Below, piece by piece: positions 1 through 64,000 of a stretch of 64,000 bases of DNA. Positions within the stretch are counted from its first letter, which is position 1, and every line of letters begins with the position of its first letter. The stretch comes from Candidatus Desulfovibrio intestinipullorum. GTDB lineage: Bacteria; Desulfobacterota; Desulfovibrionia; Desulfovibrionales; Desulfovibrionaceae. The notes under the pieces are model-generated. The model searched no databases. It saw nothing but the letters and a program-made list of their open reading frames with translations, and was not told where the DNA came from. The position numbers and the translations under genes were made by a program. Location of the stretch: positions 17,974-81,973 of the forward strand of contig DXHV01000063.1 in the NCBI GenBank assembly GCA_019113165.1, written 5' to 3'.

Positions 1-1644
1 CTGCCCAGATTCTTTGTCTGGTTCAACTTCTTCTTTACCAAGTGCACGCACTCCTACGTGCGTACCGTGCGTTCCATCAAGAACTCGCCCGTGCGCTCCT
101 TTGCCATGATGGGCGTCGTTGTGGCCGCCCTAGTCTGGCTCTCCTCAGTGGTGCCCACCAGCATGGTGCCCAACGAGGACCAGGGCTACGGTCTTGGCAT
201 CATCTTCCTGGATGACGGTGCTTCCCAGCAGCGCGTGGACAAAGTTGCGGCGCTCGTTGAAGACTTTGCCGAGCAAGAAAAGAAGGTTGTCGAGGGGCTG
301 GTCATGATCAACGGCTTTGACATGCTCAGTTCCTCGGCCAAGTCCAACTACGCCACCTTCTTCTTCAGCCTGAGGCCCTGGGGAGAGCGCACGGAGCCCG
401 GCACGGACGTGGATTCCCTCATTGGCCGCATGATGCGCCTCAATGCCATACAGCCTTCGGGCATCGTGCTCGGCTTTACGCCTCCGCCCATTTCCGGCAT
501 GAGTACCACGGGCGGTTTTGAAGGCTACGTGCAGATGCGTGCCAATGACAGCCTGAAAACACTGGAAGAAAATACCAACAAGTTCGTCCAGGCAGCCCTC
601 AAGCGTCCGGAAATCGGCTCGGCCCAGAACCTGTTCACCACAGGTGCTCCTCAGCTCTACGCCAATCTGGACCGTGAGCGCTGCAAGGACATGGGCATCT
701 CCATCTCCGATGCCTTTGTGGCCATGCAGGGTATTTTCGGTACCTACTACGTCAATGACTTCAACTATATGGGCAGAACCTTCCAGGTCCGCATGCAGGC
801 CGATCAGGAATACCGCATGCGTGCCGAAAACCTGGATGACGTCTTCATCCGCAACAGCAAGGGCGAGATGCTGCCCCTGTCGGCCATCATAAGCCTGGAA
901 CGTCGCACGGCTCCCCAGGCTGTGGACCGCTACAACGTCTTCCCCGCAGCCCGTATCATGGGTGGTCCTGCACCGGGCTACACCACCGGCCAGGCCCTCA
1001 ATGCCATGGAAGAAGTGGCGGCCGAGGTCCTGCCCATGGGCTACACCCTTGGCTGGGCCGGTTCCTCCCTGCAGGAAAAGCTGTCCACTGCCGATACCTC
1101 CATCGTCTTTGTGCTGGCTCTGGTCATGGTCTTCCTGATCCTGGCTGCCCAGTATGAAAGCTGGTCCCTGCCCATTGCCGTTCTCACGGCAGTGCCCTTT
1201 GGCGTGCTCGGTGCCTTCCTGGCCACGTGGTTGCGCGATCTGGCCAATGACGTGTATTTCCAGGTGGCTCTGGTGACACTCATCGGCCTTTCGGCCAAAA
1301 ACTCGATTCTGATTGTTGAATTCGCTGTCGCCGCCTGGCGAGAGGGACGCGAGCTTGGTGTGGCTGCCATGCATGCTGCCAGACTGCGTTTCCGTCCCAT
1401 CATCATGACGTCCCTGGCCTTTATCCTGGGTGTCGTTCCCCTGGCCATCAGTACCGGTGCCGGTGCCAACAGTCGCCATGCCATTGGAACAGCTGTTATC
1501 GGTGGCATGCTCTTCTCGACGTGCATTGCAACGCTCTTTATTCCTTTCTTCTTCGTTGTGATCATGAAGATTTCCCTGAAACTGAGGGGAAAGACGGATC
1601 CCAATATAGGAAAGGGAAGTGAAGAAGAGGAGGTTAGCGCCTAG
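1..1644 (+). CDS. RND (AcrB/HAE1-type) efflux transporter, C-terminal half; 5' end truncated by window
   Basis: Frame 1 is open from base 1 (LPRFFVWFNFFFTK...). Typical RND motifs: VPNEDQGYG, GFTPPPI, NSILIVEFA, RPIIMTSLAFILGVVPLAI. Confidence 0.95.
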   Translation: MPRFFVWFNFFFTKCTHSYVRTVRSIKNSPVRSFAMMGVVVAALVWLSSVVPTSMVPNEDQGYGLGIIFLDDGASQQRVDKVAALVEDFAEQEKKVVEGLVMINGFDMLSSSAKSNYATFFFSLRPWGERTEPGTDVDSLIGRMMRLNAIQPSGIVLGFTPPPISGMSTTGGFEGYVQMRANDSLKTLEENTNKFVQAALKRPEIGSAQNLFTTGAPQLYANLDRERCKDMGISISDAFVAMQGIFGTYYVNDFNYMGRTFQVRMQADQEYRMRAENLDDVFIRNSKGEMLPLSAIISLERRTAPQAVDRYNVFPAARIMGGPAPGYTTGQALNAMEEVAAEVLPMGYTLGWAGSSLQEKLSTADTSIVFVLALVMVFLILAAQYESWSLPIAVLTAVPFGVLGAFLATWLRDLANDVYFQVALVTLIGLSAKNSILIVEFAVAAWREGRELGVAAMHAARLRFRPIIMTSLAFILGVVPLAISTGAGANSRHAIGTAVIGGMLFSTCIATLFIPFFFVVIMKISLKLRGKTDPNIGKGSEEEEVSA

Positions 1645-3197
1645 TGTTCCTCGTTTTCCAACGATTGTTCGTCTGCCTGGGCCTCGGTTTCCTTCTTGCC
1701 GCCTGCTCGTTTGCACCTAAGTACGAGCAGCCCAAGATGGACATCCCCGAGGCCTGGACAAAACTGACGCCGTCTACCCAGCCCCTGAACACGGACTGGT
1801 GGACACGATTCAACGATCCGGTCCTCAATGCCATGGTGGAGGAGGCCCTGAAGAACAATCAGGATCTCGCCGCGGGCATGGCCGGCATACGTTCTGCGGC
1901 AGCCCAGGCAGGAGTCGGCTCCTCGGCCCTGTGGCCGTCCGTGGGCGCCACTGCCGACCTGACGGCCACCGGAGCCTCAGAAAAATCCGCCAACAGTTCC
2001 TTTGGTCCCGGATCCACTGCTTCGCGCTGGTACACCAACTACCAGGGCCAGCTGGCTGCCAGCTGGGAAGTGGATTTCTGGGGCGCCACGCGCAACAACT
2101 ACACGCGTCTGACCAACATTCTCCTGCAGACCGTGCTGCAGCACGAGGCGCTGCGCCTGTCCATTGCCGGACAGGTGGCCCAGAGCTACTTTGCCATGCT
2201 CTCCTATGACATGCAGCTCGATACGGCCAAGCGGACCCTGCGCTCCCGCGAGGATGCCCTGCGCATCTACACGAGCAGGTACCGCCTGGGCGAGCTGACG
2301 GAACTGGACTGGCAGAGAGCCAGGGCCGAGGTGGAGACGGCCAGGGCCACGGTGCACAGCACCAACATAGCCCTGGACGAAGCCGAAGCCTCCCTGGCCG
2401 TGCTGCTTGGTCGCTCGCCCAAGGAAATCTGGCAGAAGGTGGAACGCGGTTCCCGCCTGGACAAGCTGCCCACGCCGCCGGTTCTTCCCGAGGGGCTGCC
2501 CTCGGAACTGCTTCTGCGCAGGCCTGACATCAGGGCTGCAGAGTTTGGCATTATGGCCGCCAATGCCCAGATAGGCGAGGCACGGGCACGTTTCTTCCCC
2601 TCTGTCTCCCTGACCGGCGCCATTGGTACCCTGGCCGCAGCCGTCAGCAACCTCTTCTCCGGCCCCGCAGCCATCTGGAGCTATGGTGCAGCCATTTCCC
2701 TGCCCATCTTTAATGGCGGCCAGACCTGGTACAACATGAAGAATGCCGAGGCGCTGAAGGAAGAGGCCATTGCCACCTACAAGCAGACCGTCATGGAAGC
2801 CTTCAAGGATGTGCGGGTCACCCTCACAGCCCAGACGGAACGGGCCAATATCGTCAAGGCTACCCAGGCACAGGTGGACAGCCTGCGCCGGGCAGCCAAT
2901 ATTGCCAGACTGCAGTACGACAACGGCTACACGGACTACCTGACCGTGCTTGATGCCGAGCGTGAGCTCTTTGCTGCCGAACTCTCCCTGGCCACGGCCC
3001 TGCAGAACCGCCTGAGCTCTGTGGTGAGCGTGTGCATGGCCCTTGGTGGCGGCTGGCAGGATCCGGGCGAAAAGCCCTCCTTCCCCATCATCAATACGGA
3101 CAGGCTTGTTGAGGCCCAGCGCAAGGGCACTGTCGGTATCCGTGCCGAACAGGCTGCCGAGCGTGCCGCTGCTGCAGAGGAAGCAAAGGCCCAGTAG
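1644..3197 (+). CDS. OprM/NodT-type outer membrane efflux lipoprotein
   Basis: Overlaps the RND stop by 1 nt (TAGTG). Lipobox LLAAC after a hydrophobic stretch; NodT-like LLLRRPDIRAAE and NGGQTWYN motifs. Confidence 0.93.
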   Translation: MFLVFQRLFVCLGLGFLLAACSFAPKYEQPKMDIPEAWTKLTPSTQPLNTDWWTRFNDPVLNAMVEEALKNNQDLAAGMAGIRSAAAQAGVGSSALWPSVGATADLTATGASEKSANSSFGPGSTASRWYTNYQGQLAASWEVDFWGATRNNYTRLTNILLQTVLQHEALRLSIAGQVAQSYFAMLSYDMQLDTAKRTLRSREDALRIYTSRYRLGELTELDWQRARAEVETARATVHSTNIALDEAEASLAVLLGRSPKEIWQKVERGSRLDKLPTPPVLPEGLPSELLLRRPDIRAAEFGIMAANAQIGEARARFFPSVSLTGAIGTLAAAVSNLFSGPAAIWSYGAAISLPIFNGGQTWYNMKNAEALKEEAIATYKQTVMEAFKDVRVTLTAQTERANIVKATQAQVDSLRRAANIARLQYDNGYTDYLTVLDAERELFAAELSLATALQNRLSSVVSVCMALGGGWQDPGEKPSFPIINTDRLVEAQRKGTVGIRAEQAAERAAAAEEAKAQ

Positions 3198-3239
3198 ACA
3201 AGAAGACAGACGCAGGATCCCCCCTCCTGCAGCATGAAC

Positions 3240-3298
3240 GACAGACGGGCGGAAGACATAAGGCATGATCTTCCTGCCCGTCTGTTTCTGTTTTTTTT
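3240..3298 (+). terminator. Rho-independent terminator of the efflux operon
   Basis: ACAGACGGGCGGAAGA ... TCTTCCTGCCCGTCTGT followed by TTCTGTTTTTTTT. Confidence 0.9.
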
Positions 3299-3582
3299 GT
3301 GCAGGGGCCAGGGCTCTGGTATCAGGGAGGCCAATGTCCCTCGCACAAGCTGCTCTTGACAAGTGCCTCACGGGCACACCCTTATGGTATGGGGCTTGTG
3401 TGTCCTGGAGACAGGGGGGCAGTCGTCTCCCGAAAATCGGGGATTTTTTTGGCACGGGGGCTAAATCTTTTCCCGTTCTGGCCGATAGGGAGTGGTGAAG
3501 CGACTGATGATGTTCAGTTCCACCTGGATAAGGCCGACGGCTGATCGTCTGTACTTCATCAAGTGCAGGAAGAGGAGTCGTT

Positions 3583-4470
3583 ATGTATTCTCTCGCAAAT
3601 TCACATGCTGCTCAGGACTGGAAGCAATGGCTGTTTGGCCGTCTCTTCCGCTTTCTTCTCCTCTGTCTTGCGGCCTGGTTCGCCTCCTCCTTCATGAGCA
3701 GTGCTCATGCCCTGCCGACCTTTGCCTTCTCTTCTTCGGTGAAGGTGGAAACGCACTACATGGAATCCGCTCCTGGTGCCAGGACCAGAGAGAAGGCACG
3801 GGGCGTGCGGGTTGCTCAGGCAGAGAACAGGGCGGCAGTGGCAGGGAAGAAGGGCGATGAGCCCCGCAGACTCAAGGCCACGTCGGCAAGGCCCGCAAAG
3901 CCCGCAGCTGCGGCCAAATCCGGTGCAAAGTCCGGGGGCGGAAAGCAGCCTGCACAGGTTCGCAAGTCTGCAAGGAAGTCTTCCCCAAAGCAGTCCAGGC
4001 CCGCCAGACCCCTTTCCGTACAGACCCAGGGCATCCACAGTCAGCCCTGGTCCTTTGGCGGGGGGCAGAGCGCCGCAGCCTGGGGCGAGCGCGGCATTGG
4101 CGGCAGAGAACTCTATCAGCAGGCGCTGCCTGCCGGCAGCAGGGACTCGGCAGGTCAGGCACGGTCCGCCCAGGACAAGGAGCGTCAGGCAACCCGCAGG
4201 AAGAGCGACAGCTTTGACCTGCAGGTGGACAAGGAATACCGCACCTGGCAGGCCAGGCATGACGATGTGAAGCCCGATGAAGAGGTAGCCATAGACAGCC
4301 AGCACCGGGTGCGCGCCTTTGCCAGGGTACAGGACGAGAACGTCACCTTCGGCCTGGGGCCCGAGGTCATAGTCCGTGACCAGAATCAGTCGTCTCCCAC
4401 CTTTGTGCACAAGGAAAACCAGCCGGATGTGGACGCGGGGCTTGGCATGCAGTTCAAGCTGGACTTCTAG
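3583..4470 (+). CDS. Hypothetical exported protein, Lys/Ala/Pro-rich low-complexity middle
   Basis: N-terminal hydrophobic segment ending ...SSAHALP; low-complexity KPAAAAKSGAKSGGGKQPAQVRKSARK; an acidic/ordered C-terminus. No family recognised. Confidence 0.7.
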   Translation: MYSLANSHAAQDWKQWLFGRLFRFLLLCLAAWFASSFMSSAHALPTFAFSSSVKVETHYMESAPGARTREKARGVRVAQAENRAAVAGKKGDEPRRLKATSARPAKPAAAAKSGAKSGGGKQPAQVRKSARKSSPKQSRPARPLSVQTQGIHSQPWSFGGGQSAAAWGERGIGGRELYQQALPAGSRDSAGQARSAQDKERQATRRKSDSFDLQVDKEYRTWQARHDDVKPDEEVAIDSQHRVRAFARVQDENVTFGLGPEVIVRDQNQSSPTFVHKENQPDVDAGLGMQFKLDF

Positions 4471-4600
4471 CCAGGGCGCAGACATACGGAACAGCCCGGG
4501 ACACATGCACTTTTCAGACAACTTTCCCGTGCCCGGGAGGAGCGTACCCTGAGTACGCACGACAGGGCGGATTCGGTCCCCGCACTGTCAGACTATAGAT

Positions 4601-4650
4601 GGTCAGAGTCTTTTGTCATTTTTTTGACAAAAAGCTCTGACCATTTTTTT
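4601..4650 (+). terminator. Rho-independent terminator after the 3583-4470 gene
   Basis: GGTCAGAGTCTTTTGTCA / TGACAAAAAGCTCTGACC long stem, followed by ATTTTTTT. Confidence 0.85.
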
Positions 4651-4926
4651 GTGCCTTCTTCTGGACAATCGTTCTCAAGATCTTGCAATAAAAGCGTTTT
4701 CAAGAAAGTGATGTGGACAGGACGGCCTGTCAGATATTCTGCGCCGTCAGAAAACCGAAGACTGGGCAGACGGAAGCAGGCGTCCACTTTCTGACGAAGA
4801 GGCAGAAAAGGGATATTTTTGCCATGAAAATAAATATAAATCATTGTGTTATGAATGATGGCACAGACTGTGCATTCTCCCTTGCGTGTCCACAGGGCGC
4901 AAGAACTTTTGGAGGAGAACAGAGTC

Positions 4927-5736
4927 ATGGCTGCACGCACACCCAGAGTATTTACCGTTACCTCAGGCAAGGGCGGTGTCGGCAAGACCAACATAGCGGT
5001 GAATCTGGCCTGCCAGCTGGCAAGGGAAGGCGCAAGGGTCGTGCTTCTGGACGCAGACTTTGGTCTGGCCAATGTGGACGTGCTCCTTGGTGTCTGTCCG
5101 TCCCTGGATATCTTCCACCTCTTTTCGGCCAGGACCAGGCTGGAAGATGTGCTCTTTCCCACAGCCTACGGCTTTTCCATCCTGCCTGCAGGCTCCGGTT
5201 TCAACAAGGTGACGGAACTGAAGACCGGCGAGCGCCTGGAACTGCTCCATGCCCTGGAGCCCCTTGCCGACAGGCTGGATGTGCTGATTGTGGACACGGG
5301 GGCAGGGGCCGGGGAAACGGTGCTCTACTTCAACATGGCCGCGCAGGAACGCCTGCTTGTGCTGTCTCCGGAGCCCACCTCCATGGCTGATGCCTATGCC
5401 CTCATCAAGGACCTCAAGGTCAAGGGCGTGGAGAAATTCAGGGTCTGCATCAACATGTGCCCCACGGAACGGCAGGGCAAGCAGATTTTTACCAAGCTCT
5501 ACGATGCCTGCGATCAGTTCATGACCGGTGTTTCCCTGGATCTGGCCGGCATCATCCCCCAGGACCCCAATGTCCGTACAAGCGTCATGAAGCAGAAACC
5601 CTTTACGGAACTCTTTCCTGCAAGCCCGGCCAGCCAGAGCCTGAAGAAGCTGGCCCAGTCCGTACAAAAGTGGCCTGCAGCCAGAAGGGCCGGCGGCAAC
5701 ATTCAGTTTTTCTGGAAATCCATGCTGCTGCGCTAG
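4927..5736 (+). CDS. flhG: MinD/ParA-family ATPase, FlhG/FleN-like flagellar number regulator
   Basis: Deviant Walker A SGKGGVGKTNIAVNLA, LLDADFGLANVDVLLG; followed by fliA. ATG at 4927 has a GGAGGA SD; the track ORF begins further upstream at 4855. Confidence 0.85.
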   Translation: MAARTPRVFTVTSGKGGVGKTNIAVNLACQLAREGARVVLLDADFGLANVDVLLGVCPSLDIFHLFSARTRLEDVLFPTAYGFSILPAGSGFNKVTELKTGERLELLHALEPLADRLDVLIVDTGAGAGETVLYFNMAAQERLLVLSPEPTSMADAYALIKDLKVKGVEKFRVCINMCPTERQGKQIFTKLYDACDQFMTGVSLDLAGIIPQDPNVRTSVMKQKPFTELFPASPASQSLKKLAQSVQKWPAARRAGGNIQFFWKSMLLR

Positions 5737-5815
5737 CGTAGCAAAGGCCCGGGCGCACAGCCCGAAACCCACTCAGTCAGCCCGCGTATCGCCCCCAAGT
5801 CAAGAGGAAGTTGCC

Positions 5816-6583
5816 ATGTTTGCCCGTCTGTTCAAGTCCAGCAAGCCTTGGGAAGAGTTTGAAGCAGGAAGAAAGGCCTGGTCGGAATTTTCCGCCAGGG
5901 AGCAGGAACAAATCATCAATGCCTACATGCCCAAGGTGCGCTTCCTGGCCCAGCAGCAGAAAAAGCGCGTGCCTGTCAGCATAGAAGCCAATGACCTTGT
6001 GAGCGCCGGCGTGCTGGGACTCATGGAAGCCCTGGGCAAGTACCGCCCCGAAACGGGCTATGCCTTCTCCACCTATGCCGAAGCCCGCATCAACGGAGCC
6101 ATGCTGGACGAAATGCGCCGCAGGGATCCCCTGTCCCGCTCCACCAGAAACATGGTCAAGGCCATCATGGCTGCCAGCGAAAAATTCGAGCACAAGAAGG
6201 GCCGCAAGCCGTCGGAAAAGGAACTGGTCAAGCTGACCGGCCTCTCCCTTGCCGAGGTGCGTACCGGCCTGCAGGCCATGGAACAGCAGATAACCACAGA
6301 CATGAGCCTGCTGGCGGAAACTCTGAGCAACGAGGCCCTGGAAAGCGGCGGCACCCCCTACAGGCAGGCCATACGCAATGAAATCGTGGCCCATATCCGT
6401 TCCTGCCTGGAAGAGCTCAGCGAACGTGACCAGTTCATCCTGTCCATGTACTATCTCGAAGAATACAGCCTGCGTGAAATCGCGACAGCACTCAAGGTCT
6501 CCGAAGGCCGCGTCTCCCAGCTGCGTTCCCAGGCCCAGAAACGCCTCCACGACCTCTATGTGGCGCGTTTCGGCACAAGGTAG
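5816..6583 (+). CDS. fliA: RNA polymerase sigma factor for flagellar operon (sigma-28, FliA)
   Basis: Sigma-70 regions 2-4 with FliA-type spacing: NDLVSAGVLGLMEALGKYRPETGYAFSTYAEARINGAMLDEMRRRDPLSRS ... EEYSLREIATALKVSEGRVSQLRSQA. Confidence 0.92.
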   Translation: MFARLFKSSKPWEEFEAGRKAWSEFSAREQEQIINAYMPKVRFLAQQQKKRVPVSIEANDLVSAGVLGLMEALGKYRPETGYAFSTYAEARINGAMLDEMRRRDPLSRSTRNMVKAIMAASEKFEHKKGRKPSEKELVKLTGLSLAEVRTGLQAMEQQITTDMSLLAETLSNEALESGGTPYRQAIRNEIVAHIRSCLEELSERDQFILSMYYLEEYSLREIATALKVSEGRVSQLRSQAQKRLHDLYVARFGTR

Positions 6584-6726
6584 GTGTCAGGCCTGTTGTG
6601 TGCCCCTGAAGAGCACGGAACGTTGCCCCCCTGTCCATTGAGGTCTTCCTCAAGGGATGCACGTCTGGCTGCCAGAAGGCCGGTTTTCAGTCTGTTCCGG
6701 GATGTGCCGGCGCATGGTGCAGAGAG

Positions 6727-6766
6727 AAAAAAAGCCCTTCTGCCCTGAGTCCGGGCAAAAGGGGTG
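6727..6766 (-). terminator. Rho-independent terminator of the aromatic amino acid operon (minus strand)
   Basis: On minus: CCCTTTTGCCCGGACTCAGGGCAGAAGGGCTTTTTTT. Confidence 0.7.
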
Positions 6767-6848
6767 TTCAAAAAAGTGATCCTTGACGTCTTTCAGAAAC
6801 TCATTTTTCCTGAAAAAGCGCGTGATCCTGTGGGGGCCTGGAAAGAAA

Positions 6849-7628
6849 TCAGGCAGACTCCCTGGTCCACCATCGTCTGGCCTTGCTGAGCAAAAGATCG
6901 ATGTCTCCGGCCGAGGCAAGACTCAGAAGCTTGCTGAACTGGCGCACGGCCTGCTGGCTGTAGGGATTGGCCTCGAAGAGTCCGGCAAACATGGCGCCGT
7001 CTTCGGTCAGAAGCTTGCGGGCTGCCACAAGGCGCCTGCGGAAGGACGGCGTGATGAACTCTCTGAGGCTTTCGTCATCGGCCGTCTGGGCACAGTAGGC
7101 GAGTGACGTGATGAAGTTCATGTTCTGAATGCGGGCCATGGCCTTGTCATGGGTCTCGGCATCCGTGGCAAAGGGACGCCAGCCAAGGATCTCGCAGAGC
7201 GTCCAGACAAGATCAAAGCTTGAGTCCGAGCAGCGCGGGGTGCGCACCATGGCAATGGGCAGATCCTCGTCCATGCCGTGCTGCGGCCCGAAGAGGGGAT
7301 GCGTGCCCACGATGTCGCCGGACCAGCAGTGGAGCATTTGCGCCACCGGCGCCACCTTGACGGAGGTGATGTCGCAGAGGACGGCCGTCTTCGGCATGGC
7401 CGGACAGATGGTGTGGAGCGTCTGTTCAAAGACCGCGGCAGGCACGCAGACTATGACAAGCCGTGCCGCCTGCAAAGGCTCCAGGTTGTCCAGGGGCTTG
7501 TCTATGCCCGTCATGCCAAGGCCGTGCGCTGCGCCTTCGCGAAGGAGCATGCTGCCCATGCGGCCCGTGGATCCGACAATGACAATGCTGTCCCTGGCTG
7601 TCAGCTCCCGGGAGAAATGATCAGTCAT
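6849..7628 (-). CDS. tyrA: Prephenate dehydrogenase
   Basis: SIVIVGSTGRMGSMLLREGAAHG Rossmann motif, GTHPLFGPQHG prephenate dehydrogenase motif; ATG at 7628 overlaps the aroA stop. Confidence 0.88.
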   Translation of the reverse strand: MTDHFSRELTARDSIVIVGSTGRMGSMLLREGAAHGLGMTGIDKPLDNLEPLQAARLVIVCVPAAVFEQTLHTICPAMPKTAVLCDITSVKVAPVAQMLHCWSGDIVGTHPLFGPQHGMDEDLPIAMVRTPRCSDSSFDLVWTLCEILGWRPFATDAETHDKAMARIQNMNFITSLAYCAQTADDESLREFITPSFRRRLVAARKLLTEDGAMFAGLFEANPYSQQAVRQFSKLLSLASAGDIDLLLSKARRWWTRESA

Positions 7629-9015
7629 TGACAAAGGCCTCGAAGGTTTTCCAGAAGTCCGGGAAGGACTTGGAGACAACAGTGGGATCTTCCATGAGAC
7701 GGAACATTTCCGGCGGACGGACATCAAGGGACTTCAGGGCATAGAGGGCCTGACTCATGGCCATGCGGTGGTCGTGGTTGGTGGCAAATTTCTTGCCGGC
7801 CAGGCTCAGGCGCACGTTGGGGCCAAGGCCATGGATGGTCAGCCCGTCCTCGTGCTCGTCGACCTGCACGCCTATGCTGCGCAGGCTCTGAGCCGGCGCC
7901 TTGATGCGATCGGATTCCTTGATGCGCAGATGGGCAACATTGGTAATGGTGGTTGTGCCTTCGGCAAAGGCCGCCACCACGGCCACGGTGGGCACGAGAT
8001 CCGGGCACTGGGACATGTCCACGGTAATGCCGTGCAGAGGTCTGGGCAGGACGGTGATGCCCTGCTGATTGCTGACTAAAACGGCACCCATGTCGCGCAG
8101 GATGTCCAGCAGGGCCCGATCGCCCTGCAGGGAGTCGGGGTTCACGCCATAGACCTGTGTCGTGTCCCGGCCAAGCACGCCTGCAGCCACCAGATAGGAG
8201 GCGCCGGACCAGTCCCCTTCCACGACAAAGCTACCGCTGTGATAAAGGCCCGGTTGCACCTTGATGCGCAGGCACCAGGGTTCCACATGGGAGAGGGTGC
8301 GCCAGTCCGTGGCATACCATTCGGCATCATCGTCCGTGCTTTCCCTGGTCTCGACCAGGAACTTGATGCCAAAGTCGGCCATGCACTGCAGGGTCAGGCC
8401 TATGTAGGGCCAGGAGACAACCTTGTTGCCGGCCAGCACCAGGGTGATGAGGCCGTCCACCTGCGGACAGGCCAGCAAAAGCCCGGAAAAGTACTGGCTC
8501 GACTCCTCCATGCTGATGGCAAGGACGTGCTGGGCCACGTGTTCCCTGGGCGGAAGGCTGGCACTGCTGATGCCTCTGGTGGTGATGACCAGAGGGGGAA
8601 AGCCTTCCCTGTTCTCATAGGCCACTTCGCAGCCGAGTTCGCGCAGCGCCTGCACAAGGGCTCCAATGGGGCGCTCGTGCATGCGTGGCGCGCCGTGAAT
8701 GCGGAATGCCCCCTTGCCCGAGGCGAGCACGGCGCTGAGCAGGCGGCAGGTGGTTCCGGATTCATGGACATAACAGGAAAGGGGATCGGTGCGGCCACCA
8801 AGCAGCCTGCCTGCTGTTCCCTCAACCCTGTAGCCACCGGAACGATCATTCAGTGGTGTGAAACGGGCGCCTGCCAGGGAAAGGATTTCCCTGGTGCAGG
8901 CGGTGTCATCGCTCTCGAGCACGTTGCGGATTTCGCTCACGCCGCTGGCCAGAGCGGCCGCTATGAGATAGCGGTGGGAAAAGGACTTGGATGCCGGGGC
9001 ATTCACTTCGATCAT
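7621..9015 (-). CDS. aroA: 3-phosphoshikimate 1-carboxyvinyltransferase (EPSP synthase)
   Basis: APASKSFSHRYLIAAALASG, LRIKESDRIKA, DHRMAMS motifs. Confidence 0.95.
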   Translation of the reverse strand: MIEVNAPASKSFSHRYLIAAALASGVSEIRNVLESDDTACTREILSLAGARFTPLNDRSGGYRVEGTAGRLLGGRTDPLSCYVHESGTTCRLLSAVLASGKGAFRIHGAPRMHERPIGALVQALRELGCEVAYENREGFPPLVITTRGISSASLPPREHVAQHVLAISMEESSQYFSGLLLACPQVDGLITLVLAGNKVVSWPYIGLTLQCMADFGIKFLVETRESTDDDAEWYATDWRTLSHVEPWCLRIKVQPGLYHSGSFVVEGDWSGASYLVAAGVLGRDTTQVYGVNPDSLQGDRALLDILRDMGAVLVSNQQGITVLPRPLHGITVDMSQCPDLVPTVAVVAAFAEGTTTITNVAHLRIKESDRIKAPAQSLRSIGVQVDEHEDGLTIHGLGPNVRLSLAGKKFATNHDHRMAMSQALYALKSLDVRPPEMFRLMEDPTVVSKSFPDFWKTFEAFVND

Positions 9016-9026
9016 GGAGTATTAAC

Positions 9027-10205
9027 CTAGTCGATATTGTCTTCGGGCCCCCAGACTCTGTCGAGCTGCGGACCGGTGAGGTAGGAGCCGAGAACACGGA
9101 AATTGTTGCACAGGCCGCTCAGTTCAAGGAGAATGTCCCTGTATTCGGGTCTGGTCAGATCGTCTTCCACATCGGCAAAAAACACGTATTTCCAGCACTG
9201 GCCGAGCATGGGACGGGACTCAAGCTTGCGCATGTTGATATCGTGGTGCGCAAAGAGATTGAGAACCGAGGAAAGCGCGCCCGGCTTGTCAGGCGTGGTG
9301 AAGAGGATGGAGGTCTTGGAATGGTCGCTGAGGCTGCCCTTGTGCAGAGGCAGGCTGCCCAGGCGGTTCTGCGATCCCTCGCGGGCAATGATGACAAAGC
9401 GGGTCCAGTTGCCCGGCGCATCCTCAATACGCTTGGCCAGTATGTTGAGGCGCAGCATGTCGGCGAGATTGCCGTTGCCTATGGCTGCGCTGCCCGGTGT
9501 TTCCAAGGCCTTTCTGGCTGCCGCAGCCGTGGATTCCGTGGGAATGAGTGCTGCTGCAGGCAGATGTCCCCTGAGCCAGAAGGCACACTGGGACAGGGGC
9601 TGGGGGTGGGAATACACCGTGTGTATGGCCGAGAAGCTCTCTTCCTGGCTCAGCAGGCAGTGCGAGATGCGCGAGAAAAGCTCGGCCTGAATGCAGACCG
9701 GAAACTTCAGGAAGAGATCGAAGCTTATGCCCACGGTGCCCTGCAGGGAGTTTTCCAAGGGCACAACGCCGAGATCGCAGCTGCCGGCATTGACTTCCTC
9801 GAACACGGCGGGAAGATCCGTGCAGGCATGGAAATGGGCGCTGTGCCCCAGGTACTCCACGCCGGCAAAGTAGGAAAAGGTGCCTTCCGGTCCGAGATAG
9901 GCCACCCGCAGGGGCCGCTGCAGGGACCGGGAGGACGAGAAGATTTCCCGCCAGATGGAACGCAGGGCCGCTTCGGGCAGGGGACCCTGATTGCGCGAAC
10001 TCAGGCGCGCAAGAATTTCCTCCTCGCGCTGGGGTTTGAAGATCGTGCTCTTTTCGCCGGCCTTGATGCGTCCCACTTCCCTGCTGAGGGAGGAGCGCTC
10101 GTTGAGCAGCTCCAGGATTCGTTCGTCCACTTCGTCAATGCGGGCCCGTGTCCTGGACAGAAGCTCTTCGCGTGAAGGCTGTGCAGCCTGTTCTGTGTCA
10201 GCCAT
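9027..10205 (-). CDS. pheA: Bifunctional chorismate mutase / prephenate dehydratase (with ACT domain)
   Basis: N-terminal chorismate mutase RARIDEVDERILELLNERSSLSREVGRIK; YLGPEGTFSYFA; ACT-type KTSILFTTPDKPGALSSVLNLFAHHDINMRKLESRP. Confidence 0.95.
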   Translation of the reverse strand: MADTEQAAQPSREELLSRTRARIDEVDERILELLNERSSLSREVGRIKAGEKSTIFKPQREEEILARLSSRNQGPLPEAALRSIWREIFSSSRSLQRPLRVAYLGPEGTFSYFAGVEYLGHSAHFHACTDLPAVFEEVNAGSCDLGVVPLENSLQGTVGISFDLFLKFPVCIQAELFSRISHCLLSQEESFSAIHTVYSHPQPLSQCAFWLRGHLPAAALIPTESTAAAARKALETPGSAAIGNGNLADMLRLNILAKRIEDAPGNWTRFVIIAREGSQNRLGSLPLHKGSLSDHSKTSILFTTPDKPGALSSVLNLFAHHDINMRKLESRPMLGQCWKYVFFADVEDDLTRPEYRDILLELSGLCNNFRVLGSYLTGPQLDRVWGPEDNID

Positions 10206-10208
10206 GTC

Positions 10209-11189
10209 CTAGACCTCGGCAATTTCTTCCTTGATGCGCATGCCGAAATGCCGGCCGGCCTCGTCGATGCGGCAGAGGACCTTGTCACCAGGCTTCAGGT
10301 TGACCACGCTGATCGGAATGCCTCCGGGCGCCGTGAGACGGATGGTCTCGGCATTCTGCAGGAAGACGGCTCCCTGCTTCTCGCCGTCCTCGGTCTGCAC
10401 GCTGGCCTTCACGAGCAGCATGGGACGCACCTCAATCTTGACCCGCCCCACGGTGGTGATCAGGGTCTTACCGGTACTCTCCACGATCTGGACTTCGCTT
10501 CCGGCTCTGAGTTCCTCCAGATAGCACGTCCTGTCGTGCGGCAGCCGCGTATAGGCGTGCACTGCACCAGCGTTGATCCGAAAGGGACGAGCAGCAACGT
10601 ATTCGTTCTGCTCTGTCTCCGCGTGGACTAAAAAGGTGAAGTCGGAAGAATTGCCAACCAGCATGCCCTGGCCGCGGTGCAGCATGGAAATGGTGTCGCA
10701 GCAGACACGATGCCCCAGGCCGACCTGGGTCACGCTGGTCACCACGCCCTCGACCAGATGTTCGCTGGCAAGAGAGAGCTTGCACTGGGACACAATGGTC
10801 TTGAGTTCGGTGATGGCTTCGGGCAGGACCACAAGGCCTGTGACGCCGCGTTCCAGAATGCCGGAGGCAAGGACGGCTTCCTCCAGGGAACCCACTTCCG
10901 TGTACACGGCATCGCTCTGGGCCAGCAGGTTTTCGATGGGAATGATTTCCCAGCCCCTGGCCAGGGTGCACAGGCCCTGACGGCTCTTTTCCAGGTAGAC
11001 GGCCTCGTCTTCCTTGGCCTGCAGGGCCACGCAGGGCACGTCTTCGAGAGCCAGCACCGTGCACCGGGCAAGACCGGCAACCAGTTCGACCTTGTCGGCA
11101 GGCACAAGGAGGCCGTCCACGCCGGACTCGAGGGCCAGGGTTACCTCTTCCTTGCTGAAGGGTGAGGCTTTGAAATAAATGGCTGGCAT
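10209..11189 (-). CDS. aroB': 3-dehydroquinate synthase II (archaeal-type AroB')
   Basis: EVTSVTQVGLGHRVCCDTISMLHRGQGMLVGNSSDFTFLVHAET-like region and location beside the ADH synthase gene. Confidence 0.9.
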   Translation of the reverse strand: MPAIYFKASPFSKEEVTLALESGVDGLLVPADKVELVAGLARCTVLALEDVPCVALQAKEDEAVYLEKSRQGLCTLARGWEIIPIENLLAQSDAVYTEVGSLEEAVLASGILERGVTGLVVLPEAITELKTIVSQCKLSLASEHLVEGVVTSVTQVGLGHRVCCDTISMLHRGQGMLVGNSSDFTFLVHAETEQNEYVAARPFRINAGAVHAYTRLPHDRTCYLEELRAGSEVQIVESTGKTLITTVGRVKIEVRPMLLVKASVQTEDGEKQGAVFLQNAETIRLTAPGGIPISVVNLKPGDKVLCRIDEAGRHFGMRIKEEIAEV

Positions 11190-11194
11190 GGGGA

Positions 11195-11992
11195 CTATTC
11201 TCCTACGATTCTGAGGGCGGTTTCGACGTCGGCATCCTCGTGGACCAGGGCACGCAGGGCGCGGACCATCTGGACACGCTTGGGATGGGCAAAGACGTTG
11301 CGGCCCATGGACAGACCGGAGCCGCCGGCCTTGAGGGAATCGTAGACCATGGTCAGCACGTCACGGGTGGATTCCATGCGCGGACCGCCGGCAATGACCA
11401 CAGGCACGCAGCAGGTGGCCACCACGTCGGCAAAGCTGGCCATGTCGCCGGTGTAGGAGACCTTCACGATGTCGGCGCCCAGTTCCACACCAACCCTGGC
11501 GCAGTGGGCCACCACTTCGGGAGCGTAGGAGTTCTTGATCTTGGGACCGCGGCCGTACATCATGGCCAGCAGCGGCATGCCCCAGTTGTCGGCAGCCTCG
11601 GCCACGCGGCCGAGATCGGAAAGCATCTTTTCCTCGTTGGGATCGCCCAGGTTCACATGGACGGACACGCAGTCTGCACCGTGACGGATGCCTTCTTCCA
11701 CGGAGGAGACCAGTGCCTTGTAATTGCTCTGGGGAGAGAGGTCCGTGGAGGCAGACAGGTGGACAATGAGGCCAATGTCGGAACCGGCCCGGCGGTAGGA
11801 GCAGCGGATGAGACCCTTGTGCATGAGAACGGCATCGGCGCCACCCTGGGCCATGTCATTCACGGTTTCCTTCATGTCCAGAAGGCCGGGGACAGCACCC
11901 ATGGAGACACCGTGGTCCATGGGAACGATGATGGTTCGACCGTTGTTGCGGTTGATGATGCGTTCGAGGCGGATTTGTTTGCCGAAGTACAT
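11195..11992 (-). CDS. aroA': 2-amino-3,7-dideoxy-D-threo-hept-6-ulosonate (ADH) synthase, class I aldolase-like (archaeal-type AroA')
   Basis: IIVPMDHGVSMGAVPGL, GADIVKVSYTGD Schiff-base lysine region, VIAGGPRMES. Confidence 0.92.
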   Translation of the reverse strand: MYFGKQIRLERIINRNNGRTIIVPMDHGVSMGAVPGLLDMKETVNDMAQGGADAVLMHKGLIRCSYRRAGSDIGLIVHLSASTDLSPQSNYKALVSSVEEGIRHGADCVSVHVNLGDPNEEKMLSDLGRVAEAADNWGMPLLAMMYGRGPKIKNSYAPEVVAHCARVGVELGADIVKVSYTGDMASFADVVATCCVPVVIAGGPRMESTRDVLTMVYDSLKAGGSGLSMGRNVFAHPKRVQMVRALRALVHEDADVETALRIVGE

Positions 11993-12047
11993 GGGGATGC
12001 TCCTTTCCCTGGTGAATCAAGGACTCTTGGTGGAGAGTGATTTTTTT

Positions 12048-12149
12048 CCGGCGGCAAAGAAAAAGGCCGCCGGCTGTGTAAGAAGCCTGCGGCCTGTTGA
12101 GCTCACTTTTGCAAGGACGTCAGCAAAGCTCCCGACCACAGGCTCTTCT
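12048..12149 (-). promoter_or_regulatory. Putative transcription attenuator with competing antiterminator/terminator hairpins upstream of aroA'
   Basis: Minus strand: terminator arms at 12085-12095 (AGGCCGCAGGC) and 12064-12074 (GCCGGCGGCCT), then TTTTTCTTT. The segment 12136-12149 (AGAAGAGCCTGTGG) is complementary to 12081-12092 (CCGCAGGCTTCT). Confidence 0.75.
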
Positions 12150-12221
12150 AAAGTACACAAAATAGAACCAGCGGCTGCTGGCTTCATTTGCGAAGGAAGA
12201 GGTGGCGGAGAGGCAGAGCAT
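12120..12221 (-). CDS. 33-aa aromatic-rich leader peptide MLCLSATSSFANEASSRWFYFVYFRRACGRELC
   Basis: ATG at 12221 preceded by AAGGAA SD; W-F-Y-F-V-Y-F run; stop just before the hairpins; next gene is the first of an aromatic biosynthesis operon. Confidence 0.75.
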   Translation of the reverse strand: MLCLSATSSFANEASSRWFYFVYFRRACGRELC

Positions 12222-12308
12222 GAAGATGTTCCTTGTTGTTTCCCTGGACAGGAAAACTGTGCAGGGGAAAAATTTGATGGGATAGATGTACGCCTGACCG
12301 GCCTTTTC

Positions 12309-12314
12309 TGTCAA
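12309..12314 (-). promoter_or_regulatory. Candidate -35 (TTGACA) of the aromatic operon promoter; -10 weak around TACATCTAT
   Basis: Minus strand TTGACAGAAAAGGCCGGTCAGGCGTACATCTAT, about 90 nt upstream of the leader peptide ATG. Confidence 0.4.
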
Positions 12315-12383
12315 GAAAGGAGACACAATTTTTTTGTCTGCCAGCATGTCATTTTGGTGACGGCGTGCAACATGTCTGAATGA

Positions 12384-13421
12384 CTATTTTTCCCTGTCGG
12401 CAGGAGCGGGTTTTGCCAAAGGATCCTTCTTCGGGCGCAGTTTGCGCTTGTGCAGTCTGTTCAGGATGAAGTTCAGGCAGGTTTCGCCCTCGGGCACGGC
12501 AGAGACGGGGAATTCGGCGCGTCCCAGGCTGCGGTGGCCACCTGCAGAGCCCACATCGTGGAAGCAGGCATCGGCCAGCCTGCCTATGTCGCGGGTACCG
12601 TCGCCCCTGAAGATGACCACCACGGTTTCCTTCTGCACAAGGCCGCTCACGGCTATCCAGCGCAGTCCGTGCACGCGGGTGAAGAAGTCCGCTATGGCCA
12701 CGAGCAGGTCGGCATTCTGCACATCGCCCACCCAGGCATGAAAGCCTGTGCCCCGGCATTCGCTGAGATTGCGGAAGGCCCTGGAAAAGAGCGGCAGCCA
12801 GGAGCGCAGGTATTCGCTGCGAGTGATGCGGCGCAGGAGCATGGGATCGGATCTCGCCGAGAGCCATTGATAGGCATCAAAGTCGTTCTTGCCGCCGCTG
12901 CGCTCGAAGAGGGCCGTGTCCGTGCGTATGCCGAGGAGCATGGCCGTGGCCAGCCTGGGACTCGGGCGCAGGCCAAGGCCGCGCAGGTATTCGCAGAAAA
13001 TGGTGCAGGTAGCCCCTGCCTGCGGGCGGATGTCCACCAGTCTGAGGTCCAGATCGGCGTACTCTTCCGGCTTGGGCGGATGGTGATCCACAATGACGGA
13101 AAAGGGTATGCCGCTGAAATTCTTGTGATGGTGGGGCTGGCCGTCCACTATGGCAAAGTGCGTGTACTGTTCCAGATACTCTTCCTTCCAGGGCGCACTG
13201 TCCGTATGCAGATAGCGCATGAAGGCCAGATTGTCGGGACGGGTGATTTCGTTGATGCGGTAGATGTCCACCCTGGTCCGTGCGGCCATGATGCGCTTGA
13301 GTGCTGCGGCAGCGCCCATGGCATCGGGATCGGCATTGATGACGATGCACCAGCGCTGATCCCTGGTGACGGTCCTGAGCCAGTCCTTCAAGGCCTGCAG
13401 AGCTTTTCCTCGTGGAACCAT
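12384..13421 (-). CDS. DHH/DHHA1-family phosphoesterase (NrnA / exopolyphosphatase-like)
   Basis: VINADPDAMGAAAALKRI, VIVDHHPP (DHH motif), C-terminal GSAGGHRSLGRA (DHHA1). Confidence 0.85.
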   Translation of the reverse strand: MVPRGKALQALKDWLRTVTRDQRWCIVINADPDAMGAAAALKRIMAARTRVDIYRINEITRPDNLAFMRYLHTDSAPWKEEYLEQYTHFAIVDGQPHHHKNFSGIPFSVIVDHHPPKPEEYADLDLRLVDIRPQAGATCTIFCEYLRGLGLRPSPRLATAMLLGIRTDTALFERSGGKNDFDAYQWLSARSDPMLLRRITRSEYLRSWLPLFSRAFRNLSECRGTGFHAWVGDVQNADLLVAIADFFTRVHGLRWIAVSGLVQKETVVVIFRGDGTRDIGRLADACFHDVGSAGGHRSLGRAEFPVSAVPEGETCLNFILNRLHKRKLRPKKDPLAKPAPADREK

Positions 13422-13551
13422 AAGCGTTGTGCCCCCTGGCAGTTTCTCGTGGATGGAGTGTGCGGTAGTGTGCCGGAAACTATGTGTCTGGCAGATGCTG
13501 TCTGGAGGGATTTGGGGAGGATCGTTCTGCAGGACGAGAGCCCCGTTGCCC

Positions 13552-14403
13552 TTATCCCCGTGCCGCGCACCAGAGCTCGTGGACACAGGGCAGGGAGGCA
13601 CAGACGCCCTGCCAGCTGAAGACTTCCAGCACATGGACGCAGGTTGTGGGCACGCGGGCCATGATGTGTTCCGCAAGCTTCCGTTCCCTGTCCGCGAGGG
13701 TGCTCACGGGCAGGTGCCTGCCCCGTTCGTCCACAAGATTCCAGTGGATCATGGACGCTTGGGCAAGAATTGCCTCCTCCAGAAGTGCCGCATGATGGTA
13801 GCGCAAGAGGTGGCCAAAATCCAGACACAGGCCGGAGCCTTCGGGCAGCAGGGGCGCATGGCCAAGCACTTCCTGCAGGCTGTTGTGCCGCGTGTTTTCC
13901 CAGCAGAGGGGCAGGCTCCACCCGTCGCGCAGGAGTGCTTCTGCAAGGACGTGCCGGAAGTGCCGCATCTGCAGCCAGGCCTGGTCTGCCGGTCGTGCCG
14001 GCGGATGGATAACGGCGCAGCGCGGGGCAAGAGAGCGGATTTTTCTGACAAGCTCAAGACAGATGCCGGCACAGAGTTCTGCCTCGTCCAGCAGGCTGTG
14101 TGCCTGGGGAAGGGGGTCTTCCCTGTGCCAGGGCAGATCCAGGGGCAGGTGGACATGATAGCCCAGGGGCAGGCCGGCTTCCGGCAGATCGTCTGCGGTA
14201 TAGCGCAGGCAGGCTGCGGTCTCGAAGAAGCACAGGGCCACTTCCGGAACCCGGCCCTGCAGAAAGCGGCAGTTTTCGGCAACGGAGCCGGGCTGTACCC
14301 AGGAGGGCACGGCCCAGTGAAAGTCCGGCGAGAGCCGTGACAGGGTCAGTTCCGGCGACAGTTCGAGGGAAGGTGCGCAGGATGGTTCGCAGGGATGGGA
14401 CAT
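13552..14403 (-). CDS. Xylose-isomerase-like TIM barrel protein, CbiR-like (cobamide remodeling phosphodiesterase family) candidate
   Basis: PSWVQPGSVAENCRFL ... EVALCFFET ... YHVHLPLDLPW ... CAVIHPP ... CWENT ... CLDFGHLL ... IHWNLVDERGRHLPV resembles AP-endonuclease-2/CbiR proteins of Desulfovibrio and Akkermansia as recalled; no search possible. Confidence 0.55.
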   Translation of the reverse strand: MSHPCEPSCAPSLELSPELTLSRLSPDFHWAVPSWVQPGSVAENCRFLQGRVPEVALCFFETAACLRYTADDLPEAGLPLGYHVHLPLDLPWHREDPLPQAHSLLDEAELCAGICLELVRKIRSLAPRCAVIHPPARPADQAWLQMRHFRHVLAEALLRDGWSLPLCWENTRHNSLQEVLGHAPLLPEGSGLCLDFGHLLRYHHAALLEEAILAQASMIHWNLVDERGRHLPVSTLADRERKLAEHIMARVPTTCVHVLEVFSWQGVCASLPCVHELWCAARG

Positions 14404-14616
14404 GCAGGGAGAGAGGCTGAAGGAAAGGGAAAAAGGGGGAAGGGAGAGAGGCAGGATACGGAAGGAAGGGGAAAAGTGCCAGTGCCTGGCCGGCAGGGGG
14501 ATGGCTCCTGCCGGGCGTTGCGAAGCCATGCCCTTGCTGTCGCCACGGCCGGCGCCAGGGCGGCTCTTTTTGGCAAAGGCCTGGCAACGCAGGAGTCCGT
14601 GCAGGCAGCAGGGGAT

Positions 14617-16041
14617 TCAGCGCGCTGCCGGTGCGCTGCGGAAATAGCGCGGTATCTCTATGCTCGCCGTGAGCCCTCCCCCGGGATTGTTGCGCAGGGA
14701 AAGCTTTGCCTGATCCAGGGCCGCCATATTGCGTGCAATGGAAAGACCCAGTCCGGTTCCGCCAAGGTGGGTGTTGCGCGAGTTGTCCAGGCGGTAATAG
14801 GGCATGAACACGCGCTCGATCTTGTCGTCCGGAATGCCCGGCCCATTGTCGGAAATTTCTATGCGTACCATGTCTTCGACGACAAGAATGCGTACCCTGG
14901 CGCTGTCGGCATAGGTCAGGGCGTTGTTGAGCAGATTGTTCACGCAGCGCTTCAGGCAGGAAGGCCGTGCCTTGACAAGCAGGGGGCCCGCCACGGGGTC
15001 CGCCTCGAGGGGCACATGCGTTCCGTCAAGAGCAACGTCGTCCACAATGCTCTGCAAAAAGGCCCGGATGTCCAGAGGAACCTGCTTTTCTGCCGAGGTG
15101 TGGCTCTTTGCGAAATCAAGCCCCCTGGCCACGAAAAGTTCGAGATCGTCCAGATCCATGCCCAGCTTCTCGCTTTCCGCCCTGGGATGGAGGTGCTCGA
15201 GGCGCAGGCGCGCACGGGTCAGCGGCGTGCGCAGATCATGGGCAATGGCCGTCATGAGGCGGTTGCGTTCCTCGAAACTTGCACAAATGCGTTCACGCAT
15301 GAGATTGAAGGACTGGGCGACCTCCCGCACTTCCCTGGTCCCTGTTTCCGGAAGGGGCTGAAAGATTTCCGGATTGCGGCCAAAGGCATCGGCACATGCG
15401 GCAAGCTTGCGCAGGGGCTTTGTGGAATGCAGAACAAGAGCGGTCACCAGCGCTGCCAGAGCGATGACCACAAGCAGTGTCAGATACCTGTAGACGAGTG
15501 TTTCCCTGGCGCCGTGATCGCGCTTGTGCCCGACAGTCATCCATGTTCCATCCTCAAGGCGTATGGCCGTGAGCATGTAGGGGACGGGATAGCGCGGATC
15601 CGGATCCTTGTTGCCGCCAAGCGTCTTGATCAGGAATTCCCGCTCGATACCTGCACGGGCAAAGCTTTGTGCAAGAGCCTGGGAGTACAGTCTGATGGGC
15701 TTCGAGTCGACAGGGGTCATGTCTGGCCTTGTGTCCGTATAGCGGAAGAAGACATCCACGCCTGCATCGCCATTGGAGTAGACACTGCGTATGATATCCA
15801 CATAGGCCTGCCGCTCTTCCCTGGGCAGTCGTTCCAGAATGCGCGTGTAGACGACCATGCGCATGGCGGCTTCCTGTATGCCCAGGCCGCGGTGAAAGGT
15901 GCGCAGTTCGCTCCAGAGCACGGAATTGGCCAGTTCAATGCCTGCCAGACCCAGGACAAGGAGCACGACAAGTCGTGCGACCAGGGTATCGAAGGGGCGC
16001 CAGCGCAGAATCTTGCGCCAGATGTTATTTGATCTTGTCAC
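14617..16041 (-). CDS. Two-component sensor histidine kinase (EnvZ-like, HAMP)
   Basis: Two TM segments; H-box AIAHDLRTPLTRARLRLEHL; N/G boxes NNLLNNALTYAD, DNGPGIPDDKIERVFMPYYR, GTGLGLSIARNM. Confidence 0.93.
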   Translation of the reverse strand: MTRSNNIWRKILRWRPFDTLVARLVVLLVLGLAGIELANSVLWSELRTFHRGLGIQEAAMRMVVYTRILERLPREERQAYVDIIRSVYSNGDAGVDVFFRYTDTRPDMTPVDSKPIRLYSQALAQSFARAGIEREFLIKTLGGNKDPDPRYPVPYMLTAIRLEDGTWMTVGHKRDHGARETLVYRYLTLLVVIALAALVTALVLHSTKPLRKLAACADAFGRNPEIFQPLPETGTREVREVAQSFNLMRERICASFEERNRLMTAIAHDLRTPLTRARLRLEHLHPRAESEKLGMDLDDLELFVARGLDFAKSHTSAEKQVPLDIRAFLQSIVDDVALDGTHVPLEADPVAGPLLVKARPSCLKRCVNNLLNNALTYADSARVRILVVEDMVRIEISDNGPGIPDDKIERVFMPYYRLDNSRNTHLGGTGLGLSIARNMAALDQAKLSLRNNPGGGLTASIEIPRYFRSAPAAR

Positions 16042-16778
16042 GCCAGTTTTCCGATGAACATGTAGCCTGTGCCACGCAGGGTACGGATGAGACGGGGAGA
16101 GCGGCTTTCGTCGCGCAGCTTGCCGCGAAGGCGGCTCACCTGCACGTCTATGCTGCGATCATAGATGTCCTGCCCCTGACCGCACATGTGATCGAGGATG
16201 CGTTCGCGTGTCAGTACCATGTTGGGGTGGCTGAGAAAGAGGTTCAGCAGCCGGAATTCCATGGTGCTCAGGGGCACGATCACCCCGTCCTCGTCTTCCA
16301 GGTGCCGCTCAAGGGTGTGCAGATGCCAGCCCTCGAAGGAGATGATGTGTTCCCTGCTGTCCGTGTGCCCTGATTCGTCTCTGCAGGGCGTTCTTCTGCT
16401 TCTGCGCAGGAGAGCCCGTATTCGCGCCACAAGTTCCCGCGTCTGAAAGGGCTTGGCGATATAGTCGTCTCCTCCCATTTCCAGACCGAGAACACGGTCC
16501 ACCGTGTCGCCGAGAGCAGAGAGAAAGATGATGGGAATGTGCGTATTGGGGTAGCCTGGGGTGCGCACTCTCTTGCACAGGATCAGGCCATCCTCGCCAG
16601 GCAGCATGATGTCCAGCAGGATGATGTCAAAGAGCTCTCCCTTGCGAAAGAGCGCGAACATGTCCTCGCCACTGGCGACAGACACGACGTCCATATGGTA
16701 GCATTCGAGACTTCTGGTGGTCAGTTCCCTGATTGCCGGGTCGTCGTCCACCAGCAGGACACGGATATTCTTGTGCAT
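16038..16778 (-). CDS. OmpR-family response regulator
   Basis: VLLVDDDPAIREL, DIILLDIMLPGEDG, KPFQTREL; winged-helix SRLRGKLRDESRSPRLIRTLRGTGYMF. Overlaps the kinase start by 4 nt. Confidence 0.95.
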   Translation of the reverse strand: MHKNIRVLLVDDDPAIRELTTRSLECYHMDVVSVASGEDMFALFRKGELFDIILLDIMLPGEDGLILCKRVRTPGYPNTHIPIIFLSALGDTVDRVLGLEMGGDDYIAKPFQTRELVARIRALLRRSRRTPCRDESGHTDSREHIISFEGWHLHTLERHLEDEDGVIVPLSTMEFRLLNLFLSHPNMVLTRERILDHMCGQGQDIYDRSIDVQVSRLRGKLRDESRSPRLIRTLRGTGYMFIGKLA

Positions 16779-17080
16779 GACCTCCTCCCTTCCTGACGGC
16801 CAGGGGCCGTTAAGGCCGGCTTTCCGAACAGCACGGAAAAGCCGGCTCAGTACAGGAGAAGGCAGGACGGCATCGCGTCACCGGGACAGCAGGGAATGGC
16901 GGGAACGGGCAGAGAGCCGTTTCCCCGGGGACTGGAGCGCCCTGCGCGCTGATGAAGGGGGGCTGGAAGGACAAGGAAAACTCCGGGAGGTGCATTTTTT
17001 TGCAACTCCTGGTGAAAATTAGCACACACGTCCCGGAAAAACAAGGAATTGAATTTCGTTTTCCTGTCAGCCCCTCCTCG

Positions 17081-17908
17081 TCAGCTTCGCCGCAGCTGGT
17101 ATTTGACAGGCACAAGCACGGTAAAGCCTGCGCCGGTCACTCCCGTATTCAGCCCCTTCAGGCGTTCGGCAAGCCGTGCGCTTTCCAGATCCAGGGATCC
17201 TATGCCGCAGTTCTTCGAAACGGTCGCCTGCTTGACCATGCCATTGGCGGCGATGCGCACGCGCAGCATCACGGTGCCCTGGGCGCCGGCCCGCCTGGCC
17301 TGTCTCGGGTAGCGCTTGTTCTTTTCAATGGCCTCCATGAGGACGGCAAGAGCCTGCTGGCGGGAGGCGGCCGAGACTTCGACCCGTGCCCCGTCCGCTG
17401 CCCCGCCCTTGACACCAGCCTGAGGCTTGCCCTTTCCTATGGCGACCGACTCGGTCATCATGGAAGGTGTGGTGACAGTCCGGCGAGGCGCCTTCTTCCT
17501 TGGCCTGGGTTTGGGGGCGGGCTTGGGCTTCGGTTTGGGCTCCGGCTTTTTTTCCACCACTTTCGGAGGTTCAGGGGGCGGGCTGACCTTGGGCGGATCC
17601 GGCTTCTTTTCAAGCTGCGGAGCGGAAATGGGCGAGGAGTCGGCAAGAAGCCTGCGGCGCTCGCTTTCCTCGACCCGTTGCGCGGGATCTTCGGGCGCCT
17701 CATAGCGCATGTTGAGCACAAGGGCTCTGGCCTTTGGCAGGTAGAGCTTGGGCTGTTCGGCAAAAAGGACAAAGGGCACCACGAGGCTTGCGGCCAGAAG
17801 TGCCGTGACGCCCCAGGCAATCCGCCTGCTGGCCTGCCATGCCAGGTGGTCACGAACCTCAACGATCAGAGGGAGCACGCGTACTGATGACAAAACGGCC
17901 TCCTTCAC
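17081..17908 (-). CDS. tonB: TonB-family energy transducer
   Basis: Pro/Lys-rich spacer KKPEPKPKPKPAPKPRPRKK; C-terminal YPRQARRAGAQGTVMLRVRIAANGMVKQATV. Confidence 0.92.
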   Translation of the reverse strand: MKEAVLSSVRVLPLIVEVRDHLAWQASRRIAWGVTALLAASLVVPFVLFAEQPKLYLPKARALVLNMRYEAPEDPAQRVEESERRRLLADSSPISAPQLEKKPDPPKVSPPPEPPKVVEKKPEPKPKPKPAPKPRPRKKAPRRTVTTPSMMTESVAIGKGKPQAGVKGGAADGARVEVSAASRQQALAVLMEAIEKNKRYPRQARRAGAQGTVMLRVRIAANGMVKQATVSKNCGIGSLDLESARLAERLKGLNTGVTGAGFTVLVPVKYQLRRS

Positions 17909-18251
17909 GCTGTTTCGCTATGTCCACCACCTCCACGAAGGACTGGAAGGGCGCTTTCGCGTCCACATGCAGGTCGAGCAGGGCATCCGGCATGCGGGCG
18001 AGCAGGGCCACAAGCTCCTCCTTCGCCACTTCTTCCTGGTTGTGGTAGAGCCGTCCGTCCTCGCGCACGCTGACAACTATTTCCCGCGGGCGTTCGGAAA
18101 GCCGAGCAGCCATTTCGGACTTGGGCAGGATGATGTCAAGAACAGGCTTGCTGAATGTCGTGGTCATGATGAAGAAGACAAGCAGCATGAAAACGCAGTC
18201 AATCAGAGGCGTTATGTCAATGCTGTCCTCTTCCTCGAAATCATCAAGCAT
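17859..18251 (-). CDS. exbD: ExbD-family biopolymer transport protein
   Basis: IDITPLIDCVFMLLVFFIMTTTF; located beside exbB and tonB. Confidence 0.93.
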   Translation of the reverse strand: MLDDFEEEDSIDITPLIDCVFMLLVFFIMTTTFSKPVLDIILPKSEMAARLSERPREIVVSVREDGRLYHNQEEVAKEELVALLARMPDALLDLHVDAKAPFQSFVEVVDIAKQREGGRFVISTRAPSDR

Positions 18252-18891
18252 TGTCGGCCTCCCTGGCGCCCTGCCCGGTACCGCCCGCCTGTGCAGGGCG
18301 TTTTTTCACCAGACCCTCGCGGGCCATGATGCGCGTCGTGCACTCGACGGTCTGGATGTAGTAGCCTTTGAGGAAGAGCTTGAGATAGTAGTGGAACATC
18401 AGCATGGGGATGGCCACGGTCAGCCCCATGACAGTCGTAATGAGCGCTTCCCAGATGCCTGCAGCGAGCATGGTGGCGTCGGGTGCGGCGTTGGTGGAAA
18501 TGACCTTGAAGACGGTCAGCATGCCGAGCACTGTGCCCAGAAGCCCCAGCAGCGGAGCGACAACGGAAATGAAGCGTATCCAGCTCAAATTGCGGAAGAT
18601 GCTTTCGAAATTGCGGTGAAAGCGGTAGCTGACCTCGCTTTTCACGTCCATGGTTGCCGCATTGGGACTTGTCACAATCTCGTGCACGATGGCGAGGACC
18701 GGGTTGTCGTGGATTTTGTAGATGGCCCCGGCCCCGGCCTTTTCCAGACGAAAGTAGTCCAGTCTGAAGCGCTTGCGCACAAGCCTGAGGTAGAAGTAGG
18801 TGCGAACAACAAGATAGACGCCCACCAGGGCCAGGACGATCAGGGCAACGCCTGCCTGTCCTATGGACGCGTATACCGACGCAAGTGTCAT
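18244..18891 (-). CDS. exbB: ExbB/MotA/TolQ-family proton channel protein
   Basis: SVVAPLLGLLGTVLGMLTVFK and GIWEALITTVMGLTVAIPMLMFHYYL. Confidence 0.92.
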   Translation of the reverse strand: MTLASVYASIGQAGVALIVLALVGVYLVVRTYFYLRLVRKRFRLDYFRLEKAGAGAIYKIHDNPVLAIVHEIVTSPNAATMDVKSEVSYRFHRNFESIFRNLSWIRFISVVAPLLGLLGTVLGMLTVFKVISTNAAPDATMLAAGIWEALITTVMGLTVAIPMLMFHYYLKLFLKGYYIQTVECTTRIMAREGLVKKRPAQAGGTGQGAREADNA

Positions 18892-18969
18892 GAAACGAAC
18901 CTCCCCATTGTGTTCACAAGATGTTCCATTATGAGATCATGGTTGCAGATGACTGCCCGTGATGCACGG

Positions 18970-19404
18970 CTAGGCAAAGACAAGCAGGGCAACGGCGGGC
19001 ACGAAAAGAAGAAGACTCAGGTTTTGAAGAGCGCGCACATGGCGCTCGCGGGCAAGCCCCAGGAGGAGACAGAGCGCTGCAGCCAGCACGCAGGGCGCAA
19101 GAAGGCTCAGCCAGAGCACAAGCCCTTCGCCTGCTCCGTGCCAGTGCCAGGCAAAGATGTAGGCCGCTCCCAGGGGCAGGCAGACTTCCTTCCACCAGCA
19201 GGGGGAATGGGCAGGCTGATCATGGCCGTCCCCTTCGTCGCCCCCTTCGCCCGTGCGGGCACGGTTTTCCGGGGCAGTGGAGGCCTTTTGCCTGCAGGCG
19301 TTCTGATGCCAGGCAAGCTGCAGGCAGGCCGCGAAGACCAGCAGCACGCAGCCCGCGTCTGCAAGGCCAGCGAGAAGAGTGTCCAGAAAGGAGAGTATGG
19401 TCAT
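18970..19404 (-). CDS. Small membrane protein, possible DUF3325-like
   Basis: Several hydrophobic segments; ATG overlaps the PepSY stop; position matches DUF3649-PepSY-DUF3325 iron-uptake clusters (synteny-based call). Confidence 0.55.
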   Translation of the reverse strand: MTILSFLDTLLAGLADAGCVLLVFAACLQLAWHQNACRQKASTAPENRARTGEGGDEGDGHDQPAHSPCWWKEVCLPLGAAYIFAWHWHGAGEGLVLWLSLLAPCVLAAALCLLLGLARERHVRALQNLSLLLFVPAVALLVFA

Positions 19405-21236
19405 GCCGTTTGCCTCATATTGCTGTTCGGCGGAGCAGCCTCTGCCGCCTGTACTGTCTGTACTGCCTGTCCGTCAGGACGCTGTTCCTGCAGGGTGTTC
19501 TGTCCCTGCCCGTCTGCCTGCGACCCTTCGCCCGGGACCTCTCCGGCAGAGGCGTCCCTGGCAGCAAGGGCCGGCTTCAGGCGTGCGAGGCGAGTGCGCA
19601 GCGGAACGGAATCCTGTCTTTTGAGGGAGGGAGGCCGGCGCAGGCGGGCCAGAATCCGTCCGGGCAGCCCTGCATAGAGGGGAAGGGCCTCTTTTCTGAT
19701 GCGCACCCATTCCCGCCAGGCAAGAAAGACGGCGAGAAGCGTCGCGCCAAGAAACATGGCAGCCGTGCCAAAGAGCACCGGCAGCCCCTGAAACAGGGCC
19801 TGCACAGGACCTGGCGTGGTGCAAAAGATCGCCTGCACGCAAAGAAGGGCGGAAGCCATGCCGGCCAGGACAAGCTGTTCAAACCTGGAGACGCGGGCGT
19901 CACGAAAGAGCGCATGGACAAGACTTGCTGTCCAGACGAGGAAGAAGACCGCCATTTCCAGGCCCGGACGGCTGGCCAGATCCGGAGAGAGCAGCCTTGT
20001 GGCCAGGAGATGCCCGGCCATGGCCGCCGGAAGGCCCGCCACCATCCAGGTGGTCACGCCCCTGGCACCCCCGAAGCCGGACTTTCGGGAGGTTTTTTCG
20101 TGCAGGACCAGCCCCATGGCCAGGGCGCCTGCCACGCACAGGGCAGAGAGACACATGAAAAAGCGCGTGACCGGGTCTGCGAAGCGGCCGAGATGCAGGG
20201 CGCTTGCCGCATACCAGAGGGTGGCGACCACACCGGGTTCCCTGCCGCGTGGCCTGGTCGAGATGTCGCCGCTTTCCATGGAGGCAACGAGACGCTCGCC
20301 CGAGGCCCTGCGCCCGAACAGGGTGCCCCTGGCCTCGCCTGCTTCTATTTCGCTGATCTCGTGCTTGCTGAAGCGGAAGGTGACAAGGCCTGGTCCGCTC
20401 TCCCAGCGTTTTTCGGCAACAACAAGGAGCCGTGCGAGACGCTCGTGCACCCTGTCGCCTGTGGCCTTGTCCGCCGCATAGACCGCACGCGCTTCAAGAG
20501 CGTCCGGCGTCTTGCGTATGCCCTTGGACTCGACCACAAAGCTGCGCCTGTCTTCCTTGTAGTGGGGGAAGAGGGTGGAAGGGAGAAAGGACTGGGACGC
20601 CAGCACAAGCCCGGAGACAATAAAGAGGACGGCAAAGGGCAGGGTCGCTCCTGCGCCCACGCAATGGCCCTCGTACCACATGCGGGCGCCGCTTTTCTCG
20701 AGATGGAACAGCCTGGAGGAAAGGCGATCGCGCAGGAAGAAGCCCGAGAGCAGGACAGCCAGCATGCAGAGAGCGCCGAAGGCAACGACGCGGCGTCCGG
20801 CAGGACCAAGGCCAAAGAGGTCAACATGCAGTCTGTAGAGGAAGTTGCCGCCACAGGTGTCGCGGGCTTCGACAAGGGTGCCTTCCCTGACGTCAAAGCC
20901 CCTGAAGACCCAGTGGTGGTGATCGTGGGCGTCTTCAGGCTCGACCAGGGCAAGAGACGGGACGGGATTGCGCGCCGTGGGCAGGGCGATATGCCACAGC
21001 CCTTCGGGATGTCCGAGTTTTTTTGCCAGTTCGAGACCTGTCTGCGCGGCAAGCAGCCTGTTTTCCTCTGTGGGAGCAAGGGCGGCATGGTGCGTTTCCG
21101 GCTGTGCCCAGAAGGTCAGTTCGTGTCTGTAGAGGGAAATGGCGCCCAGGAGAAAGACAAAGAAGCCGAACCAGCCAAGGATGAGACCGGCCTTTGCGTG
21201 CTGTTCGCGCAGGGCCTTGCGGATGGGAATGTTCAT
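19401..21236 (-). CDS. PepSY-associated TM-helix domain protein
   Basis: MNIPIRKALREQHAKAGLILGWFGFFVFLLGAISLYRHELTFW N-terminus; multiple TM; adjacent to TonB system. Confidence 0.85.
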   Translation of the reverse strand: MNIPIRKALREQHAKAGLILGWFGFFVFLLGAISLYRHELTFWAQPETHHAALAPTEENRLLAAQTGLELAKKLGHPEGLWHIALPTARNPVPSLALVEPEDAHDHHHWVFRGFDVREGTLVEARDTCGGNFLYRLHVDLFGLGPAGRRVVAFGALCMLAVLLSGFFLRDRLSSRLFHLEKSGARMWYEGHCVGAGATLPFAVLFIVSGLVLASQSFLPSTLFPHYKEDRRSFVVESKGIRKTPDALEARAVYAADKATGDRVHERLARLLVVAEKRWESGPGLVTFRFSKHEISEIEAGEARGTLFGRRASGERLVASMESGDISTRPRGREPGVVATLWYAASALHLGRFADPVTRFFMCLSALCVAGALAMGLVLHEKTSRKSGFGGARGVTTWMVAGLPAAMAGHLLATRLLSPDLASRPGLEMAVFFLVWTASLVHALFRDARVSRFEQLVLAGMASALLCVQAIFCTTPGPVQALFQGLPVLFGTAAMFLGATLLAVFLAWREWVRIRKEALPLYAGLPGRILARLRRPPSLKRQDSVPLRTRLARLKPALAARDASAGEVPGEGSQADGQGQNTLQEQRPDGQAVQTVQAAEAAPPNSNMRQTA

Positions 21237-21532
21237 GAGCGCCTGCCTCTGCTGTCACGGTGGTCCCTGTTTTCCTCCCCTGCCTGTCCGCTGACCGTAA
21301 AAACGAGCAGATGTGCGAAAAGGGACAGCGGAGCGAAGAGGAGAAAGGCCAGCAAAAAGGCCGCTGCAGTGGCTTCAAAGGGGGATCCTGCCCACACAGA
21401 GGCTATGCCTGGTGCCAGAACCCAGACAAGAACGAGGCCGAGAGCCATGGAGAGCACGACTCTCAGCCAGGATTTCGTTTCCTTCGAGCTGAAGAGAGAG
21501 TTTCTGAGGGTGTTCATCGCTGTCTCGCGCAT
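21233..21532 (-). CDS. Small membrane protein, possible DUF3649-like
   Basis: Two hydrophobic segments; overlaps the PepSY gene; cluster synteny. Start uncertain (21532 or 21517). Confidence 0.5.
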   Translation of the reverse strand: MRETAMNTLRNSLFSSKETKSWLRVVLSMALGLVLVWVLAPGIASVWAGSPFEATAAAFLLAFLLFAPLSLFAHLLVFTVSGQAGEENRDHRDSRGRRS

Positions 21533-21737
21533 GGAGCGGGACCAGTCCGGCAGGGGAAGTGCGGTATACTTCTGGGGAGGCTTCCCCTGCCGGAAAGGCA
21601 TTTGGGGTGACAATGGTTGCGCACACAGCCTGTCTTCCGCCTGGTCTGCCTGTCCGGGGCACGGGGGACGGTGCACACGAACGGCACTGGTCAGGGGACG
21701 GGCTGCCTGCGGAGTTCTTTCTGTTTGCGGGAACCGG

Positions 21738-23777
21738 CTAGAATTCCCAGGCCACCTGGAACCAGTACCTGCGACCGTCTTCGGGATAGGTGTAGCTGTC
21801 GTCGTTGGAGCGCTTGGCGTTGGTCACGTTGTAGACAGCGCCCGAGACCTTGAGGCCATCCACGATTTCGTAGGTGAGGCCGAAGTCAATGGTCACCATG
21901 TCCTCGGAGTTGTGCTGCAGGGAGCCGCCCTGGCCCCAGTTCATGTATTCTTCCTTGCCCCTGTAGGCGAGCTTGGCAAAGGTGCTCAGATTGTCCAGGG
22001 GCTTCCAGTCCACGGTGAGGTTGGCCATGTGCTCGGGCGTGGCCACAAGGCGCGCACCTTCGGCCGAGGCGTACTTGAAGTCGTAGGGATTGTCCGAGGC
22101 ATTGTCGATGCGCGAGTAGGTGTAGGTATAGTTGGCTGTCGCCGTGAGGCTGGGGGTGAAATCGTAGCTGATGGAGGCTTCTATGCCGCCAAGCCGTGCA
22201 CCGTTGATGTTGTAGTAGATGCTCAGGGGATGTTCCGGATTGGCCGGATCCATGATGATTTCGCCGTCCGGTCCCTGGAATCCCCTCGATCCGGTATTGG
22301 CTATCTTGTTCTTGTAGAAGGTGTAGAAGCCGGTCACGTTGGCGCGCAGCTTGTCGTCGTGGTAGTAGAGGCCGAGTTCGTAGTTGGTGCTCAGCTCGGG
22401 CTTGAGGTCCGGGTTGCCGCGGGTGATGGAACCATTCCTCTGGGGCAGGCCGAAGCTGGGATCGAGCTGGGCTGCCGTGGGCGACTTGTAGCCCATGGCA
22501 ACGCCGCCCTTGATGGTCCAGTTGGGCAGGAAGTTCCAGACCGCGTAGCCGCGGGGCGTCCAGTAGCCGCCAAAGTCCTGGTTGTAGGTATAGCGCACGC
22601 CGCCAGTCAGGCTGAAATTGTCCACCACGAACCATTCGGCCTCGAGGAAGAGAGCCTCTTCCATGGTTTCCACCTTGCCGCCATCGGTGCTTTGACCGGG
22701 GCTTGTCAGGGTTGAGTAGTAGCCGTCCGGATCATTGAGCTTCTGGTAGCGGTGCTGTCCGCCCACGACAAGGTTCACGGGACCAAGTTCCACATTGTAC
22801 TTGGCGTCCACGGTCCAGTTGGTCAGGAAGGGGGTGCCGGTGGAGGAGCCAAAGCTCTGCACTTCCTCCAGATAGGTGCCAACCTCGAGCTTGCCCTTGG
22901 GCAGTTCGCCGGAATAGTTGAAGCCGTATTCCTGGCGATCGTAGAAGCTGTACTTGTTGGCCGATCCTTCTGCCAGGTTCTTGCCGGCGGTCTGGTTCAT
23001 GATCTGGCGGGCATTCACATAGGAGAACATGAATTCCTGGCCGTCTATGGGCGTGAACCACAGCTTGGCCGTGCCGTCCAGCTTGCGGTGGCGCGGCATG
23101 CCGTCGATTTCGTCAGCCTCGTCCCTGGTCATGGCCTTGCCCCAGACCTGTATGCCAAGCTTGTCCTTGATGATGGGACCGGAGACATACAGATCGCCGC
23201 CAAACTGATTGCCGCCCGGCTCTTCCCTGATGGTTGCATCGGTGGTGAAGGAGCCGGACCACTTCTCGCTGTACTTGCGGGTGATGATATTGATGACGCC
23301 GCCCAGCGCGTCCGAGCCGTACAGCGTGGACATGGGGCCGCGCACGACCTCGATGCGGTCAATGGCCGAGACCGGGGGCATCCAGTTGGTCGTCAGGCCA
23401 CTGTCAATGCCGCCCTTCACAGTAGACGACGAGGTGTTCTGACGCCTGCCGTCCACCAGGATAAGCACGTGGTCCGACTGCATGCCGCGTATGGAAATGG
23501 AGCCCGTATCGCCGCCTATCATGGCAACGCCGGGCACGGAGCGCAGTGCGTCAGCCAGCGAGTTGATCGACTTGTTTTCCATTTCCTGGCGCGTGATGAC
23601 GCTGATGGTGGCAGGCGCTTCGCGTATGTCCTGTTCATAACCGGAAGCCGTGACAACGACATCCGACGTTGTCACGACATCTTCGCCCCGGGCTGCAGAT
23701 GTGCAGAATGGTGAAAGGACCAGCATCAGGGCAAGGCAAAAGGCCAGTTTTTTCCTCTGCCTGTGTGTGAGAGCCAT
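21738..23777 (-). CDS. TonB-dependent outer membrane receptor
   Basis: Signal peptide, TonB-box-like DVVVTASG, plug ISIRGMQSDHVLILVDGRRQNTS, RIEVVRGPMSTLYGSDALGGVINIITRK, terminal aromatic WFQVAWEF. Strong SD before ATG at 23777. Confidence 0.95.
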   Translation of the reverse strand: MALTHRQRKKLAFCLALMLVLSPFCTSAARGEDVVTTSDVVVTASGYEQDIREAPATISVITRQEMENKSINSLADALRSVPGVAMIGGDTGSISIRGMQSDHVLILVDGRRQNTSSSTVKGGIDSGLTTNWMPPVSAIDRIEVVRGPMSTLYGSDALGGVINIITRKYSEKWSGSFTTDATIREEPGGNQFGGDLYVSGPIIKDKLGIQVWGKAMTRDEADEIDGMPRHRKLDGTAKLWFTPIDGQEFMFSYVNARQIMNQTAGKNLAEGSANKYSFYDRQEYGFNYSGELPKGKLEVGTYLEEVQSFGSSTGTPFLTNWTVDAKYNVELGPVNLVVGGQHRYQKLNDPDGYYSTLTSPGQSTDGGKVETMEEALFLEAEWFVVDNFSLTGGVRYTYNQDFGGYWTPRGYAVWNFLPNWTIKGGVAMGYKSPTAAQLDPSFGLPQRNGSITRGNPDLKPELSTNYELGLYYHDDKLRANVTGFYTFYKNKIANTGSRGFQGPDGEIIMDPANPEHPLSIYYNINGARLGGIEASISYDFTPSLTATANYTYTYSRIDNASDNPYDFKYASAEGARLVATPEHMANLTVDWKPLDNLSTFAKLAYRGKEEYMNWGQGGSLQHNSEDMVTIDFGLTYEIVDGLKVSGAVYNVTNAKRSNDDSYTYPEDGRRYWFQVAWEF

Positions 23778-23964
23778 CAAGTTCCTCCTTGTGCGCAGGG
23801 TGTGATAAAAAAGACTTTGAATTTTTATTTCGAATCGGGCCAGCATCCGGGTCGACTTCCAAAGCTTCCCAAGCTTCCCATGACCACTGGGGCGCACCAT
23901 AGAGGACAAATCTTGCACGAGTTTTGCAAGAGGAAATTTTTTTCCGACAGGATGGTAAGATTTT

Positions 23965-23983
23965 GAAAATGACTGTCAGTTTC
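23965..23983 (-). promoter_or_regulatory. Fur-box-like 19-bp palindrome upstream of the TonB-dependent receptor
   Basis: GAAAATGACTGTCAGTTTC: inverted repeat with one mismatched pair; 13 of 19 positions match the classical GATAATGATAATCATTATC by hand alignment. Confidence 0.5.
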
Positions 23984-24152
23984 TTTTTTAGATTGTTACA
24001 ATCTTGCAAGGTCTGTCTCCCGATCCTGACGGAGGACACGCTGCATGCCGCCGTCCGGTGCCGCTTTGGGGAGCGCGCCCCGGGACAGGCGTTGTGTTGC
24101 CTTCCTGCAAGAAAAGGGGGGCAGCAAAGATGTACGGATGTGCAGGAAAGAA

Positions 24153-24196
24153 GCGGTTTCCGGCAGGCACGCTGGGCGCGTTCTGCCGGAAACCGC
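24153..24196 (-). terminator. Rho-independent terminator after the M16C peptidase gene (minus strand)
   Basis: GCGGTTTCCGGCAG / CTGCCGGAAACCGC 14-bp perfect stem, followed on minus by TTCTTTCC. Confidence 0.7.
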
Positions 24197-24206
24197 GGGA
24201 CAGGAA

Positions 24207-27113
24207 CTAGAAGAGGGAGGTGCAGCTCCAGCCCAGGGACCGGGCGACTTCGCCGGCCCTGGCGCCGCCAATGACGCAGACATGGCCCTTTTCGGCCACT
24301 TCCTGCATGATGTCGGCAAAGGCCCGGAAGTCTTCCACCCTGGTGGCCAGGATTTCTTCGCGCTGGGTCTGCAGCTCCTCGTTGCTGATGCCGCTCAGGA
24401 GCCGCAGCAGGGAGACATTGCCGCGGGCATCGGGCAGGAGGTAGGCATCCACATCGCCAATGGTGCCCACAATGGCCCTTGTGAGCTCGTCTTTGGAGAG
24501 GCTGATGCGGGAGAGGTAGGAGGCAATGCCGTCATAGGCCCTGAGGGTGGCCTCCACATTGGGATCCCGGTAGCTTGAGCAGACGAAGTTGCCGGAATAG
24601 AGCTCCTGGGAGCAGAAGGCGCCGTAGGCGCCGCCCAGCACGCGCACCTGTTCCCACAGATAGCTGCGGCTCAGATGGCGGACAATGACCCGCACCGGGC
24701 CGTGCAGCTCGCCATAGCCCAGCTGCTTCAGGTTGCAGCCCTTGGCCACGTAATTGACCTGGCTTGGGGAGGTGAAGACTTCGGCTGCGGGGCGGCTGGC
24801 CAGGGAGAGGACCTGGCTGCCGTCGGCAGCGGCTGCCCTGGGCAGGCTGGCCCAGAGGCTCTGTGCCTCGGCAAAGACCCTGGCAATCTGCCCCTCTTCG
24901 CCCACACAGTTCACATAGCCCGGGCGGGCGGCCACAAGGAAGTGGCGCAGGTCTTCGAAATCTTCCAGCAGCCTCGGGAAGGCGTCTTCCCAGGACTCCA
25001 GGCGCGAGCGGATGGTGGACAGGGAGCTTATGCCGGACATGAGATCGGACATGTAGGCGTCCGTGGTGTAGTGGGAGCGCACCCTGAGAGATGCGGCCGC
25101 ATGGCCCGAGGAAATGAGGCCCTGTTCAAGGCGGGCCTTGTCCTCAAGGAGCATTTCCCTGAGGCGCTGGCCAAGGAGGCTCTGATCGGTCACGGGCTCG
25201 AGGAGCATCTCCTTGAGCAGGGCGAAGAGGTCGCCTGTCTTGTCGGCCACGGCCTTGCCGGCCAGGGAGAGGTAGCAGCGTACCTCGCCGTCCTTGCGGG
25301 TCACAAGGGTCGTGTCGGCGCCAAGGCCGCCTGTCTTGGCATCGATGAGCGCGCCAAGATCGGTATAGTCGTGGCGGGCCGTGCCGACTTCCCTGAAGGA
25401 GCGCAGGAAGAGGTTCAGGGAGGGCAGCAGGCGCACGGGCAGCTTGGGCATGGGCACAAGGAGGTTCAGATAGGCTATGCCCCTGGTGGGCTGCTCGTGA
25501 GCCACGCAGGTAAGCGAGCCGTCCTCGTGTACATCCCTCCTGATGAAGCGGCTCTGTGCGGGCAGATCTTCAAGGCCCAGGCTCGGAATGGAGGCCAGTG
25601 CCTCGGGGCTGTCCGGAGTGCTCTGCGCCTTCTGAAGCTCTGTGCAGATGGTGCACACTTCCTGCTTCCGTCCCTCGTCCAAGGAGGCCTGTATGCCGGC
25701 AAGGCGCTCGGCTTCCTCCCTGGCCAGCCGCTCGGCCATGTCGGTCTGGGGCTGCAGGATCACCGTGGCCCTGCTGGGATTGTCCAGGAAGAGGGTGCGC
25801 AGGGCTTCCTCGAAGACGCGCTCGCCCCTGGCCAGGCGATCCTTGATGTGCTGCAAGGGTGCTTCCCAGGCAAGGGAAGCCAGGGGATCGTGGTCATAGA
25901 GCCAGGTGGACAGGGACTGCAGCATGGCGGCAAGGCCGCGGGGGAAGGATCCGAAATTGCTCTCCCTGTAGGCAAATTCCACGGTATTGACGGCTGCTTC
26001 CACAAGGGAGGGATCAATGCCGTCCCGGGCAAGCTCTTCCAGGGTGCTCTGGATGAGGGCCTCGGCCCTGGGGATATTGTCCCAGGCAATGCCCTTGAGG
26101 CCGGTGGAATAGAACGTCTGGGCCAGATCCGTTTCCAGGCCGCCGCCCACGGTGTCCTCGCCAAGACCGGAGGAAATGAGAGCCCTGCGCAGAGGGGAGC
26201 CGGGCATGCCTTCCAGAATGTGCTCCAGCATGCTCAGGATCATGGTGCGTTCCAGATCGCCGCGGATGCCGGTGAGCCAGTTCATGGTGAAGAGGCAGGA
26301 ACCATCCTTTTCGGCCGCATAGGGCTTGACGATCCTGGTTGGCGCGCTGAAGGCCCGTTGCAGGGGAATGCGGGAATCCACCTCGCAGCGGGTCTGACCC
26401 TCCAGGGCCCTGGCCACAATGTTCAGGCGCTCTTCCTCGGGATCATCGCCCCAGAAGAAGAAACGGGCATTGGAGGGATGGTAGTAGCGGCTGTGGAAGT
26501 CCCTGAACTCCTCGTAGGTGAGAGAGGGGATCTCGGCCGGATTGCCTCCGGAATCAAGGCTGTAGAGCGTGTCCGGGAAGATGGCGTGCTGGCTTTCCTC
26601 GGCAATGCGCGAGTCCGGGGAGGAATACACGCCCTTCATCTCGTTGTAGACAACACCCTTGTAGGCCCAGGGGCCGTCCGGCGTGCCGGCCTCTATATGC
26701 CAGCCCTCCTGGCGGAAGATGTTCTCGCTGATGAGCGGATGGAAGACGGCGTCGATGTAGACGTCTATAAGATTGTAGAAGTCCTGCAGGTTGGCGCTGG
26801 CCACGGGGTAGCAGGTCTTGTCAGGAAAGGTGAAGGCATTGAGAAAGCTCTGCAGGGAGCTTTGCAGAAGAACCAGGAAGGGTTCCTTCACAGGATACCT
26901 GTCCGAACCGCACAGCACGGAATGCTCCAGGATGTGGGCCACGCCCGTGGAATTTTTGGGCGGCGTGCGGAAGGTCACACCAAAGCATTTGTTCTCGTCG
27001 TCATTGCAGACGGAAACGATTTCTGCACCGGTTGCCACATGTCTGTAATAACGTGCCCTGCCATTGACTTCGGCGAGTGTGCGTTCGTCAATGAGTGTGA
27101 AGTCGGTCTTCAA
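24207..27113 (-). CDS. M16C-family zinc metallopeptidase (PreP/Cym1-like)
   Basis: Inverted zinc motif HILEH in GVAHILEHSVLCGSDRYPVKEPF; 968 aa; TTG start with AGAAGGAG SD. Confidence 0.92.
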   Translation of the reverse strand: MKTDFTLIDERTLAEVNGRARYYRHVATGAEIVSVCNDDENKCFGVTFRTPPKNSTGVAHILEHSVLCGSDRYPVKEPFLVLLQSSLQSFLNAFTFPDKTCYPVASANLQDFYNLIDVYIDAVFHPLISENIFRQEGWHIEAGTPDGPWAYKGVVYNEMKGVYSSPDSRIAEESQHAIFPDTLYSLDSGGNPAEIPSLTYEEFRDFHSRYYHPSNARFFFWGDDPEEERLNIVARALEGQTRCEVDSRIPLQRAFSAPTRIVKPYAAEKDGSCLFTMNWLTGIRGDLERTMILSMLEHILEGMPGSPLRRALISSGLGEDTVGGGLETDLAQTFYSTGLKGIAWDNIPRAEALIQSTLEELARDGIDPSLVEAAVNTVEFAYRESNFGSFPRGLAAMLQSLSTWLYDHDPLASLAWEAPLQHIKDRLARGERVFEEALRTLFLDNPSRATVILQPQTDMAERLAREEAERLAGIQASLDEGRKQEVCTICTELQKAQSTPDSPEALASIPSLGLEDLPAQSRFIRRDVHEDGSLTCVAHEQPTRGIAYLNLLVPMPKLPVRLLPSLNLFLRSFREVGTARHDYTDLGALIDAKTGGLGADTTLVTRKDGEVRCYLSLAGKAVADKTGDLFALLKEMLLEPVTDQSLLGQRLREMLLEDKARLEQGLISSGHAAASLRVRSHYTTDAYMSDLMSGISSLSTIRSRLESWEDAFPRLLEDFEDLRHFLVAARPGYVNCVGEEGQIARVFAEAQSLWASLPRAAAADGSQVLSLASRPAAEVFTSPSQVNYVAKGCNLKQLGYGELHGPVRVIVRHLSRSYLWEQVRVLGGAYGAFCSQELYSGNFVCSSYRDPNVEATLRAYDGIASYLSRISLSKDELTRAIVGTIGDVDAYLLPDARGNVSLLRLLSGISNEELQTQREEILATRVEDFRAFADIMQEVAEKGHVCVIGGARAGEVARSLGWSCTSLF

Positions 27114-27306
27114 GAGGGTTCTCCTTCTGTGGGTTGGAAACGTTCAGGTCTTTGGAACATGTATCGGGAACTGGAAAAAGTGCTGTTCTGAGAAGCCAGG
27201 ATTGCATGTGCTGGCAGCATTCTTGCCAGCTCTTGAGGCATCTGTCCAGCCGGGACAGATGCCTTGTCTGCCCTGAAAGAGGGCGAGGGCCTTCCATCCT
27301 GCGGAC

Positions 27307-27344
27307 AAAAAAAGTGACCTGAAGAGTGTGCTTCTTCAGGTCAC
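27307..27344 (-). terminator. Strong rho-independent terminator (minus strand)
   Basis: Stem GTGACCTGAAGA (27314-27325) / TCTTCAGGTCAC (27333-27344), 12 bp perfect; U-tract from AAAAAAA at 27307-27313. Confidence 0.9.
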
Positions 27345-27808
27345 GAGGCTCACAGAAAGGTTTGGGGAGAGGGGTTTGCGCGTACTGGAGTGTTCGGGAG
27401 GAGAGGGGCTGGTCGGGTCCTTTGGGCAGGGGCCGTCCTGTGCCTTGGATAAGGACGGGCCGGCAAAGGGAGCGACTCTATGTTTGCTGGCCTGAACGGC
27501 CAGATTTGCAAGGTGTTGTGGCCAGTTTGGCCGTTGAGGTTCTGGAAGGTTTGGCAGTGGCCCCCATGGGGCGGCTGCATGCCCGCAGGGGCTGTATGAT
27601 ATCCGCCAGGCTTTTCCGGTACAGAAGGGAGTGACCCCGGAAGGAAGGGCGGCTTGCAGAGAGTGAGGAGATGGGCGGTATGCCAAGGGGGGCCAGGCAT
27701 ACCGCCCGGCAAGGAGCAAACATGGAGCTTCAGCTCCCGGCATGATGGGAAGGAGTACCGCCCTGAGGGATTGGGCATGGGGGGCGGTATCAGCTGAACT
27801 CGTTCACG
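27307..27808 (-). ncRNA. Putative sigma-54-dependent structured C-rich non-coding RNA (about 500 nt)
   Basis: Starts downstream of a GG-N10-GC promoter and ends at a 12-bp hairpin with seven U. Multiple stem-loops with C-rich loops, e.g. 27673-27684/27696-27707. All three minus frames are open over long stretches without a credible SD or family. Confidence 0.6.
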
Positions 27809-27817
27809 CCCAGTTTA

Positions 27818-27836
27818 TAGCAACAAGCGTGCCAAA
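27818..27836 (-). promoter_or_regulatory. Sigma-54 (-24/-12) promoter, minus strand
   Basis: Minus strand TTTGGCACGCTTGTTGCTA: TGGCACG-N4-TTGCT, GG-N10-GC spacing. Confidence 0.8.
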
Positions 27837-27942
27837 CTTGAAAATATTTAGCTTGTATTCTGATATTATTGCATTTTTAGTGCTTTTTCAACCGGGAGGC
27901 TCTTCTGTGACATGCTTCTGCCGGACAGATTCATGAGCAGTC

Positions 27943-27965
27943 CACTGTCTAGAAATCAGACAGTG
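27943..27965. promoter_or_regulatory. Perfect inverted repeat between divergent sigma-54 promoters; candidate enhancer-binding-protein site
   Basis: CACTGTCT-AGAAATC-AGACAGTG, 8-bp arms; about 122 bp from one promoter and 138 bp from the other. Confidence 0.6.
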
Positions 27966-28099
27966 CCGGCCGGCTGTGTGTGAAAGCTATCCATCCCGGG
28001 TGTCCGATTTGGCGACAGGCCCGGAGAGATTTCTCTCAAAAGGGGGCTACAAAGACGGCAACGGGCGACCCGGGGCGGGCTTTGCAAGTAAAAACAGGT

Positions 28100-28118
28100 T
28101 TTGGCACGCTTCGTGCAT
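28100..28118 (+). promoter_or_regulatory. Sigma-54 (-24/-12) promoter, plus strand
   Basis: TTTGGCACGCTTCGTGCAT: TGGCACG-N4-GTGCA with GG-N10-GC spacing. Confidence 0.7.
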
Positions 28119-28127
28119 ATTGAAAAA

Positions 28128-28304
28128 TGTCCCGGAGGTGACGTTCCGGGATACTTCCGAACGACAATACTGCCATTCGCATAGCAATCCTCCCTTAACA
28201 TCCCAAATTTCCCCAAGTATCGGCAATCCCTCTCCAACATAAGCTTTCTCCTCCTTGTAAGCCTCCATCCCCCAAAGCCCGTTTCCCCCAAGGAAGCGGG
28301 CTTT
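28128..28304 (+). ncRNA. Putative sigma-54-dependent C-rich sRNA with anti-Shine-Dalgarno motifs (about 177 nt)
   Basis: Follows the plus sigma-54 promoter. 5' hairpin TCCCGGA/TCCGGGA; unstructured CCUCCC, CCCUCUCC, CUCCUCCUU, CCUCCAUCCCCC motifs; ends at hairpin 28274-28304. Confidence 0.55.
28274..28304 (+). terminator. Hairpin terminator of the plus-strand C-rich RNA
   Basis: AAAGCCCGTTTCC-CCCAA-GGAAGCGGGCTTT, 13-bp stem with one G-U; only a short U-run (UUUCU). Confidence 0.6.
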
Positions 28305-28416
28305 CTGATCGTTCCCGAACAGCTCGTCCGAACACCCTTGTCCGCACAGGTCCGGGTGCCATGGCAGTCTGCCCGTGAATCGGACTGCCGGACAATTTGA
28401 CAGTCATGTGAACTAC

Positions 28417-28446
28417 TTGACGTGAAAAGGGGCAGGAGCGTATGCT
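28417..28446 (+). promoter_or_regulatory. Sigma-70-like promoter for terC
   Basis: TTGACG-N18-TATGCT, about 200 nt upstream of the terC ATG. Confidence 0.5.
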
Positions 28447-28648
28447 GCAGGCGGCCTGCGCTGTCCCCTGTCATTGCTGTTTCGCCACCCGAGGACAAGA
28501 ATCCTTCGCGCAGCGTCCTGCTCGTCAACAAATGCCTGTCCTGTCCCTTGTGTCCTTAAGGGAATACAGGGCGAAAAACGCTCCCACTGCGTCCCCTGCC
28601 TCCCTTTGTCCGTGGGGCGGGACCTTCCGGGAAAGGCCTGTTACTACT

Positions 28649-29659
28649 ATGGAACATATCGGCTTTCCGACAGAAACAGTTCTGCTGTTTGTCGTTGTCG
28701 TCCTGCTCTCGCTTTTTCTTGATCTGTATGCCCACAAGCGCGACGAGGATATTTCCCTCAAGAGCGCCTGCCTGTGGTCCGTCTTCTGGGTGCTGCTTTC
28801 CGTAGGCTTCGGCATCTATCTGTATGTGCACCACAGCGCGGAAATGGCCAGCCTCTTCTTTACCGGCTATGTGCTGGAAAAGGTGCTCTCTGTTGACAAC
28901 CTTTTTGTCATCATGGCCATCTTCTCCTGGTTCTCCATCCCCGGCAAGTACAGGCACAGGGTCCTGTACTGGGGCGTGCTCGGTGCCATTGTCTTCAGGG
29001 CCATCTTCGTGGCCATAGGCACGGAACTGCTCTCCTTCGGCCCCTACATGGAAGTGATCTTTGCCGGCATGGTGGGCTACACGGCCTTCATGATGCTCAA
29101 GAAGCGCGAGGAAAAGGAAGAAATCAAGGACTATTCCAACCACATTGCCTTCCGCATGGTGCGCCGCTTTTTCCCCGTCTGGCCCAAGCTCAGCGGCCAT
29201 GACTTCTTCCTGCGCCGCTCCGAAGCCGAGGCCCAGTCGGTCAGGGAAGGCGTGCCCCTGGAAGGCCTTGGGCACAAGTGCGCCTATGTGGCCACGCCGC
29301 TCTTCCTCTGCCTGGCTGTCATCGAAGTGAGCGATGTCATGTTCGCCTTTGACTCCGTGCCCGCGGTCATTGCCGTGAGCCGCGAGCCCCTCATTATCTA
29401 CTCGGCCATGATCTTCGCCATTCTCGGCCTGCGCAGCCTCTACTTTGTCCTGGAATCCCTGAGCAGCCGCCTGGTCTACCTGGAAACCTCTGTGGTCGTC
29501 CTGCTCTTCTTCATCACCATCAAGCTGCTCCTCTCCGCCTGCAACCACCTTTTTGGCATAGGCTTCGAGATTTCCCCGCATCTCTCCCTGGTCATCGTGC
29601 TCGCCGTGCTGGTCATAGGCATAGTGGCCTCCTTTGTGGTGCCCAAAAAGCAGCAGTAG
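28649..29659 (+). CDS. TerC-family integral membrane protein
   Basis: LEKVLSVDNLFVIMAIFSWF, VIEVSDVMFAFDSVPAVIAVSREPLIIYSAMIFAILGLRSLYF. Start placed at ATG 28649; the upstream ORF extension lacks TM/family signal. Confidence 0.93.
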   Translation: MEHIGFPTETVLLFVVVVLLSLFLDLYAHKRDEDISLKSACLWSVFWVLLSVGFGIYLYVHHSAEMASLFFTGYVLEKVLSVDNLFVIMAIFSWFSIPGKYRHRVLYWGVLGAIVFRAIFVAIGTELLSFGPYMEVIFAGMVGYTAFMMLKKREEKEEIKDYSNHIAFRMVRRFFPVWPKLSGHDFFLRRSEAEAQSVREGVPLEGLGHKCAYVATPLFLCLAVIEVSDVMFAFDSVPAVIAVSREPLIIYSAMIFAILGLRSLYFVLESLSSRLVYLETSVVVLLFFITIKLLLSACNHLFGIGFEISPHLSLVIVLAVLVIGIVASFVVPKKQQ

Positions 29660-29696
29660 CAAAACGCCAAAGCTTGCGGCACCCAGTGCCGAAACG

Positions 29697-29752
29697 AAAA
29701 AAAGGTGTTCCTTCTTCCTCCGGTATGAGGAGAATGGGAACACCTTTTTTCG
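29697..29752. terminator. Bidirectional terminator between convergent terC and tsaB
   Basis: AAAAAAAGGTGTTCC ... GGGAACACCTTTTTT with inner CCTC/GAGG pairing. Confidence 0.85.
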
Positions 29753-29787
29753 TGCCTGACAGGCGAAAATTGTCTTGTGTCGCTTTT

Positions 29788-30633
29788 CTAGTCCGAGAGT
29801 TCCCTGGACTGATCGCCGGGCTCCACATGGAGCAGCCGTTCCAGACAGGCTTCGGACTGTTCGGGATCCCTGCCCATGCGCACGGAGAGGGAGGGCAGAT
29901 TGTCCACGGCATCGCAGGGCCGGATGTAGAGCGGTTCCACATCCTTGGGAAAGTAGTCGCCATGACGGCCTAAAAGGCGCAAGGCGTCTATGGAAGGCCG
30001 CACAAGGCTTCTGGTGGCTATGCCCTGGTCTCTCATGGCTTCCAGGGCCGCGCAGAAGTCCTTCTGGCGCGTGAGGGCCGATCCTGCCACCAGCACAGGG
30101 CTGTCACTGTCTGCGGCACAGGCGGCAAGCTGTTCCTGCACCTGGTCCGGCGTGAGCAGCTCCACCGGCCGCAGGGCAACGGCCGGAATGACGGGCCCGT
30201 AGGAGAGGAAGGGCGTGCAGTGCACAAGATTTCTGCGGGCGTGGGTCACAATCCAGATGGTGCGGCCATAGAGCAGATGTTCCTGCATGGCCAGGGTCGT
30301 GGCCAGAGCCTGCATGTAGTCCAGGGCCGCAAGCTGGGCCCTGGTGGTCCTGCGCAGGGCACTGGCCGTGGCCAGCACCAGGCGTATGCCCGTAAAGGAC
30401 CCCGGTCCGCGCACGCAGCCTATGCGCCGCAGATCGGAGAAGTTTTTGCCTGCCAGGGCAAACATCCGCTCAAGACTCGGGGCCAGCAGCTCGGTGGCCC
30501 TGTCCTGCAGGGCCCAGACCGTGGCACAGATCAGTTCCTCGTCCTCGGTGAGCACCATATAAAGCTCGCGCTCGCAGGAGCACAGGATGAGTTCCAGCCC
30601 CGTGGAGTAGGGCATGGGCACACGGGCAGCCAT
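29788..30633 (-). CDS. tsaB: tRNA threonylcarbamoyladenosine biosynthesis protein TsaB
   Basis: GCVRGPGSFTGIRLVLATASAL TsaB motif; upstream of rseP. Confidence 0.88.
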   Translation of the reverse strand: MAARVPMPYSTGLELILCSCERELYMVLTEDEELICATVWALQDRATELLAPSLERMFALAGKNFSDLRRIGCVRGPGSFTGIRLVLATASALRRTTRAQLAALDYMQALATTLAMQEHLLYGRTIWIVTHARRNLVHCTPFLSYGPVIPAVALRPVELLTPDQVQEQLAACAADSDSPVLVAGSALTRQKDFCAALEAMRDQGIATRSLVRPSIDALRLLGRHGDYFPKDVEPLYIRPCDAVDNLPSLSVRMGRDPEQSEACLERLLHVEPGDQSRELSD

Positions 30634-30635
30634 GA

Positions 30636-31721
30636 TCAGCCTCTGATGAGACGCATGACGTCATTGAAGGTGGCAAAGATCATAAGCGCAATCAGCAGGG
30701 CCACGCCGACACGCATGGAGTAGTCCAGCACCTTCTTGTTGATGGGCCTGCGGAAGATGATTTCCCACAGGCAGAAGACCACGGTCCCGCCGTCCAGCAC
30801 GGGCACGGGCAGGAGGTTCAGGATGCCCAGATTGATGCTGATGAGGGCGGCAAGGCCCAGGATGCCGGCAAGACCTGCCGAGGCCTGTTCGCCTATGACT
30901 TGGGCTATCATGATGGGACCGCCTACCTGATCGGCCGGAACGACACGTTCCACGAGCTTCACAAAGCCCTGCCAGGTGAGGGAGATCATGGCGCCGCACT
31001 GATCGAAGCCGGCACGCAGGCTGTCAAGAAAGCCCAGCTCTCTGGTCTCTATGGCGCCGGAGGAACGGATGCCTATGAGCCAGGCTGTTTCCGTCTCCCC
31101 AAAGAGGGTCTTGCGCGTGCTGCGCTCCGGGGCCAGCTGCACTTCCAGCACGCTTTCCCTGCCCTGGGCGTCCTTGCGACCGATTTCCATGGTCAGGGTG
31201 GCGCCGTTGCTCGCGGCAATGGTGTCGGACATTTCCTGCCAGGTGGAGATGGCCCTGCCGTCAATGGACAGAATGAGGTCGCCCTTCTGCAGGCCTGCAC
31301 GCTGAGCCGGCGTATCGGCCTGCACGTCGCCCACGCTGGGCAGCATGGAGGTCACGCCCCAGCCAAGGGCCACGATCACGCAGAGAATGAGGGCCAGGAG
31401 CAGGTTGGCCACAGGGCCTGCCAGCACGACCAGAAGTCTTTGCCAGGCAGGTCTGAGGGAAAAGCTTTCTTCTCTGGTAAAGCCTTCGGGCAGTTCGGCC
31501 TCGTCCGTTTCCCCCACCAGGGCCACATAGCCGCCTAAGGGGATGAGGGAGAGAGCGTATTCGGTCTTGCCCCGCTTTTTCTTGAGGATCTTGGGGCCAA
31601 AGCCCAGGGAAAAGGTGGAGACCCCCATGCCGAAGGCACGGGCCACGGAAAAGTGCCCCAGTTCATGAAAGAAGATAAGGCCGCCAAAGACAAGCACGAC
31701 GGCTAGTATGGTCATGAGCAC
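30636..31721 (-). CDS. rseP: RIP metalloprotease RseP (site-2 protease, PDZ)
   Basis: FFHELGHFSVARAFGMGV (HExGH) and NLLPVPVLDGG; PDZ region. Confidence 0.95.
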   Translation of the reverse strand: MLMTILAVVLVFGGLIFFHELGHFSVARAFGMGVSTFSLGFGPKILKKKRGKTEYALSLIPLGGYVALVGETDEAELPEGFTREESFSLRPAWQRLLVVLAGPVANLLLALILCVIVALGWGVTSMLPSVGDVQADTPAQRAGLQKGDLILSIDGRAISTWQEMSDTIAASNGATLTMEIGRKDAQGRESVLEVQLAPERSTRKTLFGETETAWLIGIRSSGAIETRELGFLDSLRAGFDQCGAMISLTWQGFVKLVERVVPADQVGGPIMIAQVIGEQASAGLAGILGLAALISINLGILNLLPVPVLDGGTVVFCLWEIIFRRPINKKVLDYSMRVGVALLIALMIFATFNDVMRLIRG

Positions 31722-33055
31722 GAACGGTTTCCTCCGCGAGCTGCATACTCTTTGACAAAATCTGCTGTCTGTGCGGTCAGGGCATTGATGGAATCCAGGC
31801 GCTGCCAGCAGGCCTGTTCCAGATCCCTGCCCGACAGGGCGAGCATCTGCTCTGACAGGCAGTAGGGAGTGCTGCCCGTTTCTCCTCCGGCGCGCAGTTC
31901 GCAGAGATGGTGTTCCATGGCCGCGGCCACGCTGCGGGTAATGTCGGCAAACGAACAGCGCGAGGAAAGGAAGAGCTGTACTGCCGTCTCGTCGGCAGCA
32001 TTGAGGACAATGCTCATGCCGCTGCGCACCAGCATGGCCTTGCGGGCAAGCTCTATGGCGGGGAAGACGGCATTGTCCACGTCTTCAAAGGTCAGTGTGC
32101 CGGCCTTCGCAAGGGAGAGCGGCTCCACGTGCCGGCGCTCCACCCTGGGCCAGAGCAGGCAGTCGGCAATGGGCAGGCGCATGTCGGGCACGGCCAGCTG
32201 GGCCAGCTGGCTGCCGTCCCTGAAGATGACCAGAGAGTGCACGATGGACTGCGGGTGGACAAGAACGTGCACCCTGTCAGGCCCGAGTCCGTAGAGCTGA
32301 CAGGCCTCGATGAGCTCCAGGGCCTTGTTCATGAGCGTGGCCGAATCAATGGTGATCTTGGCGCCCATGTTCCAGTTGGGGTGCTTCAGGGCCTGGGCCG
32401 GCGTCACGGTCTCCAGCTCTGCGGCCGTCCTGTGGCGGAAGGGCCCGCCCGAGGCCGTGAGGATCAGAGCCTCGGCATCGTCCCCGCGGCCGCTCAGGCA
32501 GTCGAACAGGGCAAAGTGCTCGGAATCCACGGGCAGGATGGAGGCTCCTGTTCTGGAGCAGACATGGCGCAGCAGTTCGCCTGCCAGCACCAGGCTCTCC
32601 TTGTTGGCAAGACAGATGACCTTTCCGGCCAGGGCTGCGGCCAGAGTACCGGCCAGGCCGGCGGATCCGGCCTGGGCCGAGAGCACGGTATCGGCGCTCT
32701 CAAGGCTGGCCAGGGCCCGGTAGCCTTCGGGGCCGGTGAGGATGGTCGGAGAGTAGCCCGCGGGCAGAAGACCCTGCAGGGCCTCCCTTGCCTCTTCGTC
32801 CAGAACGGCCAGCCAGTCCGGGCGGAACTGATCGGCCTGTTCGGCCAGGCGGCTCACGTTGCGGGCACAGGCAAGCCCCCTGATGGTGAACAGATCGGGG
32901 TTGCGTTCGACAACGGACAGGGCGCTGCGGCCTATGCTGCCCGTTGCGCCCAGAAGAACCAGGGATCTGCGCCGCGTCCGCTGCCAGCGCAGCGAAGGCG
33001 GGGCTGAAATATAGCGTATGCCCGGTCCGTCACATCCAGGCCACAGAGAAGCCAT
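31712..33055 (-). CDS. dxr: 1-deoxy-D-xylulose 5-phosphate reductoisomerase
   Basis: LVLLGATGSIGRSALSVVERNP, LANKESLVLAGELL, PVDSEHFALFDCL, HPNWNMGAKITIDSATLMNKALELIEA. Confidence 0.96.
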   Translation of the reverse strand: MASLWPGCDGPGIRYISAPPSLRWQRTRRRSLVLLGATGSIGRSALSVVERNPDLFTIRGLACARNVSRLAEQADQFRPDWLAVLDEEAREALQGLLPAGYSPTILTGPEGYRALASLESADTVLSAQAGSAGLAGTLAAALAGKVICLANKESLVLAGELLRHVCSRTGASILPVDSEHFALFDCLSGRGDDAEALILTASGGPFRHRTAAELETVTPAQALKHPNWNMGAKITIDSATLMNKALELIEACQLYGLGPDRVHVLVHPQSIVHSLVIFRDGSQLAQLAVPDMRLPIADCLLWPRVERRHVEPLSLAKAGTLTFEDVDNAVFPAIELARKAMLVRSGMSIVLNAADETAVQLFLSSRCSFADITRSVAAAMEHHLCELRAGGETGSTPYCLSEQMLALSGRDLEQACWQRLDSINALTAQTADFVKEYAARGGNRSCS

Positions 33056-33150
33056 GACTTAATCTCCACAGGAAGAGGTACGCACCCCGGACCCTGACGA
33101 CCCGGGGTGAACAGGGCAGGCACTTGAGCCAGCCTGAAAAGAGTGGTCGG

Positions 33151-33954
33151 CTAAAAGAAGAAGAACCACTGATCCACGACGGCAAAGACCGGCATGGCAA
33201 AGAGCAGGCTGTCCGCACGGTCCAGGATGCCGCCGTGGCCGGGCAGCAGATGGCCGCTGTCCTTGATCTTGGCCGAGCGCTTGAGGGCGGACTCGAAGAG
33301 ATCGCCGAGCTGGGCAAAGGCATTGATGAGAATTGCCAGGGGAATGAAGGCCAGGAAGTTGACCTTGCCGAGGCAGGCTCCGTAGATGGTGCAGAAGATG
33401 ACGCAGCCGATGAGGCTGCCCACGGCGCCCTCGGAGCTCTTGTTGGGGCTCACGCTGGGCCAGAGCTTGTGCTTGCCGAAGCGCGTGCCCACAAAGTAGG
33501 CGCAGGTGTCGGAAATGGAGACTGCGGCAATGATGAAGACGAGCTTGACCGTGGAGAGGTAGGTGGCAGGCAGAAGCAGCAGGGGAATGTAGGCCAGGCC
33601 TGCCATGAAGATACCGCTCGGCTCAAAGGCCTCTTCCACCACGCGCCAGCGGAAGAGGAAGCTTATGGCTGCCAGGACAAAGCCTGCACCAAGGCAGACC
33701 AGGGCGTCCTGGGGACGGTTCATCCAGGTGAGGATCAGCATGCCCCAGCCAAGAAGGATGCCGCAGCAGCGGCCGGCTATGCGGCCATTGGGGCCCCAGA
33801 ACATGGAGAAGAATTCCCACAGGGCCAGGGCGCAGGCCAGAAGAATGAGAAAGAGCAGGGGCAGGCCCCTGAAATAGAGTGCTGCCACGATGACGGCAGC
33901 CATGATGAGGCCTGTGCTGATGCGTGTGATATCGACCTTATGATTGACACTCAT
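33151..33954 (-). CDS. cdsA: Phosphatidate cytidylyltransferase
   Basis: C-terminal CDS signature SALKRSAKIKDSGHLLPGHGGILDRADSLLFAMPVF. Confidence 0.94.
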   Translation of the reverse strand: MSVNHKVDITRISTGLIMAAVIVAALYFRGLPLLFLILLACALALWEFFSMFWGPNGRIAGRCCGILLGWGMLILTWMNRPQDALVCLGAGFVLAAISFLFRWRVVEEAFEPSGIFMAGLAYIPLLLLPATYLSTVKLVFIIAAVSISDTCAYFVGTRFGKHKLWPSVSPNKSSEGAVGSLIGCVIFCTIYGACLGKVNFLAFIPLAILINAFAQLGDLFESALKRSAKIKDSGHLLPGHGGILDRADSLLFAMPVFAVVDQWFFFF

Positions 33955-34720
33955 TTTGTTCGCTCCCGCTGACAGTGCTGGCGCCGGCGTCTACCTGTTC
34001 CTGTGTCTTGCCGAAGCGGCGCTGGCGCCGGGCAAAGTCGGCAAGTGCCTCTTCCATGCAGGCGGGCGTGAAGTCGGGCCAGGCCCTGGGCGTGAAATAG
34101 AGTTCCGCATAGGCGCACTGAAAGAGCAGGAAGTTGCTCAGACGCTGTTCGCCACTGGTGCGGATGATGAAATCTGGATCGGGCTGACCTGCGGAATACA
34201 GGTGGCTGGCAAAACTCTCTTCGGTGACGTCCTCAGGCTTCAGCCCCTCGGTCATCATGGATCGGGTGGCACGGAGGATTTCCTGGCGTGCCCCGTAGTT
34301 GAGAGCAAGGTTGAGATCCATTTCCCTGCCCTGTTCCGTCCGCTTGATGGCCATTTTCAGGGCTGTGCGCACGGCCAGCGGCAGCCCCTCCACATCACCG
34401 AAGACCCTGAGTGCAATGCCTTCGCGCAGCATGCGCGGCAGCTCGGATTTCAGGAAATCCAGCAGCAGGGTGAACAGGGCGCTGATTTCCGCCTGCGGCC
34501 GGTTCCAGTTTTCATTGGAAAAGGCATAGAGAGTGAGGTGACGCAGGCCTATCTTGCGGCAGTAGGTCACGATTTCCCGTACTGCCAGAGCGCCGGCTCT
34601 GTGTCCCTGTGAGCGGCTCAGTCCCTGAGCCTGTGCCCAGCGGCCGTTGCCGTCCATGATGATGGCAACGTGTCTGGGCAGGCAGGAAGGCGTACCCGCA
34701 GAGTGGGGATCTGTGCTCAT
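33938..34720 (-). CDS. uppS: Isoprenyl (undecaprenyl) diphosphate synthase
   Basis: HVAIIMDGNGRWAQAQGLSRSQGHRAGA; DPDFIIRTSGEQRLSNFLLFQCAYAELYF. Confidence 0.95.
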   Translation of the reverse strand: MSTDPHSAGTPSCLPRHVAIIMDGNGRWAQAQGLSRSQGHRAGALAVREIVTYCRKIGLRHLTLYAFSNENWNRPQAEISALFTLLLDFLKSELPRMLREGIALRVFGDVEGLPLAVRTALKMAIKRTEQGREMDLNLALNYGARQEILRATRSMMTEGLKPEDVTEESFASHLYSAGQPDPDFIIRTSGEQRLSNFLLFQCAYAELYFTPRAWPDFTPACMEEALADFARRQRRFGKTQEQVDAGASTVSGSEQNECQS

Positions 34721-34951
34721 ATGGCTGAAAATCCTTGCGCAGTGTGGAACGAAAAACAGAAGAAGGGAATGGGCAGAGGGCCGCCGGCATCGTGCTCCCA
34801 CGCTCGGCACGACTGAGGAGGCATGGCGAAAGGGCAATGGCTTGTGAAGGCCAGGGACACAAAGAAACAAGGGCCGCTGTCAGCCGGAGGTGACAGCGGC
34901 CGTGATTGTCCCGTCAGGAGGACAGGCATGGGCATGCCTGCCCGGACAGGG

Positions 34952-35512
34952 TCAGATTTCCAGAATTTCCTTTTCCTTGGCTGCGGTGGTCTTGTCGATG
35001 GCGGCAATGCTCTTGTCGGTGAGCTTCTGCACGTCTTCCTCGCTCTTCTTGCGTTCGTCCTCGGAAAGGAGCTTTTCCTTTTCCATCTTCTTGAGCGAGT
35101 CATTGGCGTCGCGGCGTACGTTGCGCACGGCCACCTTGGCTTCCTCGGCGTACTTGCGGGCCACCTTCACGAGTTCCTTGCGGCGGTCCTCGGTCAGGGC
35201 CGGAATGACAATGCGAATGATCTTGCCGTCATTGATGGGCGTGAGGCCGAGATCGGACTTGAGAATGGCTTTTTCCACGGCGGAAAAGCCGTTTTTGTCC
35301 CAGGGCTGAATGGTAATGGTGCGGCTGTCGGGCACGGTCACGGAAGCCATCTGGGAGATGGGCGTGGGGGTGCCGTAGTAGTCGGCCTTGATGCCGTCGA
35401 CCAGGGCAGTGGTGGCCCTGCCGGTGCGCAGCTTGCCGAAATCCCTGTCCAGAGAGGCCACAGCCTTGGTCATGCGTTCTTCAGCATCGAGAAAGAGGGT
35501 ATCTAGATCCAC
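34952..35512 (-). CDS. frr: Ribosome recycling factor
   Basis: [42 protein letters not shown] start. Confidence 0.96.
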
Positions 35513-35624
35513 GTAAAGTACTCCTTAGAGAATCAGGGCAGGTCCCGCAGGCAGGGCGTCTGCAGAGGGAACCTGCATGGTGCAGTGAAGGTTGTGCGGC
35601 CGCAAGAGTGCAGAACTGCCAGCC

Positions 35625-36338
35625 CTAGCCCGTGACAATGGTGCCCACGGACTCGCCCTGGACGGCGCGCAAGATGTCGCCGCCCAGCATGCGGCAGACT
35701 ATGATGGGCACATTGTTGTCCCTGAGCAGGGCAAAGGCCGTGGCATCCATGACACCAATGTGACGGGTCAGGGTCTCGTCATAGGTGATGGTCGAGAACT
35801 TGACGGCATCCGGGTACTTGGCCGGATCCTTGTCGTAGATGCCGTCCACCTTGGTGGCCTTGACGATGGCGTCGCACTGCAGTTCCATGCCGCGCAGGGC
35901 AGCCGTGGTGTCGGTGGTAAAGTAGGGATTGCCTGTTCCTGCCGCACAGATGACCACGCGGCCCTTTTCCATGTGACGCAGGGCGCGGCGGCGGATGAAG
36001 GGCTCGCAGACCTCGCGCATGGAAATGGCAGAGAGCACTCGGGTGGGGTGGCCGAGTTTTTCCAGGTAGTCCTGCACGGCCAGGGCATTGAGCACGGTGG
36101 CCAGCATGCCCATGTAGTCTGCAGAGGAGCGCTCCATGCCCTCGGCAGAGCCGGAGAGGCCGCGGAAGATGTTGCCGCCGCCGATGACAAGGGCCATCTG
36201 TACGCCAAGATCCAGCACAGTGCCGAGTTCCTTGCAGATTTCCTGTACGGTTTCCTGATGAATGCCAAAACCCTGCTCACCGGCAAGGGCTTCACCGCTG
36301 AGCTTCACGAGGACACGATTGAATCTGAGATTTCCCAC
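35625..36338 (-). CDS. pyrH: UMP kinase
   Basis: [34 protein letters not shown] at 36338 with GGAGG SD. Confidence 0.94.
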
Positions 36339-36486
36339 GATAGCCTCCGATGGAGCAGTTTGGGACAGGCATGCGCTGCCGGGCACGATTGAGTTCCCGG
36401 CAATGTAGCAAAAAGCCCTGTCCTGTGAAAGAGGAACCTCAGGGACGGGGGCGGCCCTGAGCCAGGGGGGAAGAGGGACCTGGGCC

Positions 36487-38064
36487 TTAGCGCCCGACCA
36501 GAGAGCGCGGCCGCGGTTTGAGCTTTACGGCCCGCACCTCGTCGATGCGCTTGCCATCCATGCGGGTGATTTCCATGCTCCAGCCCTGGAACTGGAACTT
36601 TTCGCCGCTCTGGGGAATGTGTTCCAGATGTTCCAGAATAAGACCTGCCAGGGTGGCAGACTCGCTGTCTGGATCAGGGCTGATGCCGAGCCAGGAGGTG
36701 GCCATGTCCACGGAAAGGCGTCCAGGCAGTTTCCAGGATCCGTCCGGCATGCGGCAGGAGTCCGGGCTGGAGGGCATGTCGCCCATCTGGCCGGCCAGGA
36801 CGGAGAGCAGGTTGGAGGGCAGAATCTGGCCGACCACGCTGCCGTATTCGTCCACCACGAAGAGCAGGGGCACGGGCTGCTTGCGGAAGTCAGCCAGCAC
36901 ATCGGCCAGCGACGAGTGTTCCAGCACCGTGGGGGCTTGCTGAATGAGCTCCTTCAGGCTGAAGGACTCCCTGTCCCTGCAGACCAGCAGGCTTGCCACG
37001 GGCACGACGCCAAGGACATCGTCCGTTTCCGTGTCGCGCACGGGCAGCCAGGAGAGGCCGGTCCGGGAAGCAAAGCGATCGGCTTCCTCAAGGGTGGCAT
37101 CCACGTTGAGCCAGTGGGCCCGCTGGGTGGGGGTCATGATGAAGCGGGCCGTGCGGCCGCTCAGGCGGATGACGCGGCCCACCATGTCGCGTTCTTCAGG
37201 GGCAAAGGTCTCGCCTGTGGAGACGGACCCCAGGGCCAGGGCGTCCATGGAGGGCGAGTCCGTGGTGGTCTTGCCGCCCAGAAGCCCCAGGATGACCCGG
37301 GCCGTGGCCTCGCGCATGTCGCGCATGCTGACCCTGCGGCGTCTGTTGCGCAGGGCATACTGGTTGCAGAATTCAATGACCAGGGAGAAGAGGATGGCAC
37401 TGTAGAGATAGCCCTTGGGAATGTGCAGGCCAATGCCTTCGGTAATGAGGCTCAGGCCGATCATGAGCAGGAAGCCCAGGCAGAGAATGATGATGGTGGG
37501 ATGGCTTTCTATGAAGCTCACCAGGGGGCCAGAGGCCATGAGCATGAAGCCGACGGCCACGATGACGGCTATGAACATGATGGGCAGGTGCTGCACCATG
37601 CCCACCGAGGTGATGACGGAATCTATGGAGAAGATGGCGTCCAGGATGACAATCTGGGTGATGACCTGCCAGAAGACAGCATGATGCTTGGCGTTCTGGT
37701 GCGGATCGAAGATCTGTCCCTCCAGGCGTTCGTGCATTTCCATGGTGCCCTTGAGGAGCAGGAATATGCCGCCTATGATGAGGATGATGTCGCGCCAGGA
37801 GAAGTCATGCCCCATCAGGGTCATGATGGGCTGGGTCAGGGTGACCACCCAGGCTATGCCGGAAAGCAGCGCCAGGCGGGCGACCAGGGCAAGGCCCAGG
37901 CCCAGCACAAAGGCATGGCGGCGCTGGGAGGGGGGCAGGGTGGTGGAGAGGATGGAGATGAAGACGATATTGTCGATACCAAGGACGATTTCAATAAGAA
38001 TAAGCGTACCCAGGCCGGCCCAGGCTGAAGGATCGGAAACCCAGGCGAAATCCCAGATGGCCAT
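36487..38064 (-). CDS. TerC-family membrane protein with CBS and CorC_HlyC domains
   Basis: [44 protein letters not shown] region, [26 protein letters not shown] CorC-like. Confidence 0.93.
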
Positions 38065-38231
38065 ATGGAATCCTTGCGGCAGTCGCCGCTGTCAATGAAG
38101 TTGGTTCGTTGAGGAGTTGAAGAGGCGTTGAAGAGGAGCTGAGTTTGCGCAAAGGGGGGCATGCGGGAAGAAGGCCGGGACGCTGTCCTGACCTCTCCTG
38201 CCCCTGCGCACGAAGGTCTTTCAGGAATGTG

Positions 38232-39182
38232 TCAGCAGGCCGTGTCAGGACTGTCCTGACCGGTTCGTTGCGAGAAGGCCGCGTTGATGGCTCGTCCCTG
38301 CTCCACGTCCCTGGCTATCTGCGCGGTCAGTTCACTGACGCTGTCAAAACGCTTTTCACTGCGCAGGCGTTCCAGGAAGTCCACCTGGATGCGCTGGCCG
38401 TAGAGGTTGATGTCGCAGTCGAGAAGGAAGCTTTCAATGGTGCGTTCCCTGCCGCCAAAGGTGGGGGTAAAGCCTATGTTGGTGACAGCGGCATAGACCT
38501 GATCCCGGCAGGTGACCCTGGTGGCATAGACGCCGTCTGGCGGCAGCAGCACGTCCGCGGGCTGCAGGTTGGCGGTGGGAAAGCCCAGGCCCGTGCCCCG
38601 TCCCTGGCCGTGGATGACCAGACCGAAGAGGCCGTGGGGGCGGCCCAGCATGCTGCTGGCAAGCCCCATGTCGCCCTCTTCTATGGCCTTGCGTATTCTG
38701 GTCGAGCTGATGGGGCGATCGTCGAGCAGCAGGGGCGGCACCTGATAGACGGCAAAGCCGTGAGTCCTGCCCAGGGCCGAGAGGGCGGCAAAGTCGCCGC
38801 TGCGGCCCTTGCCGAGGCAGAAGTCGTAGCCCACGACCAGGGTGTCCATCTCCAGGGGCGCCAGGTAGTTCAGGTAGAATTCCTCCGGGGACAGGGCTGC
38901 AATCTCCCTTGTGAAGGTGAGTTCGAGCAGATACTGCACGCCAAGACCGCCAAGGAGCTTGCGGCGTGTCTGCAGATCGGCAAGGGGCGGCATCTTGTGA
39001 CCGGAAAAAAGGGCTCTGGGATGCGGCCAGAAGGTAACGGCCACGCAGTCCAGATCCCTTTTCCTGCAGTGCTGCAGGGTCTCCCTGACCAGGAGCTGAT
39101 GTCCGCGGTGTACGCCATCAAAGTTGCCAATGGTCACGCAGGATTTCTTGCCGTTGGCAGGACGCACAGGGGTGGTACGCAT
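38232..39182 (-). CDS. ribF: Bifunctional riboflavin kinase / FAD synthetase
   Basis: VTIGNFDGVHRGHQLLV, GYDFCLGKGRSGD, ISSTRIRKAIEEGD, GLGFPTANL. Confidence 0.96.
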   Translation of the reverse strand: MRTTPVRPANGKKSCVTIGNFDGVHRGHQLLVRETLQHCRKRDLDCVAVTFWPHPRALFSGHKMPPLADLQTRRKLLGGLGVQYLLELTFTREIAALSPEEFYLNYLAPLEMDTLVVGYDFCLGKGRSGDFAALSALGRTHGFAVYQVPPLLLDDRPISSTRIRKAIEEGDMGLASSMLGRPHGLFGLVIHGQGRGTGLGFPTANLQPADVLLPPDGVYATRVTCRDQVYAAVTNIGFTPTFGGRERTIESFLLDCDINLYGQRIQVDFLERLRSEKRFDSVSELTAQIARDVEQGRAINAAFSQRTGQDSPDTAC

Positions 39183-39294
39183 AATGACAGCCTTAACTTG
39201 ATTGATATGGGAAAGGGACAGGGAAGGGGGTGAAGATCCCCTTCCCGTCCCCTGAAGTGCATGAGAAACGGGCTTTGAAGACGGGATGGCTGCC

Positions 39295-41526
39295 CTAGAA
39301 GGGCACTTCCATGTCGTCAAAATCGCCCTGGGCTTCGGAAGCGTGCATGCCGGCCTCCTGGCCCTCGGAGGGGCCCTTCTTGTGGCGGCGCTTGCGCTTG
39401 CGGGACGTCTTCTTCTTGTCCGATCTGTCCTGGGCGGCAGAGGGCGATTCCATGCCCTGGGATTCGGGGGTGACAGGCGTTTCGTCCTGCAGACCTGCGT
39501 CATTGCCAAGGAAGATGGGCCTGGACGACTTCTTGGGCTTGTCCTGGGCATTCTTGCCTGCGGACTTGGCGCTGCCGGATCCGGACTTCTTCTTTTTCTT
39601 GCCCTGGCCTTTTTGCCGGGCAGGAGCTGTTTCCTCGGCCTGCACGCCGTTCTCGGCAGGTGCAGCTGGAGCCGTCTCGTCGTCGGCCTGAGGCGTGTCT
39701 GCTGACGGCCCCCTGGAAGCGTCTCTGGATGCGTCCCTGGAACCGTTCTGGCGCTTCTTGTCCTTGCGGCCATCGTTCTTTCTGCGTTCCTGCTTGGAGG
39801 ACTTGGCGGCCTTTTCCAGACGTTCGCCCCTGGGCTGACGATCCTTCGGCAGGCTCAGGGCATTGAGGGTATTGTGGTGGAAGGCATCAAGGAGCATGGC
39901 CAGCAGGCTCACGCCGCTGCCTTCGCTCTCCTCGTCCTCGGGCATGGTGGCAAGAGTCCTGGCGAGCTCGCTGTAGCGGCGGGTGCGCACCTTTTCCAGG
40001 GAGGTGAGGCTGCGGAAGCGGGATTCGAGCAGGGTCAGCAGGCGGCTGGACACGACTTCGGCCACGGCCTCGTCGGTGGGATTGGCCATTTCCTGCAGGT
40101 GCAGGCTGTAATGTTTGGCAATGCGATCGAGCTCCATGCGCTGCATGATGTCGCACAGGGAGATGACTGTGCCTGCGGCATTGGCGCGTCCCGTGCGGCC
40201 TGCTCTGTGGATGTAGCTTTCGTGATCCTCCGGCGGCTCGTACAAAAAGACGTGGGAGAGGCAGGGGATGTCGATGCCGCGGGCGGCCACGTCCGTGGCC
40301 ACCAGGAAGCGGACCTTGTTCTCGCGCACCCTGCGCATGACGTCCTCGCGACGATTCTGGGACAGGTCGGCGGAGAGCTCGTCCGCATTGTAGCCAAAGC
40401 CCTGCAGCACGCCGGTCACATAGTGCACGTTGGCCTTGGTATTGCAGAAGATGATGGCCGAGGCGGGATTTTCCATCTCGATGAGACGGATAAGGGCGCG
40501 GTCCTTGTCCATGGGCTGCACCTGGCAGACATAGTGCTGGACCTCGGCCACATAGACCTGCTTTTGCGAGAGCGAGAGCAGGGAGGGGCTGGTCATGAAC
40601 TCGTGGGCCAGGCTGATCACGTAGGGCGGATAGGTGGCCGAGAAGAGGCTTGTGTAGATGCGCTTCCTGGGCAGGTAGCGCTGCAGCTCCTTCATGTCGG
40701 GATAGAAGCCGATGGAGAGCATGCGATCCGCCTCATCGAAGACCAGGGCCCGCAGATGCTCCAGATTGAGCGAATGCCGCAGAATATGGTCCAGAATGCG
40801 GCCCGGCGTGCCTATGACCAGATGGGCGCCTTCGCGCAGCTGTTCCAGCTGCTTGCCATAGCCCACGCCGCCGTAGAGAGCGGCACTGCGAATGCTTGTG
40901 CCATCGAAGAGGATGCGGGCCTGCTCGGCAACCTGCAGGGCCAGCTCTCTGGTGGGCACCAGAACAAGGGCCTGGGTATACGCCTGATCGGGCCGCAGGG
41001 CGGGAACGAGGGGAAGAAGGTAGCAGCCGGTCTTGCCCGACCCGGTCCTGGACTGAATCATGATGTCCCGTCCGTCCATGAGGTAGGGCAGGGCCAGGGA
41101 CTGCACGGGCATGAGCCTGGTCCAGCCGGCCCTGGCACAGGCGGCCTGCATGGCAGGCGGCAGCTGATCCAGGCTGACGGGCATGAGGGCATTGTCAGGA
41201 TGGGAAATTTCGAGTTCGCTTCCGTCGCCGGTCAGGACATCGTCCCTGGAGCCTGGAGCCTGGGGCGCCTCGGCCTGACCGGGGGCCTGAGCTGTCGCGC
41301 TGGCCTGGGCGGCCGCAGGGGCGGCCCCTGAATCGGCAGCAGCAGTGTCCGCTGGAGCGGTCTGCGAAACGGTTTGGGAAACAGCTTGGGAAGCATCGGA
41401 AGCAGCTGGAGAAGCCGCTTCGGCAGTGTCCTGGGAAAGGGGAGAGGGCTTGGCAGAAGAAGCGCCACTGACGGGCGCAGCGGTATTGGCGGGTGGTTGA
41501 GGGTGAGTATGATCGCTGTCTGACAT
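39295..41526 (-). CDS. DEAD-box RNA helicase with long low-complexity N- and C-terminal extensions
   Basis: QSRTGSGKTGCYLLP, VFDEADRM (DEAD), SATYP, YIHRAGRTGRANAAG; Ala/Ser/Gln-rich N-tail and Lys-rich C-tail. Confidence 0.94.
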   Translation of the reverse strand: MSDSDHTHPQPPANTAAPVSGASSAKPSPLSQDTAEAASPAASDASQAVSQTVSQTAPADTAAADSGAAPAAAQASATAQAPGQAEAPQAPGSRDDVLTGDGSELEISHPDNALMPVSLDQLPPAMQAACARAGWTRLMPVQSLALPYLMDGRDIMIQSRTGSGKTGCYLLPLVPALRPDQAYTQALVLVPTRELALQVAEQARILFDGTSIRSAALYGGVGYGKQLEQLREGAHLVIGTPGRILDHILRHSLNLEHLRALVFDEADRMLSIGFYPDMKELQRYLPRKRIYTSLFSATYPPYVISLAHEFMTSPSLLSLSQKQVYVAEVQHYVCQVQPMDKDRALIRLIEMENPASAIIFCNTKANVHYVTGVLQGFGYNADELSADLSQNRREDVMRRVRENKVRFLVATDVAARGIDIPCLSHVFLYEPPEDHESYIHRAGRTGRANAAGTVISLCDIMQRMELDRIAKHYSLHLQEMANPTDEAVAEVVSSRLLTLLESRFRSLTSLEKVRTRRYSELARTLATMPEDEESEGSGVSLLAMLLDAFHHNTLNALSLPKDRQPRGERLEKAAKSSKQERRKNDGRKDKKRQNGSRDASRDASRGPSADTPQADDETAPAAPAENGVQAEETAPARQKGQGKKKKKSGSGSAKSAGKNAQDKPKKSSRPIFLGNDAGLQDETPVTPESQGMESPSAAQDRSDKKKTSRKRKRRHKKGPSEGQEAGMHASEAQGDFDDMEVPF

Positions 41527-41960
41527 ACGGGTAGGTTCCGGGTAAAAAGAAAAGACCACCATCTGGGTGAAGGAAGAGTGTGCGTGGGGAGGCAGGCAGT
41601 CTTCTGCCTGCAAAACCATTGGCAACAGCCGGGCTAGCTATGCCACAAAGCACAGCATCTCGCAAGGGTATGCCAAGAATTGCAAAGGTTTTTAGGATCG
41701 CCCGGGCTCGGCAGGCAGGCGGCTCCCAGGCAGTGGCAGGGGCTTTCAAGGCAATTGGGTGACAATGGCAAAAGACCTGTGCAACTTCTTGCCTAGAGAC
41801 AAAGAAGTGTTTAGGTTACGCAATCTCTAGTTGATTGCCCATTCTCGGGAGTTGCATGACGCGGCGCCGCAGACGAGCTGTCTTGTGTCCCCTTTCGCCA
41901 TGCAAGTGCCTCTCCGGCAGCAGGCCGGGAAGGGCCCTGCTTTCCCTCAAGGAGGTTTTC

Positions 41961-42377
41961 ATGCAGCCAGGCTCGTTCCAACCGGGACCTCTTCCTTCCG
42001 GTTCTTCCTTTGTCCCCGATTTTGCCAAGGGACTGATTCCAGCCATTGTCCAGGACGCTGAAGACGGCGAGGTGCTCATGCTCGCCTACATGAACGAAGA
42101 GGCCTGGCACAAGACCCTGGAAACCGGCGAAGCGCATTACTGGAGCAGATCCAGGAGCAAGCTGTGGCACAAGGGAGAGAGCAGTGGCAATGTGCAGAAG
42201 GTGCATTCCATACGGCTTGACTGCGACAGCGACACTATCCTTCTTGCCGTGACCCAGATAGGCAATGCTGCCTGCCACACGGGGCGTCGTTCCTGTTTCT
42301 ACAGGAAATGGGACGGACGGGAGGAGACCCTGTGTTCGGAACAGATCTTTGATCCTGAAAAAGTGTACGGGAAGTAG
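41961..42377 (+). CDS. hisI: Phosphoribosyl-AMP cyclohydrolase
   Basis: [54 protein letters not shown]. Confidence 0.95.
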
Positions 42378-42539
42378 CACGATCCCTCAGGAGATCGTCA
42401 GGCGCACAGGATCACAGGGCCAGGATCCTGGGGAAGTCTGTGTGCCGTCCCGTCTGCAAATACTCAACTTCTCTTTTGTTTTTAAGGAGGGCTGCAGCCT
42501 GCCCCTTGGGGGCAGTCCTTGTGCAGCAGACAAAAAGCC

Positions 42540-43430
42540 ATGGATAAGAAAATGCCCGTTCTGAAATTCGGTGTTCCCAAGGGTTCTCTTGAAAACGCAA
42601 CCGACGATCTCTTTGCCCGTGCCGGCTGGAAGATTCACAAGCACGAACGCAACTACTTCCCCGAAATCAACGATCCCGAGATCGTGCTGTCCCTGAGCCG
42701 CGTGCAGGAAATCGGCGGCTACGTGGCTGCCGGCATTCTGGATGCCGGCATTTCCGCCCTGGACTGGCTCAAGGAAATGGACCTGGAAGACAAGGTCGTG
42801 CAGGTGTCCAACCTTGTCTATTCCAAGAACTCCCTGCGCCAGAGCCGCTGGGTGCTGGCCGTGGCCGGCGATTCGCCCTACACGAAGGCCGAGGATCTGG
42901 CCGGCAAGCGCATCGCCACCGAAGTGCAGCATCTGACGGAATGCTACTTCAAGTCCAAGGGTGTTGACGTCAACATCTTCTATTCCTGGGGCGCCACCGA
43001 AGCCAAGGTCGTGGAAGGCCTGGCCGACGGCATAGTGGAAGTGACCGAGACCGGCACGACCATTCGTGCTCACGGCCTGCGCATCATTGACGAGGTCATG
43101 TGCTCCAACCCCGTGCTGGTTGCCAATCCCGCAGCCTGGGCCGATCCGGTCAAGCGCCGCAAGATTGAGCAGCTCAATCTCCTTCTTGAAGGCGCCCTGC
43201 GTGCCGAGAGCCTGGTGGCCATCAAGATGAACGTGGCCAGCGAGAACCTGGCCAAGGTGGAAGCCATGCTGCCCTCCCTGAACTCTCCCACCATTTCTCC
43301 CCTGCAGAACGGCACCTGGTTCTCCGTGGAAACGGTGGTGCAAACCAGCATCGTGCGCGACCTCATTCCCAGACTCAAGGAAGCCGGCGCCGAGGGTATC
43401 ATTGAGTACAGCCTGAACAAGGTCATCTAG
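42540..43430 (+). CDS. hisG: ATP phosphoribosyltransferase, long form
   Basis: KFGVPKGSLENATDDLFARAGW ... long C-terminal regulatory region. Confidence 0.94.
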   Translation: MDKKMPVLKFGVPKGSLENATDDLFARAGWKIHKHERNYFPEINDPEIVLSLSRVQEIGGYVAAGILDAGISALDWLKEMDLEDKVVQVSNLVYSKNSLRQSRWVLAVAGDSPYTKAEDLAGKRIATEVQHLTECYFKSKGVDVNIFYSWGATEAKVVEGLADGIVEVTETGTTIRAHGLRIIDEVMCSNPVLVANPAAWADPVKRRKIEQLNLLLEGALRAESLVAIKMNVASENLAKVEAMLPSLNSPTISPLQNGTWFSVETVVQTSIVRDLIPRLKEAGAEGIIEYSLNKVI

Positions 43431-43640
43431 TTTTTCTGAACTGTTGCACGCCCCTGTCCCCAAGACCGGGACAGGAGCTTCGGGAAGGCGCACAAGGGGT
43501 TGTCCCCATGCGCCTTTTTCTGCACCGGAACCGTGTGTTTCCCGTGCCCGTTTCCCGTGTTCATTGCTCGTGGCCACGGAAACAGGGCACAGACCAGGGA
43601 AGCGCACGGCGACTGCAAGTGTTTTTCCTAAGGAGAGAGC

Positions 43641-44447
43641 ATGAGCGCACAGAGCATGAATGCACAGGGCAATGATCCCCTGCTTGATGAAGAACGTGCC
43701 CAGAAATACCTGGATTCCCTGCCCACGGTGGAGGAAGGTCAGACCTTCTGCTTTGAGTGCACACCGGACGTTCCCTGTTTCAACCGCTGCTGCAGGCAGC
43801 TCACCCTGCCCCTGACCCCCTACGATGTCCTGCGCCTGTGCCGCAGGCTGGGCATGGCCAGTGCCGACTTTCTGGAAACCTTTGCCACCTTCAAGTCCTT
43901 CCCCGATTCCGGGCTGCCCATAGCCATGCTGCGCATGCTCAAGGATCCGGATGAGACCTGTCCCTTCGTGACCCCTGCCGGCTGTCATGTCTATGATGAC
44001 CGTCCGGGCGCCTGTCGCAGCTATCCCCTGGGCAGGGGCACAAGTCTCTCGCGCAACGGAGTGTCGGAGACCTTCTACCTTGTGCAGGAACCGCACTGCC
44101 GCGGCTTTGACGCGGGCAGGGACTGGACGCCGCAGGAGTGGTTTGCCCATGAGCAGCTGGAAGACTACAACAGGTCCAATGACCGCTACATGCGCCTGGG
44201 CGCCATGGTCACGGCCTCCGGCGGCCCGGTGAGCCAGAAGGTGGGCAACATGGCCGTGCTCTGCCTCTACCAGCTGGACAAGTTCCGCGAATTCATCGAA
44301 AAGATGAAGCTCTTCAACAGGGTAGATGTGAGCGAGGAGAGAAAGGCCGCCATCATGACAGATGACGAGGCAGCCCTGGAATTCGGCTACGACTGGGTTG
44401 AACTTGCGCTTTTCGGACAGTGCGAGGGGCTGAAGAAAAAGAACTGA
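43641..44447 (+). CDS. YkgJ-family cysteine cluster protein (putative Fe/Zn binding)
   Basis: FECTPDVPCFNRCCRQLTLPLTPYDVLRLCRRLG ... CPFVTPAGCHVYDDRPGACRSYPLG. Confidence 0.85.
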   Translation: MSAQSMNAQGNDPLLDEERAQKYLDSLPTVEEGQTFCFECTPDVPCFNRCCRQLTLPLTPYDVLRLCRRLGMASADFLETFATFKSFPDSGLPIAMLRMLKDPDETCPFVTPAGCHVYDDRPGACRSYPLGRGTSLSRNGVSETFYLVQEPHCRGFDAGRDWTPQEWFAHEQLEDYNRSNDRYMRLGAMVTASGGPVSQKVGNMAVLCLYQLDKFREFIEKMKLFNRVDVSEERKAAIMTDDEAALEFGYDWVELALFGQCEGLKKKN

Positions 44448-44604
44448 GATTGCTAACGCAAGCGTTTTATTTGCTTTTTGCTCCAAGGGGCGGTATGGTG
44501 CCCCATTCTCACGCTGGCCTGAAACAGAACGCCCGCCTGCGGCAGAACAGTCGCAAGCCGACCTCAGTTTTCGTGGAGCCAAATTTTGTTAAGGAGAACG
44601 ATTG

Positions 44605-45801
44605 ATGCTGGATATTGAACAGCAGATGGCACTGATTAAACGGGGCGCTGCAGAAATTATTGATGAAGGGGAACTGCGCAAGAAGCTGTCTCGCGGCACA
44701 CCGCTCAGGGTCAAGGTCGGTTTTGACCCCACTGCGCCGGACCTGCATCTCGGGCATACCGTCATCATGCAGAAGATGCGCCATTTCCAGGATCTTGGTC
44801 ATACTGTCATCTTCCTGATCGGCGATTTTACCGGCCGTATCGGTGACCCGTCCGGCCGTTCCGAGACCCGTCCTCCCCTTACCGAGGAGCAGGTCAACGC
44901 CAATGCCGAAACCTACAAGAAGCAGTTGTTCAAGATTCTTGATCCGGAAAAGACCATTGTTGAATTCAATTCGCACTGGCTGGGCAAGATGGACGCAGCG
45001 GACTTCATCCGCCTGGCCTCCAGCTATACAGTGGCCCGCATCATGGAGCGTGACGACTTTTCCAAGCGTTTTCGCGAGAATACGCCCATTGCCATCCACG
45101 AATTCCTCTATCCCCTCTGCCAGGGCTATGACTCCGTGGCTCTGAAGACGGACGTGGAAATGGGCGGCACGGACCAGAAGTTCAATCTGCTTGTTGGCCG
45201 CAACCTGCAGTCCCACTATGGCATGGAGCCGCAGTGCATCCTCACCGTGCCGCTGCTGGTTGGTCTGGACGGCGTCCGCAAGATGAGCAAGTCCTACAAG
45301 AACTACATCGGCATTGACGAGGCGCCCTCGCAGATCTTCGGCAAGACCATGAGCGTGTCCGACGATCTCATGTGGACCTACTACGAGCTTCTGTCTGCGA
45401 AGAGCATGGAAGAGATTGCCTCCCTCAAGGCCAGCGTTGCCGACGGCAGCCTGCATCCCAAGAAGGCCAAGGAAGAGCTGGCCCACGAGTTCGTGTGCCG
45501 CTTCCACGGTCAGAAGGCAGCCGACGAGGCCCAGGCGGATTTCAATGCCGTCTTTGCCAATGGCGGCGTGCCCCAGGATGCGCCCGAGGGGACCTGCGAG
45601 AGCGGGGAAAAGAGCGATCCCGTGTCCATTCTCGCCGATTTCGGCCTGGCCAAGAGCCGCAGCGAGGCCAGGCGCAAGATAGCCGAAGGAGGCTTCTACA
45701 TTGATGGCACCCAGTGCAAGGACGACAAGACGCCGCTTGCGCCGGGCAGCTACGTCATCCGCTTCGGCAAGAAGAAATTCCTGAAGCTGACAGTCCGTTA
45801 G
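44605..45801 (+). CDS. tyrS: Tyrosyl-tRNA synthetase
   Basis: [21 protein letters not shown] (HIGH-like), [11 protein letters not shown] (KMSKS), C-terminal S4 domain. Confidence 0.96.
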
Positions 45802-45859
45802 CTTTGTCTGTACAAGGGGCCCGGAGCGTATCCGGGTCCTGTTTTTTTTCAGGGGATAC

Positions 45860-47077
45860 ATGATGCCAAAGCTCTACGTGGCCATGGTCGGCCTGCCGGC
45901 CAGCGGCAAATCCACACTGGCAAACAGAATACGCGATGACCTGCAGGGCGAAGGCATAGCCTGCGCCATCTTCAACAATGGCGAGCTGCGCCGTCGGCTC
46001 ACGGGACCGGAGTCCACAGAGTCGCAGTGGTATGCACCGGGCAACGAGGAAGGCCGGGAAATACGGGAACGCATTGCCCTGCAGAACATGGAAGAGGCAC
46101 GCAAATGGCTGGAAGAAGGCGGCGATGTGGCCATTCTTGATGCCACCAACGGCAGCCGCCGGCGCCGCCGGCTGCTTGAGCAGACGCTCAGCGACCATCC
46201 CGTGCTCTTTGTGGAATGTGTCAACGAGGATCCCCTGCTGCGCGAGGCCTGCATCCGCAACAAGGCCAAGCTGCCCGAATACGCCGGCTACAGCGAGGAA
46301 GAGGCCGTCCAGAGCTTCAAGGCCCGTATCGCCTACTACGAATCCATCTACGAGCATCTGAGCGAGGAAAAGTTCTGGCTGTGCGTCGACACCATGGCCA
46401 ACCGCATCCTGGCGGAAAGCCCCATGGAAGGATCGCCCTTCTATCCGGCCATCCGCGAGCTGGTGGTCACCACCTGGGTCAAGAACCTCTATCTTGTGCG
46501 CCACGGCCAGACCGAGTTCAATGCCGAGGGCCGCATTGGCGGGGATCCCCTGCTCTCGGCCAAGGGGCGTACCCAGGCGGCCAGCCTGGCGGCCCACATG
46601 GAAGGCGTACCCATTGACTACATCTTCACGTCCACAAGGCGCCGGTCCCATGAAACGGCCATGTATCTGGCCAGGACAAGGCCCGACGTGATCATCCGTG
46701 CCCTGCCGGAATTCGACGAACTCAATGCCGGCCTGTGCGAGAACATGTGCTACCAGGACATCAGGGTACAGATGCCGGAGGTGACCAGGCAGCGCAATGC
46801 CGACAAGTTCAACTACTGCTACCCCGAAGGCGAAAGCTATGCCATGGTCATGCAGCGCGTGCTGCGCGGCCTGCGCCGGGCCCTTTTCCTGTCCGGGGGG
46901 GCGCCCACCTGCATTGTGGGCCATCAGGCCATCAACAGGGTCATTCTTTCCATGTTCCTGCGCCAGCGCATGGAGGACATTCCCTACATGTTCGTGCCCC
47001 AGAATCAGTACTACCGCATAGAGAGCACGCCCAAGCTCCGTCTTGTGGAGCGCATCCCCTACGCAAGCAAGCGCTAG
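45860..47077 (+). CDS. PFKFB-like fusion: 6-phosphofructo-2-kinase-like P-loop domain plus histidine phosphatase domain
   Basis: Walker A AMVGLPASGKSTLANRI, NNGELRRR, DATNGSRRRR; then LYLVRHGQTEFNAEGRIGGDPLLSAKG phosphatase RHG motif. Confidence 0.85.
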   Translation: MMPKLYVAMVGLPASGKSTLANRIRDDLQGEGIACAIFNNGELRRRLTGPESTESQWYAPGNEEGREIRERIALQNMEEARKWLEEGGDVAILDATNGSRRRRRLLEQTLSDHPVLFVECVNEDPLLREACIRNKAKLPEYAGYSEEEAVQSFKARIAYYESIYEHLSEEKFWLCVDTMANRILAESPMEGSPFYPAIRELVVTTWVKNLYLVRHGQTEFNAEGRIGGDPLLSAKGRTQAASLAAHMEGVPIDYIFTSTRRRSHETAMYLARTRPDVIIRALPEFDELNAGLCENMCYQDIRVQMPEVTRQRNADKFNYCYPEGESYAMVMQRVLRGLRRALFLSGGAPTCIVGHQAINRVILSMFLRQRMEDIPYMFVPQNQYYRIESTPKLRLVERIPYASKR

Positions 47078-47182
47078 GCCGCAGCGGATCTTCACGAAGA
47101 GGCAAGAGAATGCGATGACCAAGGGGGGAACAGACTGATGGTCTGTTCCCCCCTTGATGCTTCATGCGGCCTGCTGGTTCTT

Positions 47183-47524
47183 TCAGCTGGCCAGGCCGAA
47201 GTAGCGCATGCCGGCCACAAAGGCCATGGCAAAGACGATGGTGGCAAAGAAGTTGCGGACAATCAGGCAGAAGACGGTTGCCGCGATGGCTGCGAGCAGA
47301 AAGAGATTGTCCAGGGGATTGGGATTGAAGCTGCCGCCGTAGAGAAAGACATCGGGCGCGACCAGGGCTGCCATGACGGCGGCCGGAATGAAGTTGAGCC
47401 AGTCCTTGAGCCAGGAAGGCAGATCCTTGGAAAAGACATAGAGGGGCAGAAGGCGCGGAAGCCAGGTGGCCAGAGTGCACAGAAGGATGCAGAGCACCAT
47501 GGCGGAGAGGGAAGTTGTGCTCAT
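47183..47524 (-). CDS. azlD: AzlD-family branched-chain amino acid transport protein
   Basis: Small 4-TM protein with TWLPRLLPLYVFSKDLPSWLKDWLNFIPAAVMAALVAP; overlaps azlC. Confidence 0.9.
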   Translation of the reverse strand: MSTTSLSAMVLCILLCTLATWLPRLLPLYVFSKDLPSWLKDWLNFIPAAVMAALVAPDVFLYGGSFNPNPLDNLFLLAAIAATVFCLIVRNFFATIVFAMAFVAGMRYFGLAS

Positions 47525-48249
47525 GCGGCCTCCCCGGGCTTTGCCCGTCTGGCCAGCAGGGTGCCCATGGTGGCGGCCAGGATGGTGGCCAGCACCACAT
47601 TCCACTGATGCAGGCCTGCCAGATGCAGGGCCACGGAGAAGAAGGCGGCGAGCACGGCCGTGATGGTATGCAGCCTGTCCGTGCACTGGGGGATGAGCAG
47701 AGCCAGGAACATGGCCGAGATGGCGTAGTCAAGGCCCAGGGGCTTGACGTCCGTGACCACGCTGCCGCACAGGCCGCCCACCAGGGTGCCCAGAACCCAG
47801 GAGGCCTGGGCCAGGGTGGTAGCCGAGAAGATGGCCGTGCGGTTGAGCTTCCAGCCCTGCTGGAAGGCCGTGATGTGCACGGCAAAGAGCTCGTCCGTGA
47901 TCTGCCAGCCATAGATGAAGCGCGAGAGGCCCTTCAGGGACCGGACATGGGGTGCCAGGGCCACGGCCATGAGCACGTAGCGCAGATTGGTCACAAAGAC
48001 GGCCAGGGCCGTGGAAATGTAGCCTGCTCCGGCAAACCACAGGGAAATGGTGATGAACTGTCCGGACCCGGCAAACATGAGGACGGACGTGGCCGTAGCC
48101 AGCCAGATCGGCATGCCCTGCTGCGTGGCCAGCACGCCGAAGGCAAAGGCCACGGGCGCATAACCGAGCACAATGGGCAGGGATCGGGAAAAGCCAAGCT
48201 TCATGGCCTGAGCCGTGCTCAGGCTGTCCTGGGGGAGAGTGTCAGACAT
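47521..48249 (-). CDS. azlC: AzlC-family ABC-independent branched-chain amino acid exporter
   Basis: LPIVLGYAPVAFAFGVLATQQG, FAGSGQF, NLRYVLMAVALAP. Confidence 0.93.
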   Translation of the reverse strand: MSDTLPQDSLSTAQAMKLGFSRSLPIVLGYAPVAFAFGVLATQQGMPIWLATATSVLMFAGSGQFITISLWFAGAGYISTALAVFVTNLRYVLMAVALAPHVRSLKGLSRFIYGWQITDELFAVHITAFQQGWKLNRTAIFSATTLAQASWVLGTLVGGLCGSVVTDVKPLGLDYAISAMFLALLIPQCTDRLHTITAVLAAFFSVALHLAGLHQWNVVLATILAATMGTLLARRAKPGEAA

Positions 48250-48418
48250 GGCGTTCCATGCAGGCTCCGGGAGCCTGCGGGTTGATGATGGTGAACAAAC
48301 AACTGGGGGGCAGTGTGACCGGACCTTGAGAAGGGCGCAGCCCCTGTGGCACAATGCCTGGAACAGATCGTTCCTTTCTCATGGCAAGACAGAAGACAAT
48401 ATCAAGGAGTCCCATCCC

Positions 48419-49237
48419 ATGTCCGGCACAAAACTCTATTGCGTCATCGGCCAGCCCCTTGGCCATTCGCTCAGTCCGCTCATTCACAACCAGGCCTTTG
48501 CCGAAACGGGTACAGAGGGCGTGTACCTGGCCTTTCCTCAGACAGAGGAACATCTGGCCGCCTTCTTCGAGGCCATGCGCATCCTGCCCATCTCCGGCTG
48601 CAACATAACCCTGCCCTTCAAGGTGCGTTCCATGGACTACGTGGACAGGGTGAGCGAGCGGGCCCGGCGCGTGGGCGCCATCAACACGGTGTACTGGCAG
48701 GACGGAGCGCTTGTGGGCGAAAACACGGACGTGACCGGCTTCATGGCGCCCCTGCTTGGCAGAAAGTTTCGGCAGGCCCTTGTTCTTGGGGCTGGCGGCG
48801 TATCCAGGGCTGCCCTTGCCGCCCTGCAGGAGCTTGGGCTGGAGCGCATCTGCCTTGCCAACCGCTCCCATGACAGGGCCCTGGAGCTTGCCGCCGAGTT
48901 CGGCACGGACTGCGTGCCCTGGGAACAGCGCGGGGAAGTGAACTGCGATCTCGTGGTCAATGCCACAAGCCTTGGCATGAAGGGCGCCCGTGAGGACGAC
49001 ACCCCCTACGAGGCCGGCTTCTTTACCGGGCGCACGGGCCTTGCCTATGACATTGTCTACACGCCCGAGCAGACGCGCTTTCTGCGCGAGGCCGCAGCCG
49101 CGGGCTGGCAGACGCAGAGCGGCGTGGCCATGTTCGTGGAACAGGCCCGTGCCGCCTTTGCCCTGTGGACAGGCGTGCCCATGCCCGCAGAGAGCGCCTA
49201 TGCGGCCGTGCGCAGGGCCCTGGCAGAGCGCGGCTGA
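48419..49237 (+). CDS. aroE: Shikimate dehydrogenase
   Basis: YCVIGQPLGHSLSPLIHNQAF, CNITLPFKV, GENTDVTGF, VNATSLGMKG. Confidence 0.95.
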   Translation: MSGTKLYCVIGQPLGHSLSPLIHNQAFAETGTEGVYLAFPQTEEHLAAFFEAMRILPISGCNITLPFKVRSMDYVDRVSERARRVGAINTVYWQDGALVGENTDVTGFMAPLLGRKFRQALVLGAGGVSRAALAALQELGLERICLANRSHDRALELAAEFGTDCVPWEQRGEVNCDLVVNATSLGMKGAREDDTPYEAGFFTGRTGLAYDIVYTPEQTRFLREAAAAGWQTQSGVAMFVEQARAAFALWTGVPMPAESAYAAVRRALAERG

Positions 49238-49275
49238 TCAGGGGGGACTTTGCAAGGCCTCCTTGCCGGACCCCT

Positions 49276-49312
49276 TGCACAAAAAAGGGGGAGTGTGCTC
49301 GGGGCACACTCC
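49276..49312 (-). terminator. Terminator between convergent aroE and Sel1-repeat gene
   Basis: GGGAGTGTGC-TCGGG-GCACACTCCC; U-tract on minus from AAAAAA upstream. Confidence 0.8.
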
Positions 49313-49363
49313 CAGGGGATTTGCGGTTTGATCAAACGACAGGCCTGATGGCCAGGTTGCCGG

Positions 49364-50422
49364 CTATTTGCCTGCCTTGGTGCGCTTGAGCTGGCGCAGG
49401 GCCTTCTTGGCGTCGGGATCGCCGTTATTGGCGGCCAGGGTGTACCAGCGCCTGGCCTCGTCGATGTCCAGCGGCACGCCCGTGCCCTGCTCGTACATGA
49501 GGCCCAGGCTGTACTGGGCGGCACTCTCGTTGTTTTCGGCAGCCTTGCGGTACCATTCAACGGCCTTGCCGTAGTCCTGGGGCACGCCGTGGCCCTGTTC
49601 GTAGAGAAAGCCTATGTTGTACTGGGCCGGACCATAGCCCTGATCCGCAGCCTTCTGGTACCACTGCAGGGCCTTGCCGTAATCCAGGGCATAGCCGCGG
49701 CCCTGGGCGTACATGAAGGCCAGATTGTTCTGGGCCTTGGGATGATCCTGTTCGGCGGCCTTTTCCAGCCAGTGCACGGCCTTTGTGTCGTCCTGGTTGC
49801 TGCCCCTGGAGTTCATGTAGATCCAGCCAAGGGAGTACTGGGCGTCGGCCAGGCCCTGGTTGGCGGCCCGCGAGTACCAGTCTATGGCCTTGTCCTCGTC
49901 GCGCTTCACGCCCCTGCCGTTGGCATAGAGAAAGCCCAGGTTGTACTGGGCCAGGGCATGGCCCTGTTCGGCAGCCCTGGTAAACCATCTGGAGGCCTCC
50001 AGGAAGTTGCGGCGCACACCCTCGCCCATGGCCAGGACCTGACCATAGGCATTCTGGCCGCGCACATCGCCCTGCTCGGCAGCGATCTTGAAGTACTGGG
50101 CTGCCCTGGTGCGGCTTTTGCGGACGCCCTTGCCGCTCTGGATGAGCCGGCCGAGCACAAAGGCCGCCTCGGCGTTCTTCTTGTTGGCCAGGGGAGTGAG
50201 GAGCGCCACGGCTGTGCGGTAGTCTTCCTTGTCCAGGGCTTCCTGAACAAGCTGCAGAGTGGCCTGATCCTCGCTGGTCGTGCGCTGGGCTGCTTCTGCG
50301 GCAGGCTGTCCCTTGGCGGCCAGGGCGTCCGGGACCGCAAGGACCAGGGGGCAGAAGACCGTGCACAGGACAAGCAGAGCCAGGGCAGGACCAGAAGAGC
50401 GAAAGAGAGACGTAGGGGACAT
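49364..50422 (-). CDS. Secreted Sel1-like tetratricopeptide repeat protein
   Basis: Signal peptide; repeated A-x-x-W-Y-x-x-A-A-x-Q-G-x-A-x-A-Q-Y-x-L-G-x-x-Y-x-x-G units. Confidence 0.93.
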   Translation of the reverse strand: MSPTSLFRSSGPALALLVLCTVFCPLVLAVPDALAAKGQPAAEAAQRTTSEDQATLQLVQEALDKEDYRTAVALLTPLANKKNAEAAFVLGRLIQSGKGVRKSRTRAAQYFKIAAEQGDVRGQNAYGQVLAMGEGVRRNFLEASRWFTRAAEQGHALAQYNLGFLYANGRGVKRDEDKAIDWYSRAANQGLADAQYSLGWIYMNSRGSNQDDTKAVHWLEKAAEQDHPKAQNNLAFMYAQGRGYALDYGKALQWYQKAADQGYGPAQYNIGFLYEQGHGVPQDYGKAVEWYRKAAENNESAAQYSLGLMYEQGTGVPLDIDEARRWYTLAANNGDPDAKKALRQLKRTKAGK

Positions 50423-50563
50423 GTGGCTCCTGACAGACCGCGGCCCTTCAGGCCACGGTTCATGACGAAAGAAACAGGAAAAAGGCAAAAAAGAGCGGAC
50501 AGCCAGGCGCAGGCGCAGGCGATGGCCCGTGCGGGCTTTGTCCTGGTCTTTTCTTGAAAGGAG

Positions 50564-52339
50564 CTAGAGGCGCCTGAGCATGCCCGTCCACAGGGCATCG
50601 CAGTGCCGTCTGCTCGAGTGGGCAAAGGCATCCAGGAAGGCCTGTCTGGCCTTCTGCACGGGATCCGACTGCCACCAGGCAGCGGGATTGTCCCAGATGG
50701 CGTCCACCTGCATGGCGGCTGCTTCGGCACTGGAGTGCCAGATGCCCACCTGGGCAAGCTGCAAAAGAAGGCGCTGGAAGGCGGCATTGACCGGCCAGCA
50801 GGAGGGATCCCAGTAGCAGACAAGGGGAACGTTGGCGGCCATGGCTTCCAGCAGGGTGGTTCCGTGATGATCAAGAACCAGCAGATGACAGTTGAGGATC
50901 TGCGGGGTCAGGGGACCCGAGCACAGGTGCACCCTGGAAAAGCGGGTCAGCACCCAGGGCGCATCATCCAGGGTGCCTGGCACGGGAAAGTAGGGCCGGT
51001 AGAGGGTGCACTCCTGTCGCCTTTTGCCCAGGGCCTCCACAAACCACTGCTTGTCGTCCCGGTACTGGACGTTTTGCAGAGGGGTGGGGTGGGAATCCAG
51101 CTGATAGCCGATGGTCGGCATTTCCGTGCCCACAAAGATGAGCGTCCTGTTGCCGCCGCGCCAGCAGTTGTGCAGGCGACAGAGCTGCGGAGCCGGCAGG
51201 GGCACAAAGTTGGCCTTGCCGCAGACAGGCCCCAGGGCGCTTTCCTGTTCGGTCCAGCCCCAGGTGATGAAGGCATGCTGGGTGTATTCCACAAGCTCCA
51301 TGGCCGAGATGTGCTGCATCATGCCGTAGTTGCCGCCATGCTGCACGCAGACAAGCCGTCCACCCCTGGCCCGCCACAGGGCAAGGCTCTGCCTGTAGGA
51401 CGCGTCCTCGTACAGGAGGATGCTGGCCGCCCGCACCCGCGGCTCCTTCATGGGCGTCACGCGCCCTTCGGGATGTCTGAGGTCGCGCAGGCTCTGCGGC
51501 AGCAGGTTCATGAAGAGGGGCAGGGGATCCACGGGCAGATTCAGGATCGCTCCGGTCACGCTGCTTGCGTAGAACTCGCGCAAGGGGCGGGAGTGGTCTT
51601 CGCTGCGGCTTGCATGGCGCAGGGCCAGGGAGTAGCGCAGGGCCCGCACAAGGCCCATGCCCTTGAGCGGCGGGAAGGGCAGGCGCAGCAGCATGCGGCG
51701 CAGGGCGTCCTTGAGTCGTGCGCCCGTGCCCTCGGGCCTGTGCTGCGGATACTCCTCGCTGACACAGGCCCCCTCGGTCACGGTCCAGGCTTGTGGGCAG
51801 AGGGGCCGCAAAAGGCAGGAAAAGATCCAGTGGATGCAGGCGGGATTGAGGCAGCCGTGCAGGATCACGTCCGCATCTGTGCCCATGTGAAAGGTGCACT
51901 CTTCGGGCAGAAGCTCGACCTGCAGGGCCTCTTTGCCGTGCGTGTCCACCAGGGCCTGAACACGGTACCAGATTTCGACAAGGATGCGGGCCACGTTGAT
52001 GCAGTAGGGGGAAAGCAGAAGTTCCCAGTAGTCCTCAGGCAGGTCGTGGTCCGGCTGCAGCTGCCTGGCCAGTCGCGGAATCATGTCGCTTGCCAGGGAC
52101 AGGGCCTGACCTATGGCCTTTTTCTGCAGTGTCCTGTCCGTCAGGGGTTCAGGGGCAAGGGCATAGTGATCTTCCCAGTCCGGAAAGAAGTCTTCCCGGC
52201 CGGCAAAGCACCAGGGGCCTGCGGCAAGAACGGTGGCAGGATCGGAAGGGATAGGCATGGACCCCAGGACAAGGTGTTTCAGGACAGGCTCGCTGGCAGG
52301 GGTGCTGGCGTCGGAGTTCTGGCTCGTTATAAGATGCAT
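50564..52339 (-). CDS. LIC12162-family putative transferase (surface glycan associated)
   Basis: HLVLGSMPI ... WEDHYALAPE ... YWELLLSPYCINVARILVEIWYRV ... VQHGGNYGMMQH ... LLVLDHHGTTLLEAMAANVPLVCYWDP. Confidence 0.7.
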   Translation of the reverse strand: MHLITSQNSDASTPASEPVLKHLVLGSMPIPSDPATVLAAGPWCFAGREDFFPDWEDHYALAPEPLTDRTLQKKAIGQALSLASDMIPRLARQLQPDHDLPEDYWELLLSPYCINVARILVEIWYRVQALVDTHGKEALQVELLPEECTFHMGTDADVILHGCLNPACIHWIFSCLLRPLCPQAWTVTEGACVSEEYPQHRPEGTGARLKDALRRMLLRLPFPPLKGMGLVRALRYSLALRHASRSEDHSRPLREFYASSVTGAILNLPVDPLPLFMNLLPQSLRDLRHPEGRVTPMKEPRVRAASILLYEDASYRQSLALWRARGGRLVCVQHGGNYGMMQHISAMELVEYTQHAFITWGWTEQESALGPVCGKANFVPLPAPQLCRLHNCWRGGNRTLIFVGTEMPTIGYQLDSHPTPLQNVQYRDDKQWFVEALGKRRQECTLYRPYFPVPGTLDDAPWVLTRFSRVHLCSGPLTPQILNCHLLVLDHHGTTLLEAMAANVPLVCYWDPSCWPVNAAFQRLLLQLAQVGIWHSSAEAAAMQVDAIWDNPAAWWQSDPVQKARQAFLDAFAHSSRRHCDALWTGMLRRL

Positions 52340-52453
52340 GGTCTTGTGCGCAAAAACGGGCAGGTCCGCAAGGCTGCGGGACCTGCCGCAAGGAAGGAAT
52401 ACGTCTGTCCCTGACAGGCAGGGAACGTGTCTGGAAGGGAATCTGGAAGGGGG

Positions 52454-53515
52454 CTAGCGGTCGAGGTCGGCCCAGGAGAGCACGGTGTCCTCGGGGATGT
52501 CCCTGCGGGCCCGCATGCCGAGTACTTCGTCGATGCAGCGAGGGGAAATGCCGTGGGCAGGACGCTTCCAGGTGAGATCGTCTCTGGTCAGGACGCAGCC
52601 CCTGGCAATGGGACGGGCGGCAACCAGGGAACGCCTGGCATTCTGGCGGGCTGGCTCCTCGGACGGATAGGAGCGCACGGCAAAATCGCCCACGCTGGTC
52701 AGAACGGCCTGCATCCTGCTGCGGAACAGGGCCAGATCGTTCTTGTCCATGGCATGGTAGTGATCGTTGCCAGGCAGGGTCTTGTCAAAGGTGAAGTGCT
52801 TTTCCAGAATGCGGGCGCCCAGCAGAGTGGCCGTTACGAGAATGTGCATGTCGTCGGGCAGGGTATGATCGGAGTACCCTATGGGCAGGTGCGGAAAATG
52901 GCGCCTGAGTCCCACAATCATGCCCAGCCCCGCGTTTTCGTCCAGAGTGGGATAGTTGAGCACACAGTGCAACAGGGCCAGCCTGTTGCCCTTTGCCTCT
53001 ATCCATTCCACGGCCTCGGCCACTTCATGCAGGGCAGAGGCGCCGGTGGAGAGCAGGATGGGCTTGCCGAAGTCGCACAGGTATTCGATGAAGGGCTTGT
53101 TGGTGATGTCCGAAGAGGAAATCTTGAAGACATCCATGAGGGGATCGAGGAAGCGGGCGCTTTCCACGTCAAAGGGCGTGGACATGAAGGCAATGCCTTC
53201 GTCGTCGCACCAACGCTTGAGCTGCTCGAATTCCTTTTTCCAGAAGGAGTCGTGCCTGGTGAAGAGCTCGTACTGGCTTTTGGTGGGTTCCTTGGTGGTA
53301 TCCCAGTAGGCAGGGGAGTCCTTGGAGGCCAGGGTGCCGGCCTTGTAGGTCTGGAACTTGATGGCGTCAGCGCCGCCTTCCCGGGCTTCGCAGATGAGGC
53401 GCTTGGCAAGATCCATGCTGCCTTCATGGTTTACACCGGCCTCGGCAATGATATAGGGCATGGGAATGCGGGGTTCCACAGCCGGAACAGTGAGATAGTC
53501 AAGAATATTCTGCAT
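52454..53515 (-). CDS. NeuB-family sialic/pseudaminic/legionaminic acid synthase
   Basis: PYIIAEAGVNHEGSMDLAKRLI, ADAIKFQTYKAGTL, KISSSDITNKPFIEYL, GYSDHT, EKHFTFDKTLPGNDH; C-terminal SAF domain. Confidence 0.93.
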   Translation of the reverse strand: MQNILDYLTVPAVEPRIPMPYIIAEAGVNHEGSMDLAKRLICEAREGGADAIKFQTYKAGTLASKDSPAYWDTTKEPTKSQYELFTRHDSFWKKEFEQLKRWCDDEGIAFMSTPFDVESARFLDPLMDVFKISSSDITNKPFIEYLCDFGKPILLSTGASALHEVAEAVEWIEAKGNRLALLHCVLNYPTLDENAGLGMIVGLRRHFPHLPIGYSDHTLPDDMHILVTATLLGARILEKHFTFDKTLPGNDHYHAMDKNDLALFRSRMQAVLTSVGDFAVRSYPSEEPARQNARRSLVAARPIARGCVLTRDDLTWKRPAHGISPRCIDEVLGMRARRDIPEDTVLSWADLDR

Positions 53516-53798
53516 GATATCGGCTCCGATGCGGGCAGAGCCCGCCGGTTGAAGGCGTAAGGATGTCTGCAGACGGCCTTAAGGCACGTCTTTGCACTTG
53601 AGGCAAGGCTGTGAGTCTGCTAGCACAGAAGCGCCTGAAAGGCAAAAAAGGCCTCCTGTCCAAGGGCGGACCGGAAGCCTGAAAAAACAAGGGAATGCCG
53701 AGGAGCAATGCCGCTGCGGGGCTGTCTCTGCCCTGTGCGCTGGCAGGACTCCCTGCATGCACACTGGTACGCAACAAGATACAGAGGGAGGAGACGAG

Positions 53799-54449
53799 AT
53801 GGCAGAGCTGGAAAGGGTTGTTTTGGCGACACACAATGCCGGCAAGGTCCGGGAACTGGCAGAACCCCTGCGCAGTCTCGGCGTGGAACTGCTCGGTCTG
53901 GAGGCCTTTCCCCAGGTGGGCGAGATCGTGGAAGACGGTACAACCTTTGCCGAAAACGCGCTCATCAAGGCCGCGACCGTGGCCGATGCCACGGGCCTTA
54001 TCAGCATAGCCGACGATTCGGGCCTGGAGGTGGATGCCCTGGACGGCAGGCCAGGCATCTATTCGGCCCGCTATGCCGACGATCTTTTGCCCATGGAGGG
54101 AGAGAGCAGGGATATGCGCAATATCCGCAAGCTGCTCATGGAGCTTAAGGATGTGCCCTACGAGCGGCGCCAGGCACGCTTTGTCTGCTGCATGGCCTGC
54201 GTGAGCCCCGGACTCTACGAGCCCGAGGAGACCCTGGTCGTGCAAGGCATCTGGGAAGGCCGCATCCTGCCTTCCTGCATAGGCAGCAACGGCTTTGGCT
54301 ATGATCCCGTCTTTGCCGACGTGGTGCTGGGCGTCACGGCAGCCCAGCTCACCCGCGAGGAAAAGATGGCGCGCAGCCACAGGGGACAGGCCGTGCAGTC
54401 CCTCATTGCCTGCTGGCCTGAATGGCGGGCCAGCCTGCCCAGGAAATAG
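53799..54449 (+). CDS. rdgB: Non-canonical purine NTP pyrophosphatase (RdgB/HAM1)
   Basis: VVLATHNAGKVRELAEPL, TFAENALIKA, IADDSGLEVDAL, NGFGYDPVF. Confidence 0.95.
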   Translation: MAELERVVLATHNAGKVRELAEPLRSLGVELLGLEAFPQVGEIVEDGTTFAENALIKAATVADATGLISIADDSGLEVDALDGRPGIYSARYADDLLPMEGESRDMRNIRKLLMELKDVPYERRQARFVCCMACVSPGLYEPEETLVVQGIWEGRILPSCIGSNGFGYDPVFADVVLGVTAAQLTREEKMARSHRGQAVQSLIACWPEWRASLPRK

Positions 54450-54464
54450 GGCAGCCGGCAAGGG

Positions 54465-55100
54465 TCAGCTCTGGCGCCAGTCCAGACTGCGCAGGAGCTG
54501 ACCTATGGCAAGGCCCAGACGCAGATGCCCCACTTCGGCCATGTGGTAGCCGTCGCGGGCATCCATGGCGGCCAGAATGCTGCCGCCGTTCAGGAAGAAG
54601 GTGCCGGCCTTGCGGGCCAGGCGCTCCATGGGGGCTGCCAGGTCCTGGCAGAGCACCTCCCTGTCGGCGCCGTAGTCCTGCACAAGATCCTGCAGGGCAC
54701 ACTCGGCCATGGGCGGAGGACTGACCAGGAGGATGTTGAGATCCTGGCCGCAGAGGGCGCGGGCAGTTGTGATCATGCGCAGCAAGTTGGCGCAGATGGC
54801 TGCGGCCGGGAGATTGAGCGGCGGCATCACGTCATTGGTGCCCAGCATGATGACAAGGCCGTTCAGGGGCCCGTGTGCCTGAAGGGCCGGGGCCAGGGTG
54901 GCACCCCCGAGCAGTTCCTTTGGAAAGACCGGGCTCTCCCAGGCACTGCAGCGGCCGTTGAGACCGTCCACCAGGGGCAGGACATTGAGGGCCTGCCTCG
55001 TGACCATGGTCGTGTAGCGCCTGTTGGGCGGCAGGCGTCCGCCGCCCGGGCGGTAGCCCCAGGTATTGGAGTCGCCGTAGAAGAGAACCCGGAGTATCAC
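54465..55100 (-). CDS. SGNH/GDSL-family hydrolase
   Basis: VLFYGDSNTWGYRP (block I), VIMLGTNDV (GxND), DGYHMAEVGH (DxxH). GTG at 55100 overlaps the upstream stop. Confidence 0.9.
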   Translation of the reverse strand: MILRVLFYGDSNTWGYRPGGGRLPPNRRYTTMVTRQALNVLPLVDGLNGRCSAWESPVFPKELLGGATLAPALQAHGPLNGLVIMLGTNDVMPPLNLPAAAICANLLRMITTARALCGQDLNILLVSPPPMAECALQDLVQDYGADREVLCQDLAAPMERLARKAGTFFLNGGSILAAMDARDGYHMAEVGHLRLGLAIGQLLRSLDWRQS

Positions 55101-55612
55101 GGTCGTACCTGCCGAGCCTGGGGAAGGAGCAGGGGATCCGCATTGCGCATCAGGCCAAGGAAGTTCTGGCACTCCTCCCTGTTGCCGGAAATGACGGTCA
55201 GGGCCGTCAGCTCGCCGTTGGTGCCCACCCAGACGAGGGCAGGCGTGCCGGTCATGGTGGCTTCGAGACGCAGCAGTGCGCCGTCCTGCTCTGGGCCGGA
55301 CAGGATGGTGCAGCCGCTTTGTTGCAGGCTTGCGACCAGCTGCTCGCCCGTGGCTGCAAGATCCGTGTTCACGCCGGCTTCCTCAATCTGTATCATGACA
55401 GAGGCATTCTTTTCCTTGTTGTAGTAATGGGCAAGGGAACGCTTCTGGGCATTGTTGAAGCCGGGCGCCATGGAAACCTGCCAGGCATCGGGCACATTGG
55501 CAATGTCATAGAAATCGCAGGTAATGTCCCTGGCAGACGCAGTCTGCAGCTGGGACACAAGGACCAGGACAAGGACGACACAGGCTTGGGACAGGAAACG
55601 GAGAGCGTTCAT
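55097..55612 (-). CDS. Hypothetical secreted protein
   Basis: Signal-peptide-like MNALRFLSQACVVLVLVLVSQLQTASA; translationally coupled to the SGNH hydrolase. Confidence 0.7.
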   Translation of the reverse strand: MNALRFLSQACVVLVLVLVSQLQTASARDITCDFYDIANVPDAWQVSMAPGFNNAQKRSLAHYYNKEKNASVMIQIEEAGVNTDLAATGEQLVASLQQSGCTILSGPEQDGALLRLEATMTGTPALVWVGTNGELTALTVISGNREECQNFLGLMRNADPLLLPQARQVRP

Positions 55613-55900
55613 AAGCTGAAAGATTCGGACAAAACCGGATTTTGAGACAGGAGGGTGGCAGAGAGGCAGTGCTTTTGCCTCCTGCATGAGGGGAAGACAG
55701 ACTATGCTGTGCCCTGGCCGGCCCTGCTTCTATGCAGGGAAACAGGGCCATTGACAGTCTCACAGACGTGAGCCTCAGGCTTCTTGTGCATACAGGACTT
55801 GCCGCAGTGGTGCAACAGAAAATGAGGACATGCATGGGGCATGCGGGCAAGAACAGGGACAAGAAAAGTTCCCTTCCTGTTCTCCCTTGCCGGGAGGCAT

Positions 55901-55935
55901 GAAAAAAGGGCTCCGGCCTGAAGCCGAAGCCCTGT
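55901..55935 (-). terminator. Rho-independent terminator downstream of the metal ATPase (minus strand)
   Basis: Minus strand AGGGCTTCGGC-TTCAG-GCCGGAGCCCTTTTTTC. Confidence 0.7.
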
Positions 55936-55985
55936 TGCCTCAGAAGAGGCCTGCAGAAACTGCCGAGACGGCAAACAGTCTTGCA

Positions 55986-56094
55986 CTAGAGTGGTTTACT
56001 CTTGAAAGGTGCAATACAAATCATCGAAAATAATAGAAATTTCGTTGTATTGCAGTGATAAACCATGTTAAGTTTGAACAGTAAAGCGCTCTAG
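55986..56094. repeat. Nested inverted repeats in an AT-rich patch
   Basis: CTAGAG/CTCTAG (55986/56089), TGGTTTA/TAAACCA (55992/56059), TGCAATACAA/TTGTATTGCA (56010/56045). Confidence 0.7.
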
Positions 56095-57998
56095 GCTGCG
56101 CGCACCCGCGCGGAGACAGCGCTCTTCCAGTTCAGAAGGAAGATGGAATTGACAATGACAAAGACGGAGCCCGCATTGTGCACAAGGGCGCCGGTCACGG
56201 GATTGAGGACAGCTGTCATGGCCAGAATGATGGCCACGAAGTTGAGCACCATGGAGAAGGTGAGGTTGGCCGTGATGGTGCGCATGGTGCGTTTGGACAG
56301 GGCAAAGAGGTGAGGGAGCATGGCAATGTCGTCGTTGACAAGGACGATGTCGGCGGCATCGATGGCAATGTCGCTGCCCACGCCGCCCATGGCTATGCCC
56401 ACGCGGGCCTTTCTCAGGGCAGGCGCATCGTTGATGCCGTCGCCAATCATGCACACGGGCGCCTTTTCTGCTTCGCTGCGGTCTATGAAGTTCAGCTTGT
56501 CCTCGGGCAGGCAGTTGGGATGTACTTCCCTGATGCTGACCTGGGAGGCAATGGTCCTGGCGGCATTTTCATGGTCGCCCGTGAGCAGAACGGGCTCGAC
56601 CTGCACCTTCTTCAGGTCGGCAATGGTGCTTGCGGCATCGGGACGCAGGCTGTCTGCCAGGGCCACCATGCCGGCGAGCTCGTCATCCACGGCAATATAG
56701 ATGACGGAGTGCCCGAGGCCCGCGTGCTGTTCGGCCAGCTGCAGGCCCTTGTCGCCAGGGGCAAGATCCTCCATGAGCTCCCTGTTGCCGGCGCGCACCC
56801 TGTGGCCGTCCACAAGGCCTGCGACACCCTTGCCAGGCGTCATAACAAAGTCCGTGACCTCTTTGAGGCCTGTGCTGGAGGAATTCTTCTTCAGGGTCTC
56901 CCTGTAGCTTGCCACCAGGGCCTTGCCCAAGGGATGCTCGGACTTCTGTTCCACGGCGGCTGCCAGGGCATAGAGCGTGTCCCTGTTGTACTTGTCGGTA
57001 AAGGTGTAGATTTCCTTCACGGCAGGGGTGCCTGTGGTCAGGGTGCCGGTCTTGTCAAAGGCCACTCTGGTGACCCTGGCCAGGCGTTCCAGGGCATCGC
57101 CCTCGCGGACCAGGAAGCGGTGGTGGGTGGCATTGCCGATGGCGGCCATGATGGCCGTGGGCGTGGCCAGCACTAGGGCGCAGGGGCAGAACACGACCAG
57201 GATGGTGACGGATCGCAGGATTTCGCCGGTCACGCACCAGGTGATGAAGGCCGAGACCAGGGCAATGACTACAATCCAGGTGGCCCAGCGATCGGCAAGG
57301 CCCACAATCTTGGCCTTGCTGGCATCGGCGGACTGCACAAGGCGGATCATGCGTTGCAGGGAGCTGTCCTCGCCTACCTTGAGGGCGCGCATGTCAAAGG
57401 CGCCGTACTGATTGACCGTGCCGGAAAAGACCTCGTCGCCCTCGTGCTTGTCCACGGGCAGGGATTCGCCGGTCATGAGCGCCTGATTGACGGACGTCTT
57501 GCCGGAGACAATGACGCCGTCCACGGGAATGGTTTCACCGGGCAGGACGCGGACAAGGTCGTTGACCCTGGCCTGTTCGGCGGCGACAATGTCTTCCCTT
57601 CCGTCTGCAGAGACAATGCGTGCGGTGCGCGGTGTCAGATGCACGAGCTTTTCAATGCCGGCCCTGGCCTTGGCCACGGTGAGTTCTTCGAGCAGGCCGC
57701 CAAGCTGCATGATGAAGGCCACTTCGCCGGCGGCAAAGTCCTCGCCCACGATGACCGAGGCAATGAGGGCCATGGACACAAGAACGTCGGCCTTGATGTC
57801 AAAGGCCGTGACCAGGCCGTGTATGGCCTCCAGGATGATGGGCAGACCACAGAGAATGATGGCTATCCAGGCTGCATCAAAGGGCAGGGGCAGCAGATCG
57901 AAGCCGCTGACCACCAGTGCCAGACCGGAAATGACGAGAAAGATGATGTCGCGTTTCGTGCCACCCCATTCCAGGAGTTTTTCAAGGGCATCCATCAT
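56091..57998 (-). CDS. Heavy-metal-translocating P1B-type ATPase without N-terminal metal-binding domain
   Basis: VFCPCALVLATPTA (CPC), FDKTGTLTTGTPAV (DKTG), MIGDGINDAPAL, HPLGKAL (HP locus). Confidence 0.95.
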   Translation of the reverse strand: MMDALEKLLEWGGTKRDIIFLVISGLALVVSGFDLLPLPFDAAWIAIILCGLPIILEAIHGLVTAFDIKADVLVSMALIASVIVGEDFAAGEVAFIMQLGGLLEELTVAKARAGIEKLVHLTPRTARIVSADGREDIVAAEQARVNDLVRVLPGETIPVDGVIVSGKTSVNQALMTGESLPVDKHEGDEVFSGTVNQYGAFDMRALKVGEDSSLQRMIRLVQSADASKAKIVGLADRWATWIVVIALVSAFITWCVTGEILRSVTILVVFCPCALVLATPTAIMAAIGNATHHRFLVREGDALERLARVTRVAFDKTGTLTTGTPAVKEIYTFTDKYNRDTLYALAAAVEQKSEHPLGKALVASYRETLKKNSSSTGLKEVTDFVMTPGKGVAGLVDGHRVRAGNRELMEDLAPGDKGLQLAEQHAGLGHSVIYIAVDDELAGMVALADSLRPDAASTIADLKKVQVEPVLLTGDHENAARTIASQVSIREVHPNCLPEDKLNFIDRSEAEKAPVCMIGDGINDAPALRKARVGIAMGGVGSDIAIDAADIVLVNDDIAMLPHLFALSKRTMRTITANLTFSMVLNFVAIILAMTAVLNPVTGALVHNAGSVFVIVNSIFLLNWKSAVSARVRAA

Positions 57999-58020
57999 GA
58001 GCGCAAGCCTCCTTTACCTA

Positions 58021-58050
58021 TACCCCTATTGGTATATACATATTGGGGTA
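58021..58050 (-). promoter_or_regulatory. Candidate CsoR/RcnR/FrmR-family operator upstream of the P-type ATPase
   Basis: TACCCCTATTGGTATATACATATTGGGGTA: imperfect 30-bp palindrome with TACCCC/GGGGTA ends, about 25 nt upstream of the ATPase ATG. Confidence 0.6.
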
Positions 58051-58147
58051 CAGGTATACACTGCACGGCCTTTCTGTCAAGCAGTGCATCTGTCGAAAAA
58101 TTGCCTTCAAAGGGTCACGGACGCAGTGCTCGTCTCATCCGGCCTTT

Positions 58148-58420
58148 TCACATGTTGGCAAAGCGTTCCACGGCCTTGGTAAAGTTGGCTATGGTTTTTT
58201 CCGCATCTCCGTGTTCTATGCCGTCGCGCACGCAATGGCGGATATGGCCTTCGAGAATGACTTGTCCCACCCTGTGCAGGGCGGACTTGGCCGCGTTGAC
58301 CTGGGCCAGGATGTCCTCGCAGGGCACATCCTCGTCGACCATGCGGTTGATGGCCTCGACCTGACCGATGATTTTTTTGAGACGTCTGTGCAGATTCGGG
58401 CCGTCCATACACTGTTTCAT
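58148..58420 (-). CDS. CsoR/RcnR/FrmR-family metal-sensing repressor
   Basis: HRRLKKIIGQVEAINRMVDEDVPCEDILAQVNAAKSALHRVGQVILEGHIRHCV; Cys and His-x3-Cys pattern of the family. Confidence 0.92.
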   Translation of the reverse strand: MKQCMDGPNLHRRLKKIIGQVEAINRMVDEDVPCEDILAQVNAAKSALHRVGQVILEGHIRHCVRDGIEHGDAEKTIANFTKAVERFANM

Positions 58421-58698
58421 CACCAATACCGACGCGTGATCCCCTGCAAGGGACTGCAGAGGAGGAAGCGCCGCCTCCTTAAAGAATGTATTGGGCAGGC
58501 TTGCCCCGGTCGTGCACGGGCAGGCAGTCCCGTGCGTGTCCAGGCCCTTTTTTTGCTTGCCTTGTGCGGCACAATACGATATGGAGAGCCCCCATATCAA
58601 GTAAGCACATCGGAACAGCAACCCGGGGTGCCCTGCAAAACGGTTTGCGGGTAGAAGGGTTAGGGTTTCGATGGAAGTAGAACCCAGGAGGTTTTATC

Positions 58699-59454
58699 AT
58701 GGCATATGTTACCATGAAGCAGATGCTGGAGACCGGCGTCCACTTCGGCCATCAGACTCGTCGCTGGAATCCCAAGATGCGTCCCTACATCTTTGGTGAC
58801 CGCAACGGTATCCATATCATCGACCTGCAGCAGACCGTGAAACTTTTCCGCGTGGCCTATGACAAGGTTGTCGATACCGTGGCCAACGGCGGCAAGGTCC
58901 TGTTCATCGGTACCAAGCGTCAGGCTCAGGAATCTGTGGCCGCCGAGGCAACCCGTGCCAATCAGTACTATGTGAGCAACCGCTGGATGGGTGGCACCCT
59001 GACCAACTTTGTCACCATTCAGAAGAGCATCGACCGTCTGAAGAAGCTCGAAGCCATGTTTGCCGACGGCTCCATCAATCGTTACCAGAAGAAGGAAATC
59101 CTGCTTCTCGAACGCGAAATGCAGAAGCTCGAACAGGCTCTTGGCGGTATCAAGAACATGGACCGTCTGCCCCAGCTCGCCTTCATCATTGACCCCAACA
59201 GGGAAGCCATTGCCGTGAAGGAATGCCGCAAGCTCGGCATCCCGATTGTGGCCGTGACGGACACCAACTGTGATCCCGATGTCATCGACTACATCATTCC
59301 CGGCAATGATGACGCCATCCGCGCCATCAAGCTCTTCGTGGGCGCCTTTGCCGAAGCCTGCCTTGAGGGCGAGGCCGCTGCCAGCGACAAGGGCAGTGCT
59401 GAAGAAGCTATGGAAAAGGCTGCTGAAAAGCCTGCCGCCGAAGCTGCCGAATAG
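58699..59454 (+). CDS. rpsB: 30S ribosomal protein S2
   Basis: [59 protein letters not shown]. Confidence 0.98.
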
Positions 59455-59519
59455 CAGTGCTCTGTCGATGGGCTCCTGAGGGCCTGTCGCTGGAAGCAGA
59501 TCATGTATTCTGACTGAAA

Positions 59520-59560
59520 ATGGGGCAGCATTGTCGCCAAGAGCGATGATGCTGCCCCAT
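59520..59560 (+). other. Perfect stem-loop in the rpsB-tsf intergenic region
   Basis: ATGGGGCAGCAT-TG-TCGC-CAAGA-GCGA-TG-ATGCTGCCCCAT; no U-tract. Confidence 0.75.
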
Positions 59561-59586
59561 ATTGAACACAAATCAAGGAGATTCCA

Positions 59587-60465
59587 ATGGCCATTACCGC
59601 TGCAATGGTGAAAGACCTGCGTGAGAGAACCGGCGCAGGTATGATGGATTGTAAGAAAGCTCTGGTTGAAGTTGATGGCGACATGGAAAAAGCCGTTGAC
59701 TATCTGCGTGAAAAGGGCATGGCCAAGGCTGCCAAGAAGGCCGGCCGTGCCACCAGCGAAGGCCTGGTGGTCTTTGCCCAGAACGCCGATGCTTCCAGGG
59801 TCGCCATGGCCTCCCTGCAGTGCGAGACCGACTTCGTGTCTCGCGGCGACGATTTCAAGAATTTTGCTGCCAAGGTTGCCCAGGCCGTCCTGGACAACAT
59901 GCCTGCCGACGACGCAGCCCTGCAGGCCCTGGTTGGTGAAGACCTGAAGGCTCTCATTGCCAAGACCGGTGAAAATATGCGTCTGGGCAAGTTCTATGTG
60001 TACGAACGTGCTGCCAATGAAGTCATTGGCCAGTACCTGCACACTGCCAGCGGCAAGTTGGGCGTGATGACCATCCTGGAAGTGGGCAAGCCCGAAACGG
60101 CAGCCAACGAGCAGGTTGTCTCTCTGGCTCGCGAAGTGGCCATGCAGGCTGCTGCCCTGCGTCCCATGGCTCTGGATCGCGACAGTCTGGATCCCGCTGT
60201 CATCGAACGCGAGCGTTCCGTGTACCGTGAAAAGGCCCGCAACGAAGGCAAGCCCGAACACATCATCGAAAAGATTGCCGAAGGCGGTGTGGTCAAGTTC
60301 TGCAAGGATGTCTGCCTCATGGATCAGGCCTACATCCGCGACGACAAGAAGAGCGTGGCTCAGTTCGTGAAGGAAACTGCCAAGGCAGTGGGCGACAGCA
60401 TCACCGTGAAGTCCTTCACCCGCATCGAACTGGTTGCCGAGGAAGCTCCCCAGGAAGCCGAATAG
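59587..60465 (+). CDS. tsf: Elongation factor Ts
   Basis: VKDLRERTGAGMMDCKKALVEVDGDMEKAVDYLREKG; CETDFVSR. Confidence 0.98.
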   Translation: MAITAAMVKDLRERTGAGMMDCKKALVEVDGDMEKAVDYLREKGMAKAAKKAGRATSEGLVVFAQNADASRVAMASLQCETDFVSRGDDFKNFAAKVAQAVLDNMPADDAALQALVGEDLKALIAKTGENMRLGKFYVYERAANEVIGQYLHTASGKLGVMTILEVGKPETAANEQVVSLAREVAMQAAALRPMALDRDSLDPAVIERERSVYREKARNEGKPEHIIEKIAEGGVVKFCKDVCLMDQAYIRDDKKSVAQFVKETAKAVGDSITVKSFTRIELVAEEAPQEAE

Positions 60466-60528
60466 GGCACAAGAGATACTTGAGTCCCTGACGGGCATAC
60501 GGTCTGTCAGGGCATGATCGCACAAGCG

Positions 60529-60560
60529 AAAAAAGAGGAGTATGACGCTCCTCTTTTTTT
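60529..60560 (+). terminator. Rho-independent terminator after tsf
   Basis: AAAAAAGAGGAG-TATGACG-CTCCTCTTTTTTTT. Confidence 0.9.
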
Positions 60561-60757
60561 TGTGCCCTGGCAGTACTGCAAGGGCACTGTTTCATGCTAT
60601 AAGGCAGCTGAAACATGGCACGGAACAGAGGGACAGCGACACGGCCGGAATCTGGGGAAATCCCCCAAAGAGCCAGCTGCGTGCCGTCCCCTGCAGAGCC
60701 CCTGGCACGACCATTAACAAGAAACTCTCGGCAACTTTCAGACCAACGGAGGGAACG

Positions 60758-61117
60758 ATGGAGACAGCACGCAGGGATCTCCTGATGAATGCAGGCATTG
60801 ACGTGGACGACCTGGTGGCCCGCTGCATGGACAATGTCCCGCTGGCCGAGCGCCTTCTGCAGAAATTTTCCCTGGATGGCAATTACCGGGCCCTGTGCCA
60901 GGCAGTGCAGGACGGGGACAGGGACAAGGCCCTGCAGGCAGCCCACGGACTCAAGGGCGTGTGCGGCAACCTTTCCATGACTACCCTGCATGCGCTTTTG
61001 ACAGAGCAGGTCCTTGCCATGCGCAGCGGGGACTGGGAGAAGGCGGAGCATCTCATGCCCGAGATCGTGCGCAAGCACGAGGAAGTGACCGTCGCACTGC
61101 AGAAGGCCTTTTCCTGA
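60758..61117 (+). CDS. Hpt (histidine phosphotransfer) domain protein
   Basis: ALQAAHGLKGVCGNLSMTTL (AHxLKG Hpt motif); SD GGAGGGAACG before ATG 60758. Confidence 0.88.
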   Translation: METARRDLLMNAGIDVDDLVARCMDNVPLAERLLQKFSLDGNYRALCQAVQDGDRDKALQAAHGLKGVCGNLSMTTLHALLTEQVLAMRSGDWEKAEHLMPEIVRKHEEVTVALQKAFS

Positions 61118-61230
61118 GAAAGCGCTTCTGTACACACCCTTTGCCGAACCTCTGGCACGCAAGGAGCCTGGCACATTTTGTCACCCCTAACCCGGACCGG
61201 GAAAGCCCCTTTTCCCTGCCACTCATCACC

Positions 61231-63846
61231 ATGAAGCAGAAAGCCCTGTTGTATAAAGTTCTCCTTGGCATTATCGGTCTGTTGTTTTTGACCCTTATGG
61301 CCGGATGGGGCGTCTATATTCTGAGGGATGCCCTTTTGCAGAATGCCCAGCGCATGGGCATGTCCATCACGAGCAATTTTGCGGCCGAGGAACGAAGCAA
61401 CTTTACCATTTACGAGACCCTGCTCTCCTTTGGCGTGGCCTCGCTGGACGACAGCATCGAGCGCAATGGTGCGGGCAGCGTGGAGTATTCACTGGGCCTG
61501 TACTTCAGGCATCTGCAGACCGTACTGGGCCATGACAGCTTCTCCACCTATGTCATTCGCAATGGCAAGTATATTGATGCCTGGGGCCGCAAGATTCCAG
61601 AAAAATTCGATATTGAACAGCGCGAATGGTACAGGCAGGCCCTCGAATCGCCGGGAAAGACCATCTACACGGATGTCTATGCCGATGCCGTGACCGGCCG
61701 ATCTGTCATTACCCTGGCGCGGCGGTGCACCAGGGGCAATGTGGTCCTGGCCTTTGACATCTACCCGGAGAGCTTCCAGTTCTATTTCAAGCCCGATGAC
61801 CTGCTGAGGGGCGATTCCTTCTTTTTCTGCGACAGCAAGGGCACAGTGCTCTATCAGCATACACAGCTGCAGAAGAGCAGGGAAGAGATGACCGAGTACC
61901 TGAACGGACTGCTGACGAAGATCCGCTCCGGTGAGCTCTATCCCTATGATTCCTACATTGAGGACGACAAGGGCGACAAGCGGGTGGTCTACTATACGGA
62001 GCTGCCCAATGGCTGGTACACCATAGTGACCATTCCTTTCAGGAACATCCTGGGGGACATCAACACGCTCACGGGCTTTCTTCTGCTGGCCATCATAGCC
62101 CTCTGCTTTACGGCCGTGCTGCTCGCCTGGCTGAAATTCAAGGACAATGCCCTGGTCAGGAGGACCAATGATACCGTGCGTGTCCTTGGCAATTCCTTCT
62201 ATGCCCTCTACCGCATCGACTATGGCCAGAAGACCTACGAGATGATCAAGGGCTCGGACTATGTGCGCCAGAGGCTGCCCAAGCAGGGCGACTACAACAG
62301 ACTCCTCACTGTAGTGGAGGACATCATTGCACCCGAGTCGAGCGGCGAGTTCATGCTGACCTTTTCCTGCTCCAATATCCGCAAGCTGGTCGCTAGACGC
62401 GTGCGTGACTTTGGCGGGGATTTCAGGCGTCTGTTCGACAACGAATACCGCTGGGTCAATGTGCGCCTGCTCTTTGACGAGTCGCTTGCTCCCGAAGAGG
62501 TCGTGCTCTGCTTCAGGGATATAGACGCAGAGAAGAAGGCCCAGATTCAGGAATACGAGCTGCTCAAGGAAAGCCTGGAAGTGGCCAGGCAGAGCGCAAG
62601 GGCGAGGCAGAACTTTTTCAGCAATATCTCCCATGAAATGCGCACGCCCCTGAATGCCATCATCGGCATGACGGAACTGGCCCAGCGCCACACAGACGAT
62701 AGGGCGGACATGAAGCGCTATCTGGATCGCATTCACTTTGCCGGCAATCAGCTCAAGCAGCTCATTGACGACATCCTGGAGCTGTCGCGCATGGAGCAGG
62801 GCAAGTTTTCCCTCAACCTGCAGCCCATGGATCTGGAAAAGTGCCTGCGCGACTGTCTTGCGCCCTATGTCATTCAGGCCGAGATGGAGCACAAGACCTT
62901 CACGGTGGAGACAGTACAAACAGGTACCCTTGTCCAAGCCGATCCGCTGCGCATTGCCCAGCTTCTGAACAACCTGCTCTCCAATGCCTTCAAGTTCACC
63001 GAGGCAGAGGATACGGTCAGCGTCCGGGTGCATCGGCTGAGCTTTTCCCAGAACGGCATGGTCCGCTACAGGATTGTAGTGCAGGATACGGGCAAGGGCA
63101 TGTCCGAGAGCTTCCTCTCCGAGATATTCAAGCCCTATATGCGTGAAAGCGGCTTTACCACGCGCTCCGTGGCCGGTACGGGCCTTGGCATGGCCATCAC
63201 CAAGAATCTTGTGGATCAGATGAATGGCGAAATCCACGTGACCAGCGCTCCGGGTCAGGGCAGTACCTTCACCATTATCCTGCCCTTTGCCGTGGCTGAT
63301 GCCGAAGGCGTGCATGAGGACGAAGGCAGCACCCCGCAGGCCGGAGAGGCCAGCGACAGGGAGGCCGGCGGCGAGCCGCAGAAGGCGGCTCCTGCCAGTC
63401 CTGTCAGACAGGAAAAACCGGACATGTCCGTCCTGCAGGGGGTGTCCGTGCTCCTTGCCGAGGACAATCCCGTCAACATGGAGCTTGCCCGGGAACTGCT
63501 TGGCATGAGCGGCATGGAGGTCACCGAAGCCTGGAACGGCCGGGAAGCCGTGGAAAAGTTTGCGGCCTCTGCGCCCTGGACCTATCAGATCATTCTTCTG
63601 GACATGCAGATGCCCGAGATGGACGGCTGCGAGGCCGCACGGGCCATACGCGCCATGAAGCGTCCCGATGCGGAACGTGTGCCCATCATTGCCGTGACGG
63701 CCAATGCCTTTGCCGAGGACATTGCGGCCACAACCGTTGCGGGCATGAATGCCCATGTCTCCAAGCCCATTGACTACATGATCCTCTGCCAGGTACTGAT
63801 CAATCTTTTGACGGAAAACGAAAAAACTCGTAACAACAAGTCTTAA
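61231..63846 (+). CDS. Membrane hybrid histidine kinase (dCache-like sensor, HisKA, HATPase, REC)
   Basis: Two TM around a periplasmic sensor; NISHEMRTPLNAIIGMTEL; NNLLSNAFKFTE, GTGLGMAITKNLV; REC VLLAEDNPVNMELARELL ... IILLDMQMPEMDG. Confidence 0.95.
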   Translation: MKQKALLYKVLLGIIGLLFLTLMAGWGVYILRDALLQNAQRMGMSITSNFAAEERSNFTIYETLLSFGVASLDDSIERNGAGSVEYSLGLYFRHLQTVLGHDSFSTYVIRNGKYIDAWGRKIPEKFDIEQREWYRQALESPGKTIYTDVYADAVTGRSVITLARRCTRGNVVLAFDIYPESFQFYFKPDDLLRGDSFFFCDSKGTVLYQHTQLQKSREEMTEYLNGLLTKIRSGELYPYDSYIEDDKGDKRVVYYTELPNGWYTIVTIPFRNILGDINTLTGFLLLAIIALCFTAVLLAWLKFKDNALVRRTNDTVRVLGNSFYALYRIDYGQKTYEMIKGSDYVRQRLPKQGDYNRLLTVVEDIIAPESSGEFMLTFSCSNIRKLVARRVRDFGGDFRRLFDNEYRWVNVRLLFDESLAPEEVVLCFRDIDAEKKAQIQEYELLKESLEVARQSARARQNFFSNISHEMRTPLNAIIGMTELAQRHTDDRADMKRYLDRIHFAGNQLKQLIDDILELSRMEQGKFSLNLQPMDLEKCLRDCLAPYVIQAEMEHKTFTVETVQTGTLVQADPLRIAQLLNNLLSNAFKFTEAEDTVSVRVHRLSFSQNGMVRYRIVVQDTGKGMSESFLSEIFKPYMRESGFTTRSVAGTGLGMAITKNLVDQMNGEIHVTSAPGQGSTFTIILPFAVADAEGVHEDEGSTPQAGEASDREAGGEPQKAAPASPVRQEKPDMSVLQGVSVLLAEDNPVNMELARELLGMSGMEVTEAWNGREAVEKFAASAPWTYQIILLDMQMPEMDGCEAARAIRAMKRPDAERVPIIAVTANAFAEDIAATTVAGMNAHVSKPIDYMILCQVLINLLTENEKTRNNKS

Positions 63847-63869
63847 CTGCTCTAATTAACACAGGTAAA

Positions 63870-63888
63870 CCCCCGGCTTTGCCGGGGG
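63870..63888 (+). terminator. GC-rich hairpin just after the hybrid kinase (terminator or part of an element end)
   Basis: CCCCCGGC-TTT-GCCGGGGG; no clear U-tract. Confidence 0.45.
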
Positions 63889-63919
63889 ACTCACAAAAGC
63901 TTGGCTTATGCGGCGGTCG

Positions 63920-63983
63920 GCGAAGGATGGGCTGATGGCTCCGTGCGAGCTTGCTCGTACGGAGCCTGCCAGCCCATCCTCGC
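63920..63983. repeat. Long nested hairpin at the right edge of the window
   Basis: GCGAAGGATGGGCTG / CAGCCCATCCTCGC outer stem with inner GGCTCCGTGCGAGC / GCTCGTACGGAGCC stem. Confidence 0.65.
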
Positions 63984-64000
63984 ACTGTCCCCATTTGAAG

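Follow-up and report, generated by a model that had tools for sequence, protein, structure and literature searches.

A conserved promoter-dyad-promoter feature lies in an intergenic region of Candidatus Desulfovibrio intestinipullorum, where two sigma-54 promoters point away from each other and share one central inverted repeat. Judged from the comparison of related genomes, this feature is real, and we regard it as reasonably probable that a ZraR regulator, acting with sigma-54 from the shared dyad, co-activates two divergent multi-seed small RNAs that would repress translation in metal or envelope stress. In the mechanism that we propose, the region would be an intergenic regulatory island with two small-RNA genes back to back. 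ZraS would sense metal or envelope stress, and the phosphorylated ZraR-like regulator would bind the dyad as an enhancer and contact, by looping, a sigma-54 holoenzyme on each side at distances of about 121 and 149 bp, whereupon both promoters would open. The plus RNA (~185 nt) would end at a hairpin before terC and the minus RNA (~500 nt) before prep; both would expose CUCC, UCUCCUCC and CCUCCUU stretches complementary to Shine-Dalgarno (SD) sequences and prevent the start of translation on a group of mRNAs that most likely have to do with the envelope or with metals. We infer transcription, binding of ZraR, induction by stress, base-pairing and the identity of the targets from the DNA. Small RNAs transcribed with sigma-54 are few and come mostly from enterobacteria, vibrios or pseudomonads, and the locus would add a conserved case in gut sulfate reducers for which a likely regulator and a likely signal can be named.

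Layout of the locus

The window is the whole stretch of DNA that was analysed (64 kb, G000:C37:17974-81973); it belongs to a genome of 2,765,059 bases (2.77 Mb) in 87 contigs that is 98% complete and not closed. The features of the locus are collected in Table 1.

Table 1. Features of the divergent locus and its neighbours (positions within the window; all RNAs are predicted).
Feature	Position	Strand	Remarks
Prep-like M16C metalloprotease gene (neighbour)	24207..27113	-	
Predicted minus small RNA	27307..27808	-	~500 nt, several CUCC motifs
Intrinsic terminator of minus RNA	27307..27344	-	perfect 12-bp stem + T7
Hairpin of minus RNA, GGGCGGTATGCC..GGCATACCGCCC	27673..27707	-	pairs maintained by double changes in relatives
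Minus-strand sigma-54 promoter TTTGGCACGCTTGTTGCT	27819..27836 (reads 27836-27819)	-	predicted start ~27808; kept in 5 relatives
Central dyad CACTGTCT-AGAAATC-AGACAGTG	27943..27965	.	candidate UAS common to both promoters; probable ZraR-like site
Plus-strand sigma-54 promoter TTTGGCACGCTTCGTGCA	28100..28117	+	GG 28103-28104, GC 28115-28116; predicted start ~28128; kept in 6 relatives
Predicted plus small RNA	28128..28310	+	~185 nt
5' hairpin of plus RNA	28128..28153	+	contains invariant GUGACGUU
Anti-SD cluster UCUCCUCCUU..CCUCC of plus RNA	28247..28266	+	stretch predicted unpaired
Terminator-like hairpin of plus RNA, AAAGCCCGTTTCC..GGAAGCGGGCTTT	28274..28304	+	stem conserved, U tract short
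Sigma-70-like promoter of terC	28417..28446	+	downstream of plus-RNA hairpin
terC/alx family metal-homeostasis membrane protein gene	28649..29659	+	TIGR03718 above cut-off

By sequence match, both promoters have the GG-N10-GC spacing with TGGCACG- and TTGC-like elements that is typical of sigma-54 (consensus match 14/14 for the minus and 12/14 for the plus promoter), the consensus in Desulfovibrionales being tGGcacg / tTGCt (PMC4641369). Perfect matches to TTTGGCACG-N5-TGC (= TTTGGCACGNNNNNTGC) number six in the 2,765,059 bases of the genome, and two of these six form the divergent pair. From the centre of the dyad (27954), the two -24 GG elements are 121 and 149 bp away, which is the usual distance of an enhancer-binding protein (EBP) upstream of a sigma-54 promoter. 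The sequence-only reading, from which this analysis started, had found both promoters, with their outer ends set one base too far, and its view that they point apart agrees with the orientation of the sites; its dyad at 27943-27965 is exact to the base, and the AT-richness that it reported for 27840-27885 is plain in the sequence. By eye, no IHF-like site in this AT-rich stretch is conserved among the relatives. It had moreover judged that neither side has a credible protein gene, which holds locally; beyond the terminators, the promoters face prep (start 27113) and terC (start 28649).

Perfect 8+8 inverted repeats with loops of 4-12 occur 46 times in the 64-kb window (nested ones counted singly), so that a repeat of this kind is common by itself and the case for the locus rests on conservation. 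A relaxed dyad pattern was not enriched in the genome relative to a reversed control. The dyad locus is the genome's best match to CTGTCYAGAAATNRGACAG, with one other match at up to two mismatches (C17:14609), which was rejected as chance; by eye, it falls inside an apparent cobalamin riboswitch. This stretch (L083, G000:C17 ~14540-14680) is flanked by a ribosomal-protein-S1-like gene and a tRNA, and no gene is obvious downstream of it.

Conservation among relatives

Relatives were compared by anchoring on the flanking genes, terC and the M16C protease gene prep, in 79 genomes of the genus. A plain DNA search with the whole region recovered the dyad region in one relative, the rest being too diverged. 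The dyad together with both promoters is present in the window genome, G090, G016, G087 and G093, the last with two dyads, while G073 combines both promoters with a degenerate dyad, and G072 has the dyad and the plus promoter only. The whole arrangement is hence found in six Desulfovibrio genomes (G073 included), and the plus half in a seventh. A scan of related genomes for the paired promoters plus dyad had been suggested beforehand, and it is answered by this recurrence. Three records of uncultured Desulfovibrio contain the exact dyad, too; the remaining matches, in unrelated organisms (one of them, L172, was inspected), were taken as chance. In all seven paired-type genomes, terC lies directly downstream of the plus RNA, and this position makes a functional tie to a metal-stress regulon possible.

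The two predicted RNAs

The minus RNA is predicted to be shorter (~300 nt) in G016, G087 and G093. Across five sequences, 9 of its 28 consensus pairs show double-sided compensatory change, and at the place that matches its terminator, G090, G016, G087 and G093 have hairpins with T tracts whose sequences differ. Between this terminator and prep, a perfect 12-bp inverted repeat, AGGCATCTGTCC-N5-GGACAGATGCCT, is present at 27236-27264 of the window. Three parts of the plus RNA do not vary among the relatives, namely, the GUGACGUU of the 5' hairpin, the UCUCCUCC stretch and the greater part of the terminator stem; a terminator scan did not flag the plus hairpin, which has a short U tract. A common origin of the plus and minus RNAs was considered and rejected, as only short, weak matches connect them.

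Were the transcripts long 5' leaders with regulated terminators, belonging to terC on the plus and to prep on the minus strand, rather than trans-acting RNAs, this would suit the direction of the promoters, the constant place of terC, the fact that TerC/Alx genes are often leader-controlled (TIGR03718 is named 'R_switched_Alx') and the short U tract of the plus terminator. However, the minus terminator is strong and canonical and stands 200 nt before prep, and stems persist despite sequence change. Furthermore, terC appears to have a sigma-70-like promoter of its own (TTGACG with a TATAAT/TATAGT-like -10 element is visible in G073 and G072, too), 11 other genomes have a UAS and sigma-54 unit beside prep without terC, and riboswitch families remained unmatched, all of which makes leaders a distinctly unlikely explanation.

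As trans-acting RNAs, the reading that we prefer, the two transcripts stand out by their anti-SD motifs. Anti-SD hexamers exceed the shuffle mean in 14 of 14 RNAs (p <= 0.05 in 10 of the 14), with the caveat that the shuffle tests overstate independence because the genomes are kin, and the antisense strand holds 0-2 of them. For the window genome itself, the enrichment is significant in the plus RNA (p 0.046) and not in the minus RNA (6 against 3.0 expected, p 0.15). Nucleotides of the motifs are predicted to be unpaired at 0.66-0.97, compared with 0.43-0.57 for the remainder. An SD-preceded ORF common to the paired-type RNAs was not found; single unshared ORFs occur only in the minus RNA of the window genome (G000) and the plus RNA of G072. 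The Rfam search gave no match to a riboswitch, to GlmY/GlmZ or to alpha-r14, and two chance lncRNA matches below the gathering score. Likewise, Hfq (PF17209) was not found in the window genome as assembled (98% complete, not closed), for which the locus suggests a route of small-RNA action.

The candidate regulator

A link to ZraR emerged from a UAS matrix that was trained on prep-linked dyads only. In other clades, this matrix marks tandem, enhancer-like sites before the prep-linked sigma-54 promoter, with a spacing of 41-42 bp. A genus-wide search with the genome's own ZraP-like protein yielded 25 loci with a sigma-54 promoter before zraP, and in the 220-bp regions upstream of these promoters the matrix scored 16.2 on average, whereas dinucleotide shuffles gave 2.0 +/- 0.5 and 18 further sigma-54-like sites of the genome gave 2.6. 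The matches lie at recurrent distances (134, 142, 95, and 82 bp). The genome's own AcoR-linked promoter scored 14.3, and a few scores of 19-20 arise by chance in the 64-kb window. By matrix match, the dyad and the zraP promoters have the same activator site, and 22 hand-picked sites give the joint consensus TGTYYARAAAWNRGACAG. Since the same kind of site precedes zraP, the two RNAs seem to form an RNA branch of the zraP stress response.

The genes for the kinase and the regulator themselves lie elsewhere (G000:C47 ~20.7-23.7 kb). The kinase that adjoins the C47 regulator scores above the ZraS equivalog cut-off (502.2 vs 479), and the regulator has ZraR as its best NCBIfam match, at 570.7, below the equivalog cut-off of 760. 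In 22 genomes, a comparison of coordinates places zraP and the orthologue of this regulator within about 5 kb of each other; in the window genome, zraP and zraSR are not neighbours, and zraSR itself showed neither a UAS nor a sigma-54 site. The orthologue is present in 18 of 18 genomes with the prep-linked unit and in 44 of 61 others (Fisher p 0.009, kinship uncorrected), a co-occurrence that is weakly informative because the regulator is nearly universal in the genus. From the shared motif, the adjacency and the co-occurrence, we infer that the regulator of the dyad is ZraR-like.

EBPs of this type mostly bind TGT..ACA-like dyads, so that a shared motif is no proof of a single regulator. The same layout and the same RNAs could conceivably be served by another EBP, for example, an orphan PspF-like or PAS-type protein, to whose site the ZraR sites happen to be similar. 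About nine EBPs with sigma-54 activator domains are encoded in the genome, and the sites of Fis-type EBPs resemble one another, but the match at the zraP promoters is strong, positioned and seen at 25 loci while the other sigma-54-like sites of the genome are unmatched, and zraP adjoins zraSR in the 22 genomes mentioned. Three of the EBPs (C2, C64, C51) have local sigma-54 promoters of their own and were judged less likely regulators for that reason. GlrR, which controls the sigma-54 small RNAs GlmY and GlmZ at TGTC-N10-GACA (PMC4987338, PMC8745638), recognizes a site that differs in spacing only, and it is on this spacing, N9 in the dyad vs N10, that GlrR was rejected. Taken together, we find another EBP fairly unlikely. 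An EBP-like response regulator encoded at L076 (G000:C2:18672-19172) lacks a GAFTGA-type loop and is therefore probably no sigma-54 activator.

With ZraR as the favoured regulator, the proposal of the sequence-only reading that one regulator drives two divergent non-coding transcripts explains the locus best, given the conserved promoter pair and dyad, the terminators, the lack of a conserved ORF and the recurrence of the dyad at other sigma-54 promoters. Elsewhere in the genome, two sigma-54 promoters bear the site within 250 bp, C21:8581 and C21:14727, both in the region L219. At 8496-9731 of contig C21, a sigma-54 promoter, accompanied by up to three activator-like sites, is followed by a small secreted Pro/Arg/His-rich ORF and then by a ZraP-like Metal_resist gene. 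At 14622-14985, the promoter C21:14727 and the same activator site precede a pyrimidine-rich stretch without coding sequence that contains two hairpins as well as a T-rich terminator and is probably a third small RNA of the regulon.

Comparison with known systems

Sigma-54-driven small RNAs form a known category (GlmY, CrcZ, and those of D. vulgaris); what appears to be new, as far as searched, is the arrangement as divergent twins and the link to ZraR. A search of the literature on divergent sigma-54 small RNAs, with most subscription papers outside its scope, found nothing that matches. The claim that no such system is described in sulfate reducers was too broad, as four sigma-54-dependent ncRNAs are known from D. 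vulgaris (DVU0653, DVU0679, DVU1419, and DVU2359 regulons; PMC4641369, PMC3333781). These are likewise EBP-controlled and from Desulfovibrionales, and DVU1419 ties an ncRNA to an 'envelope stress' regulon; however, a divergent pair with a common dyad was not found described among them. In the GlrR/QseF-GlmY/GlmZ system of Enterobacteriaceae, too, a two-component EBP and sigma-54 drive small RNAs from a TGTC..GACA dyad with a tie to the envelope, but the spacer is N10 in place of N9 and no divergent pair is served by one dyad.

The ZraPSR system of E. coli and Salmonella shares the ZraS/ZraR-type proteins, the divergent sigma-54 promoters and a small periplasmic chaperone with the system considered here. 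In contrast, the E. coli ZraR regulon as listed comprises zraP, zraSR and mgtA without a small RNA (PMC7657598), and the locus suggests a post-transcriptional arm for ZraPSR. In rhizobia, RNAs with several anti-SD seeds have been described (PMC10746234); in alpha-r14 / NfeR1, the seeds of a single RNA are redundant and lie in unpaired regions. Those seeds are exact CCUCCUCCC copies in three hairpins under a sigma-70 promoter, whereas here CUCC, UCUCCUCC and CCUCCUU variants lie in linkers, and CCUCCUCCC in three hairpin loops is not a feature of the locus RNAs. Finally, CrcZ and CrcY of Pseudomonas are sibling sigma-54 RNAs driven by the EBP CbrB (PMC8871633) that also contain repeated short motifs; unlike the divergent pair, they come from separate loci and titrate Hfq/Crc. 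The locus is also a simple setting in which to ask whether a single enhancer dimer site is able to serve two promoters simultaneously.

The same place in other clades

In the genus at large, the prep-side unit has other outputs. In G008, G046, G048, G083, G085, G086 and G088, the sigma-54 unit is accompanied by a small ORF, and a signal-like N-terminus is present in all four ORFs that were read (G008, G046, G048, and G085). G006, G052, G080 and G081 have a sigma-54 promoter with three tandem sites, and in the two of these four that were examined, G006 (L067) and G052 (L097), the RNAs are long, structured and CCUCC-rich. Because the unit yields a small ORF elsewhere, the output of the switch varies between clades, and the same unit with other outputs beside prep suggests that the switch is older than its present RNA output.

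These observations bear on whether the RNAs titrate a protein in the manner of CrcZ, or encode small proteins, in place of pairing with SD regions. Repeated short motifs are indeed also a hallmark of titrating RNAs such as CrcZ, but the motif repeated here resembles anti-SD sequences in particular and is predicted to be unpaired, and Hfq, the known partner of CrcZ, was not found; small secreted proteins are encoded in the syntenic units of other clades, and an SD-preceded ORF of 33 aa is present in the G006-type RNA, as opposed to the paired-type RNAs, in which no such ORF is conserved. Titration or a coding function is accordingly quite doubtful for the pair. Staying with anti-SD pairing, one may go further and more tentatively imagine that a ZraR-type stress system has gained an RNA arm, in which two divergent Hfq-independent anti-SD RNAs from one dyad and a third, unlinked RNA (G000:C21 ~14753-14985) would form a broad translational brake, while in other clades the same switch at the same place would lead to a small secreted protein; we deem this broader picture possible rather than probable.

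Small ORFs are found upstream of prep at L044, L046-L048, L050, L053 and L065, and those read (L044, L048, L050, and L065) have an MNRRQFF...NGDGTGPDGRGPR-like start. The RNAs of L067 and L097 have in common a 33-aa ORF with an SD sequence (MEH..FLTVRATAAAAWPLCCLGPRQTAVAWTA).
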